From positions 1,240,001 to 1,304,000 of the forward strand of contig CP024912.1 of NCBI GenBank assembly GCA_002813895.1: a stretch of 64,000 bases of DNA, written 5' to 3'. This DNA comes from Cyanobacterium sp. HL-69 (GTDB taxonomy: Bacteria; Cyanobacteriota; Cyanobacteriia; Cyanobacteriales; Cyanobacteriaceae). The position numbers were made by a program, and so were the translations under genes. Below the pieces are notes generated by a model. It did no database searches and had not been told where the DNA came from. It was given only the letters and a program-made list of their open reading frames with translations. Shown here piece after piece: positions 1-64,000 of the stretch (positions are counted from its first letter, which is position 1; each line of letters starts with the position of its first letter).

Positions 1-179
1 TGGTTGGGGATACCCTGTATCTTGAAGTCCACGAAGATCAAGAACGTGGTAGATTTAGATCCAATCCCCGCCGCAAGTCTAATAATAACACTAATTTTAC
101 TCCTAAGTCTCATTCTAATGGTACTCCTCGCCCTCCCATTAAGAGACGTGGGCAAGTTAGTAAGCCTATTATCGAGTAG
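1..179 (+). CDS. 3' end of an unidentified gene (partial)
   Basis: The window opens inside a reading frame whose first full codon is at 3 and which runs 58 codons to a TAG at 177. The visible C-terminus begins with a strand-like stretch (GDTLYLEVHEDQERGRF) and continues as a basic tail rich in Asn, Ser, Pro and Arg that ends RGQVSKPIIE. Such a tail would suit a disordered nucleic-acid-binding end, but that is inference. A Rho-independent terminator lies 18 bases past the stop, which supports this frame over an overlapping hydrophobic frame from position 4. The family cannot be named from this fragment. Confidence 0.55.
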   Translation, partial: VGDTLYLEVHEDQERGRFRSNPRRKSNNNTNFTPKSHSNGTPRPPIKRRGQVSKPIIE

Positions 180-197
180 TTTTTCGGCTTTTCTTTG

Positions 198-225
198 CCC
201 AACAGCATTTACTGTTGGGTTTTTT
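198..225 (+). terminator. Rho-independent terminator
   Basis: Perfect 8-bp stem (CCCAACAG / CTGTTGGG) around a 6-base loop, followed directly by six T. It ends the partial gene at the window start. Confidence 0.85.
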
Positions 226-599
226 GTTGTCACCGACTTTAGGTTATACCATTATTGCTAAAATCAAACTCTCTCCCGTCCAAATCTTTGCCATGGGGGT
301 GTGTACCAGTACCAAAAATTTAAACATCAGGCATTGCTTAATCATGGTATGAAACATAATTGAATGATGCTAGAAATTAAAACATTAAAATATTATCACT
401 ATTCCCTGTTCTCGGCTTAAATGAGAAATCATATCTAAAATCAGCAATGTCAAATGTCATTTATTAATTTTTGATAACATTTCATTCTAATTTACTTTAT
501 ATTTTGTATTCTGATATACAGAAGTTTATTTAATTTTGCATGGTGAGTGTAGACTACAAACTTCGTAATCACAAGACTTTATATTTATGGAGTGCAGAG
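226..599. other. AT-rich intergenic region
   Basis: About 370 bases between the first terminator and the small gene at 600. I see no convincing reading frame, tRNA or strong hairpin. The only in-frame ATG upstream of 600 (at 540) has no ribosome binding site. Confidence 0.5.
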
Positions 600-833
600 A
601 TGTTAGTTAAATTAGCTACCACAACGGACAAGGTAAAATCGGATACTCCTTGTTGGAGTCCAGTATGTCATATCACCTATAATCGTGATTCATGGGTAAA
701 ACTGAATGAAGCCCCCAGTGATTATAGTCAAGAGGAAGCGTTGTTATTATGTGAAGAAAAAGCTGGTATTTGGGTAAGTTGGGTTCCGGGTTATGGTGAA
801 GTTGTTTTGGATAAAAGTGAGTTTTACTGTTAA
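600..833 (+). CDS. small conserved-looking hypothetical protein
   Basis: A 77-residue soluble protein that begins MLVKLATTTDKVKSDTPCW and ends DKSEFYC. I chose the ATG at 600 because GGAG lies seven bases upstream of it, while the in-frame ATG at 540 has no ribosome binding site. The sequence has several Trp and Cys residues, an acidic helix-like segment (SQEEALLLCEEKAG) and no membrane segment. It is a single-gene unit with its own terminator at 869-901. I do not recognise a named domain. The composition looks like a small cyanobacterial protein of unknown role, and no function can be assigned. Confidence 0.65.
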   Translation: MLVKLATTTDKVKSDTPCWSPVCHITYNRDSWVKLNEAPSDYSQEEALLLCEEKAGIWVSWVPGYGEVVLDKSEFYC

Positions 834-868
834 ACCTTATTTCAGTATTTATGAATAAAAAAATATTG

Positions 869-902
869 CTGTGAGGATATTTGTTACCTTGCAGTTTTTT
901 TG
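869..902 (+). terminator. Rho-independent terminator
   Basis: An 8-bp stem with two G-U pairs (CTGTGAGG / CCTTGCAG) around a 10-base loop, followed by seven T. It terminates the small gene ending at 833. Confidence 0.75.
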
Positions 903-1121
903 TTAAAGTGCGATCGCACCTTATCTTTACCTAAACAAAAAATTATCACTAAATTTAGCAACGACAAATAAATAAGAGAGTAATAAACCTACATTCGGAA
1001 TAAGCTGAAAGTATTATTTTCTCCTAGTCTGTAAACCTGGTAATTTCGTAGAAAGAAGGATAAAATAGCCTTAATACGAATAGAGTTTAAATTGTAATTA
1101 AGTTTTGGTTAGACAAATCTA

Positions 1122-3047
1122 TTAATTTTTACTTTGGTTATCCCATGCTTGTAAATAATATTGATACCGCTGTTTAAATTGATTAAAAGTCAAATCTTTG
1201 CTCCAAAATTCTACTAAACCATGTCCTAATGCCCAGGCTTCTTGATCAGGGGTGCCGTTATTTTCCACTAAAATTGTCCAAAGAGAGAGTAAATCAAAGG
1301 ATATTTTTTCATTATCATCACTGAGTAGATTGAATAAGTCATAGGCCAGTTGTAGTTTACCTATCACCACGGGTAATTGCTCTACGGGGATTCTTTCGGC
1401 TAGGATGTAGGCGAGTTGAGGGGAGCCTGTGGTGAGGGTAGAGACAAACTGTAATACTGGGCTTTTGAGCAGGGCAGTTAAACCTTGGCTAGTAGCCATT
1501 TGGAGGGTATATTTATCGATAATTTTGGCTGCGGCTAGGCTTCTGGCTTCTAGGTTACGGAAAAAACGAGCTAATCTGATTTGTTTGGCAGGGGCGATCG
1601 CCTTTAGAATATGAATAGCTAAAATATCATCATGCCAGGGCGCTCGGGAAATTTCCCCATAATTAGCGGTAACGATGGGTAAAACCTCCTCACAAAATGA
1701 GCCTAAATTTTCCTGACGATAACTCACCGCCGCCCGAATAGAAATCTCCTTTGGTTTATTGCCCCCTTGCCAATCATAGGGAGGTTGCCATTCCCGCACT
1801 GGACGCAGTCGATCAACTTGGGTTATCACGGTAAAAATAGGAATATCCTGCCCATCTTCTTGTAATTTAAGCAAAAAATCTTGATCCATTTGCAAAGCAG
1901 GATCAAGGGCTGGATTTAAAAGCAAAACAATATCTGCACGGCGAGAATAATCCAACACTTTTTCGAGGTATTCAGGACGATTTATTTGCTCATAGCCTGG
2001 GGTATCGAGGAGATTTAGCCTTTCCCCTGTGTTCGTTTTCCATTGATAACTTTTGATTTCCGTGGTGCTGGGCAAAAGGTCAACTTCTGCGGTTTGGGCA
2101 TTGAATAGGGTATTGATTAAACTACTTTTTCCTGCTCCTGTTCTACCTACCAATAGAATATTAACGGGTTTTTGTTTAATGTCTTCGGGTTTTTGAGCCT
2201 CTTCTAAAATTTCTTTGAGGGCTTTGGTTTTTTTCTCAGGAAGGCTTCTTTCTTGGGGTTGAAATTTATCAAGAGAGAGATTATCACCACCATATAATAA
2301 CGCCGTTTGATGGGCAAGATTTCCGAGGGCAACTTCCCTTATTATCTGACTGAGATTAATTAATAATTCTTGGTTGGCTTGTTGGGTGGTGCTATTACTA
2401 GCGACTTTGGTAAGGGCTACCGCTGGATTAAGTACCCATTGTGCCCAACTCCATACTTTCATCAATTTTCGGGCAGAGGGTTCTAGTTTGCGGTATATTT
2501 GATAACCCTGATAACCTTGGGCTATGGTGACTTGGTTGAGGGCAGGGGATAGTTGATTCATCCATTTATCCATATCATCCACTGTACCCCGAATTAAGGT
2601 ATAGGCTTGGGGTATGTAGATATTGAGGAGGGGGTATTTTTCCTCTGGGTAGTAAATAAGGGCGATCGCCTGTACTAAATCTTGACAACGTTGGAAAAAT
2701 AGTTGCAAATCTTCCCACATGGGGGGATCATCCTTGCTTTTTAGGATAATATTTTCTAAAGCTGACTCTAGCTGAGAGTAAATTTCGGGATCACTATTAC
2801 TAAAAGAAGGACTATTATCTAATTTTTCTTGGGCAGAGGCGATCGCACCTTCCACGTCAGGCATCAAAGGCTTAGTCCACCGAACTAACAACCAACGCCA
2901 CGCCACAAATAAAACCACAAAAATTGCCCATATCCAACTAATTCCCCATTGATTAATTTGTAACCCCGTTGCCACCACAAAAAATAAAATCAATATCACC
3001 GCGGGAGTAGCTAAAATTAACCATTGCCAAGATTTTAAACGAATCAT
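1122..3047 (-). CDS. membrane-anchored GTPase (MMR_HSR1-type)
   Basis: A 641-residue protein. Two hydrophobic segments near the N-terminus (about residues 8-28 and 36-54) anchor it in a membrane. A helical region follows to about residue 290. The G domain then shows a P-loop GRTGAGKSS near residue 300, DTPG near 347 and TQVD near 408, which are the G1, G3 and G4 motifs of Era/dynamin-like GTPases. The C-terminal 230 residues are helical and unassigned. GTP binding is well supported; the cellular role is not known, and membrane remodelling or stress sensing would be guesses. It stands alone on the minus strand, about 180 bases upstream of the leuS 3' end. Confidence 0.8.
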   Translation of the reverse strand: MIRLKSWQWLILATPAVILILFFVVATGLQINQWGISWIWAIFVVLFVAWRWLLVRWTKPLMPDVEGAIASAQEKLDNSPSFSNSDPEIYSQLESALENIILKSKDDPPMWEDLQLFFQRCQDLVQAIALIYYPEEKYPLLNIYIPQAYTLIRGTVDDMDKWMNQLSPALNQVTIAQGYQGYQIYRKLEPSARKLMKVWSWAQWVLNPAVALTKVASNSTTQQANQELLINLSQIIREVALGNLAHQTALLYGGDNLSLDKFQPQERSLPEKKTKALKEILEEAQKPEDIKQKPVNILLVGRTGAGKSSLINTLFNAQTAEVDLLPSTTEIKSYQWKTNTGERLNLLDTPGYEQINRPEYLEKVLDYSRRADIVLLLNPALDPALQMDQDFLLKLQEDGQDIPIFTVITQVDRLRPVREWQPPYDWQGGNKPKEISIRAAVSYRQENLGSFCEEVLPIVTANYGEISRAPWHDDILAIHILKAIAPAKQIRLARFFRNLEARSLAAAKIIDKYTLQMATSQGLTALLKSPVLQFVSTLTTGSPQLAYILAERIPVEQLPVVIGKLQLAYDLFNLLSDDNEKISFDLLSLWTILVENNGTPDQEAWALGHGLVEFWSKDLTFNQFKQRYQYYLQAWDNQSKN

Positions 3048-3127
3048 AGTTAACCTGAGTTCGGGATAAGGGGAAGGACAAATAGTAAGCTAAAAGTAAC
3101 AACAAATTTAAATTACTATATTGTCCT

Positions 3128-3232
3128 ATGTCTAATTTAGATGAATTATTCTGTCATGTCGATGATTGGGCTCAAAAATTTAAGCTCTTATGGCAAGAAA
3201 AATTTTTATCTAATGGGGTTATGCTAAATTAA
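3128..3232 (+). pseudogene. truncated transposase remnant (IS982/IS4-like N-terminus)
   Basis: A 34-codon frame from ATG 3128 encodes MSNLDELFCHVDDWAQKF and about 16 more residues, then stops where it meets the leuS stop codon. The ELFCHVDD start resembles, from memory, the N-terminus of a common cyanobacterial transposase group (usually ELFCxVDDFC). Those proteins normally run for several hundred residues, so only the beginning survives. A sequence at about 3053 (ACCTGAGTTCGGGATAAG) could be the terminal inverted repeat of the lost element. It overlaps the leuS stop by a few bases. Confidence 0.45.
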
Positions 3233-5832
3233 ACCACTACAAAGTTAACTAACTTATTTGGTACCACAATCACTTTTTTAATCTCTTTGCCTGTGATATA
3301 TTTTTGCGCAACTTCTGAATCTTGGGCAAACTGTTGTAACTCATCTTTAGTGGCGCCGGCAGGTACAGAAATAGTACCTCTAGTTTTACCCATAATTTGG
3401 ATAACGAGGGTAATTTCATCTACAGTTAAGGCTTCTTCATCTATCGCTAACCAAGATTGCAAATGCACCGATTGTGTATTCCCCAACTGTTGCCACAATT
3501 CTTCGCCGATATGGGGGGCAAAAGGGGCAAGAAGGAGGATAAGGGTTTCGATACCTTCTCTATACACAGGAGAGTTTTTATCTTTACTATCTCGCAGGGC
3601 GTTATTGAGTTTCATCAACTCGGAGACAGCGGTATTAAGTTGATAATCACCGTTTAAGTCTTCGGAGATTTCCTTAATAGCGGTATGGATTGCCCTTCTC
3701 AAGTCTTTTTCTGTTTTGCTTAGCTTAGATTTATCAATGGTTTTATTTTGGGCAGATTGAGGATTCTCGATAAATTCGTTAACCAATGTCCAAACTCGGT
3801 TGAGAAAACGGAATTGCCCTTCTACGTCGGCATCATCCCATTCTAAGTCTTTTTCGGGGGGTGCTTTGAAAAGGATAAACATTCTGGCGGTATCGGCACC
3901 GTATTTGGATAAAACTATTTGAGGATCTACCCCATTATATTTTGATTTGGACATTTTTTCGTAAAACACCGAAAGGCGATCGCCCGTAGCCCTATCATAG
4001 TAAACGGTTTCGGTTTTACCTTGCTCGTTGGTTTCTTCTTTTTCCTCAATATTTTCAGGGAGAATATACTTACCAGTGACAGGATTTTTATAGGTAATCG
4101 CTTGTACCATCCCTTGGGTTAAAAGACGCTTAAAAGGCTCATCCACATTCACCAAACCCCTATCCCTGACTACCTTGGTAAAGAAACGGGAATAAAGAAG
4201 GTGTAATATGGCGTGTTCAATACCACCTACATACTGATCCACCCCCATCCAATTGTTCACCCTATCAAGGCTAAAAGGCTCATGTTCGTTGTTTGCGTCG
4301 GTATAACGAAGAAAATACCAAGAAGAATCAATAAAGGTGTCCATGGTGTCTGTTTCCCGTTTCGCAGGAGTACCACAACTAGGACAAGGCACATTAACCC
4401 AGTCTTCCATTTTAGCGAGGGGAGAGGGGCCACGACCAGAAAATTCTACTTGCTCAGGTAATTTTACGGGTAAATCTTTATCAGGTACAGGTACCGTACC
4501 ACAATTGGGGCAATGGATGACAGGAATAGGACAACCCCAATATCTTTGACGGGAGATTAACCAATCACGGAGACGATACTGGATGCGTTTTTTTCCGTAG
4601 CCTTGATTTTCAGCAAATTGAATCACTGCATTTTTACCTTTCACCGACTGCATTCCCGTAAAGCAACCAGAATTAATCATAGTACCTGCTTCGGTGTAGG
4701 CTTTCAATAGACACACATCCCCGTTATCAGCATCATCAGGCAAAATAACGACTTTGATGGGCAAGTCATTCTCTTTGGCAAATTTGAAGTCCCTGACATC
4801 GTGGGCTGGTACCCCCATTACTGCTCCTGTACCATATTCATATAGTACATAGTTGGCGATCAGGATGGGAATTTCTTCCCCTGTAAAGGGATTGATGACT
4901 TTACCCCCTGTCAAGACTCCTTTTTTGGGTTTATCATCAGCGGTGCGATCGATTTCGCTTTCGGCGCTAACTTCTTTTATAAAGGCTTCTACGGCTTCTT
5001 TTCTATCGGGGGTAGTGACTAGGGGGGTTAAAGGATGTTCGGGTGCCAATACCACATAGGTTACACCATAGACGGTGTCGGGGCGGGTAGTGAAAACAGC
5101 AATTGTTTCCTCTTTATCCATAACAGGAAATTCGAGGTAAGCCCCCACCGATTTACCTATCCAATTTTCCTGCATGGTTTTCACCCTTTCGGGCCATCCT
5201 TCTAGTTGAGATAAATCCTCTAAAAGTTGCTCTGCATAGTCGGTAATTTTCAAAAACCATTGTCTCAATAGCTTCCTTTCTACCTTCGCCCCACTACGCC
5301 AAGAATAACCATCTCCATCTACCTGCTCATTGGCTAAAACCGTTTGATCAACGGGATCCCAGTTTACGGCGGCTTCTTTTTGATATGCTAAACCTGCTTG
5401 ATAAAATTGTAAAAATAACCACTGTGTCCATTTATAATATTCTGGAGAACAGGTAGCAACTTCCCTATCCCAATCGATGGATAGTCCTAGTTGTTGTAAT
5501 TGCGATCGCATTTGGTCTATATTTTGAAAAGTCCAAGTAGCAGGAGGAATTCCCCTATCAATGGCAGCATTTTCTGCGGGTAAACCAAAGGCATCCCAGC
5601 CCATAGGATGTAACACCCGACGCCCATTCATGCGTTGAAAACGGGCAATAACATCAGTAATCACATAGTTGCGCACATGGCCCATATGTAGCTTTCCTGA
5701 AGGGTAAGGAAACATGGAAAGGGCATAAAATTTGGGTTTATCGCTATTTTCTTCGGTTTTATATAGTTCGTTTTCTGTCCATTGCTGTTGCCATTTATTT
5801 TCTACATCACTGGCTTGATAAGGAGATTGCAT
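3229..5832 (-). CDS. leuS: leucyl-tRNA synthetase
   Basis: An 867-residue class I synthetase that charges tRNA-Leu in the cytoplasm. The HIGH-type motif is [16 protein letters not shown] (HMGH at residues 49-52) and the KMSKS loop is intact near residue 627. The CP1 editing domain includes [20 protein letters not shown] and [10 protein letters not shown]. Zinc-type Cys pairs (HCPNCG and CPSCG) lie between residues 430 and 500. Length is normal for bacterial LeuRS. The gene is single, with no obvious operon partner. Its last codons abut a transposase remnant, so an element appears to have inserted and decayed just past the stop. Confidence 0.97.
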
Positions 5833-5946
5833 AATTTATATTGAACTTTAACTATAATTATTTAATTTAATCAATCTTCTATCTTACAGCGGTTTTTCAA
5901 CCTATACTAATCAATAATGTCGGAGTAGCATATATCTTTGATTTTT

Positions 5947-6138
5947 TCACAAAAGATCATCTTCAATCCATTTTTTGCCTTGATTTTCTGCCAACTCTGC
6001 CGTCTCAAAAAAATTAACTTCCTGTACAACTATGCCTTCAGAAGTTACCGCCCTAAATTCCCATAATTTATCAGGATGATAACCCACAATTAAAAGATTT
6101 TTACCCACATGATTGACACAATAAATTTTTTGATACAT
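5947..6138 (-). CDS. small hypothetical protein
   Basis: I chose the ATG at 6138, giving 63 residues that begin MYQKIYCVNHVGKNLLIVGY. The longer frame to a TTG at 6183 adds 15 residues with no ribosome binding site. The product is soluble, with alternating strand-like segments and an acidic C-terminus (KKWIEDDLL). It is divergent from the membrane protein at 6221, so the two may share a short intergenic promoter region. I do not recognise the family. Base composition matches the neighbouring core genes, which suggests a resident rather than a foreign gene. Confidence 0.55.
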   Translation of the reverse strand: MYQKIYCVNHVGKNLLIVGYHPDKLWEFRAVTSEGIVVQEVNFFETAELAENQGKKWIEDDLL

Positions 6139-6220
6139 TGCTTTTTCTTGGTGAACCATAAAGATGTTAATATTTTTTAACAAACAACTATCATCAAAAT
6201 AACAAAATTTTTATAAAACC

Positions 6221-6595
6221 ATGTACACATTACCCCACCCCCCTTTAGTTTTATTAGCTATGGGTTTTTTTATTGGAATTACCTGTGGTTTAGCTTTTGA
6301 ATCTTCTTTGAAAATAAAAGTCAATTACTGGAGTAATCAAGGCAAAAAAGGAATAAAAACGGATATGTCGGAGATTTCTGTTTTACAAATACCTTTTCTT
6401 GGCATTTGTTTAGGTATTTGTATGTTTTTAGCCGCAGGACTAGAAATTTTTACCTACAATCGTGTTTTGTCCTACGGAGTTTCTTTACCTCTGACTATTT
6501 TTATTGGTGTATTGATATGGGTACAACTTAGAAAGCTAATTGTACAACTTTTAGAGGGCGGTTCTGAAGCTATTGATTTAGATTCTTATTTTTAA
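6221..6595 (+). CDS. hypothetical three-helix membrane protein
   Basis: A 124-residue protein with three hydrophobic segments, at about residues 8-27, 55-77 and 84-104. A polar Lys-rich loop (residues 30-50) separates the first two, and an acidic tail (EGGSEAIDLDSYF) follows the last. It starts with ATG at 6221 and is transcribed away from the gene at 5947-6138. The features indicate an integral membrane protein, probably of the plasma or thylakoid membrane. No catalytic motif or named family is recognised, so no function is proposed. Confidence 0.65.
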   Translation: MYTLPHPPLVLLAMGFFIGITCGLAFESSLKIKVNYWSNQGKKGIKTDMSEISVLQIPFLGICLGICMFLAAGLEIFTYNRVLSYGVSLPLTIFIGVLIWVQLRKLIVQLLEGGSEAIDLDSYF

Positions 6596-6677
6596 CTAAA
6601 TGGCAAAGTATCCCCACATTAATCAAATCCTGATGTAGCGGATACATTTTGTCCTGTCAATGAATATATTTAATTCT

Positions 6678-7865
6678 CTATATGGCACCATCTTGGGCGA
6701 TAAAGGTGCGATCGCACGGTAGGGATGCAACGGCTTGGGTGAGGGTGAATTCAGCGTCTAAAATACGTTGTTTGAGAGTTTGGGCAACCTGACGGGAGAG
6801 ATATAAACTAGCCACGGAAGCTACTCGCACCACTTGCCCTTCTATCTTAATTTTCCCACTCTTGAGGTGGGCATAACTAGCTAACCCAAAACTAGGACGC
6901 ACCCGACGGGGAATAGAAAAATCCATCACTGGTGCCACAATATCTTTATCATCCACAGCACAGTTAGCAACAATTTTTTCACTTAGCAGGGGAATGGGAA
7001 TACCTACCCCCAACATCAAGGATGAACCATAATTTTTGAAATAACAACCCCTAACCCATTCATGACTCATCTGTTTGGCATCTCCCACCAAAGCCACCGT
7101 AGAGGCAGGACCAATGGGGGTGCGATTTTCTCGTCTCTTTTGTAGGGGGAAATTTTGGGTGCCTTCCCATGCGATGTAACCTTCTGCTCCCCCTAAAAAT
7201 ATTTTGGTACCAATGCCCACCACTTCCAAATCGGGGTCATTTAACAGGGGAGACATAGCGCCCACGCTCGAATATACGGCGTTGCCAAGACGGGGCAATA
7301 ATGGGCCTAAGTAGGTGTATAAAGTGCGATCGCCCCCATTCACCCCTACAATAAAGTTTTGATACAAATTTCGAGGGTTGTATAAGTAAAACTGATTAAT
7401 AGAATCCATGGTGATGGTGGACTCAAAGGAAGCTCTAGGGTAACAGTCCGTTACCTGTCCCACTGCTTTTATCGGTACAGCCTTCCCCGCAATTAAATCT
7501 TCTATCACATGGGCCCCTCCCCTTTCAGGTAAATTAGAAGGTACGTTATCCCCTAACTCTTTATTACTGCCATATTCAGAAGGTACCGTTGCACCCAAAC
7601 ACAGATCCACTGCCCCAAATCCTGCATAGGTAGGTACTCCATCGAGCCAACACTGACGAATTTTGATGGGGGGGTCTGTATGACCGAGGTTAATGATTGC
7701 CCCCGATGACTCCATGGGTTCAAAGGTACCCGTACAAACTACATCTATTTCTTGATAAGTTTTGCTTATACCTTGTTTTTTTACTTTACTTTTTAATTCT
7801 TCAATGGTGCAAACTTTTACGGTGCGATCGGCTATTTTTTCATTAATTTGGGCAACAGTGCGCAT
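6678..7865 (-). CDS. homocysteine biosynthesis protein (DUF39/HcyBio family)
   Basis: A 395-residue cytoplasmic protein of the COG1900/DUF39 family, which in methanogenic archaea takes part in making homocysteine from aspartate semialdehyde and a sulfur source. Conserved-looking features are VVCTGTFEPMESSGAIINLG near the N-terminus, GFGAVDLCLGAT, and a Gly-rich core (GVGIPIPLLSEKI). It has no C-terminal CBS or ferredoxin domains, which some archaeal members carry. The Cys in VVCTG is a plausible catalytic residue by position, but that is inference. It is a single gene. What it does in a cyanobacterium with standard sulfur metabolism is not settled by sequence. Confidence 0.8.
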   Translation of the reverse strand: MRTVAQINEKIADRTVKVCTIEELKSKVKKQGISKTYQEIDVVCTGTFEPMESSGAIINLGHTDPPIKIRQCWLDGVPTYAGFGAVDLCLGATVPSEYGSNKELGDNVPSNLPERGGAHVIEDLIAGKAVPIKAVGQVTDCYPRASFESTITMDSINQFYLYNPRNLYQNFIVGVNGGDRTLYTYLGPLLPRLGNAVYSSVGAMSPLLNDPDLEVVGIGTKIFLGGAEGYIAWEGTQNFPLQKRRENRTPIGPASTVALVGDAKQMSHEWVRGCYFKNYGSSLMLGVGIPIPLLSEKIVANCAVDDKDIVAPVMDFSIPRRVRPSFGLASYAHLKSGKIKIEGQVVRVASVASLYLSRQVAQTLKQRILDAEFTLTQAVASLPCDRTFIAQDGAI

Positions 7866-8049
7866 AGATAATTAACTATTGTGTTTGCGGGGCTAAGGCT
7901 CAATGAAAAATTGAACTTTAATTCATTTTATCCTGATTACAACTCAAAAGAGGCTCTTTCTAAACACTAACTTGTTATCAGTTTATTTAATTTATCAAGG
8001 CGATACGAACCGATTACTGATGATAAATAATTTATTGATAATGTACAGA

Positions 8050-8075
8050 CAAAAAAAGCACCCCAAGGAGTGCTA
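8050..8075 (-). terminator. terminator of tRNA-Asp
   Basis: Read on the minus strand, AGCACTCC and GGGGTGCT form a hairpin followed by seven T, about 15 bases past the tRNA 3' end. Confidence 0.8.
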
Positions 8076-8088
8076 GTTTTTTTTCTTA

Positions 8089-8162
<74 letters not shown>

Positions 8163-8183
8163 TCGTTGCGTTCAACATTATCT

Positions 8184-8212
8184 ATGTTAACGAACGGTTA
8201 AAATTTTGTCAA
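8184..8212 (-). promoter_or_regulatory. promoter of tRNA-Asp
   Basis: On the minus strand TTGACA (8207-8212) is separated by 17 bases from TAACAT (8184-8189), about 22 bases before the mature tRNA 5' end. This fits a sigma-70-type promoter for a stable RNA. Confidence 0.7.
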
Positions 8213-8277
8213 GAAATTTACAAAAAATATTCTTATCCCTTCGTCTCTTTATCCCTTGTGGATAAAATACAGAAATC

Positions 8278-8305
8278 TTGACTTACAATTGGTTAAAAAT
8301 ACAGT
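8278..8305 (+). promoter_or_regulatory. possible promoter of argG
   Basis: TTGACT at 8278-8283, a 16-base spacer and TACAGT at 8300-8305, about 48 bases before the argG ATG. The match to a sigma-70 consensus is fair only. Confidence 0.35.
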
Positions 8306-8352
8306 TATTGTTACAATAACCCTTTAGTCTTATCTGAAACAGAGTAAAATTT

Positions 8353-9567
8353 ATGAGTCGTGCCGAGAAAGTCATTTTAGCCTATTCCGGGGGAGTTGAC
8401 ACTTCCGTATGTATTCCTTACCTAAAAAAAGAATGGGGTGTAAAAGAAGTCATTACCCTTGCGGCAGATTTAGGACAGGGAGAAGAATTAGGACCTATAC
8501 AAGCCAAGGCTCTTAAATGTGGTGCAGTAGAGTCTTTGGTGGCCGATGCTACGGAAGAGTTTGTGACTAACTATGCTTTCCCTGCCATAAAAGCTAATGC
8601 TTTATATGAAAACCGTTATCCTCTTTCCACTGCCTTAGCTCGTCCCCTCATTGCTAAGTTGTTAGTGGAAGCTGCCGAAAAGTATGGTGCTGATGCGGTT
8701 GCCCATGGTTGCACAGGAAAAGGAAATGACCAAGTTCGTTTTGATTTAGGTATTACTGCCCTCAATCCCAATATTAAAATTTTAGCTCCTGCTAGGGAAT
8801 GGGGTATGAGTCGTGAAGATGCGATCGCCTACGGGGAACAATTTGGTATCGAAGCCCCGGTCAAAAAATCCTCTCCTTACAGCATTGATCGTAACCTATT
8901 AGGGCGTAGTGTGGAGGCTGGCCCCTTAGAAAACCCTATGACAGAGCCTCCCGAAGAAATTTACGCCATGACAAAATCGGTTATGGATGCCCCTAATGAG
9001 CCTGAATATTTAGAAATTACCTTTGAACAAGGAACAGCCGTAGCGGTTAATGGTGTTGCTCTTCCTCCTGTTGCCCTAGTTACCAAAATTAATGAAGTGG
9101 CTGGTAATCATGGGGTAGGACGTATCGATATGATTGAAAACCGAGTAGTAGGTATCAAATCTCGGGAAATCTATGAAGCCCCTGCTCTTTTAGTGCTTAT
9201 CAAAGCCCATGAGGACTTAGAAAGTTTAACCCTCACCAGTGATGTAACCCATTATAAAAGAGCCCACATTGATGAAACCTATAGTCGCATGATTTATGAA
9301 GGGTTATGGTATAGCCCCCTCAAAAATGCCCTCGACGCCTTCATCGAAGAAACTCAAAAAAGAGTCAGCGGTACAGTACGCATCAAATTCTTTAAAGGTA
9401 ATGCTACCATCGTAGGTAGAACATCCCAGTATTCTTTGTATGACTCCGAATTATCTACTTACGGAGAACAAGATCAATTTGATCACAAAGCCGCTGAAGG
9501 ATTTATCTATGTTTGGGGTTTATCCACCAGAGTTTGGGCAGAAAAAACCCGTTCTTTGGAAAGTTAA
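8353..9567 (+). CDS. argG: argininosuccinate synthase
   Basis: A 404-residue enzyme that joins citrulline and aspartate with ATP to give argininosuccinate, the penultimate step of arginine synthesis. The N-terminal PP-loop reads [11 protein letters not shown] (about residues 9-19). [13 protein letters not shown] (about 119-131) is the citrulline/aspartate-binding segment, and [13 protein letters not shown] is also typical. Length is normal. It is preceded by the divergent tRNA-Asp and followed, 11 bases on, by the convergent small membrane protein gene. No arginine operator could be recognised upstream. Confidence 0.97.
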
Positions 9568-9578
9568 TTGCATCGTTA

Positions 9579-9827
9579 TTAGTGGGGGATGACATCGGTT
9601 AATACACCGCCAATCAATGCCCCTGCAACGATAATTCCAATTAAGGTATTTGTAAAAAATCTACCAGCTTCGGGGTTAAATCCGAGGCTTTTGTCTTCTT
9701 TACCTGCAGTGAAAAATAGTGACCATGCTTGGTTTGCACTAATATCCTTAAAGTCGTTGAATTCTGAGCGAAATACGACAGGTGCGAATAAGTCTCTGTT
9801 GTTGGTAGCTGTTAAATCGTTATTCAT
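9579..9827 (-). CDS. small protein with one C-terminal membrane helix
   Basis: An 82-residue protein. A polar N-terminus (MNNDLTATNNRDLFAPVVFR) leads to an aromatic middle (ANQAWSLFFTAGKEDKSLGF). One hydrophobic helix follows at about residues 58-77, with a short tail. The shape recalls small photosystem or NDH accessory subunits, but I cannot match it to a named one. The upstream region is AT-rich and contains an inverted repeat at 9893-9925. It converges on argG with only 11 bases between stops. A thylakoid location is inference. Confidence 0.65.
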   Translation of the reverse strand: MNNDLTATNNRDLFAPVVFRSEFNDFKDISANQAWSLFFTAGKEDKSLGFNPEAGRFFTNTLIGIIVAGALIGGVLTDVIPH

Positions 9828-9892
9828 AATATATATAATTGCTTTTTCGTTCTACATTCACAATGTAACAAAATATTACAATTCCTTGCGTT

Positions 9893-9925
9893 CGGTTGAC
9901 ACGAACCCTTAAGTGTGGTCAACCG
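9893..9925. promoter_or_regulatory. 33-bp inverted repeat upstream of the small membrane protein gene
   Basis: CGGTTGAC at 9893-9900 is exactly complementary to GTCAACCG at 9918-9925, with two further pairs inside after a one-base bulge. It lies between the alaS 3' end and the small gene's start. No T tract follows on either strand, so an operator or leader hairpin is more likely than a terminator. Confidence 0.4.
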
Positions 9926-10040
9926 CCGAGGAGATTTGAGAATTATAGACTAGGGTTTATGAATACCCCCCGTAGGAAAAAGCTAATTTACTAGAATTAT
10001 TGATTTTGGTGGGCGATAATACCCACCCCACCGCAACAGC

Positions 10041-12686
10041 TTAAGATAAAGCGTCCATCAGCTGAGTTTTAGCAGTAGCCAAAGCCTCATCAACCTTGGT
10101 GGCATCCCTTCCTCCCGCTTGGGCAAGGTTAGGGCGTCCTCCGCCTCCACCACCACAGATTTTGGCGATTTGTCCGATAAATTTACCTGCCTGAAGTTGT
10201 TTTTCTTTATAAACTTTTTCCCCAAAGGCAGCCACTAAACTTACCTTTCCTTCCTCGGGGATGGAAGCCAATACTACTGCACTATTCCCTAATTTTTGTT
10301 GTAATTTTTCCCCTGCGGTTTGTAAGGATTTAGCATCTAAATCTCTCATGTGGGCAACGAGAATTTTAAACTCTCCTACTGTTTGGGCTTCGTTAACTAA
10401 ACTATCGGATTTTAATAAAGCTAACTCTTGCTTAAGGCTTTCCAACTCTTTTTGGGTAGTTTTTAACTCACTTTGAAGATTGGCAAAACGTTCGGGAATT
10501 TCCTCGGGTTTGGCTTTGAGTTTATCAGCCAATTCTTTGACAACTTCATCTCTTACCTTGAGATATTCCAACACTGAGGCACCCGCCACAGCTTCGATGC
10601 GTCTTACCCCAGAAGAAATACCCGTTTCTGATATGATTTTAAATAGCCCTATTTCAGCGGTATTATTTACATGAGTCCCCCCACATAATTCCATGGAAAC
10701 CTCTGGTATATCGATAACACGCACCTGGGAGCCGTATTTTTCACCGAACATGGCGATCGCCCCTTTAGCCTTAGCTTCTTCTATACCCATAACAGAAATA
10801 TCAGCGGGATGGGCTTCGGCAATCCAAGTATTAATCAAATCCTCAATTTGTTGTAATTGAGATTTGGTAATGGGTTGAGGGGAATTAAAATCAAAGCGTA
10901 ACTTATCAAAGGATACCAAAGAACCAGCCTGAGAGATGGAATTATCCACCACCTTTTTTAACGCCGACTGTAATAGGTGAGTAGCGGTATGATTTGCCCT
11001 GACACGGTTACGACAGGCTTTGTCAACGGTTGCCCGTAGCTTTTGCCCTACGGTGATACTACCCCTTTCCACCGTGCCATAATGAACAAAAAAGCCCGAC
11101 TCCTTCTGTACATCATTGATGGAGATTAACACATCTTCCCCTGCGAGGTAGCCTTTATCGCCAATTTGCCCCCCAGACTCGGCATAGAAAGGAGTTTTAT
11201 TTAAAATTAACTGTACCTTAGTACCCGATTCCGCTTTTTTCACGGATTTACCTTCTACCAACAAACCCTCAATATGGCTAATCAATTGATATTCTTGGTA
11301 GCCCAAAAATTCTGTAGGATGGATATGTTCCGCTAATTTGTCAATGCTTCCTTGTACCGTTAAATCTATCGTCTCATGGGCTGATTGCGATCGCACTCTC
11401 TGAGCCTCCATCTCCGCCTCAAAGCCATCCACATCAATGGTTATACCCTGCTCCTCCGCTATTTCCTGAGTTAATTCCAAAGGAAAACCGAAAGTATCAT
11501 AAAGAGTAAAAGCATCCACCCCAGAAATTTCCGTTTTTTGCACCTGTTTTAGCTTATCAATAACCTCCGCCAAGAGTTTCTCACCCCTTTCAAGGGTAGC
11601 TAAGAAAGCTGACTCCTCCCGTTGCAACTCAGTTTTGATAACCTTTTCCCTTTCTCTGGTATTGGTGTAAATCCCCTCTAACAATTGAATGGCAGTTTCC
11701 GCCACCTGATTGATAAAATTACCATCAATGCCAATCAAACGCCCATGACGCACCACCCGACGAATAAGGCGACGCAAAATATAACCACGCCCCATATTAG
11801 AAGCAGAAATGCCATCAGCGATCATTTGTACCACCGATCGCACATGATCCCCTATTACCTTTAAAGATACCTTAGTATTCTCATTCGCTTTTTGATAGTC
11901 AATATCAGCCAACTCAGCAGCAGTCTTGATGATAGGGAAAATCAAATCAGTTTCATAATTATTCGGCACTTGTTGCAGAATCTGCGCCATTCTTTCCAAC
12001 CCCATACCCGTATCAATATTTTTCTTTTCTAGGGGCGTTAAATTTCCTTCGGTGTCTCGGTTATATTGCATAAACACCAAGTTATAAAACTCAATAAATC
12101 GACTATCATCTTCCAAATCGATATTATCATCACCCAATTCGGGCTTAAAATCATAGTATAACTCCGAACAAGGACCACAAGGGCCAGTCACCCCAGATTT
12201 CCAGAAATTATCTTCTTCTCCCATGCGGATAATCCTTTTTTCAGATACACCTATTTCATCACGCCAGATGGCAAAGGCTTCGTCATCTTCACGAAACACA
12301 CTAACCACAATTCTTTCTGGGGGTAGTTTAAATACTTGAGTCGATAATTCCCAACCCCATGCAATGGCCTGAGATTTAAAGTAATCCCCAAAACTGAAAT
12401 TGCCCAACATCTCAAAGAAAGTATGATGTCTGGCTGTGCGCCCCACATTCTCAATATCATTGGTGCGGATACATTTCTGGGAAGTAGTTGCCCTCGGTAC
12501 TTCAGGGGTTTGTTGCCCTAGGAATATGGGCTTAAATGGTAGCATACCTGCGATAGTTAAAAGCACCGTAGGATCTTCAGGTACTAAAGATGCACTAGGT
12601 AATATTTTATGTTGTTTTTGCTCAAAAAAGTTTAAAAATTTTGTTCTGATTTCGTTTCCTGTTAAGGAAGGAGGGATATTAGTCAT
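10041..12686 (-). CDS. alaS: alanyl-tRNA synthetase
   Basis: An 881-residue class II synthetase. The N-terminal aminoacylation domain contains RCIRTNDIENVGRTARHHTF and the motif GMGLERM. The editing domain carries HTATHLL and the zinc-binding CGGTH motif. A coiled-coil region (LKTTQKELESLKQELALLK) precedes the C-terminal DHHA1-type domain, which ends in a Gly-rich stretch and NLAQAGGRDATKV. Length is normal. It also clears mischarged Ser and Gly through the editing site, as known for the family. The gene is single. A weak hairpin without a T tract lies downstream at 10008-10027. Confidence 0.97.
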   Translation of the reverse strand: MTNIPPSLTGNEIRTKFLNFFEQKQHKILPSASLVPEDPTVLLTIAGMLPFKPIFLGQQTPEVPRATTSQKCIRTNDIENVGRTARHHTFFEMLGNFSFGDYFKSQAIAWGWELSTQVFKLPPERIVVSVFREDDEAFAIWRDEIGVSEKRIIRMGEEDNFWKSGVTGPCGPCSELYYDFKPELGDDNIDLEDDSRFIEFYNLVFMQYNRDTEGNLTPLEKKNIDTGMGLERMAQILQQVPNNYETDLIFPIIKTAAELADIDYQKANENTKVSLKVIGDHVRSVVQMIADGISASNMGRGYILRRLIRRVVRHGRLIGIDGNFINQVAETAIQLLEGIYTNTREREKVIKTELQREESAFLATLERGEKLLAEVIDKLKQVQKTEISGVDAFTLYDTFGFPLELTQEIAEEQGITIDVDGFEAEMEAQRVRSQSAHETIDLTVQGSIDKLAEHIHPTEFLGYQEYQLISHIEGLLVEGKSVKKAESGTKVQLILNKTPFYAESGGQIGDKGYLAGEDVLISINDVQKESGFFVHYGTVERGSITVGQKLRATVDKACRNRVRANHTATHLLQSALKKVVDNSISQAGSLVSFDKLRFDFNSPQPITKSQLQQIEDLINTWIAEAHPADISVMGIEEAKAKGAIAMFGEKYGSQVRVIDIPEVSMELCGGTHVNNTAEIGLFKIISETGISSGVRRIEAVAGASVLEYLKVRDEVVKELADKLKAKPEEIPERFANLQSELKTTQKELESLKQELALLKSDSLVNEAQTVGEFKILVAHMRDLDAKSLQTAGEKLQQKLGNSAVVLASIPEEGKVSLVAAFGEKVYKEKQLQAGKFIGQIAKICGGGGGGRPNLAQAGGRDATKVDEALATAKTQLMDALS

Positions 12687-12774
12687 AGAAAGTTATCATA
12701 TATTCGTCTATATGCTATTATCCCTTAAAATCACCTGTTAGTAAGTATTAAACTTTGTTAATGATTATGAAATT

Positions 12775-13683
12775 ATGAGTACACCTAACTTTCAAAAATT
12801 TTTTAAACCCCTTTTAGAAATTGCTTCTGATGACAAAGAACATTCTACAAAAGAAGCAAAAGAAATCTTGATCAATAAAATGGGATTAACCGCTGAAGAT
12901 TTACATGAAAAAGTAAGAAGTGGAGCAATGACAAAGGTTGATAACCGAATTTGGTGGGCAAAAAGTTATTTTGTTAAAGCAAAAGTCTTTCATTATCCTA
13001 AGCGTGGAATTTTTAAAATTACAGAAAGAGGGAAAGATTTATTAGCAAAAAAATATCAAGAAATAACTGTAAAAGAACTTCAGCAATATTCTGAATTTTT
13101 AGATTTTGTTACTCCTAAAAAGAATAAAAACAATGAAATATCTGACGTTCCTTTCACAGAAAAAGAGACTCCAGAAGAAATGCTTGAAAATGGTTATCAA
13201 GAAATTAGAAATGAATTAGCCGATGAACTTTTAAACACAATAAAAAGTAATTCTTATGATTTTTTTGAAAATTTAGTAATTGATTTGATGGTTCGTATGG
13301 GCTATGGTGGTTCGAGAGATGATGCGGGAGAATCTATTGGCAAAGTAGGTGATGAAGGAATTGATGGAATAATTAAAGAAGATAGATTAGGGTTAGATCT
13401 GATTTATTTACAAGCCAAAAAATGGGAAGGTACAATTGGAAGACCAGAAATTCAAAAATTTGTGGGTGCATTGCATGGAAAAAGAGCAAAAAAGGGAGTT
13501 TTCATCACTACGGGTGATTTCACTAAAACTGCTTTCGATTATGTAGAAAATATTGAGTCAAAAATTATTTTAATAGATGGCAAAAGTTTAGTAAATTATA
13601 TGATAGATTATAATTTAGGTGTTTCCATATCAGTCACTTATGAGATTAAGAAAATTGATAAGGATTATTTTTTTAATGATTAA
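12775..13683 (+). CDS. Mrr-type restriction endonuclease
   Basis: A 302-residue protein with two domains. Residues 1-105 form a winged-helix DNA-binding domain of the Mrr N-terminal type (PKRGIFKITERGKDLL). Residues 165-290 form the Mrr/PD-(D/E)xK nuclease domain, in which GDEGIDGIIKED supplies the Asp and YLQAKKW the Q-x-K part of the active site, followed by FVGALHGKRAKKGVFITTG. Mrr enzymes cut modified DNA as type IV restriction systems. No methylase or second subunit is adjacent. The gene is AT-rich and lies in a patch with antitoxin-like genes and an IS, which suggests acquisition. Confidence 0.88.
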   Translation: MSTPNFQKFFKPLLEIASDDKEHSTKEAKEILINKMGLTAEDLHEKVRSGAMTKVDNRIWWAKSYFVKAKVFHYPKRGIFKITERGKDLLAKKYQEITVKELQQYSEFLDFVTPKKNKNNEISDVPFTEKETPEEMLENGYQEIRNELADELLNTIKSNSYDFFENLVIDLMVRMGYGGSRDDAGESIGKVGDEGIDGIIKEDRLGLDLIYLQAKKWEGTIGRPEIQKFVGALHGKRAKKGVFITTGDFTKTAFDYVENIESKIILIDGKSLVNYMIDYNLGVSISVTYEIKKIDKDYFFND

Positions 13684-13855
13684 TTTATCTTTTAAATATA
13701 TCATATTCTTTTTCTTTAAACTTGCAAATATTCATGACAAAATACAATTAATTAAACTAATCTATTCAGTAAAAATATAACTATCCTATCTATCTTGAAT
13801 GAAGAAAATAAAGACTAGCTTAAATTACTAAATTAGCATCTCTACTGATTCAACT

Positions 13856-14086
13856 ATGGAAATAACAATTCGTGAACAATTACACCAACAAATTGATAAT
13901 TTACCTGATGAAATTGTTGAGAAAATAGCACAATTCACATTATCAATTACTAATGATTATGATATAAATATCGCTGAATACACTGATTGGCAGAAAAAAG
14001 AATGGCAGGAATTTTCGTTAAGTCAGTTTTTTTCAGAAGATAATGATATTGAATATTCTTTAGAAGATGCTCAGAAAACTTATTAA
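13856..14086 (+). CDS. small antitoxin-like protein
   Basis: A 76-residue acidic protein. The N-terminal segment (REQLHQQIDNLPDEIVEKIAQF) is a helix pair typical of small toxin-antitoxin antitoxins of the DUF2281/VapB-like kind. The middle (DWQKKEWQEFSLSQFF) and the acidic end would be the flexible toxin-binding part. It lies 172 bases after the Mrr gene and 47 bases before the HicB-like gene. No toxin of the PIN or RelE type follows it, so it is either an orphan or partnered elsewhere. The assignment rests on architecture, not a diagnostic motif. Confidence 0.5.
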   Translation: MEITIREQLHQQIDNLPDEIVEKIAQFTLSITNDYDINIAEYTDWQKKEWQEFSLSQFFSEDNDIEYSLEDAQKTY

Positions 14087-14133
14087 TGGGTTAGAAATAC
14101 AATATTAAAAAAAATAAGAGAGGGTAAATAGTT

Positions 14134-14355
14134 ATGAGTAAATTTAATTATACTGTCACTATTCAATGGAGTAATGAAGATAACTGTTTTGTTGTCTTTC
14201 TTCCTGACTTTAAAAATGAAATGCAACCCATTACCCATGGGGAAACCTATGAGGAAGCCTTAAAAAATGGACAAGAGGTTTTAGAGTTGATTATACAAGA
14301 GTACCAAGAGGATGGCAAAGATTTACCTCAACCTGAAACTTTTGTTTTTGCTTAA
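14134..14355 (+). CDS. HicB-like antitoxin family protein
   Basis: A 73-residue protein with the HicB-like partial RNase H fold: YTVTIQWSNEDNCFVVFLPDF, a central Gly/Thr-rich turn (HGETYEEALKNGQEVLELI) and a Pro-rich end (LPQPETF). A purine-rich AGAGGGTAAA precedes the ATG as ribosome binding site. HicB proteins usually sit beside a HicA mRNA interferase, but no HicA-like frame is visible on either side. The gene ends exactly where homology to the decayed symporter fragment starts. It also lacks the C-terminal DNA-binding domain of longer HicB proteins. Confidence 0.7.
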   Translation: MSKFNYTVTIQWSNEDNCFVVFLPDFKNEMQPITHGETYEEALKNGQEVLELIIQEYQEDGKDLPQPETFVFA

Positions 14356-14527
14356 AATTTAGCCCTCTTTATTTTCACCATTAGCTACGATTAAAAAAAT
14401 AACGGGCGATCGCCCTTATAACGAACATAACAATAAAGTATATAGTGGGAAGTATTGCAATTTGTGAATTATTTAATAATGTAGCAAAAGAGGCGATCGC
14501 AACGGCTAACATTTCATTAGATTTATA
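14356..14527 (-). pseudogene. decayed 3' end of a bile-acid/sodium symporter gene
   Basis: Read on the minus strand this stretch encodes LAVAIASFATLLNNSQIAIL and a further 25 or so residues ending YFFNRS, with a stop at 14381. It lines up with the last 45 residues of the intact symporter at 16913-17788 (TLAIAIATSATLLNNPQIAI and onward). Nucleotide similarity even runs past the stop, to about 14356. The upstream part of the gene is missing: the homology ends at about 14513, near the IS5-type element that starts at 14528. It is therefore a broken partial duplicate. Confidence 0.75.
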
Positions 14528-14582
14528 GAACCCATTTGGTATCTAGTAGAATATTGAGATGAAAACATAGAGAAATAGAAGG

Positions 14583-14879
14583 ATGGCATATTCTAGCAGT
14601 CTAAGTGATGAAGAATGGGAAGTAATCAAACCTCTGTTACCAAAAAAGAAACGAACTTGTCCACCAAAGTGGTCTAAAAGACAAATTTGGGATGGTATTT
14701 TTTATCAACTCAAAAATGGCTGTAATTGGTCTGATTTACCCAAGGATTTACCGCCTTATTCTACAGTTTACTGGCATTATAAAAACTGGAAAAAAGAGGG
14801 TATCTTTGAAATGGTGATGTGTGAGCTTCATAAGCAACTAAGGGAAAAAGTAAAAAAAAATCCACTTGGACTCGATTAA
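14583..14879 (+). CDS. IS5-family transposase, OrfA (upstream frame)
   Basis: A 98-residue frame matching the DUF4096-type N-terminus of IS5-family transposases: SSLSDEEWEVIKPLLPKKKR, then WDGIFYQLKNGCNWSDLP and YSTVYWHYKNWKKEGIF. This part binds the inverted repeats. Translation ends at 14877 unless ribosomes slip back one base on the run of nine A at 14852-14860. Slipping joins it to the downstream catalytic frame and gives a fusion of about 279 residues. Both frames are otherwise open and well preserved, so programmed frameshifting is more likely than decay. Confidence 0.85.
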   Translation: MAYSSSLSDEEWEVIKPLLPKKKRTCPPKWSKRQIWDGIFYQLKNGCNWSDLPKDLPPYSTVYWHYKNWKKEGIFEMVMCELHKQLREKVKKNPLGLD

Positions 14880-15421
14880 TAATCATTGATTCTCAAGCAG
14901 TACAAAATACTTGTAGTGCAGGAGTAGAGAGTAAAGGATTTTGTAGGTATAAACTCACCAATGGTATTAAAAGACATTTAGCAGTGGATAGTCTGGGATT
15001 TCCTTTTTTCACTTGTTGCACAAAGGCAAGTGTTTCCGATGATCGAGGATTAATCATGATGTTGAGTGAGAACATAGATTATTTTCGTGCCAAACCCATG
15101 AATGTTCATAAAATTACGATCCTCGTGGATTCGGGTTATCATCCTGATTTTATCATGAGGGAATTAGAAAAAGTTTATCCACAAATTGGAAAGAAAATTC
15201 GTATGGAAAAATCAGGCAAAATCTCTTCTGAACAAAAAAAATCAGAAGGAAAAAAAGGATTTGTGGTAGTCAAAGCAAGATGGATCATTGAAAGATCTAA
15301 TGCTTGGATGGAAAGATGTAAAAATTTGGTCAAAAACTTTGAAAGAACCTTATTCAACTCCACCCAAAAAGTTAACTTATGTTTTATTCGATTACTTTTA
15401 AAAAGACTCACTGCTTCCTGA
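14861..15421 (+). CDS. IS5-family transposase, OrfB (catalytic frame, reached by -1 frameshift)
   Basis: The -1 frame after the A run reads STWTRLIIIDSQAVQNTCSA, which supplies the first catalytic Asp (IIDSQ). The second Asp lies in ITILVDSGYHPDF and the Glu in ARWIIERSNAWMERCKNL, so the DDE triad is complete. The first ATG in this frame is only at 15059, inside the catalytic domain, so independent initiation would lose the first Asp; the natural product is the OrfA-OrfB fusion. The stop codon overlaps the first base of the right inverted repeat, as is common in compact insertion sequences. Confidence 0.85.
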   Translation, partial: STWTRLIIIDSQAVQNTCSAGVESKGFCRYKLTNGIKRHLAVDSLGFPFFTCCTKASVSDDRGLIMMLSENIDYFRAKPMNVHKITILVDSGYHPDFIMRELEKVYPQIGKKIRMEKSGKISSEQKKSEGKKGFVVVKARWIIERSNAWMERCKNLVKNFERTLFNSTQKVNLCFIRLLLKRLTAS

Positions 15422-15441
15422 GATACCAAATGGGTTCTATA

Positions 15442-15758
15442 AAGAAGAATAAGAGCGAAGATAATATTCATTTATGCAATACAGGTAAGGAAACATAGGC
15501 TCAATTTCCTGTAAAAATTGCCATGGTACATTTAACAATAAAAAGCAAAGAAAAAAATAATCATCTATAATGGAGGTCTATGCAAGGTTGTTAAACTGAC
15601 TCAACCAAGTAATCCCCACATTTAATAAATTCAATTTTCGGAAGGGTATTAAATTTAATAAAAAACGCAAATAATCCTTTCTGTTTTTTACCTCATCGAA
15701 AGAAAATAATAAATTAAACCGCTACAAAAAACTACTAAAAAAAATAATAGAAATAATT
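15442..15758. other. intergenic region with a possible small RNA
   Basis: About 317 bases between the IS and the BON-domain gene. No reading frame is supported. A TAATAT box near 15459 is followed by a stem AGGAAA / TTTCCT (about 15487-15510) that carries AGGAAACA, a motif also known from the cyanobacterial Yfr2 small RNAs. No terminator follows, so an RNA gene is only a weak possibility. Confidence 0.2.
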
Positions 15759-16610
15759 ATGAGTATTAGAGATAATCAAGAAATTTCCAGAAAAATATAT
15801 CGAGAATATACAGACACTGACGGAATTGTTCGCACCGAATACAAGGATATTAATGGCAACATTTATACAGAATATACCGATATTAACGGTAATTTTCACT
15901 CAGATCGAAAAGAGTTAATTGACGATAGATTGGTAGATGCCCATATTCAAGATGCACGAGTAGATAAAACAGTTGCACATATTGATAGGGCCGATAAAAA
16001 TACCTCTAAGGGTTTACTTATTGGTGTAATTGTCACTACCATAATAGCTTTAGTAGCAGGGGTAATCTACTTTTTAAATGATGCTAATAACCCTGAACCC
16101 GTTGCTATAGTGCCGATTCCTGCAGAAACAGCTGAGCCTGAGTCGATAGAAGTTGAGGAACAAGAAGCCATCCAAACAACCGCTACGAGAACAACTCCTG
16201 AACCTTCAAGTCCAGTAACTCCTGAATCAAATAATAATCCTCCTACAACGACAACAACGAATAATAATATAACCGTCACCCCTTCAGAGTCTAATCAAAA
16301 CCCTGCAGAAACAAATAATCAACCCCCCGCAGCTAACCCCACTCCCACTAACACGAGGCCTCAATCAACAGCAAATAATCCAGCCACACCTAAAAGCGAT
16401 GGCGATCTTAAAAATGAGATTGTGAAAAAGTTTCAGGATAATTTAGGAGATAATCAGTTAAATGTTGAGGTAAATAATGGCGATGTAATGATATCAGGGA
16501 TGTTGGAAACTCAAGCACAAGTGGAACAAATTCAACCAATACTTAAATCCGTTGAAGGAGTTAAGACAGTGAATATAATGGCTACCATCGAGCCTCAAAG
16601 GACAAATTAA
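15759..16610 (+). CDS. single-pass membrane protein with a C-terminal BON domain
   Basis: A 283-residue protein. Residues 16-48 hold three tandem 11-residue units (EYTDTDGIVRT, EYKDINGNIYT, EYTDINGNFHS). A membrane helix follows at about 82-105. Residues 110-210 are a low-complexity linker rich in Pro, Thr and Asn. The C-terminal 70 residues (LKNEIVKKFQDNLGDNQLNV onward, ending VEGVKTVNIMATIE) match a BON domain, a phospholipid- or envelope-associated module. The topology suggests a cytoplasmic repeat region and a periplasmic BON domain. A terminator follows at 16680-16705. Function is unknown. Confidence 0.8.
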   Translation: MSIRDNQEISRKIYREYTDTDGIVRTEYKDINGNIYTEYTDINGNFHSDRKELIDDRLVDAHIQDARVDKTVAHIDRADKNTSKGLLIGVIVTTIIALVAGVIYFLNDANNPEPVAIVPIPAETAEPESIEVEEQEAIQTTATRTTPEPSSPVTPESNNNPPTTTTTNNNITVTPSESNQNPAETNNQPPAANPTPTNTRPQSTANNPATPKSDGDLKNEIVKKFQDNLGDNQLNVEVNNGDVMISGMLETQAQVEQIQPILKSVEGVKTVNIMATIEPQRTN

Positions 16611-16679
16611 ATTAAGTTAAAGATTATAAAAACAATCACTTATTGAATCAAAAATTATGATGGTGCTAACTTAATATTC

Positions 16680-16705
16680 CTCGCCCTAAAAAAGCGAGAA
16701 TTTTT
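16680..16705 (+). terminator. probable terminator of the BON-domain gene
   Basis: CTCGC / GCGAG stem around a 9-base A-rich loop, then AATTTTTATTT. The stem is short, so confidence is moderate. Confidence 0.55.
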
Positions 16706-16746
16706 ATTTATTAGGGTCTGCGAAATCATCATATAATCCAGATTTA

Positions 16747-16839
16747 ATACCAAATCCTATTTAGATGGTATATTTATTTACTTGAAATTATTGAGATTGA
16801 TGATAGTTATTAGTCTACTTTTAATGTAGGATTTGGTAT
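16747..16839. repeat. 93-bp MITE-like element with 13-bp terminal inverted repeats
   Basis: ATACCAAATCCTA at 16747-16759 is repeated exactly in inverse orientation at 16827-16839. The interior is AT-rich and noncoding. Size and structure fit a miniature inverted-repeat element or a large hairpin. The flanks do not show a clear target duplication. It fills most of the 302-bp gap between the BON-domain gene and the symporter; apart from the terminator at 16680 nothing else is seen there. Confidence 0.45.
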
Positions 16840-16912
16840 AATAACATTTATGATACTTTTATAAAATAATTTAAGTAGCACAACATTTAGTTGATAATAT
16901 GATAATTTAGCT

Positions 16913-17788
16913 CTATTTATTTTCACTATTAATACGACTAAAAAAGTAACTTACCACTGCCCCTGTAACAAACATAATAATAGAATATATGGCAGGAGGT
17001 ATAGCAATTTGGGGATTATTTAATAATGTAGCAGAAGTGGCGATCGCAATGGCTAAAGTTCCATTTTGCATACCAGCTTCAATAGAGATAGTAGAAGACT
17101 GCTTAAAACTTAAATTCATGCTTTTAGCAATCAAAAAACTAACAAGCAAAGTAATCACATTCAGGGCAAGGGTAGGAAAACCTGTTGCTTGAATAAAAGG
17201 GATTAAATTTTCTCGCTCCGCTAAAATAGCCCCTACCACCACCAAAGCCATAAACAAACCAGAAGCAATCTTCACAGGTTTATCAGCACGACGGGCAAAA
17301 TTAGGTTTATAACTGCGAATCAGCATCCCTAAAGAGACAGGAATTAAGGTGACAACAATAATTTGTACAATAGTTTGCAACACAGGTAAAGCCACATAAG
17401 TGCGATCGCCCATAAACACTTCCATGCCATAATTGACTATAAAAGGCAAAGAAATGATAGTAATGACGCTAGACAAAGCCGTTAAACTAATAGATAAAGC
17501 CGTATCACATTTACCCAAATAAGAGTATAAATTAGAAGTCGCCCCCCCTGGACAAGCAGAAAGTAAAATAATGCCCACCGCAAACTCTGGCTGTAAATCC
17601 CAAAATCTCATCAACAAAAAAGCAATAATAGGTAATACAATTAACTGGCAAAATAACCCAATAAATATTGCCTTTGGTTCAAAAATTATTCTTTGAAAAT
17701 CTTTGGGCGTAAGGGATAAACCCATACCTAACATAATGGTAATTAGGGCAATGGGTAAAAATATTTCCGTAACAAAATTGGCTTCCAT
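16913..17788 (-). CDS. bile acid:sodium symporter (BASS) family transporter
   Basis: A 291-residue integral membrane protein with about nine hydrophobic segments. It shows the family core CPGGATSNLYSYLGKCDTAL (residues 79-98) and a second crossover region IEAGMQNGTLAIAIATSATL. Members carry organic anions, pyruvate or other acids with sodium in the plasma membrane; plant and cyanobacterial relatives are sodium-dependent, but the substrate here cannot be read from sequence. It is a single gene, convergent with the BON-domain gene. A decayed copy of its 3' end lies 2.5 kb away beside an IS5 element. Confidence 0.88.
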   Translation of the reverse strand: MEANFVTEIFLPIALITIMLGMGLSLTPKDFQRIIFEPKAIFIGLFCQLIVLPIIAFLLMRFWDLQPEFAVGIILLSACPGGATSNLYSYLGKCDTALSISLTALSSVITIISLPFIVNYGMEVFMGDRTYVALPVLQTIVQIIVVTLIPVSLGMLIRSYKPNFARRADKPVKIASGLFMALVVVGAILAERENLIPFIQATGFPTLALNVITLLVSFLIAKSMNLSFKQSSTISIEAGMQNGTLAIAIATSATLLNNPQIAIPPAIYSIIMFVTGAVVSYFFSRINSENK

Positions 17789-17832
17789 TCGTTCGTTGCA
17801 AATACTTAGTCTTGAGTTAGCAAAACTATATC

Positions 17833-19101
17833 TTATTCCCTAAAAGTACTAACATTACCGTCTGGACCAAAAATAACCCTGATGGTGACAGACTCAGATT
17901 CACTGAGGGGAGAAATAATAGTTTCTCCTTGCAAGGGTAAAGGGGTTCTATCAATGAAAAATCCTGCGGTTTGTCCTACGGGAGTAATACGAGTTATGGC
18001 ACCTTCCGAGTTAATGAGTAAACGGTATTCGATGCTTTGGGTTAAGTTTTCTGGGGGTTGCCAACGGGAGGCAAAATAATTTTTAACCTTTTCTTGGGGA
18101 GATGGAGTTGGGGCACGAGGGGTATTATCAGGAAGATTATTGCCATTATTCCCTTGAGGATTTCTAGCTTGTAAAGGAGGAATTGTCGGTAGGTTGGGAC
18201 GTTCTGAGCCCAGTGGGGGAACAGGTTGAGGGGCAGGGGCTAATTCTTCGGGGGGCGGAGGAGAGGGGGGAAGGTTGTTTGTATTGTTTCTGGGAGGGGT
18301 TTGTGGCACAGTAATAGAACCTTCGTTGGAGGTTGGGGGAGAGGGTAATGAGGAATTATCCCCGTTTTCTAGGGGTGCTGGAAAGTTGGCGGGGGGTAGG
18401 GGTATATCGCCACTAGGTAGGGGCAACGGTTGTCTGCCCAAAAGGTTATCGGGTACATCGGGTAAGGAGGGGGGTAAAGAGTCTCTATCTATGGGGGTAG
18501 GGGGCAACACATCGGGAAATTCTGGGAAGGTATTTTCCGTAGCGGTTTCGGTTTCCTCTTCAATTTCTTCGGTCACAATGGTACTGTTATACCACCAAAA
18601 TCCTCCAACTATTATAAGGGCGATCGCACCTATGCCCACAATACTTTTAAAAGGAGTGAAGGGGGAATAAATTTTATTTTCGCTCTCTCGGAAGTCAAGA
18701 TAAAAATTTTCGAGGGCGTTGGTAAGGTCTAAAAATTGGGTATGACTCAGGGTAATGGATTGGTTATCTTCTGTTTTAATCAAATGATATAGTTGACCTT
18801 TTCCCACCACTAAAAAATCACTACTATCATCATTATCAAGCTCTTTTTCCTCAAAGTCGAGGTTTTGTAAGAATTTATCGAGGTATTGATTGATTTTTGC
18901 CCTAATTTTTTCTAGGTAAGGGCGATCGCCCCTAATAAATATTTCGTTTTCATGGGGCATTCTTGGATCATCAAAATTTAACTCAAAAGTATAGTCAGGA
19001 GCTAAATTTTGCCCTTTAAGGGGAGCAAAAGAAGGAGGATTATAAATATTGAGAGTACAAGTAGGGGGGGTATAACTTTTATATAAAGATTCTTTACTCA
19101 T
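17833..19101 (-). CDS. DUF4335 family protein
   Basis: A 422-residue cyanobacterial protein of unknown function. Residues 1-145 form the N-terminal DUF4335 domain (YKSYTPPTCTLNIYNPPS at the start, then EIFIRGDRPYLEKIRAKINQ). A membrane helix lies at about 152-170. Residues 180-340 are very Pro-rich and low in complexity. The last 80 residues (VKNYFASRWQPPENLTQSIE onward) form a small folded domain. The layout suggests a cytoplasmic N-domain with a periplasmic C-domain on a flexible stalk, which is inference. It lies 44 bases past the symporter start, so the two may be cotranscribed. Confidence 0.78.
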   Translation of the reverse strand: MSKESLYKSYTPPTCTLNIYNPPSFAPLKGQNLAPDYTFELNFDDPRMPHENEIFIRGDRPYLEKIRAKINQYLDKFLQNLDFEEKELDNDDSSDFLVVGKGQLYHLIKTEDNQSITLSHTQFLDLTNALENFYLDFRESENKIYSPFTPFKSIVGIGAIALIIVGGFWWYNSTIVTEEIEEETETATENTFPEFPDVLPPTPIDRDSLPPSLPDVPDNLLGRQPLPLPSGDIPLPPANFPAPLENGDNSSLPSPPTSNEGSITVPQTPPRNNTNNLPPSPPPPEELAPAPQPVPPLGSERPNLPTIPPLQARNPQGNNGNNLPDNTPRAPTPSPQEKVKNYFASRWQPPENLTQSIEYRLLINSEGAITRITPVGQTAGFFIDRTPLPLQGETIISPLSESESVTIRVIFGPDGNVSTFRE

Positions 19102-19258
19102 GATAAATAATTGATAATTAATAATTGAGAATGGATAATGAAGGAAAAATAATGATAATTATCACCATTGCCCATAGCTCAAAAAAGAATATAAACAGAG
19201 ATCCCGTTAAAATAATGGGATAATAGTATTTTAGAGAATTAATATATATTTTATTTTT

Positions 19259-21076
19259 ATGGCAGATCAATCCATAGCAGAAGTAATAAAATTACCCCGT
19301 ACCAGCGAATCAGAACACCTAAAAAAAATACGCCATACCACCTCCCACATTATGGCCATGGCGGTACAAAAATTATATCCTAACGCTCAAGTAACTATCG
19401 GCCCTTGGACAGAAACGGGATTTTATTATGACTTCGATTTGCCCGAACCTTTGACAGAAAAAGATCTTAAAACCATCAAAAAAGAGATGATTAAGATTAT
19501 CAAGAAAAAATTACCCATTGTCAGGGAAGTAGTCACCAGAGAAGAAGCCCAAAACCGCATCAAAGAAATTAACGAGCCTTACAAACTAGAAATCCTTGAT
19601 AGTATCAAAGAAGAACCTATCACCATCTACCATTTAGCCGATGAATGGTGGGATTTATGCGCCGGGCCCCATGTGGAAACCACTGGAGATATAAACCCCA
19701 AGGCGATCGCCCTTGAATCCATTGCAGGAGCCTATTGGCGAGGAGATGCTAACAACCAACAACTCCAAAGATTATACGGCACAGCCTGGGAAACCCCCGA
19801 ACAACTAGCCGAATATAAACGCCGTAAAGAAGAAGCCCTCAAAAGAGATCACCGTAAACTAGGAAAAGAACTAGGTTTATTCATTTTTTCAGATCCCGTG
19901 GGGCCTGGTTTACCCCTCTGGACTCCCAAAGGCACGTTAATTCGTTCTACCCTCGAAGACTTCCTCAAAAAAGAGCAAGTAAAAAGAGGTTATTTACCCG
20001 TAGTTACACCCCATATCGGTAGGGTTGATCTATTCAAAATTTCAGGGCATTGGCAAAACTACAAAGAAGATATGTTCCCCATGATGGCCGACAACGCCGA
20101 GGAAATGGAGAAAGAAATCGGTTTTGTCATGAAACCCATGAACTGCCCTTTCCACATCCAAATCTATAAAAGCGAACTGCGCTCCTATCGTCAACTACCC
20201 ATGCGCCTAGCGGAATTTGGTACCGTGTACCGTTACGAACAATCTGGGGAATTAGGCGGACTCACAAGGGTAAGGGGCTTTACCGTAGATGACTCCCATT
20301 TATTCGTTACCCCTGATCAACTAGAATCGGAATTTTTCAGCGTAGTTGACCTGATTTTATCCGTATTCAAGAGCCTACAGTTGAAAAACTTTAAAGCCCG
20401 TCTGAGTTTCCGAGATCGAGAATCTGATAAATATATCGGTAGTCAAGAGGTATGGGATAAAGCCCAAAGTGCCATCCGTAATGCCGTTCAAAAATTGGAT
20501 ATGGAACACTTTGAAGCCCCCGGAGAAGCGGCTTTTTATGGGCCTAAACTCGATTTTATTTTCCAAGATGCTCTCGAACGGGAATGGCAATTGGGAACAG
20601 TACAGGTGGACTACAACCTACCCGAAAGGTTTAACCTCGAATACATCGCCCCCGATGGTTCTCGTCAGCGCCCCGTTATGATTCACCGAGCGCCCTTTGG
20701 CTCCCTAGAGCGTCTGATCGGCATCTTAATCGAAGAATATGCAGGGGATTTCCCCTTGTGGTTAGCCCCCACCCAAGCCCGTTTAATGGCGGTTAACGAT
20801 GACTTTTTACCCTTTGCCCAAGAAGTATGTCAAAAAATGCTCTTAGCAGGAATTAGAGCCGAGGTTGATAGTAGCGGGGAAAGATTGGGTAAAATGATCC
20901 GTAATGCAGAAAAGGAAAAAGTTCCTATTATGGCGGTTATCGGCGGTAACGAGGTGGAAAGTAATACTCTAAGCATTCGTACCCGTGCTAACGGCGATTT
21001 AGGGGCTTTGGCTGTGGATGAGGTAATCTCGAAGATGGCTGAGGCGATTAAAAATCGTGATGCAGGAATAGAATAA
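19259..21076 (+). CDS. thrS: threonyl-tRNA synthetase
   Basis: A 605-residue class II synthetase for tRNA-Thr. It starts directly with the N2 editing domain (HTTSHIMAMAVQKLYP and later CAGPHVETTGD, the HxxxH and CxxxH metal site). The TGS domain found at the N-terminus of most bacterial ThrRS is absent, as is usual in cyanobacteria. The catalytic domain has the zinc-binding MNCPFH, the motif RYEQSGELGGLTRVRGF and the anticodon domain start PLWLAPTQARLM. Length fits the TGS-less form. It is divergent from the DUF4335 gene with a repeat-containing 157-bp spacer. Confidence 0.96.
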   Translation: MADQSIAEVIKLPRTSESEHLKKIRHTTSHIMAMAVQKLYPNAQVTIGPWTETGFYYDFDLPEPLTEKDLKTIKKEMIKIIKKKLPIVREVVTREEAQNRIKEINEPYKLEILDSIKEEPITIYHLADEWWDLCAGPHVETTGDINPKAIALESIAGAYWRGDANNQQLQRLYGTAWETPEQLAEYKRRKEEALKRDHRKLGKELGLFIFSDPVGPGLPLWTPKGTLIRSTLEDFLKKEQVKRGYLPVVTPHIGRVDLFKISGHWQNYKEDMFPMMADNAEEMEKEIGFVMKPMNCPFHIQIYKSELRSYRQLPMRLAEFGTVYRYEQSGELGGLTRVRGFTVDDSHLFVTPDQLESEFFSVVDLILSVFKSLQLKNFKARLSFRDRESDKYIGSQEVWDKAQSAIRNAVQKLDMEHFEAPGEAAFYGPKLDFIFQDALEREWQLGTVQVDYNLPERFNLEYIAPDGSRQRPVMIHRAPFGSLERLIGILIEEYAGDFPLWLAPTQARLMAVNDDFLPFAQEVCQKMLLAGIRAEVDSSGERLGKMIRNAEKEKVPIMAVIGGNEVESNTLSIRTRANGDLGALAVDEVISKMAEAIKNRDAGIE

Positions 21077-21079
21077 ATA

Positions 21080-21107
21080 ATTGATAATGGAGAATTGATA
21101 ATGGAGA
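21080..21107 (+). repeat. tandem 14-bp repeat, two copies
   Basis: ATTGATAATGGAGA occurs twice in direct tandem just after the thrS stop. It belongs to the intergenic family of ATTGATAATGG/ATTGATAATTG sequences seen at many places in this window. Confidence 0.8.
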
Positions 21108-21260
21108 ATATTACTTTATCTTCAATTCGTTGTGTTTATTTATATTTTCTAAATTACTAACGTTTACTTCTCTCTGCCATAGGAGAGGGGTTGTCACTTC
21201 CAATATTTTCCATCGCCCATTCCCCACTTTAAGCATTTATCAAAAATATTCTAATTTTCT

Positions 21261-22130
21261 ATGACAAAATTGATCGCACATTTAGGCCCTAACGGTACTT
21301 ATTCTGAGGTTGCTACCTTAATTTATGCTCAAAATATAGAGGAAGAAACTGGAATAAAAACACAGTTAGTACCTTATCCCAACATTGCTCAAACTCTTTT
21401 GGCGGTGGCTGACGGGAGGGCAGATGTGGGAGTTGTGCCGGTGGAAAATTCTATCCAAGGCATTGTTTCTATGACTCTGGATAGTTTGTGGGAGTTGGAT
21501 GGGTTACAGATTCAGCAGGGTTTGACTTTGCCTGTGGTGCATAATTTTTTGTCTCGGGGTAATTGTCTCAAGGGTATTAAAACTGTTTATTCCCATCCCC
21601 AAGCCCTTGCCCAGTGCCAAAAGTGGCTTGATAAACATACCCCTGAAGCTCGATTGGTGGCGGCTAATTCTACCACGGAAGCCTTACAAATAGTTAATCA
21701 TGATCCCACTTCAGGGGCGATCGCCTCTTTGAGGGCTGCCCAACTCTATGATTTACCCATAAAAGAAGCCAATATCAACGATTATCCCGATAACTGTACT
21801 CGTTTTTGGGTGGTAAGTAAGGATAAAAAGGAAGATGGCGATTATGTATCCCTTGGTTTTTCCTTCGAGAAAAATAAGCCAGGGGTATTAGTAAAACCGT
21901 TACAAATTTTTGCGGAAAATAATATTAATTTAACTAGAATAGAGTCAAGACCTACAAAACGCTCTTTAGGAGAATATCTGTTTTTTATTGATTTACAGAA
22001 ACATAAGTCTAAAAATGAAGTAAAAAAGGCTTTATCTGATTTATCACACCATACTAAAAAGTTGAAAATTTTTGGTAATTATGACGTTTTAAACATAGAT
22101 TATTCTCAGTGTGAAAAGTTATCTATTTAA
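21261..22130 (+). CDS. pheA: prephenate dehydratase
   Basis: A 289-residue enzyme converting prephenate to phenylpyruvate for phenylalanine synthesis. The catalytic domain (1-185) starts LIAHLGPNGTYSEVA and contains VPVENSIQGIVSMTLD and NCTRFWVVS, the last being the family's catalytic TRF motif. An ACT regulatory domain follows (GFSFEKNKPGVLVKPLQIFA and IESRPTKRSLGEYLFF), which in this family binds phenylalanine for feedback inhibition. No chorismate mutase domain is fused. aroE, another aromatic-pathway gene, follows on the same strand 88 bases later, so a shared transcript is possible. Confidence 0.95.
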   Translation: MTKLIAHLGPNGTYSEVATLIYAQNIEEETGIKTQLVPYPNIAQTLLAVADGRADVGVVPVENSIQGIVSMTLDSLWELDGLQIQQGLTLPVVHNFLSRGNCLKGIKTVYSHPQALAQCQKWLDKHTPEARLVAANSTTEALQIVNHDPTSGAIASLRAAQLYDLPIKEANINDYPDNCTRFWVVSKDKKEDGDYVSLGFSFEKNKPGVLVKPLQIFAENNINLTRIESRPTKRSLGEYLFFIDLQKHKSKNEVKKALSDLSHHTKKLKIFGNYDVLNIDYSQCEKLSI

Positions 22131-22171
22131 GAGCTAAAGCAAGATAAAAGAAGGGGTAATGGAGTTGGAGG

Positions 22172-22191
22172 CAAGGGGCTTAAGCCCCTTG
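22172..22191. repeat. 20-bp palindromic repeat, copy 1
   Basis: CAAGGGGCTTAAGCCCCTTG is a perfect palindrome between pheA and aroE. An identical copy lies at 41174-41193 before cupA, and a degenerate one near 30062-30097. Confidence 0.85.
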
Positions 22192-22218
22192 TTAAAGTAA
22201 AGTAATCTAAAAAAAACT

Positions 22219-23085
22219 ATGAAAATTACAGGTAAAACAAAAATTCTTGGTATTATCGGCAATCCCATCGAGCATTCCCTATCACCGATTATACAGAATC
22301 GGGCGATCGCCCTTTTAAACCTCGACTATATTTATGTGCCTTTCCCCGTCATGAAAAGTGATATAAAAACAGCCCTTGATGGATTTCGGGCAGTGGATAT
22401 AAAAGGATTTAACGTGACAATTCCCCACAAACAAGCCGTTATACCTTTTTTAAGTCATATTACCGACACCGCCAAACTAATCGGCGCGGTGAATACCGTC
22501 TGGCAAACCCCTGATGGATGGCATGGCACAAATACGGATATTGATGGCTTTATCGCCCCCCTGAAAACTTTAAACCGCAGTTGGGCAGATATTACCCCCA
22601 TCGTCTTGGGCAATGGTGGCGCTTCGAGAGCGGTAATTGTTGGTTGCGCCCAGTTGGGTTGTAAGGAAATTAAAGTTGTAGGGCGTAATTTAGATAAACT
22701 GAAGGAATTTCAAAGCAGTTGGGATTATGAACTTTTACAAGCAAAGATAACCATTCACCCATGGGATGAATTGACCGAAATTTTGCCCCAGAGTGATTTA
22801 ATCGTTAATACCACTCCCCTTGGGATGTCTCCCCATACCGATAAATCTCCTCTAAATAATGAACAAATTTCTTTATTAAAACTAGGGGCGATCGTCTATG
22901 ATTTGATCTATACCCCCCGTCCTACCCTTTTATTGCAACAAGCCCAAAAACAAGGGGCAACCATTATCAATGGTACGGAAATGTTAGTGCAACAGGGCGC
23001 CGTCGGCTTTGAAATTTGGACAGAAAAAAAAGCCCCTGTGGATGTGATGCGTGATGCCCTTCTCAATTTTTTGCCACAAAATTAA
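22219..23085 (+). CDS. aroE: shikimate dehydrogenase
   Basis: A 288-residue NADPH-dependent enzyme reducing 3-dehydroshikimate to shikimate. The N-terminal substrate domain has GNPIEHSLSPIIQNRAI and GFNVTIPHKQAV, whose Lys is the family's catalytic residue. NTDIDGF follows. The cofactor-binding domain has VLGNGGASRAVIVGC and VNTTPLGMSP. Length and motifs are standard. It lies downstream of pheA on the same strand, separated by a palindromic repeat, and 57 bases upstream of an epimerase gene. Confidence 0.96.
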   Translation: MKITGKTKILGIIGNPIEHSLSPIIQNRAIALLNLDYIYVPFPVMKSDIKTALDGFRAVDIKGFNVTIPHKQAVIPFLSHITDTAKLIGAVNTVWQTPDGWHGTNTDIDGFIAPLKTLNRSWADITPIVLGNGGASRAVIVGCAQLGCKEIKVVGRNLDKLKEFQSSWDYELLQAKITIHPWDELTEILPQSDLIVNTTPLGMSPHTDKSPLNNEQISLLKLGAIVYDLIYTPRPTLLLQQAQKQGATIINGTEMLVQQGAVGFEIWTEKKAPVDVMRDALLNFLPQN

Positions 23086-23142
23086 CCCTATATCGGTACA
23101 ATAAACAAGAGTTATCGAGAAACAAGTAAAAAACCTATCATA

Positions 23143-24090
23143 ATGCGCATATTCGTTACTGGGGCTAGTGGTTGTATTGGTCATTATATGGCGGAATCTT
23201 TGATCAAAGAAACAAATCACGAACTTTATTTTTTAGTCAGAAATCCCGACAAACTACAATTTGACTATAACTATCGTCCCGGCATCAATATTTTAAAAGG
23301 AAACCTCGAAAACATCCTTGATTATCAAGATATTCTTAGCACTATTAACGTTGCCATCCTCACCGCTACTTGTTGGGGTGGTGAAAAAGAATCTTATGCA
23401 GTAAACGTAGAAGCTAATATTAACCTGATAAATGTCCTTAGTGCCGAACATTGTCAGCGAATCATTTACTTCTCCACTGCCAGTATTTTAGATCGTAATA
23501 ATCAATTATTAACCGAAGCGGGGGAAATTGGTACGGACTATATTCGCACTAAATACCAGTGTTTTGTAAAATTAGCAGATTTGGCACTGTGCGATCGCAT
23601 TATAACCGTATATCCTACCCTTGTGTTTGGGGGCGCTGATGATAAACCCTATTCTCATTTATCAGGGGGCTTAAAAGATATTCTTAAATGGATGGGGTTA
23701 ATTCGTTGGTTTAATGCCGATGGTAGTTTTCACTTTATCCATGGGCAAGACATCGCCATGGTTATTAGTTATTTAGTAGAAAATGGCGATAAATTAGATC
23801 CTATTTATAACAATAAATTGGTTTTAGGTAACGAACCTTTAACCGCCAGTCAGGCCATAAAAACTATTTGTAAAAAGATTAATAAAAAAGTTTATTTTCA
23901 GATACCATTGCCCATTTGGTTAGCAAATATTTTTATCAAAGTATTTCGCATTCAGATGGCAGACTGGGATTATTTTTGTCTAAATTATCGTCATTTTACC
24001 TACTCTCAAGCCGTCAACCCTAACACTTTTTCCCTCCCTAGTTATGCTCCCAATTTAGATAAACTTTTAGATAGAACCATTGATAATTGA
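23143..24090 (+). CDS. NAD-dependent epimerase/dehydratase family protein
   Basis: A 315-residue extended-SDR protein. The dinucleotide site is VTGASGCIGHYMAESL at residues 4-19. The usual catalytic Ser-Tyr-Lys is partly visible: STASIL supplies Ser and TDYIRTKYQ the Tyr-x3-Lys. Later segments (FHFIHGQDIAMVISYL) are typical of the family. Such enzymes act on nucleotide sugars or related compounds, but the substrate is not defined by sequence. It follows aroE on the same strand. The IS4-type element was inserted about 20 bases past its stop. Confidence 0.85.
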   Translation: MRIFVTGASGCIGHYMAESLIKETNHELYFLVRNPDKLQFDYNYRPGINILKGNLENILDYQDILSTINVAILTATCWGGEKESYAVNVEANINLINVLSAEHCQRIIYFSTASILDRNNQLLTEAGEIGTDYIRTKYQCFVKLADLALCDRIITVYPTLVFGGADDKPYSHLSGGLKDILKWMGLIRWFNADGSFHFIHGQDIAMVISYLVENGDKLDPIYNNKLVLGNEPLTASQAIKTICKKINKKVYFQIPLPIWLANIFIKVFRIQMADWDYFCLNYRHFTYSQAVNPNTFSLPSYAPNLDKLLDRTIDN

Positions 24091-24105
24091 TAATAACTTT
24101 TTTAT

Positions 24106-25167
24106 CTAAGTACAGGACAAAAAATTTAAACATCTTATAAATTCATTCTGTTTTAGATCGATGTCAAGAAAGATCATTCTTAGATGGTCGAGTCCATAAC
24201 GAAAAATACTTTTTACTCGCCGACCATGTTTTTTGATTTTTAATGGTATCTGTTCATGTAACCATTCTCCTATTAAAATTGCCCAACACAGAGCTAAACT
24301 CATTAATGTGAACAATTTACTTAGTCTTTCTGGCTGATTAAAATGAGTAGATTCTAAATGAAATCCTCTGGTTTTAAACATCCCGAATAGTGTTTCAATG
24401 CCCCATCGATGAGCGTAATCAGCAATTGCACTCTTCCCAGAGTCATTGCTAATTACAATTAGTAACTCCCCATCTTCTAAACGTAAAGCAGACACATAAA
24501 CTTGTCTTCCCCAAACCCAACGTTTACCTGAAAGAGTTTGAGATTCCCCCATTCGAAGATGAGCAAAAAGAATTGATGAGGCCAGACTTTTTTGCCCATC
24601 ACCAATCTTATGATCTGCTTTAATCCTCAAACGAAAAGGAATTTGAGGTTCAATCATTAGATAAGTCAACCATTCCTTACCGATAAACTCTCTATCACCA
24701 CAAATATAGGATACTTGAGCTGTGGGAAAAATCTCCCAGAATTGATCCAATAAATCCATTCTTTCACAACTGTTAGAATTACCTTTCTTTTCTAACATTG
24801 TCCAAGTGATGGGAAAAGCAACACCCTTATGAACAATACCCAAAACAAAAATATTAAAACAAGTAGAGCCAAAACACCATTGTGTTCGGTCAATACTTAA
24901 AACCCATGGTTGAGGTATATTCATCAAGGAAACTATGGTTTTAGCAATTAGACTCAAATCAAGGTTAAAATTAGCAAAAAATCGTTGAAGTCTCTTATAG
25001 CTCGATTCTGGTTTAGCACAGGTACGAAAAGCTAAGGAAAGACTTGTTAAATCAACGGTTCGCACACGAATCAATGCCATCAAAAATAATGCTAGAAAAT
25101 TTAGTCTTGCACCGTGCCATGGTAAATGTTTTTTCAAACTATCACGAAGTAAGTTAACCTGATTCAT
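24106..25167 (-). CDS. IS4-family transposase
   Basis: A 353-residue DDE transposase. The first Asp lies in LSIDRTQWCFGS, the second in YICGDREFIGKEWL, and the Glu in the family signature YAHRWGIETLFGMFKTRG, which matches Y-x2-R-x3-E-x6-K exactly. The frame is complete without internal stops, so the element looks functional. It fills the insertion sequence at 24114-25252, and its last codons extend over the element's left inverted repeat, into the flanking GTAC and the bases beyond it. Confidence 0.92.
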   Translation of the reverse strand: MNQVNLLRDSLKKHLPWHGARLNFLALFLMALIRVRTVDLTSLSLAFRTCAKPESSYKRLQRFFANFNLDLSLIAKTIVSLMNIPQPWVLSIDRTQWCFGSTCFNIFVLGIVHKGVAFPITWTMLEKKGNSNSCERMDLLDQFWEIFPTAQVSYICGDREFIGKEWLTYLMIEPQIPFRLRIKADHKIGDGQKSLASSILFAHLRMGESQTLSGKRWVWGRQVYVSALRLEDGELLIVISNDSGKSAIADYAHRWGIETLFGMFKTRGFHLESTHFNQPERLSKLFTLMSLALCWAILIGEWLHEQIPLKIKKHGRRVKSIFRYGLDHLRMIFLDIDLKQNEFIRCLNFLSCT

Positions 25168-25252
25168 AGGAGGATTTGTTTGATTTTTTGTTAATTTCTA
25201 TCAAACCTCCTACCTTCTAATATTGCAACCCCTCTTTTTATTTTTTTGTCCT
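24114..25252 (-). mobile_element. IS4-family insertion sequence, apparently intact
   Basis: About 1.14 kb, bounded by 11-bp inverted repeats (AGGACAAAAAA at 24114 and its complement ending at 25252) and flanked by GTAC on both sides (24110-24113 and 25253-25256), a possible 4-bp target duplication. It sits between the epimerase and the CrtISO-like gene without breaking a recognisable gene. The remaining 200 bases before 25460 are AT-rich and hold nothing else identified. Confidence 0.85.
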
Positions 25253-25440
25253 GTACTGAGCTTTTTTATATACTTCAATATTTAATATTAGGTGGGAAAA
25301 TCTGCAAAATATTATATTTTTGATAACGGATTACTCAAAGTTTAAATAATTCATTACACGATGTAAAAATTGACAAGATATTATCTTTTTAATGGCAGAC
25401 TACCCAAAATCAATAATTACACAGTGATTAAATAAAATTT

Positions 25441-25466
25441 CATTATCAATTATCCACTATCAATTG
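25441..25466. repeat. intergenic TTATCAATTATCC repeat
   Basis: CATTATCAATTATCCACTATCAATTG belongs to the dispersed AT repeat family also present near 19110, 21080, 32943, 39540, 41017, 47090 and 48085. Confidence 0.6.
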
Positions 25467-26998
25467 TTTAACACTTGTAAATGTTGCCACACAGAAGCGA
25501 GGGTATTAGCAGTAATCATGCCACTGGCGGCCACCGCAGGTACACCTATGCCGGGGAAGGTGGAGTCACCACAACAGTATAAATTATTTATGGGAGTAGT
25601 AGAGCCGGGGAATAAACCCTCATCGGCATTCCATGCCGCCCCATAGGTGCCTCGATAACGCCTTAAATATCGTTGGTGGGTTAGGGGTGTGCCTATCAAA
25701 GTTACTTCGCATCTTTCCCTAATATCGGGGATAAATCTTTCTAAAGCTGACCACATAACGTGCGATCGCACTTTTTTCAACTCATTATACTCATCACTAT
25801 TACGACTCAACCCAGCCCACAAGGAATAAGGCTCAGTAGCAGGGGTATAAACATGAATAGAATGCTTACCTTCAGGGGCCAAACTAGCATCAAGTAAAGA
25901 AGGAATCGACACCGCCACCACATTTTGCTCCGCAGTAACTCCCCGATGCCAATCATTAACAATCATATGATGACAAGGCAAATCCTCAGGTAAACCAGCC
26001 CCATCAATGCCCAGATGTAAGTGCATAAAACTATCATTCATTGGTGTTTTTTCAACCCCCTGCACAAAATCCTTTGGCAATACCCCCTCGCCGATTAAAG
26101 GGATAGTATCCCAAATCGAAGCATTAGAAATCACAGCCTTCCTTGCCCTAATAGTTTTTCCGTTACGCAACACAACCCCCACAGCCCGATTATTTTCCAC
26201 CATAATCTCCTGCACATGGCTAGATAACCATAACTGCCCCCCATGCTTTTCCATACCCCTTACCAAAGCATTAACCATCGCCTCGCTACCTCCCACAGGA
26301 TAATCCAACACCACATCAGGGCGATACCACTCCGCAAACATAAAAGCCATTTCCGCCGCCGAAGTGCCATGGGCAGGTAAACCCGACAACATAAAAGAAA
26401 GTAAATCTAACCAGTTACGAATAAACTTATCCGTTACCACCTCATCCATAATTTTGCCAAAACTGCCCGTTAATTTCCCCGCCGAAAACACATAGGGAAG
26501 CATGGATACCGCATAGGGTGCGAGGGTAAAAATAGCTCCCAAATCATAACGAAAAGCCCCAGGCGGAATTGCCGTAGATGCTTTGCCCAAAGGCTTCATT
26601 ACCTCCTGTAACCTACGCCATTGCCTACCTGCATCCTCCCCCCGTAGATTCAGCAACAATTTATAAAAATCATCAGCGCCCACTGCCACATCAAAATAAC
26701 CCTCGGGCAACCAACAGCCCCAATTGTTATAATTTTTCCACTCCACATCTTCCCCAATGATGTCGAAAACCTGACGTAGTGGATTAGTCGAAGGGGAATA
26801 AGACAATCCCGAATATAAAGAAGGCCCAGAATCAAACTTAAAACCCTTATACTCAAAACCATGGGCAGCGCCCCCCGGCAAGTTATGACTTTCACAAACA
26901 ATGACGTTATAACCATACTTTGCTAACATTGCCCCACAACATAAACCCCCTAAACCACTACCGATAATTACAATATCCGTTTGCTGTTGATTTGCCAT
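25460..26998 (-). CDS. CrtISO-like FAD-dependent oxidoreductase (phytoene desaturase superfamily)
   Basis: A 512-residue flavoprotein. The Rossmann motif IVIIGSGLGGLCCGAMLAKY (residues 9-28) and the acceptor Glu in VIVCESHN bind FAD. GFKFDSGPSLYSG and the C-terminal NLYCCGDSTFPGIGVPAVAA are typical of carotenoid isomerases, phytoene desaturases and retinol saturases. It differs from the usual cyanobacterial CrtH at the N-terminus, so it may be a paralogue acting on another carotenoid or isoprenoid. It is divergent from the ferredoxin gene. Family membership is sure; substrate is not. Confidence 0.85.
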   Translation of the reverse strand: MANQQQTDIVIIGSGLGGLCCGAMLAKYGYNVIVCESHNLPGGAAHGFEYKGFKFDSGPSLYSGLSYSPSTNPLRQVFDIIGEDVEWKNYNNWGCWLPEGYFDVAVGADDFYKLLLNLRGEDAGRQWRRLQEVMKPLGKASTAIPPGAFRYDLGAIFTLAPYAVSMLPYVFSAGKLTGSFGKIMDEVVTDKFIRNWLDLLSFMLSGLPAHGTSAAEMAFMFAEWYRPDVVLDYPVGGSEAMVNALVRGMEKHGGQLWLSSHVQEIMVENNRAVGVVLRNGKTIRARKAVISNASIWDTIPLIGEGVLPKDFVQGVEKTPMNDSFMHLHLGIDGAGLPEDLPCHHMIVNDWHRGVTAEQNVVAVSIPSLLDASLAPEGKHSIHVYTPATEPYSLWAGLSRNSDEYNELKKVRSHVMWSALERFIPDIRERCEVTLIGTPLTHQRYLRRYRGTYGAAWNADEGLFPGSTTPINNLYCCGDSTFPGIGVPAVAASGMITANTLASVWQHLQVLNN

Positions 26999-27341
26999 GA
27001 TGAGTGTGAATGTAAAGATTATTTAATAATTTCAGCATAATAGATTATTGATTATCCTTAAAGATTTACTATATGAATAAGCTCAAATTTATCTGATAAA
27101 AAATCAGACTCTTAGAACCTGTTTAGGAAGGATTAACTTTTTCTTTCTCTTTATTGACTACAATAAGGGTTAGTGTGAAATAAACTCCTTTAAGCAAAAA
27201 ATCAGTCATTTTATCTCATATACATTATGAGCATAGATCAATAACAAATATTATTTATGATATTTTTTTTGTTTATTCAGTGGTCAAAAGAGTTTTTTTT
27301 GAGTTGTTTTTAATATTTATCTAGTTCAATTTTTTATAAAA
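26999..27341. other. divergent promoter region between oxidoreductase and ferredoxin genes
   Basis: 343 AT-rich bases with poly-T tracts. It must hold both promoters. I see no reading frame longer than about 20 codons, no stable hairpin and no RNA gene. Confidence 0.5.
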
Positions 27342-27647
27342 ATGTCCAACAGTTATAAAGTTCATTTAGTTAACGAACAATTAGGAATTGATACCGTCAT
27401 TGATGTAATGCCAGACGAGTATATTTTGGATGCGGCGGAAAGACAAGGTTTTAATTTGCCCTATTCCTGTCGGGCTGGGGTGTGTGTAAGTTGTACTGGA
27501 AAGTTAACAGAAGGTACAGTTGATCATGATTATGACTTTTTAAAGCAAAAAGAAATTGAGGCAGGATTTTTCCTTACTTGTAAAGCCTATGCTACTTCTA
27601 ATTGCACCGTGATAACCCATCAAGAAGATGCTTTATTAGATTTATAA
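27342..27647 (+). CDS. plant-type [2Fe-2S] ferredoxin
   Basis: A 101-residue soluble electron carrier. The cluster ligands are Cys43, Cys48 and Cys51 in PYSCRAGVCVSCTGK and Cys80 in FFLTCKAYATSNC. The loop reads RAGVCVSC rather than the RAGACSTC usual in the major photosynthetic ferredoxin PetF, and the protein carries a few extra N-terminal residues, so this may be a minor isoform with another partner. It stands alone, divergent from a CrtISO-like flavoprotein and convergent with a CapA-like gene. Hairpins at 27694-27737 separate the convergent ends. Confidence 0.9.
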   Translation: MSNSYKVHLVNEQLGIDTVIDVMPDEYILDAAERQGFNLPYSCRAGVCVSCTGKLTEGTVDHDYDFLKQKEIEAGFFLTCKAYATSNCTVITHQEDALLDL

Positions 27648-27693
27648 TAATTCTATTTTTTCGTGGTGGAATATTTGGTTTAAATTTTCTCTT

Positions 27694-27737
27694 TCTCCCC
27701 TTTTTAGGGGAGATTCCGAAGGCAGAGGAGTTGCCTT
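27694..27737. terminator. two hairpins between convergent genes
   Basis: TCTCCCC/GGGGAGA (27694-27713, T-rich loop) and AAGGCA/TGCCTT (27719-27737). Neither has a long T tract after it, but they lie between convergent stops and probably end both transcripts. Confidence 0.4.
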
Positions 27738-27753
27738 TATCTATGTTATATCT

Positions 27754-28953
27754 TTAATAAGGTAAATTGACATATACTCCCCTAATGTGAGGGCTGACAT
27801 CTTCTTGCCATTCAGGGCTATTAATAGGTTGCCAAGTAAAGTTACTGGTAGGTATAGTAGAGGGATTTGGTGAGCCTTCAAAGGTGGCAGATGCACTATT
27901 TACCCGTAACGGTATTCCCTGCACTTGTCTGATTTCAAAAGTATCAGCATCTATCAAAACTCTCCCTATCATATCTTGTCCCCTTGCCCGAAGGTTGGGG
28001 TGAATGAAGTTTCCTAAACTTTGAAACATGATTCCCTGTTTTTCTGATGGTTTGTTTACGATGGTGACGGGGCGCCATACATGGGGGCCATGACCAAAGA
28101 CTATATCTCCGTTATACTCACGGATAAAGCTGCTTCCTAGGTTAACTAATTGTTGTTGGGTTTGATTATTCCAACTGTGAAGGGATAAAATTCTGATGTC
28201 TGCATGGGCATCTCGGAGCGATCGCAATATAGCGTCTCGATCACTAATACAGGTAATATTATTACAAGCTCCCCCCAAGTATAAACTAGCAAAAGCAACC
28301 CTCACACTACGCCCTTTTATCTCCATGGTTTGCACCACCGCCACATTTTTCTCTTGGGGTTTGCCCACCCCATGCCATAACCAATTAGCCTCGAGGTTTT
28401 GAGTTAAATTTGCCATCTGAGAAGCCGTCATTAATGCCCCATCCAAACCGTTTTCTCCCCTTGGGCAATCCCAACTATGATTATTAGCTAAACCAATTAA
28501 ATTAAAGCCTTTCTCATAGGCTTGGGCAAGGTTTTCTGGATGGGATACGAAGGTAAAAGAATTTTGGTTAGGAGTACCCCTAAAAGTATTACAGCGAATG
28601 CCTACCACACTTTCCCAATTGAGAAAAGATAAATCTCCTCGGTAAGATTTCCCTGTGGCATCAAGACCATCTAATCTTACTCCAAAATTGGCTGGTAGTC
28701 CATCCCCTAAGTTACTGTCGGGGGAAGGGGGTTGACGATAGGTTAATGCCATGCCAGAGTCTCCCATGCCTCTTATATCGATAAAATTATCTGCTTTTGT
28801 ACTATCTAGGGGTATGGGGGCAAGATTTTTTTTGGGATTTTGAGCGAATACATCGGTTTGATTGATATTGGGTTTGACAGACTCTGCTTTTACGTTACTA
28901 CTAAAGCTACTAAATAATAAAGCAATACAGATAAAAGAAAATTTTTTAATCAT
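27754..28953 (-). CDS. CapA-family (PGA_cap) putative metallophosphatase, secreted
   Basis: A 399-residue protein with a signal peptide (residues 1-23, cleavage near VKA-ES). The body matches the CapA/PgsA-type fold: IRGMGDSGMALTYR near residue 60, LSFLNWESVVG, LIGLANNHSWDCP, then LSLHSWNNQ and VFGHGPHVWRPV, whose Asn and His residues fit metal-binding positions of the calcineurin-like family. Relatives take part in poly-gamma-glutamate capsule synthesis, but no other capsule genes are nearby, so the substrate is unknown. It acts in the periplasm or outside by inference. It is a single gene, convergent with ferredoxin. Confidence 0.85.
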   Translation of the reverse strand: MIKKFSFICIALLFSSFSSNVKAESVKPNINQTDVFAQNPKKNLAPIPLDSTKADNFIDIRGMGDSGMALTYRQPPSPDSNLGDGLPANFGVRLDGLDATGKSYRGDLSFLNWESVVGIRCNTFRGTPNQNSFTFVSHPENLAQAYEKGFNLIGLANNHSWDCPRGENGLDGALMTASQMANLTQNLEANWLWHGVGKPQEKNVAVVQTMEIKGRSVRVAFASLYLGGACNNITCISDRDAILRSLRDAHADIRILSLHSWNNQTQQQLVNLGSSFIREYNGDIVFGHGPHVWRPVTIVNKPSEKQGIMFQSLGNFIHPNLRARGQDMIGRVLIDADTFEIRQVQGIPLRVNSASATFEGSPNPSTIPTSNFTWQPINSPEWQEDVSPHIRGVYVNLPY

Positions 28954-29012
28954 CTTAGTGAGGTATTTTTTTGAAGCAAAATATCCCTTATTCTAAGCAA
29001 AATTTTCGATAA

Positions 29013-29759
29013 TTATTCATCATCAATTAATTCAAAATTAGCGGTCACATTTTGGATATCATCTAGGGATTCTAAAGCATCCATTAATCTTAATAAATAT
29101 TTCGTTTGTTCGGGATCATTTATCTCTACAAAATTATTAGGTATCCAACGTAATTCTGCTTCTTTGACTAAAAAATTATCCCTTAATTGTTGATTAAGAT
29201 TTTCTAAATTAGCTACTTCAGTAAAAATTTCTGCCCCTTGATAATCTTCCTCGTCAATGATTTCATAACTTTGGGCATCAGCTTCGAGGGATACTTCTAA
29301 TAGTTTATCCTCGTCAATTTCTCCTTCCAATAGTACCACCCCTTTATGGTCAAACATCCAACTCACACAACCCGTTTCCCCTAAGTTGCCCCCGTTTTTA
29401 CTAAAGGCTTCTCTCACATCCGCTGCGGTGCGATTACGATTATCGGTTAGGGCTTCAATTAGTACCGCAACGCCCCCAATGCCATACCCTTCGTAGCGGA
29501 TTTCCTCTAGGTTGGCTTCGCCATCATTATAAGTACCAGCACCCTTGGCGATCGCCCTTTCAATGTTATCATTAGGTATCCCTGCTGCCTTGGCTTTTTC
29601 TACCGCCGTGCGTAGCTGAAAATTACCATCAATATCAGCAATGCCGTTACGGGCTGCCACAATAATCGCCCGAGAAAGTTGGGTAAAAGTCTTACCCTTT
29701 TTTGCATCTACCCTTGCCTTTTGTCTTTTGATATTTGCCCACTTACTATGCCCTGCCAT
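29013..29759 (-). CDS. YebC/PmpR family protein
   Basis: A 248-residue member of the YebC family. It starts MAGHSKWANIKRQKARVDAK, the invariant N-terminus, followed by AAVEKAKAAG-like helices (AVEKAKAAGIPNDNIERAI) and IRYEGYGIGGVAVLIEALTD. Members were described as DNA-binding regulators, and more recently some as ribosome-associated factors that relieve stalling on proline stretches. Which applies here cannot be read from the sequence. The downstream gap to CapA is about 60 bases on the same strand, so coexpression is possible. The C-terminus is acidic, as usual. Confidence 0.93.
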   Translation of the reverse strand: MAGHSKWANIKRQKARVDAKKGKTFTQLSRAIIVAARNGIADIDGNFQLRTAVEKAKAAGIPNDNIERAIAKGAGTYNDGEANLEEIRYEGYGIGGVAVLIEALTDNRNRTAADVREAFSKNGGNLGETGCVSWMFDHKGVVLLEGEIDEDKLLEVSLEADAQSYEIIDEEDYQGAEIFTEVANLENLNQQLRDNFLVKEAELRWIPNNFVEINDPEQTKYLLRLMDALESLDDIQNVTANFELIDDE

Positions 29760-30118
29760 AACTATTTAACTATTAATTTGAATAACATTAAAAATGGATA
29801 ATTAACTATTAAAAATATTATTTCATATATTATTCATCTTTCAAACTAGAATAATAATCTTGACTGTTTAATTTTAAAATCAATAAAAAGTCAAAATATT
29901 ATTAGCTAAAATTCTGATAAATAGGAAAGGTAAAATTTAAAATAGTTAAGCACTTTAAGTAAAATTATTATTAACGCACCACAATTAATTTTATCAATTA
30001 ATGGTAAATAGGTTGGTGAAATTAATTATAGATTTTATTTCACTCAGACTTTTATAAAGAAGGGCAAGGGGCTTATGTTCCTTATTATTCCTTGCCCAAA
30101 TCGATTTAATTATAGATG
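29760..30118. other. AT-rich intergenic region
   Basis: 359 bases with no supported reading frame. It contains an AATGGATAATTAACTATTAA repeat near 29793. A hairpin GGGCAAGG/CCTTGCCC at 30062-30097 may end the lipoprotein gene on the minus strand; it resembles a degenerate copy of the CAAGGGGCTTAAGCCCCTTG repeat. Confidence 0.45.
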
Positions 30119-31429
30119 CTACTCGAGTGTCTCATCACCATTAGAAACTACCTCCATTTCCTGATCGTCAACGGGTGGCACATCAATAATTTCTTCGGTA
30201 ATAATTTCCTCTAAAGATTTATTTTCTTTTTCTGGATTAACTTCATTCTCTTCACTTAAAACATTATCAATTATTTCATCAACAAAATCCTCTACTTCTG
30301 TATTTTCTTCCCCTAATGTTTCCTCCTCAGAAATAGCATTATCTTCCTTTGAAACTGTATGTTTCTCTTCTACTTTTTCATCTTCAACCTGTCCCTGTTC
30401 AATTATAGAATTAGCTTCATCCTCTTTACCTTTTACTTTCTCCGAAATAGGTTCATCTTTTGCAATGTTTTGTTCAACAATTTCATCCTCTTCTACTATA
30501 GATTCAGGAGATGGAACATAAGAAGGAATAGTAATAACTTTTGCCTTATTTAAACTAATTTTATCGGTCATTAATTTAGATAAAGTATCCTTAATTTTAG
30601 TATCATAATTAATTACTCTTACAGTGCTATTAAAAGAGTTTTTAATCACATCACCACGGTCATCAATAAACTCTAATTTTACCCAGTTTTCCCCCTTATT
30701 AAAACCAGTTAAATAAATAGGTTGCCATGTATCTAATAAAAAAGTTTCCCCATTGACAGTTACCCGAATACGCCAATCTTGAATACCATCATCCTGACTT
30801 TCTTGGGCTACTAGGTGTAAAGGGGCGTTGGTAAGATAAAAGTCAAGCATAATAGGCTCTGCACCATAGTTTCCTTGGGGACGACTGTAGGTTAAGAGGG
30901 GTTGACTACCAGAGGGGTTATTGTCTTCTGTGGGGGTAAAAACATGGAAGGTAGTTTGGGCATAGGCCTCTGAATTTTTAAAACTTTCATGCCATGGGCG
31001 AGAAGCAAAAACCCTAATGGTATGGGTGCCGGGGGCTAAATCAGACAAAATTAGAGGCTCATCGATATTATATACGGCTTGATAGGGTTGATCATCAAGG
31101 AAAAAGTGTAAATGGGGCCCCATCTGCAATTCTTCATTTTTAAAAATATCTAACCCGTTTATTTCTAGTTTTACCTCAGCGGTAGTGGTGGAAAGAATTT
31201 GGTCATTACTAGGGCTAATGATACTAACTTGGGGTTGTTTTGAGAGGAAAGTTTTGTTTAATTCTTGAATTAATTTTGGGGGGGCAACCTCGGCTATATT
31301 ATCAACTTTGGGAATGGGAGCATTGTTGGTGTTAAATGCTTGGACGCTATCAATAGTATCGTTACAACTGCTGAGCATGATACTGAGGAAAAAAATGATC
31401 AAGCAGGATAATATTTTTTTAATAACCAT
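30119..31429 (-). CDS. lipoprotein with a long acidic C-terminal tail
   Basis: A 436-residue protein. The N-terminus is a lipoprotein signal with lipobox LSSC, making Cys22 the acylated residue. Residues 60-290 are folded and strand-rich (PQVSIISPSNDQILSTTTAE, then MGPHLHFFLDDQPYQAVYN and a second half VRVTVNGETFLLDTWQ), resembling Ig-like domains in tandem. From about residue 308 to the end it is low-complexity and extremely rich in Glu and Asp. The lipid anchor places it on a membrane face in the periplasm. I do not recognise a function; the acidic tail could bind cations, which is speculation. Confidence 0.75.
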   Translation of the reverse strand: MVIKKILSCLIIFFLSIMLSSCNDTIDSVQAFNTNNAPIPKVDNIAEVAPPKLIQELNKTFLSKQPQVSIISPSNDQILSTTTAEVKLEINGLDIFKNEELQMGPHLHFFLDDQPYQAVYNIDEPLILSDLAPGTHTIRVFASRPWHESFKNSEAYAQTTFHVFTPTEDNNPSGSQPLLTYSRPQGNYGAEPIMLDFYLTNAPLHLVAQESQDDGIQDWRIRVTVNGETFLLDTWQPIYLTGFNKGENWVKLEFIDDRGDVIKNSFNSTVRVINYDTKIKDTLSKLMTDKISLNKAKVITIPSYVPSPESIVEEDEIVEQNIAKDEPISEKVKGKEDEANSIIEQGQVEDEKVEEKHTVSKEDNAISEEETLGEENTEVEDFVDEIIDNVLSEENEVNPEKENKSLEEIITEEIIDVPPVDDQEMEVVSNGDETLE

Positions 31430-31648
31430 ATTCCATATATATATTAGTCTTCGCTTCTATAATAATGCCCTGTTTACCATGTAGCGAAAATTTTACTTTT
31501 TTTTCATTAACTAGAATTCTTCGCCAATCTATCGTTAAGATTAACGATAATTTAAGTTTTTTGATAGAAAATATTTATTTTACTTAAAGCAAAAAATAAT
31601 AATAATTCTTGTTTTATAGGGACTTAGAATATTGTGTCCCTATGTTTT

Positions 31649-32863
31649 TTATTTAACTAAACGAATAAACTTTTTCTTACCTACTTGTAAAATTTTGTTT
31701 TCCAAATCTTGGCTATTTTCTACTGTTAAATTAGGGTCAGAAATGCGATCGCCCTCTAGGCGTACACTACCCCCCTGAATCTGTCTTCTACCATCACCGC
31801 TACTACTTACCAACCCAGCAGCATTAAGGATATAAAACAACTTAGCAGGGAATTCTACCGAACTAAGGGAAAACTCAGGCACTGCTTCGGCGTTCGCCAT
31901 ATTTTGCTGTTTTACCAAGTCCACTGCCGTTTTTTGAGCCGCTAAAGCCGACTCCCTGCCGTGATATTGAGCCACAATTTCCACCGCCAACATTTTTTGT
32001 GCCTCCCGTGGATTTTCTGGAATATCACTCAAAGATAAATCTGTCAACAACTCAAAATAATTTTGTAACAAAGAATCAGGGGTTTTTTCCAACTTAGAAT
32101 ACATCGATAAAGCATCCTCCTTTAAACCCACATAATTATTTAAAGATTTAGACATCTTTTGCTCCCCATCCGTACCAATTAAAATCGGTAAAAGTACCCC
32201 AAACTGAGGTTTTTTACCAAAATATTTTTGCAAATCGCGACCCACTGCAATGTTAAACTTTTGATCAGTACCCCCCAATTCCACATCCGCATCCACCGCC
32301 ACAGAATCATAACCCTGCATCAAAGGATATAAAAACTCATGGAGATAGATAGGAGTTTCTTGGGTATAACGATTATTAAAACCCTCTTTTGCCAACATCT
32401 GCTGTACCGTCATAGTAGCCAAAAGCTCTTGAATTTTGCCCAAATCAAGGCCAGAAAGCCACTCCGAATTGTAACGAATCTCCAAACGCCCGGAAGTATC
32501 AAAATCAAGGATAGGGCGTAATTGATTGAGGTAAGTTTCCGCATTTTCCTTCACCTGCTGAGGAGTTAACTGCTTTCTTACCTTATCTTTTCCCGTAGGA
32601 TCTCCAATTTGAGCGGTAAAATCCCCTATAATTACAACGGCGGTATGTCCTTGATCTTGAAAAGCCCTTAACTTACGAAAAGGGATACTATGTCCTAAGT
32701 GTAGATCCGTTCCTGTGGGATCAATCCCTAATTTTACCCGCAAAGGATTACTAGATTTTAAACATAATTGTTCTAAATTATCATCCATAGAATCAGAATC
32801 AGGTTGATTAGGAAAAACATCACTAACCCCCCGATGTAACCACAAAAAATTATCAGTCGTCAT
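31649..32863 (-). CDS. tyrS: tyrosyl-tRNA synthetase
   Basis: A 404-residue class I synthetase for tRNA-Tyr. The HIGH-type motif is [20 protein letters not shown] near residue 50 and the KMSKS loop is [20 protein letters not shown] near 230. A C-terminal S4-type RNA-binding domain ends the protein ([18 protein letters not shown] and [14 protein letters not shown]). The layout is that of the TyrRS group with KMSKS, common in cyanobacteria. It is followed upstream on the same strand, 125 bases away, by the histidine phosphatase gene, with an AT repeat between them. Confidence 0.96.
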
Positions 32864-32942
32864 TATCTATATATTTTTTCTATAAAATTTCTACACTTCA
32901 AAACTCATATAAATTGGGCTTTGTTACCTCCACCCAACTTAC

Positions 32943-32991
32943 CAATTATCGATTAATTGTCAATTATCCATTATCAATTATCAATTAATTA
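32943..32991. repeat. intergenic AT repeat
   Basis: CAATTATCGATTAATTGTCA and following bases form an array of ATTATCAATT units between tyrS and the phosphatase gene. It is a longer member of the dispersed family in this window. Confidence 0.6.
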
Positions 32992-34323
32992 CAGCGCCCC
33001 TGCCGCCGTTTGATCAAAAACACCCCCCAAATGGTTAGTTAAATTAACAGCCTGTAAAACAGGCATACCATCAACCCCTTGAGGATAATCCACCACCGTC
33101 ACAGCGCCATTACCCTGCTTAATATTCCAGAAATTACTCGCCTGTAAACCCAAAAGATAACAAATAATCACCTTATTAATAGCATCATGGGCAACGACAA
33201 TTCCTGTCTTACTCTGACTAGCATCTAAATTTTCCCTAACAACTTCTTGCCAAGCCTCAATAGCCCTATCCCATACCTGTTGTAAATTTTCTCCTTCAGG
33301 CATCTGCACCGTTTCAGGCTTATCCTTCCACTCTTGTAATAAGCCAGGATAATCCGCCTCAATTTCGGCTTCTAGTTTTCCTTCCCATAAACCATGGGAA
33401 ATTTCCTCAAGATCTTTTTTAGTACTTAAATTAACATCAGGGTGGTGTTGTAAAATAATTTCCGCAGTTTCCTTGGGGCGAGAAAGAGGGCTAGTCACCC
33501 CAAAATCAATGGATACATCCTTGAGAAACTCCCCAGCTTTTTGGGCTTGTTTTTTACCATTCTCATTAAGAGGAATATCCTTAACCCCTTGGAAACGAGA
33601 CATTCTATTCCATTCCGTTTCCCCATGACGTACCAACAACAAACGTAAAACCGCACCTTCTTGGGGACGAAAATCAGGAATAGGAGTACCCAAATGGGCA
33701 GTTTGATTTAAAGATTCTAATTGAACAGGATCTCCAAAATTACCTGTAAAATTAAGAACATTAATACAACAATTAGACTGCTGAATACTGTGATAATGAC
33801 TAGCAGGAATACCCAAGGCACTCATTAATAAACAACGGTTAATGCCATTATGTGCCGCAATAAAAATAGTTTCTCCTTGATGCTTGGGAATAATCACTCG
33901 CCAAAATTCTTGGGCTTGAGCATATAAATTCAATACAGGATAAAACTCCTTCCCATCAACCTCCATTTTCAACTCATGGGGTTTTTCTTTCCAAGTTTTA
34001 TATTCTTCGGGAAATTGTTGTTTAACATCTTCCTTTTTCCATTTTTCCCAAAGGGGTAGATTAATCTCTTTTAATTTTTCTAATACAGTCAAACTGGGAT
34101 TATGTTCATTGGCTTCCCTAATAATATTAGCGGTTTCGGTTGCTCTTTGGAGGGGGCTACTATAAAAACCGGCAAAATTAACTTTACTAAGAGTTTGTCC
34201 TAGTAATTCAGCTTGTTTACGTCCTTTTTCTGTGATGACTGATTCATCACAGCGCCCCTGAATCATCCTTTGTGCATTGTAGCTACTTTGCCCATGACGA
34301 ACTATGATTACACGAGTAGTCAT
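32989..34323 (-). CDS. tandem histidine phosphatase (phosphoglycerate mutase superfamily)
   Basis: A 444-residue protein made of two histidine-phosphatase domains. The first begins TRVIIVRHGQSSYNAQRMIQ with the catalytic RHG at residues 8-10. The second begins RLLLVRHGETEWNRMSRFQG near residue 228. The first domain keeps its second His (FIAAHNGINR), and the second domain has GIVVAHDAINK, so both may be active. Two-domain members occur widely in cyanobacteria; substrates such as phosphoserine or phosphoglycolate have been discussed for relatives, but none can be assigned here. It is cytoplasmic and encoded alone. Confidence 0.88.
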   Translation of the reverse strand: MTTRVIIVRHGQSSYNAQRMIQGRCDESVITEKGRKQAELLGQTLSKVNFAGFYSSPLQRATETANIIREANEHNPSLTVLEKLKEINLPLWEKWKKEDVKQQFPEEYKTWKEKPHELKMEVDGKEFYPVLNLYAQAQEFWRVIIPKHQGETIFIAAHNGINRCLLMSALGIPASHYHSIQQSNCCINVLNFTGNFGDPVQLESLNQTAHLGTPIPDFRPQEGAVLRLLLVRHGETEWNRMSRFQGVKDIPLNENGKKQAQKAGEFLKDVSIDFGVTSPLSRPKETAEIILQHHPDVNLSTKKDLEEISHGLWEGKLEAEIEADYPGLLQEWKDKPETVQMPEGENLQQVWDRAIEAWQEVVRENLDASQSKTGIVVAHDAINKVIICYLLGLQASNFWNIKQGNGAVTVVDYPQGVDGMPVLQAVNLTNHLGGVFDQTAAGAL

Positions 34324-34500
34324 TACTATATTATTTTATGTATATTGAATAGGTTGATTGTTAGTCAGTGGCTATTATATAGCAAGGACAACCACGGTAA
34401 AAGTTAAATGCTCAAGGATTTAATTGTGTTTTGTCGCTCTGGTTTTTGATAAACTTAATAAAGTTTGAACATAGCTATCAAAAAAAGGAGTTCAGTTATT

Positions 34501-35055
34501 GTGGCAAATCGTACAATTTTAGTCATTGATGACAGTATGGTAATTAGACGTACTGTAAAGGATATGTTACCTCCAGGAAAGTTTGATGTGGTTGAGGCAA
34601 AGGATGGTTTACAGGGTATGGAATTGTTAAAAACCACGAAGCCTCAAATAATTATGTTAGATTTTTTCTTACCTAAAATGAGTGGTTGGGATGTGTATCA
34701 AGAAATTCAAAAAAACCCTCATTTCAGAGCAATTCCTCTTTTGTTAATGTCTGGAAGAAAGGACGAAGTAACTGACAAAATTCCTGAACCTTTTGAATAT
34801 TTTGCCTTTTTAGAAAAACCTTTCGACCAAAAACAGTTGGTACAAGGTATTCGGGATTCCATGGAAAGATCTAAAAAATTGGCTCAAGTATTGCAACAGT
34901 CAGCACCTCAAAAGTCTTCCACTGCAACGGATTCTGGGGATGATGCAGATACAGCCCAATTAAATGCACGAGTTGCCCATTTAGAAGCGGAAGTCGATAA
35001 GTTGAAAAAACAAATTAATCAGTTAGTAGGATTTATTAAGAAAAAATTAAGCTAA
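34501..35055 (+). CDS. response regulator with REC domain and coiled coil
   Basis: A 184-residue protein. I chose the GTG at 34501, ten bases after AAGGAG; the upstream in-frame TTG at 34465 has no such site. The receiver domain spans residues 5-125, with acidic pocket Asp10-Asp11, phospho-acceptor Asp54 (IIMLDFFLPKM), Ser84 and Lys106. After a Ser/Thr-rich linker, residues 150-184 form a heptad coiled coil (LNARVAHLEAEVDKLKKQIN). It has no DNA-binding domain, so it probably acts by protein contact or dimerises. No histidine kinase is adjacent. Confidence 0.9.
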   Translation: MANRTILVIDDSMVIRRTVKDMLPPGKFDVVEAKDGLQGMELLKTTKPQIIMLDFFLPKMSGWDVYQEIQKNPHFRAIPLLLMSGRKDEVTDKIPEPFEYFAFLEKPFDQKQLVQGIRDSMERSKKLAQVLQQSAPQKSSTATDSGDDADTAQLNARVAHLEAEVDKLKKQINQLVGFIKKKLS

Positions 35056-35114
35056 TTTTTCATCTGATTTGATGATATTGTGTTTGACGATGTTTAATTT
35101 TATTCACCCTAACA

Positions 35115-35306
35115 ATGACTTTTAATAACTCCTTTTTTTTCATTCTGAAGGTATTTGTAATTTCTGGGATAATCTCATTTATTATTAAATATGTTCTCAG
35201 TAATTTCGATTTACTTAGTCAAACACAGTTCGCTTTACCCATAGTTTTTGTCCCTACTATCGTCGTATTTTTGCTTTTAGTTTATCGAACTATAAATAAA
35301 GGTTAA
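35115..35306 (+). CDS. small two-helix membrane protein
   Basis: A 63-residue protein with two hydrophobic helices, at about residues 7-27 and 38-58, ending RTINKG. It starts with ATG at 35115 and its stop lies only five bases before the start of the AI-2E permease gene, so the two are almost certainly cotranscribed and translationally linked. It may be a partner or assembly factor for the permease, but that is inference from spacing alone. I do not recognise the family. Confidence 0.65.
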   Translation: MTFNNSFFFILKVFVISGIISFIIKYVLSNFDLLSQTQFALPIVFVPTIVVFLLLVYRTINKG

Positions 35307-35311
35307 TAGCC

Positions 35312-36343
35312 ATGAATTTTGCAAAATGGGTAAGTTTTTCCCTTGTTATTATTTTAATTTATATTATTTGGCAGGTTAAACAATTACTCTTGTTGGCATT
35401 AACCGCAATAGTTTTGGCAATTAGTCTTAATATTTTGATAATTCAAATGGGACGTTTTGGCTTAAAAAGAAAATATGCTGTCCCTTTATCTATTTTTTGT
35501 TTATTAGGAACTATTTTTTTATTTGGTAGTTTGGTTGTCCCTTCTTTAATTACTCAATTTGAGGAGTTATCTAAGTTAGTTCCAAAGGGAATTGATAAGT
35601 TAATATTAGAGTTAAATAATTTAAGAGATAGTCTTTCTTTAGATGTTGTTAATGCTTTACCTAATTTAGACCAGCTTTTATCTCAATTACAACCCATTTT
35701 AAATGAGTTAATAAGTAGAGGGTTTAATTTTGTTTCAGGATTTTTAGGGATTTTATTAAGTAGTTTGTTATTGTTAGCTTTAACTTTAATGATCTTGGTA
35801 GAGCCTCTTCCTTATCGTAATGGTTTTATTCGTTTATTTCCTCAATTTTATCGTCATCGTATGGATAAAATTTTGATCTATTGCGAGAATGATTTACAGG
35901 AGTGGTTAACGGATACTTTAATTAGAATTTTTAGTGCTATTATTTTAAGTTCTTTTGTGCTATTTATTTTTGGTATTCCCCTTGTTTGGGTTCAAGGTTT
36001 TTTGGCTGGTTTTTTGGTTTTAATTCCCTATGTTGGCCCTAGCATTAGTGTAATTTCTCCCATGGCGATCGCATTTATAACATCATCATGGAAACCATGG
36101 TTTATCCTAATATTTTATATTATCATCTATCAAATAATTGAATATACAATTTTACCTAAAGTAAGAAAACATAGAGTTATATTATCTCCTGCAAATGTCA
36201 TTATTGGAGAGGTTTTTTTTGGCAGTTTGTTAGGTATATTGGGTTTATTTTTAGCCTTACCCCTCACCATTATTTCTCAAATTTTTGTCAAAGAAATTTT
36301 AATCAAAGATATTTTAGATAAAATTAATCACTCAGATTCTTAA
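35312..36343 (+). CDS. AI-2E family (PF01594) permease
   Basis: A 343-residue integral membrane protein of the former UPF0118 family, which includes autoinducer-2 exporters, sodium/proton antiporters and many members of unknown cargo. It has about seven hydrophobic segments in the usual arrangement: three near the N-terminus, a soluble helical stretch (residues 85-140, LRDSLSLDVVNALPNLDQLL), then the C-terminal membrane part with VQGFLAGFLVLIPYVGPSIS and GSLLGILGLFLALPLTIIS. It forms a short operon with the small membrane protein before it. The substrate cannot be deduced. Confidence 0.88.
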   Translation: MNFAKWVSFSLVIILIYIIWQVKQLLLLALTAIVLAISLNILIIQMGRFGLKRKYAVPLSIFCLLGTIFLFGSLVVPSLITQFEELSKLVPKGIDKLILELNNLRDSLSLDVVNALPNLDQLLSQLQPILNELISRGFNFVSGFLGILLSSLLLLALTLMILVEPLPYRNGFIRLFPQFYRHRMDKILIYCENDLQEWLTDTLIRIFSAIILSSFVLFIFGIPLVWVQGFLAGFLVLIPYVGPSISVISPMAIAFITSSWKPWFILIFYIIIYQIIEYTILPKVRKHRVILSPANVIIGEVFFGSLLGILGLFLALPLTIISQIFVKEILIKDILDKINHSDS

Positions 36344-36432
36344 GCCATTAAGTCAAAATAATTACTCACCCCCATCACTACAAGTTTTCATCACATTTTA
36401 CATATCAATTTTCTTAATCAGTAGCATCATAA

Positions 36433-36475
36433 ACAAAAATCTATTTGAAATACACTACCATTGACAAAAATCTAT
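36433..36475 (+). promoter_or_regulatory. repeated 12-mer upstream of the LysR gene
   Basis: ACAAAAATCTAT occurs at 36433-36444 and again at 36464-36475, 31 bp apart, or about three helical turns. It lies 49-91 bases before the regulator's start codon. A TTGACT box (36490) follows. This spacing suits a regulator that binds as a dimer of dimers, possibly autoregulation. Confidence 0.4.
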
Positions 36476-36523
36476 CGTAACCATTATCATTGACTTATAT
36501 TATTAAAGGTTTGGAGGATTATT

Positions 36524-37456
36524 TTGATTCATGCAACCTTGCACCAATTAGAAGTCTTTGAAACCGTTGCCCGTTTGCAAAGTTTCACCAAGGCAGCCGA
36601 GGAATTGTCTATTAAACAACCAACGGTATCAAGTCAGATAAAACAGTTAACTCAAACGGTAGGATTACCATTATTTGAGCAAATAGGAAAACAACTTTAT
36701 TTGACAAATGCTGGGGAAGAATTATTAAATACTTGCCATGAGATTTTTGCAAGACTTGATAATTTTGAGATGACAGTGGCTGATTTAAAGGGTGTAAAGG
36801 AAGGAAAACTATGTTTAACAGTCGTTACCACAGGAAAATATTTTGTTCCTCGTTTATTAGGCTCTTTTTGCCAACTTTATCCTCATGTAGATATATCTTT
36901 ACAAGTTACCAATCATCAACAAATCCATCAAAGAATGTTGGACAATAAAGATGATTTATATATCCTCAGTAAACCCCCTGAAGATATTGATTTGGAAAGA
37001 TATGCTTTCTTAGATAATCCTCTGGTGGTGGTGGCTCCAAAAAATCATATTTTAAGCAATCAAAAAAATATTTCTTTAGAGGAATTACAACCTTTTCCTT
37101 TTATTTTAAGGGAGATTGGTTCTAATACTAGAAAGGTAATTCAAAAAATATTTGATGATAACAAATTGAATATTCAAGTACGCCTAGAATTAGGCAGTAA
37201 TGAGGCTATTAAACAAGCTATTATGGGCGGTTTAGGGCTTTCAGTGCTTTCTAAGCATACTTTAACTTCTAGTTGTTATGAAGAATTATGTATTTTGGAT
37301 GTGAAAAATTTTCCCATTCAAGAAAGTTGGTATGTCACCTATTTATCAGGCAAAAAACTATCAGTAGTAGCTAAAACTTTTTTAGATTATCTTATTGCTG
37401 AAAGCATTAATTATACTGCTGAAAAACAATTTAATTTAGCCCACACTCATGGTTAA
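36524..37456 (+). CDS. ccmR: LysR-family regulator of inorganic-carbon uptake (CcmR/NdhR type)
   Basis: A 310-residue LysR protein. The HTH region is residues 1-60 (LHQLEVFETVARLQSFTKAA, then KQPTVSSQIKQL), followed by the effector domain (GKLCLTVVTTGKYFVPRLLG, LELGSNEAIKQAIMGGLGLS). The TTG start at 36524 is supported by GGAGG upstream and by family members that begin MIxATLHQ. Its close relatives are CcmR/NdhR and RbcR. Position directly before ndhF3-ndhD3-cupA favours CcmR/NdhR, which represses this operon in other cyanobacteria at high CO2, with 2-oxoglutarate, NADP and 2-phosphoglycolate as known effectors. RbcR remains an alternative. Confidence 0.82.
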   Translation: MIHATLHQLEVFETVARLQSFTKAAEELSIKQPTVSSQIKQLTQTVGLPLFEQIGKQLYLTNAGEELLNTCHEIFARLDNFEMTVADLKGVKEGKLCLTVVTTGKYFVPRLLGSFCQLYPHVDISLQVTNHQQIHQRMLDNKDDLYILSKPPEDIDLERYAFLDNPLVVVAPKNHILSNQKNISLEELQPFPFILREIGSNTRKVIQKIFDDNKLNIQVRLELGSNEAIKQAIMGGLGLSVLSKHTLTSSCYEELCILDVKNFPIQESWYVTYLSGKKLSVVAKTFLDYLIAESINYTAEKQFNLAHTHG

Positions 37457-37612
37457 TAGCTTTCTTTATTAAAGTAATGTATAGCGTTTATTTTTTATTT
37501 TTTAAATGGCAAAAAAAGTAAATAAAATGACACCTATTGCATGATAAGAGTTTTTAATTTATAGACTAAAAATTGTTAAATATTATTTTCAAAATTTATA
37601 ACTACTAACATC

Positions 37613-39421
37613 ATGGACTTTTTCAAGGATACTATTTGGTTTATTCCTTGCTATACCCTTATAGGGGGAATTGTAGCTTTATTGTGGTCACCTGGTATTA
37701 TTCGTCAAACAGGTTCGCGCCCTGCCGGTTATGTGAATTTGTTAATGACTTCTTTGGCATTTCTTCACAGTGTCATCGCTTTGTATCAAATATGGGATAT
37801 TCCGCCCCAAGATATTCGTTTTGTGTGGTTACAGGCGGCAGACTTAACTATCTCTTTTGATATACGGGTGTCTGCTGTCAGTGTGGGGGCTTTGGTGTTA
37901 ATTACGGGGTTGAATGTATTATCGCAATTGTATGCGGTGGGATATTTGGAGATGGATTGGAGTTGGGCGAGATTTTTCGCTTTGATGGGATTTTTTGAGG
38001 CGGGAATGGGTGGTTTAGCTTTATGTAATTCTCTGTTTTTCAGTTATGTATATCTGGAAATTCTCACCCTCGGTACTTATTTGTTAGTGGGTTTTTGGTT
38101 TGCCCAACCTCTGGTAGTTTCTGGGGCAAGGGATGCTTTTTGGACAAAAAGGGTAGGGGATATTTTACTATTAATGAGCGTAATTGCTTTGTATCCTCTC
38201 TCGAAAACATGGAATTACACTGATTTAGGCATCTGGGCAAAGACGGCAGATATTAACCCTACTATCATAACTGTACTATGTTTTGGTTTGATCGCCGGAC
38301 CTTTGGCAAAATGCGCCCAAATCCCTTTACAGTTGTGGCTTGATGAGGCGATGGAAGGGCCTTTACCTGCTTCTATTTTGCGTAATTCTATCGTAGTGGC
38401 GACGGGGGCTTATGTATTGATTCAGTTACAGCCTGTGTTGGAGTTATCTCCCATTGCTTCGGAGACTGTATTAGTAATTGGTAGTGTGACGGCGGTATTG
38501 GCGAGTTTAATTGCGATCGCACAGGTTGACCTAAAAAGAATCCTGTCCTATACTGTAAGTGCTTATATGGGCTTGGTGTTTATTGCGGTAGGTACAGACC
38601 ATCCTCAAACTGCTTTACTGTTGATTGTGGTATATGCGATCGCCATGGCGCTATTATATACCAGTATGGGGGCGATTATCCTCAATAGTATCACCCAAGA
38701 TGTTACTCAGTTGGGCGGTTTGTGGTCCCGTCGTCCTTTTTGTGGTATTGGTTTATTAGTGGGAATGGTAGCGTTAACCTCCATGCCACCTTTTGGGGGA
38801 TTTTGGATACTAAGTCGTTTGGCGGTGGAAGTAAGTTTTCCCCTGATGGTGATAATTGCGCTGGTAAATGGTTTGACGGCTTTTAGCTTGATGAGGGTTT
38901 TTTGTCTTGTTTTTCTGGAAGAAGCAAAACAAATGTCCATGCGTAGCCCAGAAGTTTTATGGCCGATGATAATTCCTATGATGATTTTAATGGGGTATGC
39001 CTTACATTTACCCTTGATTTTTGATCAATTTAACTTAATTACATTGAATCTCAATACAGGGATTACTTTAGCTATTTTTACTATCATTGGTATTATTTCT
39101 TCCGCTGTTATTTACACCAGAAAATCATCTGATTCTATTATTAATTTAGTACCCCAATCAATCCAAAAATTATTTGCTAATGATTTGTATATTCAAGACA
39201 TCTATAAAGTAACCATTATTGCTCTGGTAAATTCCACCGCAAAAGTGGCTAGTTGGTGTGATAAATACATTGTGGATGGGGTTGTTAACTTAGTGGGTAT
39301 TACCACCCTTTTCGGGGGACAAACTTTAAAATACAGTACGTCTGGACAATCTCAGTTATATATATTTTCTATCCTTTTAGGATTGGTATTTGTCGCCCTT
39401 ATCTTTGGTTTATCAGTTTAA
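37613..39421 (+). CDS. ndhF3: NDH-1 subunit NdhF3 (low-CO2-inducible CO2-uptake complex)
   Basis: A 602-residue proton-pumping antiporter-like subunit of thylakoid NDH-1MS. It has about fourteen membrane helices and the family core GLIAGPLAKCAQIPLQLWLDEAMEGPLPAS-type segment (LAKCAQIPLQLWLDEAMEGP), with functional Lys and Glu/Asp residues, followed by LIAIAQVDLKRILSYTVSAY. It starts the operon after ccmR, 157 bases downstream. Assignment as the inducible F3 form rests on linkage with ndhD3 and cupA. It couples cyclic electron flow to CO2 hydration. Confidence 0.92.
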   Translation: MDFFKDTIWFIPCYTLIGGIVALLWSPGIIRQTGSRPAGYVNLLMTSLAFLHSVIALYQIWDIPPQDIRFVWLQAADLTISFDIRVSAVSVGALVLITGLNVLSQLYAVGYLEMDWSWARFFALMGFFEAGMGGLALCNSLFFSYVYLEILTLGTYLLVGFWFAQPLVVSGARDAFWTKRVGDILLLMSVIALYPLSKTWNYTDLGIWAKTADINPTIITVLCFGLIAGPLAKCAQIPLQLWLDEAMEGPLPASILRNSIVVATGAYVLIQLQPVLELSPIASETVLVIGSVTAVLASLIAIAQVDLKRILSYTVSAYMGLVFIAVGTDHPQTALLLIVVYAIAMALLYTSMGAIILNSITQDVTQLGGLWSRRPFCGIGLLVGMVALTSMPPFGGFWILSRLAVEVSFPLMVIIALVNGLTAFSLMRVFCLVFLEEAKQMSMRSPEVLWPMIIPMMILMGYALHLPLIFDQFNLITLNLNTGITLAIFTIIGIISSAVIYTRKSSDSIINLVPQSIQKLFANDLYIQDIYKVTIIALVNSTAKVASWCDKYIVDGVVNLVGITTLFGGQTLKYSTSGQSQLYIFSILLGLVFVALIFGLSV

Positions 39422-39423
39422 GA

Positions 39424-39525
39424 CCCCCTAACCCCCCAGAATTGATTTATAAATATCACAACTTTTCTAGTTATTAGTGACAATTTTAAATTAAGTTCCC
39501 CCCTTATTAAGGGGGGCTAGGGGGG
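39424..39525. repeat. G/C-rich inverted repeat in the ndhF3-ndhD3 spacer
   Basis: The outer arms are CCCCCTAACCCCCC (39424-39437) and GGGGGGCTAGGGGGG (39511-39525). Inside the right part CCCCCC and GGGGGG (39498-39516) form a tight hairpin with a 7-base loop. Both foldings compete for the same G run. It separates two operon genes by 158 bases and could attenuate or stabilise the transcript. Confidence 0.65.
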
Positions 39526-39579
39526 ATCAAAATCTTTCATTATCCATTATCAATTTGAAATTATCCATTAATAAAATCC

Positions 39580-41013
39580 ATGTTAAACTTATTAGTAATA
39601 ATTCCCATAATAGGGGCGATCGCCCTTGGAATCTCAGCAAATATATTCAAAGGAAAACAGAGCCAAAATATAGCTTTAATTTCCGCCATTATTACCTTAA
39701 TAACCAGCCTTTATATTGGTTATAATTTCGATTATGCTAGTAACCAATTACAATATCAAACCCTATATGAATGGTTGCCCTTTGTCGGCTTAAATTACGT
39801 AAGTGCGATCGATGGTTTATCATTACCTCTAGTAATCTTAAACTGCCTTCTAATCACCCTTGCCATCTATAGCAGTGAATCAGGTACAAAAACCCTCACC
39901 AAACCCACCCTATATTATATCCTCATTCTACTCCTCACCTCCTGCGTCAACGGTGCATTAATCGCCCAAAACCTACTCCTATTCTTCATCTTTTATGAAG
40001 TCAAATTAGTACCCATTTATTTATTAATATCCATCTGGGGAAACAAAAAAGGAAGCTACGCAGCAACAAAATATCTACTTTACACCGCCTTTTCAGGTAT
40101 TTTTGTATTAACAGGCTTCCTTGCCCTTGTATTCCTTAGCGACATCAACAGTTTCGACTACAACAACATCCAAACTAATCTTCTGCCCCTCGCCAAACAA
40201 ATCATTATCCTCATTACCATTGTTATCGGCTTCGCCATCAAAATCCCTATTATTCCCCTCCATACATGGCTGCCCGATGCTTACACCGAATCATCAACCC
40301 CCGTATCCATGTTACTAGGGGGTATCGTCTCCAAACTAGGCACCTATGGCTTAATCCGTTTTGGCTTAGGATTATTCCCCGAAACATGGGTAAATATTAC
40401 CCCCTACCTTGCCATCCTCGCCGTCATTAGTGCCATTTATGCCTCCCTCATCGCCATCTCCCAAACCGACATCAAGAGGATGATAGCCTATGCCTCCATC
40501 GCCCATATCAACTTTGTTGTTTTAGCTATCGCTGCCGCTACCGACTTATCCATCGTAGGGGCAATTACTCAAATGTTTGCCCATGGTTTAATCGTCGCCC
40601 TCCTTTTCCACCTAGCAGGAATCCTCGAAGACAAAACCAACACCCGTGACATTAACCAACTCCATGGCTTAATGAATCCCTACCGAGGTTTACCTTTTGT
40701 GGGAGGTTTGATGATTACCGCTGTCATGGCAAGTGCAGGAATCCCCGGCATGGTAGGATTTGTGGGCGAATTTCTTACCTTTCAAGGTAGTTTTAGTGTC
40801 TTCCCCATCTATACCCTTATCTGTCTCATTGCCACTGGTTTAACCGCCGTTTACTTTGTTATTCTCCTTAATCAAGTCTTTTTTGGACGTATGGATAACA
40901 CCACAGGCTACCTCGCCAAAGTGCAAGTTAGTGAAAGAATCCCCGCCCTCGTTTTAACCGTTTTAATCGTTTTTTTTGGCATCAATCCCACATGGCTAAC
41001 TATGCTGAATTAG
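39580..41013 (+). CDS. ndhD3: NDH-1 subunit NdhD3 (low-CO2-inducible CO2-uptake complex)
   Basis: A 477-residue antiporter-like NDH-1 subunit with about fourteen membrane helices. Core motifs are FFIFYEVKLVPIYLLISIWG (functional Glu), IPIIPLHTWLPDAYTESSTP and ISQTDIKRMIAYASIAHINF (functional Lys). It is the partner of NdhF3 in NDH-1MS on thylakoid membranes. The gene follows ndhF3 after a structured G/C-rich spacer and precedes cupA by 273 bases that are full of short repeats. The D3 assignment comes from this linkage and length. Confidence 0.92.
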   Translation: MLNLLVIIPIIGAIALGISANIFKGKQSQNIALISAIITLITSLYIGYNFDYASNQLQYQTLYEWLPFVGLNYVSAIDGLSLPLVILNCLLITLAIYSSESGTKTLTKPTLYYILILLLTSCVNGALIAQNLLLFFIFYEVKLVPIYLLISIWGNKKGSYAATKYLLYTAFSGIFVLTGFLALVFLSDINSFDYNNIQTNLLPLAKQIIILITIVIGFAIKIPIIPLHTWLPDAYTESSTPVSMLLGGIVSKLGTYGLIRFGLGLFPETWVNITPYLAILAVISAIYASLIAISQTDIKRMIAYASIAHINFVVLAIAAATDLSIVGAITQMFAHGLIVALLFHLAGILEDKTNTRDINQLHGLMNPYRGLPFVGGLMITAVMASAGIPGMVGFVGEFLTFQGSFSVFPIYTLICLIATGLTAVYFVILLNQVFFGRMDNTTGYLAKVQVSERIPALVLTVLIVFFGINPTWLTMLN

Positions 41014-41016
41014 AGT

Positions 41017-41043
41017 AATTGATAATTGAGAATGGATAATTAC
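41017..41043. repeat. intergenic AT repeat after ndhD3
   Basis: TAATTGATAATTGAGAATGG and following bases belong to the dispersed family also seen near 19110 and 21080. Confidence 0.6.
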
Positions 41044-41173
41044 TTTGTTAGACATTTTCAATACTTTTAATATCTTAAAATCCCTGATAATTCTATGTTC
41101 TGACTTGTTTAGCATTTCTCAATTAAACTTTGTAAAAAGTCCCCCAATAACTGATTACTCGGATTTCATATAA

Positions 41174-41193
41174 CAAGGGGCTTAAGCCCCTTG
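41174..41193. repeat. 20-bp palindromic repeat, copy 2
   Basis: CAAGGGGCTTAAGCCCCTTG, identical to the copy at 22172-22191, followed by a run of degenerate CCCATTGCC units (41200-41240) before cupA. Confidence 0.85.
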
Positions 41194-41286
41194 CCTCCTA
41201 CCTCTTGCCCCTTGCCCATTGCCCATTGCCTATTCCCCATTGTCTACCCTAACTAAAACATTACAAAAATAACCGAAAAAATAACC

Positions 41287-42579
41287 ATGAATACCATCAA
41301 CCAAACTAAACTACCACCATCCAATCATCCCTTTGCGGAAATTGTCCATCGCTTAGAAGCAGGGCAATCCATGTTACCCGATACCCCAGAAAACCTAAAA
41401 CAAATTATTGGTATTTATAAAGCCTACGCCATTCCCATGGACTTTTATTGGCGGGATTTATTGTATATTGCCGAGAAAGTTTTTCTTAATCCTTTTCCCT
41501 TTTTTAAATACTTTATATCTAAAGAATATTTAGATATGCCCAATCATTATGCAGGGGAAAAAGCTGATTTACAAGTATGGCGAGGAAAGGCATCAGCTCA
41601 CCCAGAGTTACTCGATTTTATGAGTAAAGGTAAGACTACTAAAATGCCAAAATTATTTCATCATTTATTGCACGATCGCATTAATATGGAATTTGCAGAA
41701 GCCTGTATGAGAGCCATGTTTTGGCATGGAAAAGATATGAATATGGGAGGTTTTGATGCTTATTTAGACACCGAAGAATATCGCAATAATGCAGATATAG
41801 CTATTAAGGCTTACTTTAAATCTAACCCCGTTATGTTAGGTGTATATAAACTATTTCCTGACATGTTTTTGGAACAGGTAAAACAACTATCTTATTATTC
41901 CAATTTAGGATTATTTTGGGAGGTAATGTGTCCAGTATTTTTGGAAATGTCTGATTTATATGATGAAGGAAAAATGACGACGGTAAAAGAAGCCATGGAC
42001 TTTTTAGTTAATGGTATTTTTGCCGTGGCAAGTCGCCCCATTTATCATCATGCCTATATTGGCGGTAAATGTTACGAAATTATCCCCAAAAGTAAAGGCT
42101 TTAACTGGTTAAATGATGCCGCCTTACCCTATGTGGAATCAGTATTTTATCGCACCTCCCCCTTCCGTGGTACTAAATCCTACAATGCCCAAGCCCGTCA
42201 AGTGCCACAAAACCAAAAAGAGTTTCACTATGGTATTTTATACGCAGATGTTTTTCCTGTAGGTGGTGCTGGTATTCCTCCCACTCTCTTGATGGATGAT
42301 ATGTTGCATTTCTTGCCCCCTTATCTGGTGGATTATTACCGTCAACATTGCCGAGGAGAGGAAGATATGTTGATTCAATTGGGGGTAACATTCCAGCGCT
42401 CGATGTACAATGTAACTTCTGCGGTAATTCAAGCCCTACGCACGGCAACCTGTCATCCTTTGGATGATGAAAACCCAGAGAATTTATTAAAAAATCGTCA
42501 ATTTTACGAGCAACAATTGGACAGATTTTTGCGCCCTGAAGCCCGTTTAAGGGATATTCAAAGCCCTGACTATCGTTAA
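41287..42579 (+). CDS. cupA: CO2 hydration protein CupA (ChpY)
   Basis: A 430-residue subunit of the NDH-1MS complex that hydrates CO2 to bicarbonate on the cytoplasmic face of the thylakoid. It is soluble and has family features such as AIPMDFYWRDLLYIAEKVFL near residue 55, HHLLHDRINMEFAEACMRAM near 125, which holds His and Arg residues of the metal-site region, and RPIYHHAYIGGKCYEIIPKS. CupA and CupB are paralogues; linkage with ndhF3 and ndhD3 favours CupA, the high-affinity form. A cupS gene, often next in the operon, is not present here. Confidence 0.92.
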   Translation: MNTINQTKLPPSNHPFAEIVHRLEAGQSMLPDTPENLKQIIGIYKAYAIPMDFYWRDLLYIAEKVFLNPFPFFKYFISKEYLDMPNHYAGEKADLQVWRGKASAHPELLDFMSKGKTTKMPKLFHHLLHDRINMEFAEACMRAMFWHGKDMNMGGFDAYLDTEEYRNNADIAIKAYFKSNPVMLGVYKLFPDMFLEQVKQLSYYSNLGLFWEVMCPVFLEMSDLYDEGKMTTVKEAMDFLVNGIFAVASRPIYHHAYIGGKCYEIIPKSKGFNWLNDAALPYVESVFYRTSPFRGTKSYNAQARQVPQNQKEFHYGILYADVFPVGGAGIPPTLLMDDMLHFLPPYLVDYYRQHCRGEEDMLIQLGVTFQRSMYNVTSAVIQALRTATCHPLDDENPENLLKNRQFYEQQLDRFLRPEARLRDIQSPDYR

Positions 42580-42585
42580 TATTTT

Positions 42586-42625
42586 AATCCCCCTAATTCT
42601 CTTTTCCTGTGAGTAATGGGGGATT
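42586..42625 (+). terminator. possible terminator after cupA
   Basis: AATCCCCC (42586-42593) pairs with GGGGGATT (42618-42625) around a 24-base loop. Only A-rich sequence follows on the plus strand, so it may instead act as a transcript 3' stabiliser. Confidence 0.4.
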
Positions 42626-42733
42626 ATAAAAAAAATTACTAAAAATTTAAGATACTAAAATCTTTAAGGAAAAAACGATATATCATTACGGTTTACCTAA
42701 TCAATAAGTCATCTTTAACAAATATTAAAAAGG

Positions 42734-43492
42734 TTAAGCAAAAAAGATGGTTAGACTGGATAATATAAAAACTTCTGTCCATTCTACCGTGGCGCCATAG
42801 GTGTCTCCTGTATGCCCTTTTAGTTGCCAGTTAAACCATCCTCCCACAGCCAAAGCAATGGTTAAACATAAACAGTTGAGGAATAAAATAGTTTGCCATG
42901 GTTGATGATATGTAAAAATTTGTAACAAAATAAGGGGGATGATAAATAGACTACCTAGAAGCCAATCTTGGGGAATATTTAAGGATTGTTTGAGAAATTT
43001 TCCTTTGCCTTTTTCTTTTAGATAAGGGTAAAGTGCGATCGCACTTAATTGAGCCCAACGCCCCCAAGAAGTAGCCAAAAGTATTGCCAGATAAACCATA
43101 GAAGTCATTTCACTTAGGGCAAATATCTTCAAACCGAGGACAAAAACACCAGCCATCACCCCATAAGCCCCCGTAGCACTATCCGCCATTACTTCTAAAC
43201 GTTTTTCCGGGTTTTGGGTTGCCAAACCATCCGCCGTATCCATCACCCCGTCTAGGTGTAACCCTCCTGTAATATACACCCATGCCCCCACCACCAACGC
43301 AGATTTGGTCAAGGGAGGAACAGAAATGGCAGATAAGAAATAATCAACTACAATGAGTAGTACGCCGATGAATAAACCAATCCAGCCTAACCATAAAGGT
43401 ATTTTCTGAAAATTTAAATTCAGCCCCTTAGGAATTGGGATTATGGTGTAAAAGGCGATCGCACTTAGAAAAGAATTAAGAATTATTATCAT
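42734..43492 (-). CDS. cobS: adenosylcobinamide-GDP ribazoletransferase (cobalamin synthase)
   Basis: A 252-residue membrane enzyme that joins adenosylcobinamide-GDP and alpha-ribazole at the end of B12 synthesis. It shows GWIGLFIGVLLIVVDYFLSA, the metal-binding ITGGLHLDGVMDTADGLA, and GDTYGATVEWTEVFIL near the C-terminus. It has about six membrane helices and a normal length. The gene is convergent with cupA and not linked to other cobalamin genes here. I see no cobalamin riboswitch in the 400 bases upstream. Confidence 0.94.
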   Translation of the reverse strand: MIIILNSFLSAIAFYTIIPIPKGLNLNFQKIPLWLGWIGLFIGVLLIVVDYFLSAISVPPLTKSALVVGAWVYITGGLHLDGVMDTADGLATQNPEKRLEVMADSATGAYGVMAGVFVLGLKIFALSEMTSMVYLAILLATSWGRWAQLSAIALYPYLKEKGKGKFLKQSLNIPQDWLLGSLFIIPLILLQIFTYHQPWQTILFLNCLCLTIALAVGGWFNWQLKGHTGDTYGATVEWTEVFILSSLTIFFA

Positions 43493-43936
43493 TAAGGGTA
43501 AATAATTTCAAGAAAACTAAAAAAAAACGTTAAAATACCTGAACAAAAATGATATTTTAAGTTAAGATTGTGTCGTAGCATACCGTAAAAAATAAAAACA
43601 TCTGATCTAAGAAAAGATCAAAAAGAGAAATCTTAAGACGGTGGATGAAAAAAATTAGGCTCATTGGTAAACCATAAAAATAAAACAGACAACTGATCTG
43701 TTTTTGCCAAAGTCAGAAAAATTAAGGCGACCATAGACAACAGATAACCCTGTCAAACATAAGTGGCGATCGCCCTTTCATCATAACCATAAACACAATG
43801 ATTAAATAAAAAGAAAATTGTGTCAACTTAAGAAAGAAAAAATAGAATTAAGTCAGAGTTTTTATTTATGTGTTAAGACATAGATTAATTGACTACCAAA
43901 CAATATAGTAAGAGCGAAAAAAAAGGGTTAACAATT
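43493..43936. other. divergent intergenic region
   Basis: About 440 bases with no supported gene. A hairpin AAACAGA/TCTGTTT (43683-43703) followed by TT sits in the middle and could end a short RNA read from the left, but no promoter or conserved RNA motif is evident. A HIP1-containing segment lies near 43767. Confidence 0.4.
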
Positions 43937-44380
43937 ATGAAAAATCATCAGAACTATTGTCCACTACCAGCACCATGTATTATTGAGTCTGGCATTCTAG
44001 TTAACAAAGAAGACATCAAAAAATTAATAAATGACTTAACCCAAGTTCGCTATATTCACACCCTCGATGGCAAAGTACAAAACCAAGGAAAAGGATGGAT
44101 ACTAGAAGTATTCAACGATGCCACTCAAGCCACCATGGTAGTCAACAGCAGTCTCTACATAAACATTCAAAGTTTTGACTACTTACAAATCAATCAAATA
44201 TCTCCCCAAGAAGCTCATTTTAACCTAGTCCAAGACAATCGCACCCTTACCCTAATTCCCCTCGTAGCCGCCAGTCAAGACTCTTGTGCGGCAAAAGATT
44301 TCAGTTTTGAAAGTTTAGAAGCAATGCTCAACGAAGTTTTAGCAGCCAAACTAGACGTACAATTGGACGATGATTTTTAA
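43937..44380 (+). CDS. hypothetical protein
   Basis: I chose the ATG at 43937, giving 147 residues that start MKNHQNYCPLPAPCIIESGI; a longer TTG start at 43889 adds 16 Lys-rich residues without support. The N-terminus has two Cys in CPLPAPC. The middle (GKGWILEVFNDATQATMVVN) is strand-rich, and the C-terminus has a helix ending in an acidic DVQLDDDF. It is soluble. The next gene, tgt, starts about 100 bases downstream on the same strand. The family is not recognised, and no function can be proposed. Confidence 0.65.
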   Translation: MKNHQNYCPLPAPCIIESGILVNKEDIKKLINDLTQVRYIHTLDGKVQNQGKGWILEVFNDATQATMVVNSSLYINIQSFDYLQINQISPQEAHFNLVQDNRTLTLIPLVAASQDSCAAKDFSFESLEAMLNEVLAAKLDVQLDDDF

Positions 44381-44447
44381 CCCGAAACTGTCAAGAAAAG
44401 TAGCACAGAGGGATAATTGACAATAAACCATGGACAATTGACAATAA

Positions 44448-45581
<1,134 letters not shown>

Positions 45582-45944
45582 TGTTAGAGGACGTAAAATT
45601 TTACGTCCATACAGGATTAAGTTGAAATATTCGTACACAAAAAGTTTCATTATTCATTGTTCCCACCATTTCCTAGTCTGAGTTTTTCATCAAGCCCTAA
45701 GTAATCTTTTTATCGAAGAATAAATAAATTTTTGTGGGTGAATAATCATAATTAAATTAAGTAATAAAATCCTAGAAAACAACTAGAAAAAGATAATAGA
45801 TCAACATTAACCAAGATATAAATGGACGAATATAGATAAAATCAAAGAATAAAATTGTTCCAATTTGAAAAGAATGTTTTATCATGACATTAACGTTATC
45901 TAAACAAATCAGCAAACTGTAGCAATTTTTACTATTATAAAATT
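45582..45944. other. intergenic region with a perfect palindrome
   Basis: GGACGTAAAATTTTACGTCC (45589-45608) lies eight bases past the tgt stop and may be the transcript end, although no T tract follows. psbK, often next to tgt in cyanobacteria, is not present in this gap. The remaining 330 bases are AT-rich without a supported gene. Confidence 0.5.
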
Positions 45945-46235
45945 ATGAACGAATCTTATAATAACGCCTTAGAAGAGCAGTCTCTAAATCGTGATGAAAG
46001 AGTAAAACAACTCAAAAATACCATCGACACTTTGCACATTGCTGAACAAATTTCCCGTAATGGATATTTGATCACTAGCTCAGAGTTAGCTGATTTAATG
46101 GATATAAATGCCAGTGCCGTTACCAGTAGGGGCGAAGAATGGGCTTGGCGCAATTGGATTATTTCGAGGGTTAGGCGTGAAGGCAACCAAATTTTATGGC
46201 AATTAGAAAGGGTAGAAAAAATTTTAGATGATTAA
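45945..46235 (+). CDS. hypothetical protein, possible winged-helix
   Basis: A 96-residue soluble protein. After a charged N-terminal helix, ISRNGYLITSSELADLMDIN looks like the recognition part of a winged helix, and WAWRNWIISRVRREGNQILW gives the wing and last helix. A DNA- or RNA-binding role is possible but is inference from this pattern. It is a single gene with a strong terminator of its own at 46264-46290, and converges on larB. I know of similar small cyanobacterial proteins without assigned function. Confidence 0.65.
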   Translation: MNESYNNALEEQSLNRDERVKQLKNTIDTLHIAEQISRNGYLITSSELADLMDINASAVTSRGEEWAWRNWIISRVRREGNQILWQLERVEKILDD

Positions 46236-46263
46236 ATTCTCGTCAACCCAGACTCTATCATTA

Positions 46264-46290
46264 GAAGGCAATAGTTTGCCTTCCTTTTTT
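46264..46290 (+). terminator. Rho-independent terminator
   Basis: GAAGGCAA/TTGCCTTC, 8-bp perfect stem with a 4-base loop, then C and six T. It ends the gene at 45945-46235 and touches the larB stop codon on the other strand. Confidence 0.85.
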
Positions 46291-47059
46291 ATTTGCTCAA
46301 TCGATTAGCTAGTCGTAGGATTTGCCCTGCCAACATGGCGGCTCCGAAACCGTTGTCGATATTTACCACTCCCATTCCCGTTGCACAGGAGTTTAACATA
46401 GTTAGTAAAGGGGCTACTCCCCCAAAACTTGTGCCATAGCCGATGCTAGTAGGTACGGCAATGACAGGACAGTTTGCCATGCCAGCCACCACGCTAGGTA
46501 ATGCCCCCTCCATTCCTGCTACCACAATCAGCACGTCAGCGTTATCGATAATATGACGATGACTCAGGAGTCGATGGATTCCTGCTACTCCCACATCCCA
46601 GAGTCTTTCTACTTCAAAACCGCACAATTCGGCGGTAATAGCAGATTCTTGGGCTACGGGCAAGTCTGCGGTACCTGCGGTGAGGATGGATATTTTTCCT
46701 TGGTATTTTTGTTCTATCTGCCCGATCGCCCCTATTTTTGCCATGGGATAATACCGTAGATTAGGCACTTCGAGGGAGATAATGTCTGCCACTTCTGGCT
46801 CTAACCGAGTGGTCATAATTAAAGGGCTACCGTGCGATCGCATGGCGTTCATAATTTGAATAATTTGGCTAGGGGTTTTGCCCTGACTCCAAATCACCTC
46901 GGGGAAACCCGTACGCAATTGACGATGATGATCAATTTTGGCAAAATCTTCTAAGGGTTGAAAACTTAAATACTGTAGCTTTTCTAATCCCTCTTGGGGA
47001 GATACTTCCCCTTGGGCAATAGCCTGTAATAATTGTTCCAAGGAAGTGCGATCGCTCAT
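46289..47059 (-). CDS. larB: LarB, nickel-pincer cofactor synthesis (AIR-carboxylase-like)
   Basis: About 256 residues from the ATG at 47059 (MSDRTSLEQLLQAIAQGEVS); an upstream GTG or TTG start would add 13 residues. LarB carboxylates and hydrolyses nicotinate adenine dinucleotide to begin the nickel-pincer nucleotide of lactate racemase. The C-terminal half is PurE-like: ILTAGTADLPVAQESAITAE, VAGIHRLLSHRH, and VVAGMEGALPSVVAGMANCP. No larC, larE or larA lies nearby. It is divergent from the HDAC-family gene with about 67 bases between starts. Confidence 0.88.
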   Translation of the reverse strand: MSDRTSLEQLLQAIAQGEVSPQEGLEKLQYLSFQPLEDFAKIDHHRQLRTGFPEVIWSQGKTPSQIIQIMNAMRSHGSPLIMTTRLEPEVADIISLEVPNLRYYPMAKIGAIGQIEQKYQGKISILTAGTADLPVAQESAITAELCGFEVERLWDVGVAGIHRLLSHRHIIDNADVLIVVAGMEGALPSVVAGMANCPVIAVPTSIGYGTSFGGVAPLLTMLNSCATGMGVVNIDNGFGAAMLAGQILRLANRLSK

Positions 47060-47089
47060 TATAGCCATTCTCAAAAATTTAACTACCCC

Positions 47090-47122
47090 TATTATCAATT
47101 ATCCACTATCAATTATCAATTA
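47090..47122. repeat. intergenic AT repeat
   Basis: TTATCAATTATCCACTATCA and following bases, a member of the dispersed TTATCAATTATCC family, sits in the short spacer between the divergent larB and HDAC-family genes. Confidence 0.6.
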
Positions 47123-47126
47123 CTAG

Positions 47127-48038
47127 ATGAGTTTACCTGTCGTCTATCACCCCAATTATGTAACCCCTCTGCCCCAAGAGCATCGCTTTCCCATGCCCAA
47201 ATTTAAGTTGCTCTATGAATTGCTACTCCATGATGGTATCACCATCCCAAGCCTTACCTATGCCCCCACCATGGCCACTGCCGAGACTTTACAATTAGTC
47301 CATCACCCCGACTATGTGCAGAAATATTGTGATGGTACATTAGATCCTAAAGCCCTACGACGCATAGGCTTACCGTGGAGCGAAGGGCTAGTAAAAAGAA
47401 CCTGTACCGCCGTAGTAGGGACGGTTTTAACCGCTCAATTAGCCCTGAAATATGGTTTATGTTGTAACACCGCAGGAGGTACCCACCACGCCTTTCCAGA
47501 GTACGGTTCGGGGTTTTGTATTTTTAATGATTTGGCGATCGCCTCTCGTCATTTATTAGAAACTAAATTAGTGGAAAAAATTTTGATCGTTGATTTAGAT
47601 GTCCACCAAGGAGATGGTACCGCCTACACCTTCAAAAATGAACCGAGGGTGTTTACCTTTTCTATGCACTGTGAAGCCAATTTTCCCTACCGTAAACAAA
47701 CCAGTGATTTAGATATTCCCCTGCCCGTGGGCTTGGATGATGACGGTTATCTACAAATTCTCGCCTCCCATTTACCCTCTCTTTTGCAAGAAATAAAACC
47801 TGATTTAGTCCTCTACGATGCCGGTGTAGATACCCATAGGGGCGATCGTCTCGGCAAACTTTGTCTTACGGATACGGGGATATATAGACGGGAAATGCAA
47901 GTTTTAAGCACCTGCCTAGCCCAAGGTTATCCTGTCGCCTGTGTCATTGGAGGGGGTTACAGTAAAGATATTCATGAGTTAGTTTATCGTCATTCTCTCT
48001 TGCATCGTGCCGCCCAAGAATGTCAAAAATTACTGTAA
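47127..48038 (+). CDS. histone-deacetylase family protein
   Basis: A 303-residue zinc-dependent deacetylase of the HDAC/AcuC/APAH superfamily. GGTHHAFPEYGSGFCIFND supplies the catalytic His pair, VDLDVHQGDGTAYTF the Asp and His zinc ligands, and DAGVDTHRGDRLG the third Asp ligand. Length equals that of bacterial class II-like members. In bacteria such enzymes act on acetyl-lysine proteins, acetylpolyamines or small acetyl compounds; the substrate is not evident here. It is a single gene divergent from larB. Confidence 0.9.
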   Translation: MSLPVVYHPNYVTPLPQEHRFPMPKFKLLYELLLHDGITIPSLTYAPTMATAETLQLVHHPDYVQKYCDGTLDPKALRRIGLPWSEGLVKRTCTAVVGTVLTAQLALKYGLCCNTAGGTHHAFPEYGSGFCIFNDLAIASRHLLETKLVEKILIVDLDVHQGDGTAYTFKNEPRVFTFSMHCEANFPYRKQTSDLDIPLPVGLDDDGYLQILASHLPSLLQEIKPDLVLYDAGVDTHRGDRLGKLCLTDTGIYRREMQVLSTCLAQGYPVACVIGGGYSKDIHELVYRHSLLHRAAQECQKLL

Positions 48039-48231
48039 AGTGGGCGAGGTTGGGGCAGGGAATGGGGAATAGGCAATGGTGAGAATAATTGATAATTAAC
48101 AATATTTTGACTTAGAAAACTGTCTTTACTAACTTTTGATGGCTTATCGATGATTCTATTTTACGAGGGTTTTGACTTTACAGATAATATATTGATGTTC
48201 AACCTAATGCCTACCACCTAACCCCTAAAAC

Positions 48232-49221
48232 CTAATTATTAACTAATTCCCTCAAAGATAATGCTTCCCTCACTAACTGAGAATCAGCATCAGGGTTATA
48301 ACCATTTTCCGTGAGGTGACGTTTCCATATTTTTGTCCCTGGTTGCCCTGCAAAAATTTGCAACAGGTGGCGCATGATAGCATTTAATTTTACATGGCGA
48401 TCGCCCCAAGAATCCACATACTCTAAAACACTCTCAATAACTTCCTCTCTGGTTTTAATAGGGGTATCATCCCCATAAATTTCTTGATCAATACTAGCTA
48501 AAACATAGGGATTATCACAGGCAACCCTCCCTATCATCACTCCATCAACCATGGGAAATTGAGCCTTAATTTGTTCAAGGGTAGTAATACCGCCATTAAT
48601 TTCGATGGTGAGGTGAGGAAAATCCTGTTTAAGACGATATACATCCCCATAACGTAGGGGAGGAATATTACGGTTTTCCTTGGGGCTTAAACCCTGTAAC
48701 CACGCTTTTCGAGCATGAACAACAAACCTTTGACATCCAGCTTGGGCAACAACTTTAACAAAGTTTGCCATATGTTCATAACTATCTTGCTCATCAATAC
48801 CGATGCGATGTTTTACCGTAACAGGAATATTAACCGCCTTCGTCATGGCTTCGATGCACTCGGCAACCTTTTGTGGTTGTGCCATCAAACAAGCCCCAAA
48901 ATTTCCACTTTGTACCCTCGAACTAGGGCAACCCACATTAAGATTAACTTCGTCATAGCCCCAATCCTCCACAATTTTGGCACATTCTGCCAGTTGGGCA
49001 GGGTTATCTCCCCCTAGTTGTAGGGCGACGGGTTTTTCAGCCAAGGAAAAGTCTAACAATTTCGGGCGATCGCCATGTATAATAGCTTGAGTATTAATCA
49101 TTTCTGTATAGAGTAGGCTTTTTTTGGTCATCTGACGCATAATGTAGCGAAAATGGCGATCGCTATAATCCATCATCGGTGCTACACTGACAAGATAACG
49201 AGGGGGAGAAGAAATGACCAT
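48232..49221 (-). CDS. dusA: tRNA-dihydrouridine synthase, DusA type
   Basis: A 329-residue FMN enzyme that reduces uridines in the D loop of tRNA. The N-terminus VAPMMDYSDRHFRYIMRQMT and NVGCPSSRVQSGNFGACLMA are diagnostic of DusA (YjbN), the latter holding the catalytic Cys. HRIGIDEQDSYEHMANFV and EINGGITTLEQIKAQFP follow. Length is typical. The gene stands alone on the minus strand, divergent from a small hypothetical gene. Confidence 0.94.
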   Translation of the reverse strand: MVISSPPRYLVSVAPMMDYSDRHFRYIMRQMTKKSLLYTEMINTQAIIHGDRPKLLDFSLAEKPVALQLGGDNPAQLAECAKIVEDWGYDEVNLNVGCPSSRVQSGNFGACLMAQPQKVAECIEAMTKAVNIPVTVKHRIGIDEQDSYEHMANFVKVVAQAGCQRFVVHARKAWLQGLSPKENRNIPPLRYGDVYRLKQDFPHLTIEINGGITTLEQIKAQFPMVDGVMIGRVACDNPYVLASIDQEIYGDDTPIKTREEVIESVLEYVDSWGDRHVKLNAIMRHLLQIFAGQPGTKIWKRHLTENGYNPDADSQLVREALSLRELVNN

Positions 49222-49323
49222 AATGTAATGAAAAAGTTAAAGAATAAGCTATTTTGACCCAAAGAAAAGGGTACAATTAAGGATTGATAACTTCCATGAT
49301 CGTATTGTTACCCAAAAAAGTCT

Positions 49324-49704
49324 ATGGCTACCATTGAAAAGTTACAACCTGCCACCAAAGCCGATACCTTGATGTATCAACCCTATTATTCCAGAGAACA
49401 GCAGGAAATTCTACCCTATGCTCTCGCATTATATCAACAAGGATATTTAGAAGGGGAAAGAATTATTGATGGCGGTGATAGTATTCCTTTTGTAGCAATT
49501 TGGTATGTTTCTCGTTTACCCTCAGAGTTGACTAGATGTCGTTTACAGTTTGATGGCAGTGCTGATTTAAGTTATGAAATTAATTTACCTAATTCTGAAT
49601 TTTTACAGTTTTTAATATTATTAATAAAAGAGTTTCAATCTTCCCGTAAAACAGATTTTTCTCAAAAATTTTATCGCAAACTATTACGTCTTGATGAAGA
49701 ATGA
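49324..49704 (+). CDS. hypothetical protein
   Basis: A 126-residue soluble protein starting MATIEKLQPATKADTLMYQP. It continues with an aromatic, helix-rich segment (REQQEILPYALALYQQGYLE), then strands around FVAIWYVSRLPSEL and LSYEINLPNSEFLQFLILLI, and ends in a basic-acidic tail. It has no membrane helix or recognised motif. It converges on mreC with 15 bases between stops, in the place where mreD would be expected in many cyanobacteria, but it lies on the opposite strand and has no membrane segments, so it is not mreD. Confidence 0.65.
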   Translation: MATIEKLQPATKADTLMYQPYYSREQQEILPYALALYQQGYLEGERIIDGGDSIPFVAIWYVSRLPSELTRCRLQFDGSADLSYEINLPNSEFLQFLILLIKEFQSSRKTDFSQKFYRKLLRLDEE

Positions 49705-49719
49705 TTTAATTCTCAATTC

Positions 49720-50460
49720 CTAATTAGTTACCACCATCACCCAGTTTAGAAAGTCCACGGGGGCAGTAAATTCAATCTCTGCTTCGGGGGCTGGACTACG
49801 GTTAATATTAAGAGAAACAACTTTACCGATGGGAATATCAGGGGGGAAAAGAGTGCTTAGATTAGAAGTAGTAATCAAATCTCCTTCCTCCACATCGGTT
49901 ACTTTTTCGTAAAATTCCATAATACCGGTTTGGGTAGATTGCCCTTTGATAAAACCTTGATAACCAGTGCGGTTGAGGGTGGCGCCCACACGACTATTAT
50001 AATCACTAATGAGCAATACTCGGCTGGTATTAGGAGTAACTTGGGTAATTCTTCCTACCAAGCCACCAATGGCCATAACGGGATTATTCTCTTCGATGCC
50101 TTGATTTGCCCCAGCATCAATGGTGACAATTTGCCACCAAGAATCGGGGCTTCTGCCGATAATTCTCGTCGTTACTATGTTGTTTGGATTTTGGTTTTTA
50201 TAATCTACTATTTCCCTTAATTGTCTGTTTTGGATTTGCAATTGGTTAATTTCGTTTTCTAATTGTTGTACAAGGCGATCGCCATATAGCCTTTCTTGCT
50301 CTACACTAATGTCATAACGGAAAATAGAAGATGCACCATAAAGGACTTCATTTATTAATGCCCCTTGGGTTTGATAAAATGCAAATGCGATCGCCAAAGC
50401 CACCAAACCCCAAATAAACTGACTACCTTTTTTGAGCCACCAACGCCGAATTATTCTCAC
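49720..50460 (-). CDS. mreC: rod-shape-determining protein MreC
   Basis: A 246-residue single-pass membrane protein of the elongasome, which links MreB filaments to cell-wall synthesis. A helix at residues 15-31 (GLVALAIAFAFYQTQGALIN region) is followed by a coiled coil (LVQQLENEINQLQIQNRQLR) and the two beta-barrel lobes, with GRSPDSWWQIVTIDAGANQG and VLLISDYNSRVGATLNRTGY typical of the family. It lies downstream of mreB on the same strand, separated by 232 AT-rich bases. No mreD follows. Confidence 0.93.
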   Translation of the reverse strand: MRIIRRWWLKKGSQFIWGLVALAIAFAFYQTQGALINEVLYGASSIFRYDISVEQERLYGDRLVQQLENEINQLQIQNRQLREIVDYKNQNPNNIVTTRIIGRSPDSWWQIVTIDAGANQGIEENNPVMAIGGLVGRITQVTPNTSRVLLISDYNSRVGATLNRTGYQGFIKGQSTQTGIMEFYEKVTDVEEGDLITTSNLSTLFPPDIPIGKVVSLNINRSPAPEAEIEFTAPVDFLNWVMVVTN

Positions 50461-50692
50461 AATACCATTAAATTTAGTAACAATTAAAACCTAAACTATC
50501 TATAACAAAAAATAATTTAAATCAACCTAAAACCTATTTTGCCTTACATATTTAAATATTTTCTATACTTAAAACTAGATAAAAATTTTATTTAAACAAT
50601 GAGCAAATTGTTTATTATATAGCAACAAATAACTATAAAAAAATAGCTATTTAGCATATAAAAAAAAATCAAAAATAGAGTTTTTAAGTAAA

Positions 50693-51733
50693 TTAAGATC
50701 TTTTGCGACTAGCCCTAGCCAACCTGTCATAATCTTCCAAAACCTTACCAGTACCATAAACAACACACTGCAAAGGATTAGGGGCAATGTGAGTAATGAT
50801 ACCCGTTTCATTAGTAATTAAACTATCAATGCCTCGCAACAAAGCACCACCACCTGCGAGCATGATTCCCCTATCAATAATATCCCCCGCCAACTCAGGA
50901 GGAGTCCTTTCTAGGGTTTTCTTGATAGCCTCAACGATAACCCCCACAGGCTCAGAAATACAACCTCGAATTTCCTCAGAGGAGATAGTAACAGTTTTGG
51001 GTAAACCACTTACCATATATAAACCCCTGATTTCCATTTCCTTCTGATCATGATCACCAGGATAGGCCGAACCTAATTCTATCTTAATTTGTTCTGCGGT
51101 GCGCTCGCCAATAATAAGGTTATAAACCTTCTTGAGATGACGGACAATAGAATCGCTAATTTCATCCCCCGCAACCCGCACAGAATCACTATAAACAATA
51201 CCCTGATAACTCAATACCGCCACTTCCGTAGTACCACCACCAATATCCACAATCATACTGCCCACAGCCTCCTCCACAGGCAAACCAGCCCCGATGGCAG
51301 CCGCAATAGGTTCATCAATAAATTCTATATTCTCAATGCCCCCAGAGCCTGAACTTTCCATGGCTTCCTCCACGGCTTTTCTTTCCACAGAAGTAATACC
51401 ACTGGGTACACCAATAATAATACGAGAACGACTTAAGGAATTATTACCCTTAACCTTCCTGATAAACTCCCTCAGCATCATCTCCGTAACCTTCACATCC
51501 GTAATCACCCCATCCTTGAGAGGACGGATAGTTTTTATAGAGGCAGGGGTGCGCCCTAACATATTTCTAGCACTTTCTCCCACAGCAACAGTGACTTGTT
51601 TTTCTATATCTACAGCAATCACAGAAGGCTCATTTAAGACAATATCTTTGCCTGGTACATAAATTAAGGTATTGGCTGTGCCTAAGTCAATGCCCATGTC
51701 TTGAGATTCAGAAAAACGATCAAAAAACCCCAT
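50693..51733 (-). CDS. mreB: actin-like rod-shape protein MreB
   Basis: A 346-residue bacterial actin that forms membrane-bound filaments guiding side-wall synthesis. The ATP site shows phosphate-1 motif MGIDLGTANTLIYVPGKDIV (Asp16), phosphate-2 VDIGGGTTEVAVLSYQG and the adenosine motif IMLAGGGALLRGIDSLI. The N-terminus has an amphipathic start (MGFFDRFSES). Length is standard. It heads the mreB-mreC pair. The segment VPSGITSVERKAVEEA is also characteristic. Confidence 0.97.
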   Translation of the reverse strand: MGFFDRFSESQDMGIDLGTANTLIYVPGKDIVLNEPSVIAVDIEKQVTVAVGESARNMLGRTPASIKTIRPLKDGVITDVKVTEMMLREFIRKVKGNNSLSRSRIIIGVPSGITSVERKAVEEAMESSGSGGIENIEFIDEPIAAAIGAGLPVEEAVGSMIVDIGGGTTEVAVLSYQGIVYSDSVRVAGDEISDSIVRHLKKVYNLIIGERTAEQIKIELGSAYPGDHDQKEMEIRGLYMVSGLPKTVTISSEEIRGCISEPVGVIVEAIKKTLERTPPELAGDIIDRGIMLAGGGALLRGIDSLITNETGIITHIAPNPLQCVVYGTGKVLEDYDRLARASRKRS

Positions 51734-51962
51734 TTTGCGATTAACTCCGAAATTTTATAACAATCAAGACAATATCTTAATCTAAATTCTAACTTTTTGT
51801 TTAATTCTAGGTGAAGTTACGTAAATTTAGGGAGACAGAAATTACGTCAAGGATAATCAGTAATGATTTTGTGAGAATTTAAGTTTATGAATAATTGGTA
51901 TAAGTTACAGTTCTCGGTATGATCAATAATGTAGATACCACTGGATCATAAGTAAAAAAAAG

Positions 51963-52898
51963 ATGAAAGTCGCTCAAAATATTACCGAATTAATTGGCAA
52001 AACTCCTTTAGTGAGATTAAACCGTATTCCCCAAGCAGAAGGATGTAGGGCGGATATACTGGTAAAACTAGAAGGAATGAACCCATCAGCTTCGGTAAAA
52101 GATAGAATTGGGGTAAATATGATAAATGCGGCCGAAAAAGCTGGACTCATTACCCCAAATGAAACTATTTTAGTTGAGCCGACTTCTGGAAATACAGGAA
52201 TAGCCCTTGCTATGGCAGCTGCGGCCAAGGGTTATCAATTAGTTTTAACTATGCCTGAAACTATGAGTGAAGAAAGAAGATCTATGTTGAGGGCTTTTGG
52301 GGCAAAATTGGAGTTAACCCCTGGTAGTTTGGGGATGCGTGGTTGTATTTCTAGGGCACAGGAAATTGTGGAAACCATGCCCCATGCTTATATGTTGCAA
52401 CAGTTTAATAACCCTGCGAATCCTGAAATTCATCGTCTTTCTACTGCCCTTGAAATTTGGGAAGATACTGATGGAAAAGTTGATTTTTTGGTGGCGGGGG
52501 TAGGTACTGGAGGAACAATTACGGGTATTAGTGAAGTAATTAAGAGTAAAAAGCCAGAATTTAAAACTGTTGCCGTTGAGCCTGTCAATAGTGCTGTAAT
52601 ATCGGGAAATAAACCTGGTTCTCACAAAATACAAGGAATTGGGGCTGGATTTATTCCAGAGGTTTTGAGGGTTGATTTGATTGATGAAGTGATTACTGTC
52701 ACCGATGATGAAGCGATTAATTATGGTAGAAGGTTGGCAAGGCAGGAAGGTATCCTGTCAGGTATTTCCACTGGGGCAGCGCTTGCTGCCTCCATAAAAT
52801 TGGCTCAAAGACCAGAAAATAAGGATAAAATTATTGTGATGATTCAACCTAGTTTTGGCGAACGTTATCTTAGTACTCCTTTATTTAAAGACTTTTAA
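51963..52898 (+). CDS. cysK: cysteine synthase (O-acetylserine sulfhydrylase)
   Basis: A 311-residue PLP enzyme making cysteine from O-acetylserine and sulfide. The Schiff-base Lys lies in [16 protein letters not shown] near residue 42, the substrate loop is [20 protein letters not shown], the phosphate site is [15 protein letters not shown], and [11 protein letters not shown] follows near the end. It is the CysK-type fold with normal length. The gene is preceded by a 229-bp spacer from divergent mreB and followed by a J-domain protein gene. Confidence 0.95.
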
Positions 52899-53021
52899 TA
52901 ATTGACGCTTGAGTATTTGGGTGTTTATTTATTGTTCTTACCATTGCCTATTACGGGATTTTTTTATTGAAGTTTAATTATTTTAAATTGATTTCCTGAC
53001 ACTTTATTGAGATTTCCTTTT

Positions 53022-53714
53022 ATGGACTATTACCAAATTTTAGAAATACAATCTTCTGCTTCTACGGAAGAAGTTAAACGGGCTTACCGTCGCTTGGTGA
53101 AAAAGTATCATCCTGATAGCCAAGAGGAAACGGCTAATCATGAGGAAATTATCAAGATTAATGCGGCTTATGAGGTGTTGGGAGATCAAAAAAATCGCTT
53201 GAATTACGATCGCACTTTAGCAGATAAACAATATAATTCGGTCAATTATCGACAATCTCAAAGTGAATCGGCTTCTCAATATTATCATGCTAACAGGCGA
53301 TCGCACCAAGCCCAAGATATTTCTCAATTTGAATGGTTAGATAATGTTTATGCTCCTTTAAATTATCTCATTGAGCAGATAATTTACCCTTTAGAAGAAG
53401 AATTAGATGAACTATCTGCAGATCCTTTTGATGATGATTTGATGTCAATTTTTTGTGATTATTTAGATAATTGTCAAGGACATTATGAGCGGGGAAAATC
53501 AATTTTAAAATCTCAACCAAATCCGCCACGATATGCAGGGGTAGCGGCTAATTGTTACTATTGTTTGAATCATATTAGTGATGCCATTGAAGAATTACAG
53601 AGATTTACAATGAGTTACGATTACGATTGTTTACACACTGCCCAAGAGCTATTTAGATTAGCCATGGAAGTAAATGAGGAAGCCCGTTATATGGTCAACC
53701 AAACCAGTTATTAA
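53022..53714 (+). CDS. J-domain (DnaJ-like) protein
   Basis: A 230-residue protein from the ATG at 53022 (MDYYQILEIQSSASTEEVKR). An upstream TTG at 53007 adds five residues and is less likely. Residues 1-65 form a J domain with the HPD motif in KKYHPDSQEE, so it should stimulate a DnaK ATPase. The rest has no Gly/Phe or zinc region; it is helical and aromatic (QFEWLDNVYAPLNYLIEQII), which suggests a specialised co-chaperone. The next gene follows 16 bases later and is probably cotranscribed. Confidence 0.88.
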   Translation: MDYYQILEIQSSASTEEVKRAYRRLVKKYHPDSQEETANHEEIIKINAAYEVLGDQKNRLNYDRTLADKQYNSVNYRQSQSESASQYYHANRRSHQAQDISQFEWLDNVYAPLNYLIEQIIYPLEEELDELSADPFDDDLMSIFCDYLDNCQGHYERGKSILKSQPNPPRYAGVAANCYYCLNHISDAIEELQRFTMSYDYDCLHTAQELFRLAMEVNEEARYMVNQTSY

Positions 53715-53730
53715 ATAGTAAATTTAGCTT

Positions 53731-54249
53731 GTGTTTATGAATAATTACCCTGATGAGGTCGAGATATTAATAAAACTTAAGTCAGCATACTTAGAGAAAT
53801 TGACTAACATTTCTCAGGAGAGAAAGATTAGTCTTAATTTATTAGTAAATCAGTTAATTAACGACTTTTTAAGTAATAAAAATAACTGTTATGATACCCA
53901 AGAGTTAAACTATAACGAGCAACAAATTAATGAAATAGTACAAAGGGCGATCGCACCGTTAATTACCAGAATAGAAGAATTAGAAAATAATCATCTAAAT
54001 AAGCAAAGAAAATCAAAAGCGAAAAATAGCAAAACACTACAACCTAGTAAAATAATTCCCGAAGAAAAAAGAAAATACTTACCCCGTCACGAAGTATGGC
54101 AAATTTTGAAAAAGACGAGCTTTGTCCAACACTCAGGGTACGATAACTTTTTGAAAGCTACCCCCCAAGAATTAGAAAGTTACGATATATTTTTCGATAC
54201 CGACAAAAAAAGATTTTACATCGAAGAAAAAACCCTCGATAATAATTGA
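53731..54249 (+). CDS. hypothetical protein with ribbon-helix-helix-like N-terminus
   Basis: A 172-residue protein. It starts at GTG 53731 or ATG 53737. The N-terminal EVEILIKLKSAYLEKLTNIS then RKISLNLLVNQLINDFLSN has the strand-helix-helix pattern of RHH/CopG-type DNA-binding proteins. A basic linker (KQRKSKAKNSKTLQ) leads to a C-terminal domain (RHEVWQILKKTSFVQHSGYD) that I do not recognise. It sits 16 bases after the J-domain gene, suggesting an operon. The DNA-binding role is inference. Confidence 0.65.
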   Translation: MFMNNYPDEVEILIKLKSAYLEKLTNISQERKISLNLLVNQLINDFLSNKNNCYDTQELNYNEQQINEIVQRAIAPLITRIEELENNHLNKQRKSKAKNSKTLQPSKIIPEEKRKYLPRHEVWQILKKTSFVQHSGYDNFLKATPQELESYDIFFDTDKKRFYIEEKTLDNN

Positions 54250-54327
54250 ACATACCAGCGACGCTGCCCATTTAAACTAAAATTCGGATCTAAATTGATC
54301 AACCGCAAAATATTTGAACCCAAATAA

Positions 54328-54357
54328 TTGACAACGGGTCAAACTTCATATTATGAT
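54328..54357 (+). promoter_or_regulatory. promoter of petE
   Basis: TTGACA (54328-54333), an 18-base spacer and TATGAT (54352-54357), about 41 bases before the petE ATG. This is a near-consensus sigma-70 promoter, in keeping with strong expression. Confidence 0.7.
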
Positions 54358-54398
54358 CATGAGTAATAAAGAACCATTAAAAAAAAATACAAGCAAAA

Positions 54399-54770
54399 AT
54401 GTTTAAGAAAATAGGATTATTTTTATCTTCCTTAGTATTAGCCATGATGGTAGTAATCTCCGCAACTGCCCCCGCTAATGCTGCCACCGTAGAGGTTAAA
54501 ATGGGTGCAGATAGTGGAATGTTGGCTTTCCAACCTGCTGAAGTAACCATCCAAGCAGGTGACACCGTAAAATGGATAAACAATAAACTAGCCCCCCATA
54601 ACGTAGTATTTGATAGCTCTGCCCCCAATGCAGCGGAATTAAGCCACAAAGGTTTGGCATTTGCCGCTGGAGAATCCTTTGAAGCTACTTTTGATGAGCC
54701 GGGGGAATACAGCTACTATTGTGAGCCTCACCGTGGTGCTGGAATGAACGGAAAAATTATTGTTCAATAG
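54399..54770 (+). CDS. petE: plastocyanin
   Basis: A 123-residue precursor. Residues 1-28 form the signal peptide (ending TAPANA) for export to the thylakoid lumen. The mature blue copper protein of about 95 residues carries electrons from cytochrome b6f to photosystem I. Copper ligands are His in [10 protein letters not shown], and Cys, His and Met in [18 protein letters not shown]. The usual GMVG reads GMNG here. It has its own strong promoter and terminator. Copper-dependent control is known in relatives, but no site was recognised here. Confidence 0.97.
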
Positions 54771-54797
54771 TATTTAGTAATAAACATACTATGGTCG

Positions 54798-54824
54798 AAA
54801 CCCTCAATTATTTGGGGGTTTTTT
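54798..54824 (+). terminator. Rho-independent terminator of petE
   Basis: A 10-bp stem (AAACCCTCAA / TTGGGGGTTT, one T-G pair) with loop TTAT and a T run. It overlaps the stop codon of the convergent response-regulator gene and may serve both. Confidence 0.85.
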
Positions 54825-55527
54825 AGTCTTCAAATTTATATCCTATCCCCACCACCGTTTTCAAAAAAATCGGCTGGGCTGGATTAATCTCAATCTTTTT
54901 ACGTAAACGGCGAATGTGAGTATCTACAACCCTCTCATCCCCAAAAAAATCTGCTCCCCAAAGTTTATCAATTAATTGGGTGCGACTCCACACTTTATGA
55001 GGATAGCTGACGAAAGTGCACAGTAAATTAAGCTCAAGGGCGGTTAAATCCAATTCCTCAATTTTTTCTCCCTCTAATTGTCTTGTGGCAGTATGTTCAT
55101 CTAAATTGACGCTAAAATGGCTAGTCTGATATATTTGCGCCTGTTGCATTGCCCCATGGCGTAAACTACGACGCAACAAAGCCCTTACCCTTGCCACTAA
55201 TTCTCTGGTGCTAAAGGGTTTTACTAAATAATCATCTGCCCCTGTAGAAAGTCCTACGATGCGATCGATTTCTTCTCCTTTGGCGGTTAACATGAGAATA
55301 TAGGGATCTTTTTCGAGGGGTTGATTTCGCAAACGGTTACACACTTCTAACCCGTCTAGTTTAGGTAACATCAAGTCTAAAAGGATTAAATCGGGCTGTA
55401 TTTCCTTCGCTTTTTCGAGGGCTGATACGCCATCATAAACGATACTACAATGGAATCCTTCTCTAGTTAGGCAGGAGTTTATTAGTTGAGCGATTTCGTT
55501 TTCGTCTTCTACAATTAAAATTTCCAT
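54823..55527 (-). CDS. OmpR/PhoB-family response regulator
   Basis: A 234-residue DNA-binding response regulator. The receiver domain has the acidic pocket in IVEDENE, phospho-acceptor Asp51 (LILLDLMLPKLDGLEV), Thr81 and Lys103. The C-terminal winged helix includes LDLTALELNLLCTFVSYPHK and DERVVDTHIRRLRKKIEINP, then a closing YKFED. It should activate or repress genes after phosphorylation, but no histidine kinase is adjacent and the signal is unknown. It is convergent with petE. Confidence 0.9.
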   Translation of the reverse strand: MEILIVEDENEIAQLINSCLTREGFHCSIVYDGVSALEKAKEIQPDLILLDLMLPKLDGLEVCNRLRNQPLEKDPYILMLTAKGEEIDRIVGLSTGADDYLVKPFSTRELVARVRALLRRSLRHGAMQQAQIYQTSHFSVNLDEHTATRQLEGEKIEELDLTALELNLLCTFVSYPHKVWSRTQLIDKLWGADFFGDERVVDTHIRRLRKKIEINPAQPIFLKTVVGIGYKFED

Positions 55528-55749
55528 GGTTGATAATAGATTTTGAAAGATTGAGTGATAGCTAGTTTTTCATAAGCAATAATTTATTCTGCGTTAGATA
55601 GAAGAAGACACAGGGGCGATTTAAAACGGTGCTAATATTTGAAGTTTCATTGTCTATTGTCCTTTGTCGGTTGTCAATTTTTTGATTCTTTTTTCTTTTT
55701 CCTCAAAAATGCTTAATATTAATAAGCTATCAGCATATTTTGACTATAG

Positions 55750-56985
55750 ATGAAATTATTAGTATTGAGTAATGGTCATGGAGAAGATACCATCGCCGTT
55801 AAAATCATTAAGGAATTACAGTTGATGGAGCCAGAAATGGCGATCGCCTCTTTGCCCTTGGTAGGGGAGGGTTTTGCTTATCGTCAAGCAAATATACCCA
55901 TCATAGCCCCCGTAAAACAAATGCCTTCTGGGGGTTTTGTTTATATGGACAAAAAACAACTGTTAGGGGATATGAAACAGGGTTTAATACAACTTACCAT
56001 GGCTCAACATAAAGCCGTCAAAAAATGGGCAAAGGGTGGGGGCAAAATCTTGGCAGTGGGGGATATATTACCCTTAATTTTTGCTTGGTTGAGTGGGGCA
56101 GAATTTAGTTTTGTACCCACGGCAAAATCAGAATATTTATGGAAAAATGAGAAGGGTTGGTTGCCCCATACCAATGGTTTGGATCATTTTTTTGGCAGTG
56201 TTTTTTACCCTTGGGAAAGATGGTTGATGAGTCATCCTCGATGTCAGGGAGTGTTTCCGAGGGATACCATTACCGCCCACAGTCTCCAAAACTTTAAGAT
56301 TAATGCCTTTGATGTGGGTAATCCCATGATGGATGGTATCGCAGACCATCATTTTAACCTAGAATTTGATCTCTATGAAGATCATTTAAAAATAGTGCTT
56401 TTACCTGGTTCGAGAATGCCCGAAGCCCTAGATAATTGGCGACTTATTCTCAAAGCCGTGGATTATCTTTTAGAATCTACTAATTATCAATTTTTGTTCC
56501 TGAGTGCGATCGCACCTTCTTTGCCCTCTGAACCATTTATAGAAGCCCTTAACCCCCCGTGGCAAAGGATAGACAACCTTAAATCAGCTATTCCCATCAG
56601 AGATGAAAAAATAGTGAATTTTATTGCAAAACAAGGTAAATTAAGTATTAGTCAGGGTGCCTATGCCGATTGTCTTCATTATGGTGACATGGCGATCGCA
56701 ATGGCAGGAACAGCCACCGAACAATTTGTAGGATTAGGGAAAAGTGCCATGGCAATTATGGGTAAAGGACCACAATTTAACCGTAAATTTGCCCAAAATC
56801 AAAGTTATCTCCTCGGAAATTCCATTCAACTACTAGAGAAACCCGAAGAAATAGTAAGTAAGATTAAAACAACCTTAGAAAATCCAGACTATTGGCAATT
56901 AGTAGCCGAAAATGGAAAAAAAAGAATGGGCAATCAAGGGGCATCTCGAAAAATAGCTCATCATCTAATTAACCAATTAATTTAA
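55750..56985 (+). CDS. lipid-A-disaccharide synthase-related protein
   Basis: A 411-residue protein of the cyanobacterial LpxB-related family (TIGR03492-type). It opens LLVLSNGHGEDTIAVKIIKE and contains GGKILAVGDILPLIFAWLSG, KIVLLPGSRMPEALDNW, and GDMAIAMAGTATEQFVGLGK, which fit a GT-B glycosyltransferase. True LpxB makes lipid A disaccharide, whereas this family is a separate branch of unknown acceptor, perhaps a glycolipid or an exopolysaccharide. The pentapeptide gene follows 17 bases downstream on the same strand. Confidence 0.85.
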   Translation: MKLLVLSNGHGEDTIAVKIIKELQLMEPEMAIASLPLVGEGFAYRQANIPIIAPVKQMPSGGFVYMDKKQLLGDMKQGLIQLTMAQHKAVKKWAKGGGKILAVGDILPLIFAWLSGAEFSFVPTAKSEYLWKNEKGWLPHTNGLDHFFGSVFYPWERWLMSHPRCQGVFPRDTITAHSLQNFKINAFDVGNPMMDGIADHHFNLEFDLYEDHLKIVLLPGSRMPEALDNWRLILKAVDYLLESTNYQFLFLSAIAPSLPSEPFIEALNPPWQRIDNLKSAIPIRDEKIVNFIAKQGKLSISQGAYADCLHYGDMAIAMAGTATEQFVGLGKSAMAIMGKGPQFNRKFAQNQSYLLGNSIQLLEKPEEIVSKIKTTLENPDYWQLVAENGKKRMGNQGASRKIAHHLINQLI

Positions 56986-57002
56986 TATCAAAAATATTCA
57001 CT

Positions 57003-57824
57003 ATGGACATTAAAGAATTAATAGAAAGATATGAAAAAGGAGAAACTAACTTTGAAAAATTAGATCTTCATGGTCAAGTTTTTATGGGTAACTTAAACCT
57101 AAGTCGTGCCAACCTCAAAGAATCCGACTTAAGCGGAGTGGAGTTTGTTAACTGCTCATTGACTGAAACCAACCTCAAAGGCTCTAACCTTCAAAATGCC
57201 ACCATTCAAGGGGATTTAACAGGAATAAACCTAATCACATCTAATCTAACCAATTCTAACCTATCCAAATCTAACCTTACCGAAGCTAGTTTACGGGCGG
57301 CTAACCTCACAGAATCCAACCTTAGTGAATCAAAATTAATCTATGCCCTTCTCCATGACTCCATTCTCAAAGACGCAAATCTTAGTAAAGCTCAAATGAC
57401 AAACTGTCTCTTGAGTAGGGCAAACCTCAGCGGTGCAAACCTACAGGGGGCAAATCTACAGGGGTGTAACCTTACCAATGCCCTTTTGCTCAATACTAAC
57501 CTAGAAGGGGCAAACCTTTCTTTTGCTCAATTAAACAGCGTTAATGCTGTGGGTATCAATGCTAGTAAAGCCAATTTTAGCCATGCCAACCTCAGTGCAG
57601 GTAACTTTGCTAGTGGTATTTTTCATAGTGCTAATTTAACTGATGCCATGGTGACATGGGTGAGTTTACGTAGTGCTGATTTTACCAAGGCAAACTTTTC
57701 TGGAGCTAAGTTATCATGGTCTAATTTTATGAGGGCTAATCTTACTAATGCGAATTTAATTGATGCCCAAACTAATAATACTAATTTTGAAGGGGCTATC
57801 CTTGAGGGGGTGGTTTTAAATTAA
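57003..57824 (+). CDS. pentapeptide-repeat protein
   Basis: A 273-residue protein. From about residue 25 to 270 it consists almost entirely of A(N/D)LxX units such as ANLKESDLSG, ANLSGANLQGANLQGCNLTN and ANFSGAKLSWSNFMRANL, forming a right-handed quadrilateral beta-helix. A short helical N-terminus (IKELIERYEKGETNFEKLDL) precedes it. There is no signal peptide or membrane helix, so it is cytoplasmic. Such proteins are frequent in cyanobacteria, mostly without known function. It lies 17 bases after the LpxB-related gene, so probably cotranscribed. Confidence 0.9.
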   Translation: MDIKELIERYEKGETNFEKLDLHGQVFMGNLNLSRANLKESDLSGVEFVNCSLTETNLKGSNLQNATIQGDLTGINLITSNLTNSNLSKSNLTEASLRAANLTESNLSESKLIYALLHDSILKDANLSKAQMTNCLLSRANLSGANLQGANLQGCNLTNALLLNTNLEGANLSFAQLNSVNAVGINASKANFSHANLSAGNFASGIFHSANLTDAMVTWVSLRSADFTKANFSGAKLSWSNFMRANLTNANLIDAQTNNTNFEGAILEGVVLN

Positions 57825-58058
57825 CTGGGGAATTGAATAGTAGATAATTAGGGAACAAATCAAGAGAATAATCGATAATTGAGGGAAGAGGAAAAAGATA
57901 ATAATTAAAGTTAATTACCTTATGTTGTTATTACCTCTACTTCCCATTGTCATTTGCCTAAAACCTAAAATTTAAATCCAAACTAAACTGAGGTGAGGTT
58001 TTATGTAGTTTCGGGGAAGTGCTGATTCGTTCATTTAAACAAAAAATAGCTTTAAAAG

Positions 58059-58802
58059 TTAAAAACTTTCCCCTACCCGTAAACTCAATGATTGACTATT
58101 ACGATTAATAATTACTTCGTTATCGTAGATACCTCCTAATGTCCATCCCGTAGAGGCGATCGCACTTCCCACCGCTACTCTTTCGGTGATATTATTAACA
58201 TTAAATAGAGCAAATCCGCCCCCATCTGGTAGTTGAATCACACCAACTAAACCATTTTTTTTCTGACTATCTACCGATGAATTTCTTACCCCATTATCAA
58301 CAGAAGAGTTTGTGGGCGGTGGTGGTAAACTATCTCCATTCAAAATTGGCACCGTTTCTGGACGACTGGGGCTTATGGGAGTCGGAGGAGGGGGTGTCGG
58401 TAAAGATTGAGGATTTTGGTCTGGAATTTTTATATTCGACTCTAGCAAAGGTGGTGGTGATAAATCTACGGCACTGGGTAAAGGAGGGGGTGTGGGAATT
58501 GGTAGAGCAGAAATTTCTGGGGGTAAATTATTTTCCTGAGAGGGTAAGGGGGGAATTTCTCCAGGATTAAGGTTTATGGAATTTTCCAATAAGGGATTAT
58601 TATCTCCCACATTTTTTTGTGTGGAGTTAACATTTTCTTGGTTAGTTTCTGTCAATGCTTGGTTATCAATAATGACTGATTGACGGTGTTGTCTATACAG
58701 CCAAGCGCCAACCAAGATTAGGTAAGTAGTCGCCCCCAAAAAGATTATCCTATCAACATAGGGAGGATATTTTATTTTCGTTTTGAGTCTTAATTTATTC
58801 AT
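58059..58802 (-). CDS. single-pass protein with Pro-rich linker and PilP/GspC-like C-terminus
   Basis: About 247 residues from the ATG at 58802 (MNKLRLKTKIKYPPYVDRII), chosen because GAGGAAGAGG lies just upstream. A membrane helix at about residues 20-38 is followed by a Pro-, Pro-Leu- and Ser-rich stretch to about 175. The C-terminal 65 residues (VGVIQLPDGGGFALFNVNNI, VGSAIASTGWTLGGIYDNEV) resemble the small beta domain of PilP/GspC proteins, which connect inner and outer membrane parts of secretion or pilus machines. That similarity is by pattern only. It lies 49 bases before the JAMM gene on the same strand. Confidence 0.7.
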   Translation of the reverse strand: MNKLRLKTKIKYPPYVDRIIFLGATTYLILVGAWLYRQHRQSVIIDNQALTETNQENVNSTQKNVGDNNPLLENSINLNPGEIPPLPSQENNLPPEISALPIPTPPPLPSAVDLSPPPLLESNIKIPDQNPQSLPTPPPPTPISPSRPETVPILNGDSLPPPPTNSSVDNGVRNSSVDSQKKNGLVGVIQLPDGGGFALFNVNNITERVAVGSAIASTGWTLGGIYDNEVIINRNSQSLSLRVGESF

Positions 58803-58851
58803 TCCCTCTTCCTCATACACCACAAAACTATAATAATCAATTTTTCTGTTT

Positions 58852-59313
58852 TTATTGATCGATAATTATAGTTTCTTCTTTAAATTGACTATTTTCTTCT
58901 AGTTGCCAACAATATAATTCTTTTATTTCTTTTTCCACCACTGAAGTAATTATATAAGAATATTCCTGCCATGCGATCGCCCTGTCAAACTCTGAAGGAA
59001 TAGCAGGATGATTAGGGTGGGAGTGATAAATGCCGATAATATCCAGATTTTCCCTTCTTACTTCTTTTTGTACTTGTAGCATGGTTTTAGGGGCGATCGC
59101 AAAATTTTCCTTCATGCCGTAATCAGGTTTATCCATGGCTTCCTTCAATAAATCCCGTTGATTTTCCCAATCATTAGCCGTAGGAATTACCCTAACTACT
59201 ACCTTAATTTCTTTCTCTTTTTTTCCTATCAAAAAACCACAACACTCGTAAGGATAATGTAAAATTGCTTCTTTTTTGATCAATCCCAAATCAATATTTT
59301 TAATCTTAATCAT
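58852..59313 (-). CDS. JAMM/Mov34 family metallopeptidase
   Basis: About 153 residues from the ATG at 59313; a TTG at 59334 would add seven. The zinc site is complete: Glu in the N-terminal ECCGFLIGKKE region, then GIYHSHPNHPAIPSEFDRA, which matches HxH-x7-S-xx-D. Bacterial members cleave ubiquitin-like proteins or sulfur-carrier precursors. The start lies five bases upstream of the birA stop, so the two are translationally coupled. The partner substrate protein is not encoded nearby. Confidence 0.88.
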   Translation of the reverse strand: MIKIKNIDLGLIKKEAILHYPYECCGFLIGKKEKEIKVVVRVIPTANDWENQRDLLKEAMDKPDYGMKENFAIAPKTMLQVQKEVRRENLDIIGIYHSHPNHPAIPSEFDRAIAWQEYSYIITSVVEKEIKELYCWQLEENSQFKEETIIIDQ

Positions 59314-59317
59314 TATA

Positions 59318-60139
59318 TTATGTAAATCGCTCAAAAATTTTACTTATTTCACTCTCATTATAAGGAGTAATTCCATATTCAATAGGGGAAAATATTACTC
59401 GACTACTAGCCCCCTTGGAAGAAAATTTAACTATTAAATTACCATTTTCATCTATCCCTAAGACAAATCCTTCTATACCTTCATAAATAACGGGTTTACC
59501 TTGATAAACTAAATATTGGTTATACTTATCTATAAAAATATGTCCTCCTTTTTCAATATAATCATTATAGCCAGTAAAAATGCCCTTTATGATTATGTTT
59601 AATAGGTCATTATAAGAATTAATTAAATAATTTTTAGTCTTTTTTATATAACTATCAAGACTAACACTATTATCTAAATATATTTGATTTTTCCAATTGA
59701 TACCTACCCCAATAATAGCATTATTTATCATACCATTTTGACTACTTACTTCTGATAATATACCCCCTACTTTTTTATTATCCAAAATTAGATCATTTAA
59801 CCATTTAATTTGAATCGGCACATTATATTTATTTAATTCCTCCGCAATACCAACGCCACAAAAAAGAGTTAAATGATTTATATTAGTGAACACCATTTCA
59901 GGAGACAAAACCACTGTCAAATACAATCCTCCCAAGGAAGACTGCCAAGAATTACCCCTTTGTCCTTTTCCTGCAGTTTGTTGTGTTGCTACCACTACAA
60001 AAGGTTTCTCAATATTTTTTTTACATAATTCCCATGCTTTAATATTAGTTGAAGTTACAATATCGTATATGTAACATCTAATTTCATTAAAATGTCGAGA
60101 GTTAGTATTACAAGATAATTTAATAATAATTTCTTCCAT
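59318..60139 (-). CDS. birA: biotin-[acetyl-CoA-carboxylase] ligase (class I, no HTH)
   Basis: A 273-residue biotin protein ligase that attaches biotin to the acetyl-CoA carboxylase carrier protein. The biotinyl-AMP loop is GKGQRGNSWQSSLGGLYLTV; IQIKWLNDLILDNKKVGGIL and IGVGINWKNQ complete the catalytic domain. A short C-terminal SH3-like domain follows (YEGIEGFVLGIDENGNLIVK). The DNA-binding N-terminus of E. coli BirA is absent, so it does not repress biotin genes. Lys/Asn/Ile-rich composition is even more AT-rich than neighbours. The JAMM gene overlaps its 3' end. Confidence 0.92.
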   Translation of the reverse strand: MEEIIIKLSCNTNSRHFNEIRCYIYDIVTSTNIKAWELCKKNIEKPFVVVATQQTAGKGQRGNSWQSSLGGLYLTVVLSPEMVFTNINHLTLFCGVGIAEELNKYNVPIQIKWLNDLILDNKKVGGILSEVSSQNGMINNAIIGVGINWKNQIYLDNSVSLDSYIKKTKNYLINSYNDLLNIIIKGIFTGYNDYIEKGGHIFIDKYNQYLVYQGKPVIYEGIEGFVLGIDENGNLIVKFSSKGASSRVIFSPIEYGITPYNESEISKIFERFT

Positions 60140-60232
60140 GAACTATAGGTAAACTAATATAAGGAATGCCAAAAAATATTTATTATTTTTTATATTGATG
60201 AGATAAAATCAATTTATTTACCATTAAATCAT

Positions 60233-60703
60233 ATGTCAACTGAACCACAAAATATATCACCAGAAACTTACAATTCATTAGACAACTATTTACAACTAAT
60301 ATATACAGGTTTATTAGCTTTAGATATTGAACATAAATTAACAACTTTTCCTAAGAACAAAACAGACCTAAATTTTGTAATTACATCTATCATCAAAATA
60401 ATCAAAAAAAATGATGAATTAATTCATCGTGCCGTCTCTCTTTTCGAGCAAATAGAAACCTCTGATGATAAAGAATATTATGGAATAGTACAAAGCTATT
60501 TTAATACTTTTAATAAACTGGTAAAGGATAGTGATACATTTCAAAATAACTTACAAGAGGAAAGAAATCAATCAGTTATTGCTACCAAAATATTAATAGA
60601 CTTATTATTTTATAGTAGTATATCTGGGGAAAGGTTATTGAGAGATAAATTAGAATCATTATTTAATACAAATTTTAAGGTAGAGGAAGATAATGAAATT
60701 TAA
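60233..60703 (+). CDS. hypothetical helical protein
   Basis: A 156-residue, mostly helical, soluble protein rich in Asn, Lys, Leu and Glu. It starts MSTEPQNISPETYNSLDNYL and has a coiled-coil-like middle (IHRAVSLFEQIETSDDKEYY) and a hydrophobic helix near LIDLLFYSSISGERLLRDKL. The last 11 bases overlap the start of cutA, which shows translational coupling. No family is recognised. The linkage to cutA suggests coexpression, not a known function. Confidence 0.65.
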   Translation: MSTEPQNISPETYNSLDNYLQLIYTGLLALDIEHKLTTFPKNKTDLNFVITSIIKIIKKNDELIHRAVSLFEQIETSDDKEYYGIVQSYFNTFNKLVKDSDTFQNNLQEERNQSVIATKILIDLLFYSSISGERLLRDKLESLFNTNFKVEEDNEI

Positions 60704-61025
60704 AGATTTAGGCATAATTTTGGTTAGTGCTTCATCCGAGGAAGAAGCTCATAAAATAGCATCCATATTGATTGAGTCTCAATTAGCTGCCTGTGTCAGT
60801 TTTTCCCCTGTAACGGCGGTTTATACTTGGGAAGATAAGTTAAATTGTGACGAAGAATGGCAGTTGATTATTAAAACAGATTTAACAAAATTTGATGTGA
60901 TTGTTACTAAGATTCAAGAGGCACATTCCTATGACATTCCGGAAATAATTGCTTTACCTATTGTAAAAGGCTCTTCTCGTTATCTGGGTTGGATGGTAGA
61001 AGAATTGACAAAAGAGGTGGAATAA
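60693..61025 (+). CDS. cutA: divalent-cation tolerance protein CutA
   Basis: A 110-residue PII-like trimer-forming protein. Characteristic segments are SEEEAHKIASILIESQLAAC near residue 15, AVYTWEDKLNCDEEWQLIIK and HSYDIPEIIALPIVKGSSRY. It resembles copper-tolerance CutA, whose real role is debated. It lacks a signal peptide. Its start overlaps the 3' end of the preceding hypothetical gene by 11 bases. Confidence 0.93.
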   Translation: MKFKDLGIILVSASSEEEAHKIASILIESQLAACVSFSPVTAVYTWEDKLNCDEEWQLIIKTDLTKFDVIVTKIQEAHSYDIPEIIALPIVKGSSRYLGWMVEELTKEVE

Positions 61026-61113
61026 TTAATAATCATTAAGGAAGTTTTTTCTTTTTTAAAAAGCAAATTTAGAAGTGTTTTGACAATTTTTCAAGTTTTA
61101 ATATAAAGGTTTT

Positions 61114-62031
61114 ATGGGCTATATTATCAGCACGGTAAATATGAAGGGAGGAGTGGGTAAAACTACTTTGACGGTTAACTTAGCTACTTGTTTAGCTAAA
61201 AATTTTAATAAGAAAGTTTTGGTGTTAGATTTGGATTCCCAAATTAGTGCAACCCTTAGTCTTTTGGCACCCCAAGAGTTTAGTAAGTTACGCAAAAAAA
61301 GAAAAACTTTAGCTTATTTAATTGATAATATTATCCAACCAAATCCTTATGCTAAATTAACCATTGAAGATATTATCACTGATTCTATTTGTGGTTTAGC
61401 AAATTTATCTCTTTTGCCAGGAGATATAGAATTATATGACGAATTTTTGGTATCAGAAATGATGCACCAAAAGTCTGTTAATTCCGATAATACGGATAAT
61501 TTTGATGAGGTGTGGAATAATTTTGAAAGGGTATTAGTAGAACAAATTGTTCGCCCTATCGCTCCCAATTATGATTTTATTATTATGGATTGCGCCCCAG
61601 GATATAATTTATTGACCAAAAGTGCGATCGCTTCTAGTGATTTTTATTTATTACCCGCAAGACCTGAACCTCTTTCACTGGTGGGGATACAGCTATTGGA
61701 AAGGAGAGTTAGAAACCTGAAAAAAGTACATGCTAAAATAAACCCCCTTAACCTAGATTTACTGGGTATCGTGTTTATCTTATCAGAAGGAGGACTTTTT
61801 GGACGCTACGATCGCTATTATTCCCAAGTAAAAAGGAGAGTAGAGCGAGATTTCAGTTCAGAAAAAATGTTCCCCACAGATATTCCTATGGATGTAAATG
61901 TGGCTAAATCTTTAGATATGTTTATGCCTGTAGTAATGTCTGCCCCTAATTGTTTGGCATCTAAAGCATTTAATAAATTAACGGAAGAATTTTTACAAAA
62001 AATAGCCCACTGTAAAACTAATAATGGCTAG
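61114..62031 (+). CDS. ParA/MinD-like AAA ATPase
   Basis: A 305-residue ATPase of the ParA group. The deviant Walker A motif is NMKGGVGKTTLTVNLATCLA near the N-terminus. Walker A-prime (VLVLDLDSQISATLSL) and Walker B (FIIMDCAPGYNLLTKSA) follow. There is no N-terminal DNA-binding domain and no parB homologue or parS-like site next to it, so it may position something other than a plasmid, such as carboxysomes or another organelle; that is inference, not shown. It is a single gene. Confidence 0.85.
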   Translation: MGYIISTVNMKGGVGKTTLTVNLATCLAKNFNKKVLVLDLDSQISATLSLLAPQEFSKLRKKRKTLAYLIDNIIQPNPYAKLTIEDIITDSICGLANLSLLPGDIELYDEFLVSEMMHQKSVNSDNTDNFDEVWNNFERVLVEQIVRPIAPNYDFIIMDCAPGYNLLTKSAIASSDFYLLPARPEPLSLVGIQLLERRVRNLKKVHAKINPLNLDLLGIVFILSEGGLFGRYDRYYSQVKRRVERDFSSEKMFPTDIPMDVNVAKSLDMFMPVVMSAPNCLASKAFNKLTEEFLQKIAHCKTNNG

Positions 62032-62092
62032 AAACAAACAAGAGAGAATTAATAATTAAAAATCCGTTTAGTTCTCTTGTTTTAAATTATAT

Positions 62093-62455
62093 TTAAACAA
62101 TATCAGAAGAACTATGATTAGATTTCACCCCACGATATTGGATATTTTTTTTAGGGATATTAAGGGCGGTTTGCTCAGGAGAATTATAATTTGAACCTCG
62201 ATATATCATACTTCTAAAAAGGCCATTACCTTCAGTTTTTTCTAGCTCTACTTTCTCTATTTTTTCTCTATTTTTTTCTTCGACGACATTAGTATCAGAA
62301 GTAGTCAATTTATCAATGGATTTTTGAGTAAACATCATTCCAATGACTAAAATACCTAGCAAAATCGGAGTGGGTGCTGAGACTAAACCTACAATCAAAG
62401 CTATTACTAGACTGAATACAGACACAGCCAGTCCGAAACAAATAATTAATTCCAT
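62093..62455 (-). CDS. small membrane protein with acidic/basic tail
   Basis: A 120-residue protein with two hydrophobic segments at its N-terminus (about residues 1-20 and 25-43, LVSAPTPILLGILVIGMMFT). A polar C-terminus follows, rich in charged residues (KNREKIEKVELEKTEGNG) and ending in a Tyr/Asn-rich part. The C-terminal tail is likely cytoplasmic. I do not recognise it. It is convergent with the ParA-like gene and divergent from the DUF427 gene. Confidence 0.65.
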   Translation of the reverse strand: MELIICFGLAVSVFSLVIALIVGLVSAPTPILLGILVIGMMFTQKSIDKLTTSDTNVVEEKNREKIEKVELEKTEGNGLFRSMIYRGSNYNSPEQTALNIPKKNIQYRGVKSNHSSSDIV

Positions 62456-62537
62456 GATGTATATAATTGAAAATGTATAGTTAACATTAATAATATATAT
62501 AACTATATTAGAACATAATTGAACATAGGATAGGGAA

Positions 62538-62822
62538 ATGGCAAAAGCAACTTGGAATGGGGCAACACTTGCCCAAAGCGAAAACTGCGAAATTGTTGAA
62601 GGTAATTATTATTTTCCCCCCGACAGCATCAATCAAGAGTATTTAAAACCAACGGAAACCCATACTACCTGTGGCTGGAAAGGAGTCGCCAGTTATTACA
62701 CTGTGGCGGTAAATGGAGAAGAAAATAAAGATGCTGCATGGTATTATCCTCAACCCAAAGAAAAAGCGGAAAACATCAAAAACTACGTTGCTTTTTGGAG
62801 AGGAGTAAAAGTTGAATCTTAA
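62538..62822 (+). CDS. DUF427 family protein
   Basis: A 94-residue soluble protein of the DUF427 family. Diagnostic parts are MAKATWNGATLAQSENCEIV, a central NYYFPPDSINQEYLKPTETH and CGWKGVASYYTVAV, ending in AWYYPQPKEKAENIKNYVAF. The family is widespread and its function is unresolved. The stop overlaps the start of the DUF58 gene by 11 bases, so the two are cotranscribed and coupled. Confidence 0.9.
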   Translation: MAKATWNGATLAQSENCEIVEGNYYFPPDSINQEYLKPTETHTTCGWKGVASYYTVAVNGEENKDAAWYYPQPKEKAENIKNYVAFWRGVKVES

Positions 62823-63999
62823 TTCTAGTCATAAGTCTTTTCTCCCAAAGGATGCTTTTTCTGGTTTTAGTAATTGGTGGCACAACCACTTACCTAGCCC
62901 ATCTTATGGTGGTTGGGTACTTTTGGGCATCGCCCTGAGTTTTTTTGGGGCGGCTACTAATACCATGGCTGGATGGTTATATGTACTCAGTGGCACTTCA
63001 TTGGCTTTGACGGGGTTAAATATTTTTATATCTTCCCAGACGGTTAAAAAATTGAAGATTAAACGTCTTCCCATAGAGGCTATTAGTGCGGGAGACGAGT
63101 TATTAATAGAGTTAACAGTGACAAATCCTACCAAATCTGGAAAAAACTTTGTGGAAATAGTAGATCACTTACCATTTCTTTTATCTAAGCCTGTTAATAG
63201 CTCCATAGAAAGCCTTGCTCCCGAAGAAACAAAAAAAATAACCTATTATGCTAATGCTCAAATTAGAGGCATTTATCATTGGCATAGTTTAGATATTAAA
63301 AGTGCTGCTCCCATTGGTTTGTTTTATGCTCGAAAAAGACGTAATATAGAAACAAGGGCGATCGTCTATCCTCAGATTCTACCTCTTAAGCAGTGTCCTC
63401 TCATCGATCACATTGGCAACGAGCAAACCCAACAACAACAGAGCGAAAAACTATATCAGAATGCTACTGAAGGAGTTACAAAAGCCATTAGACAGTATCG
63501 ATATGGAGATCCCCCACGGCTTATCCACTGGCGTAGTAGTGCTCGTTTTGGTGAACTACAGGTAAGGGAATTAGAAACTATAACAGGGGGACAGGAAGTA
63601 ATTATTTGTCTTGATAATAGTCAATCTTGGAATCAAGAATTATTTGAAAAAGCAGTAATTGCAACGGCATCTTTGTATTTTTATTGTAGTCGTCAGCAAC
63701 TAGATGTTAAGTTATGGACTCCTAAAACTAACACCATAAAAGGTAATCATGTGGTCCTGGAGGCGCTCGCCGCCATACAGCCTATGGAAAAGAAGGAAGA
63801 TGTGCAAATTCCCCCTAAGCCTTTAGTATGGCTGTCTAATAATCTCAGTAGTCTTTCCTCTTTACCTCAAGGCAGTCGATGGATATTTTTCCCTGAAAAT
63901 GATGATATTAGTGGGGAACAAAATATTTCTACCTCTGGTCTTAGTTGTCAATCAAATATGAACCTAGAAAATTTGTTACAGAAAACACTTAGATTATAA
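62812..63999 (+). CDS. DUF58 family protein
   Basis: A 395-residue protein, complete, with its stop at the very end of the window. It starts at TTG 62812 after GGAG. Two membrane helices lie near residues 30-75. The C-terminal part holds the DUF58 core (YRYGDPPRLIHWRSSARFGE and QEVIICLDNSQSWNQELFEK, a von Willebrand A-like start with DNSQS). DUF58 proteins are often linked to MoxR ATPases and peptidases in bacterial operons; neither is visible before the window ends. It overlaps DUF427. Confidence 0.88.
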   Translation: MNLNSSHKSFLPKDAFSGFSNWWHNHLPSPSYGGWVLLGIALSFFGAATNTMAGWLYVLSGTSLALTGLNIFISSQTVKKLKIKRLPIEAISAGDELLIELTVTNPTKSGKNFVEIVDHLPFLLSKPVNSSIESLAPEETKKITYYANAQIRGIYHWHSLDIKSAAPIGLFYARKRRNIETRAIVYPQILPLKQCPLIDHIGNEQTQQQQSEKLYQNATEGVTKAIRQYRYGDPPRLIHWRSSARFGELQVRELETITGGQEVIICLDNSQSWNQELFEKAVIATASLYFYCSRQQLDVKLWTPKTNTIKGNHVVLEALAAIQPMEKKEDVQIPPKPLVWLSNNLSSLSSLPQGSRWIFFPENDDISGEQNISTSGLSCQSNMNLENLLQKTLRL

Positions 64000-64000
64000 A

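Follow-up and report, generated by a model that had tools for sequence, protein, structure and literature searches.

Two decayed pieces of a BASS-type symporter gene on either side of an IS5-type element in Cyanobacterium sp. HL-69

The DNA between a hicB-like antitoxin gene and a BON-domain membrane protein gene of Cyanobacterium sp. HL-69 probably holds, to judge from sequence comparison, what is left of a second BASS-type sodium symporter gene, a local duplicate that decayed and was then split by an insertion sequence (IS). The window analysed here is a stretch of 64,000 nucleotides on contig 1 (3.16 Mb); the genome (G000) comprises three contigs and 3.3 Mb in total. Our reading builds on the homology of two gene pieces to the symporter, their collinearity, the lack of coding constraint, the symmetry of the IS and the identical sister copies of the latter; from these we infer a local duplication and the order of events. 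Thus, a second symporter copy would have arisen by local duplication; the copy on the hicB side would have lost its function, drifted without constraint and shed its 5' third together with ~300 bp of its middle, while the neighbouring copy stayed intact; and the IS5-type element would later have transposed in the ordinary way into a TATA located between the pieces that survived. It counts against this explanation that the duplicated state was never seen intact in the relatives searched, and that the symporter tree gives the copy no definite place.

Table 1. Coordinates of the symporter pieces, the IS and neighbouring genes in the window
Feature	Position	Strand	Remarks
hicB-like antitoxin gene	14134..14355	+	PF15919 E 1.6e-6; converges on near piece
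Near piece, symporter pseudogene	14356..14518	-	symporter nt 724-872 with the stop region, plus ~9-12 nt of noncoding sequence 3' of it; nhmmer E 6e-27
TATA left of IS	14524..14527	.	target duplication or obligatory target
IS5-type insertion sequence, 910 bp	14528..15437	+	perfect 16-bp terminal inverted repeats; DUF4096 and DDE_Tnp_1
Transposase ORF A (DUF4096)	14583..14879	+	PF13340 E 5.2e-27
Transposase ORF B (DDE_Tnp_1)	14984..15421	+	PF01609 E 4.7e-7
TATA right of IS	15438..15441	.	flank of IS
Far piece, outer limits	15440..15655	-	symporter nt 256-459; looser local alignment, edges uncertain
Far piece, symporter pseudogene	15474..15598	-	symporter nt 300-414; indels; stops in all three frames; nhmmer E 2.6e-8
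BON-domain membrane protein gene	15759..16610	+	PF04972 E 1.3e-9; between pseudogene and intact symporter
Intact BASS/SBF symporter gene, 291 aa	16913..17788	-	PF01758 E 2.8e-39

The intact gene is a clear member of the BASS/SBF sodium symporter family (PF01758), scoring 135.2 bits where the cut-off is 24.3, and the pseudogene derives from such a gene, although it can no longer encode the protein. The piece next to hicB had been described in the initial annotation as a clear but diverged minus-strand copy of the last ~45 residues of the intact symporter. This is borne out: 131 of 163 columns are identical to the 3' end of the intact gene (80.4%) with one 1-base indel, a translated search gives 62% identity over residues 241-285, and the local score is 164, where 1000 Markov-shuffled fragments reach 34 at most. 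Also as described, the similarity runs past the stop codon into noncoding sequence, for ~9-12 bases up to the stop of the converging hicB, and the IS starts close to the other end of the homology, ~10 bases beyond it. The near piece is at about equal distance from the symporters of G000, G003 and G004 (80.4, 79.6 and 78.4% identity).

It had further been claimed that nothing similar lies beyond the IS. This proved wrong: a second symporter piece is present there, on the same strand as the near piece and collinear with it and with the symporter gene. The far half of the broken gene had been overlooked because it has drifted further. It was found with a nucleotide profile of four symporter genes, run in nhmmer without heuristic filters against 448,140 bases of target. 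The weakness of the match and its AT-rich composition (nhmmer bias 15.6) count against our reading; in its core, 81 of 113 aligned bases are identical (72%). Against the symporter, the far-side DNA reaches a local score of 80, attained by none of 200 shuffles (maximum 59); in an empirical control with 774 segments of the window (321 bp, both strands, symporter and near piece left out), the far-piece segment scored 80 and the runner-up 59. The first 250-300 bp of the symporter and the ~300 bp between the two pieces are gone from the copy. Both pieces would stem from one former gene. Such an origin predicts like identity, and the non-significant difference between the near piece (121/150 identical) and the far piece (81/113; Fisher p 0.10) is counted in its favour.

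Relative to the intact gene, the differences in the near piece fall almost evenly on the three codon positions (9/9/11, of 50 each); over nt 724-870, those of the functional symporters are 6/2/10 (G003) and 5/0/7 (G004). The broken copy cannot encode the full protein, in that its 5' part and middle are absent, the near piece carries a frameshift and the far piece has stops in all frames. From the even distribution over codon positions, which shows no coding constraint, we take the symporter remains to be an unconstrained pseudogene. They are like bacterial pseudogenes in general in being a disabled gene copy with even codon-position drift, indels and lost parts, and no feature was found that sets them apart from this class. 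As to origin, the abstract of a paper on bacterial pseudogenes stresses failed transfer (PMC522871); here, the origin may be a local duplicate or a transfer. All told, we see a duplicated transporter gene that decayed in the way usual for bacteria, within an interval undergoing rearrangement, and that received an IS late on.

Thirty genomes including the own one were compared, among them the four other genomes of the genus (G001-G004). A symporter match occurs in 13 of the 30, and only the own genome has it in two places. The initial annotation had proposed to look in relatives for a full second symporter; none of the 29 has two full copies, so that the support for a duplication comes only from relics, and a short relic of ~45 bp did turn up in the corresponding interval beside alaS in G003 (E 5.4e-4; its score is 62, and the best of 736 control segments reached 50). 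There it is accompanied by a hicB 5' stub and an intact antitoxin/PemK pair. The intact symporter of G003 lies ~1.05 Mb from alaS, and the last 67 bp of hicB are joined to its 3' end; this junction matches window positions 14289-14518 in one alignment, at 80.6% over 232 columns. In G004 (L052), the order is alaS, hicAB, a broken antitoxin/PemK pair, a hicB 3' stub, a 103-aa ORF, the intact symporter and a DUF4335 gene. Candidate symporter relics in the G004 spacer (L052 13387-13604, 13731-14082 and 14136-14581) were rejected, since the best score, 46, stayed below the null maximum (48) and was equalled or exceeded by 3 of 200 null segments. G002 has hicAB beside alaS without a symporter there; its sole match (L054 2580-2861) is elsewhere and covers the first 84 residues. 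The G002 gene has suffered a large internal deletion, its first part being joined, by eye, to a short stub of the C-terminus; this loss in the genus is an independent one. Outside these genomes, a scan of genome contigs turned up 33 loci at 37-47% identity, which were left aside, as none bears a cyanobacterial name; in plasmid records, matches to the symporter stay under 60% identity.

The hicB junction in G003 lends some weight to a different origin, which we nevertheless consider rather unlikely. In this version, hicB and the attached symporter 3' end would have arrived jointly, by recombination from another strain in which hicB converges on the symporter, the near piece being a hitchhiker and no local duplicate having existed. 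The 232-column alignment spans this junction, and related hicB genes are widespread in the family. However, the far piece, lying in order beyond the IS, argues that more than a hicB-linked tail was present. Furthermore, grouping of the pseudogene with G003 (p 0.035) or with G004 (p 0.027) is disfavoured over 263 columns, in a test that is post hoc and has few columns, though the donor might be an unsampled one. Over the full 873 columns, the same groupings are disfavoured more weakly (p 0.049 for G003 and 0.057 for G004, again post hoc). Within the 263 columns, pairing of the pseudogene with G000 and placement outside G000, G003 and G004 fit equally well. The G003 symporter had itself been considered as the orthologue of the decayed copy, given the shared hicB junction and the first raw identities; the symporter tree does not support this, in that G003 joins G004 better, if weakly, and the grouping of the copy with G003 has the p of 0.035 given above.

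We next turn to the IS, which the initial annotation had offered as a possible agent of the truncation. IS5-family elements are recognised by their size, terminal inverted repeats, two ORFs and short AT target. The window element resembles those with a split transposase (DUF4096 plus DDE_Tnp_1) in all these respects and differs by its constant TATA on both sides. Its transposase is a DDE enzyme of the IS4/5 type. ORF A ends just after an A run, and a frameshift there could join it to ORF B. Eleven copies were examined, namely the window copy and ten others; seven near-full-length copies elsewhere in the genome show 100% identity along the length matched, and another three show 90-93%. TATA is found at both ends in 10 of the 11 copies and could be a duplication or part of the ends; the remaining copy (L103, 93% identical) was missed by the exact end pattern. 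A search of plasmid records for the IS (near mode) gave no match. Because its copies are near-identical genome-wide, whereas the pseudogene has drifted by 20-28%, the IS is probably recent and most likely the last to arrive, long after the pseudogene had decayed.

Of the earlier description of a broken duplicate interrupted by an IS5-type element, the duplicated and IS-split copy stands; the notion of a deletion of the remainder by the IS is unsupported, because more of the copy lies beyond the element, and that description gave the IS too much weight as a possible cause. Recombination between two IS copies, or an IS-adjacent deletion, could still have removed the middle of the second copy, and the gap in the pseudogene does coincide with the IS position within ~10-40 bases. 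This is a coincidence if the IS was uninvolved and counts against viewing it as a late passenger. The TATA on both sides fits simple insertion, and would also remain after recombination between two copies. We regard a causal role of the IS as unlikely all the same: the near-identity of its family marks it as recent, against a pseudogene that has drifted by 20-28%, the element is symmetrical with symporter sequence on both its sides, and the pseudogene has also lost its 5' part, away from the IS. The locus is thus a clear example of a truncated gene whose adjacent IS probably came late, as a passenger, and did not bring about the truncation. Its meaning beyond this locus is little.

Returning to the local duplication, its age can be approached through the tree. 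The symporter tree is in no clear conflict with alaS distances, and from the placements given above the duplication would be old, either near the base of the three-genome group or early on the branch of the window genome; the G003 relic speaks for a duplication that preceded the split. With a shared ancestral array hicAB-antitoxin-PemK-hicAB converging on a symporter, the stubs of the three genomes would all be explained. A variant with an ancestral tandem symporter pair, of which sister lineages each lost a different member, appears quite improbable. In detail, and no more probably, the own genome would have kept the DUF4335-side copy with the hicB-side copy decaying, and G003 would have kept the hicB-side copy, moved by ~1 Mb with its hicB stub, the other copy dwindling to the 45-bp relic. 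Synteny allows this, but the gene tree leans against it.

That the likeness to the symporter arose by chance, in AT-rich DNA with many GCGATCGC repeats, is hardly credible. A further hit of the fragment in the own genome (L003), 37 bases long with 86% identity and located within a phosphoglucomutase-type gene, seems to be just such a match around a GCGATCGC repeat and was set aside as chance, but the shuffled fragments already refute this for the near piece, and the nhmmer E-values (6e-27 near, 2.6e-8 far) speak against it for both.

The interval between alaS and the symporter is one with a turnover of toxin-antitoxin genes and of their stubs. It holds shuffled toxin-antitoxin pieces, including hicAB and hicB stubs (window 13856-14355; L052 12947-14135; L087 6293-7117). 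A 76-aa presumed antitoxin and a PemK-type toxin in this interval are intact in G003, and the toxin has been lost in the window. The window hicB is an orphan with only a hicA tail; by comparison with G004, the last ~27 bases of hicA are left upstream of it.

On the other side of the pseudogene lies the BON-domain gene, for which G001-G004, the four other genomes of the genus, gave no match. It has relatives of 54-56% identity in another genus of the family and is a candidate acquired gene. No symporter relics were found in the window spacers at 16611-16746 and 16840-16903. The ~93-bp element at 16747-16839 has 13-bp perfect inverted ends and looks like a MITE; there are six other copies at 77-98% in the own genome and several in G001. 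The ends of this element are similar to a portion of the IS end. Finally, an Mrr-type restriction endonuclease gene (PF04471) lies beside alaS at window 12775-13683, with a 78% DNA match elsewhere in G003.
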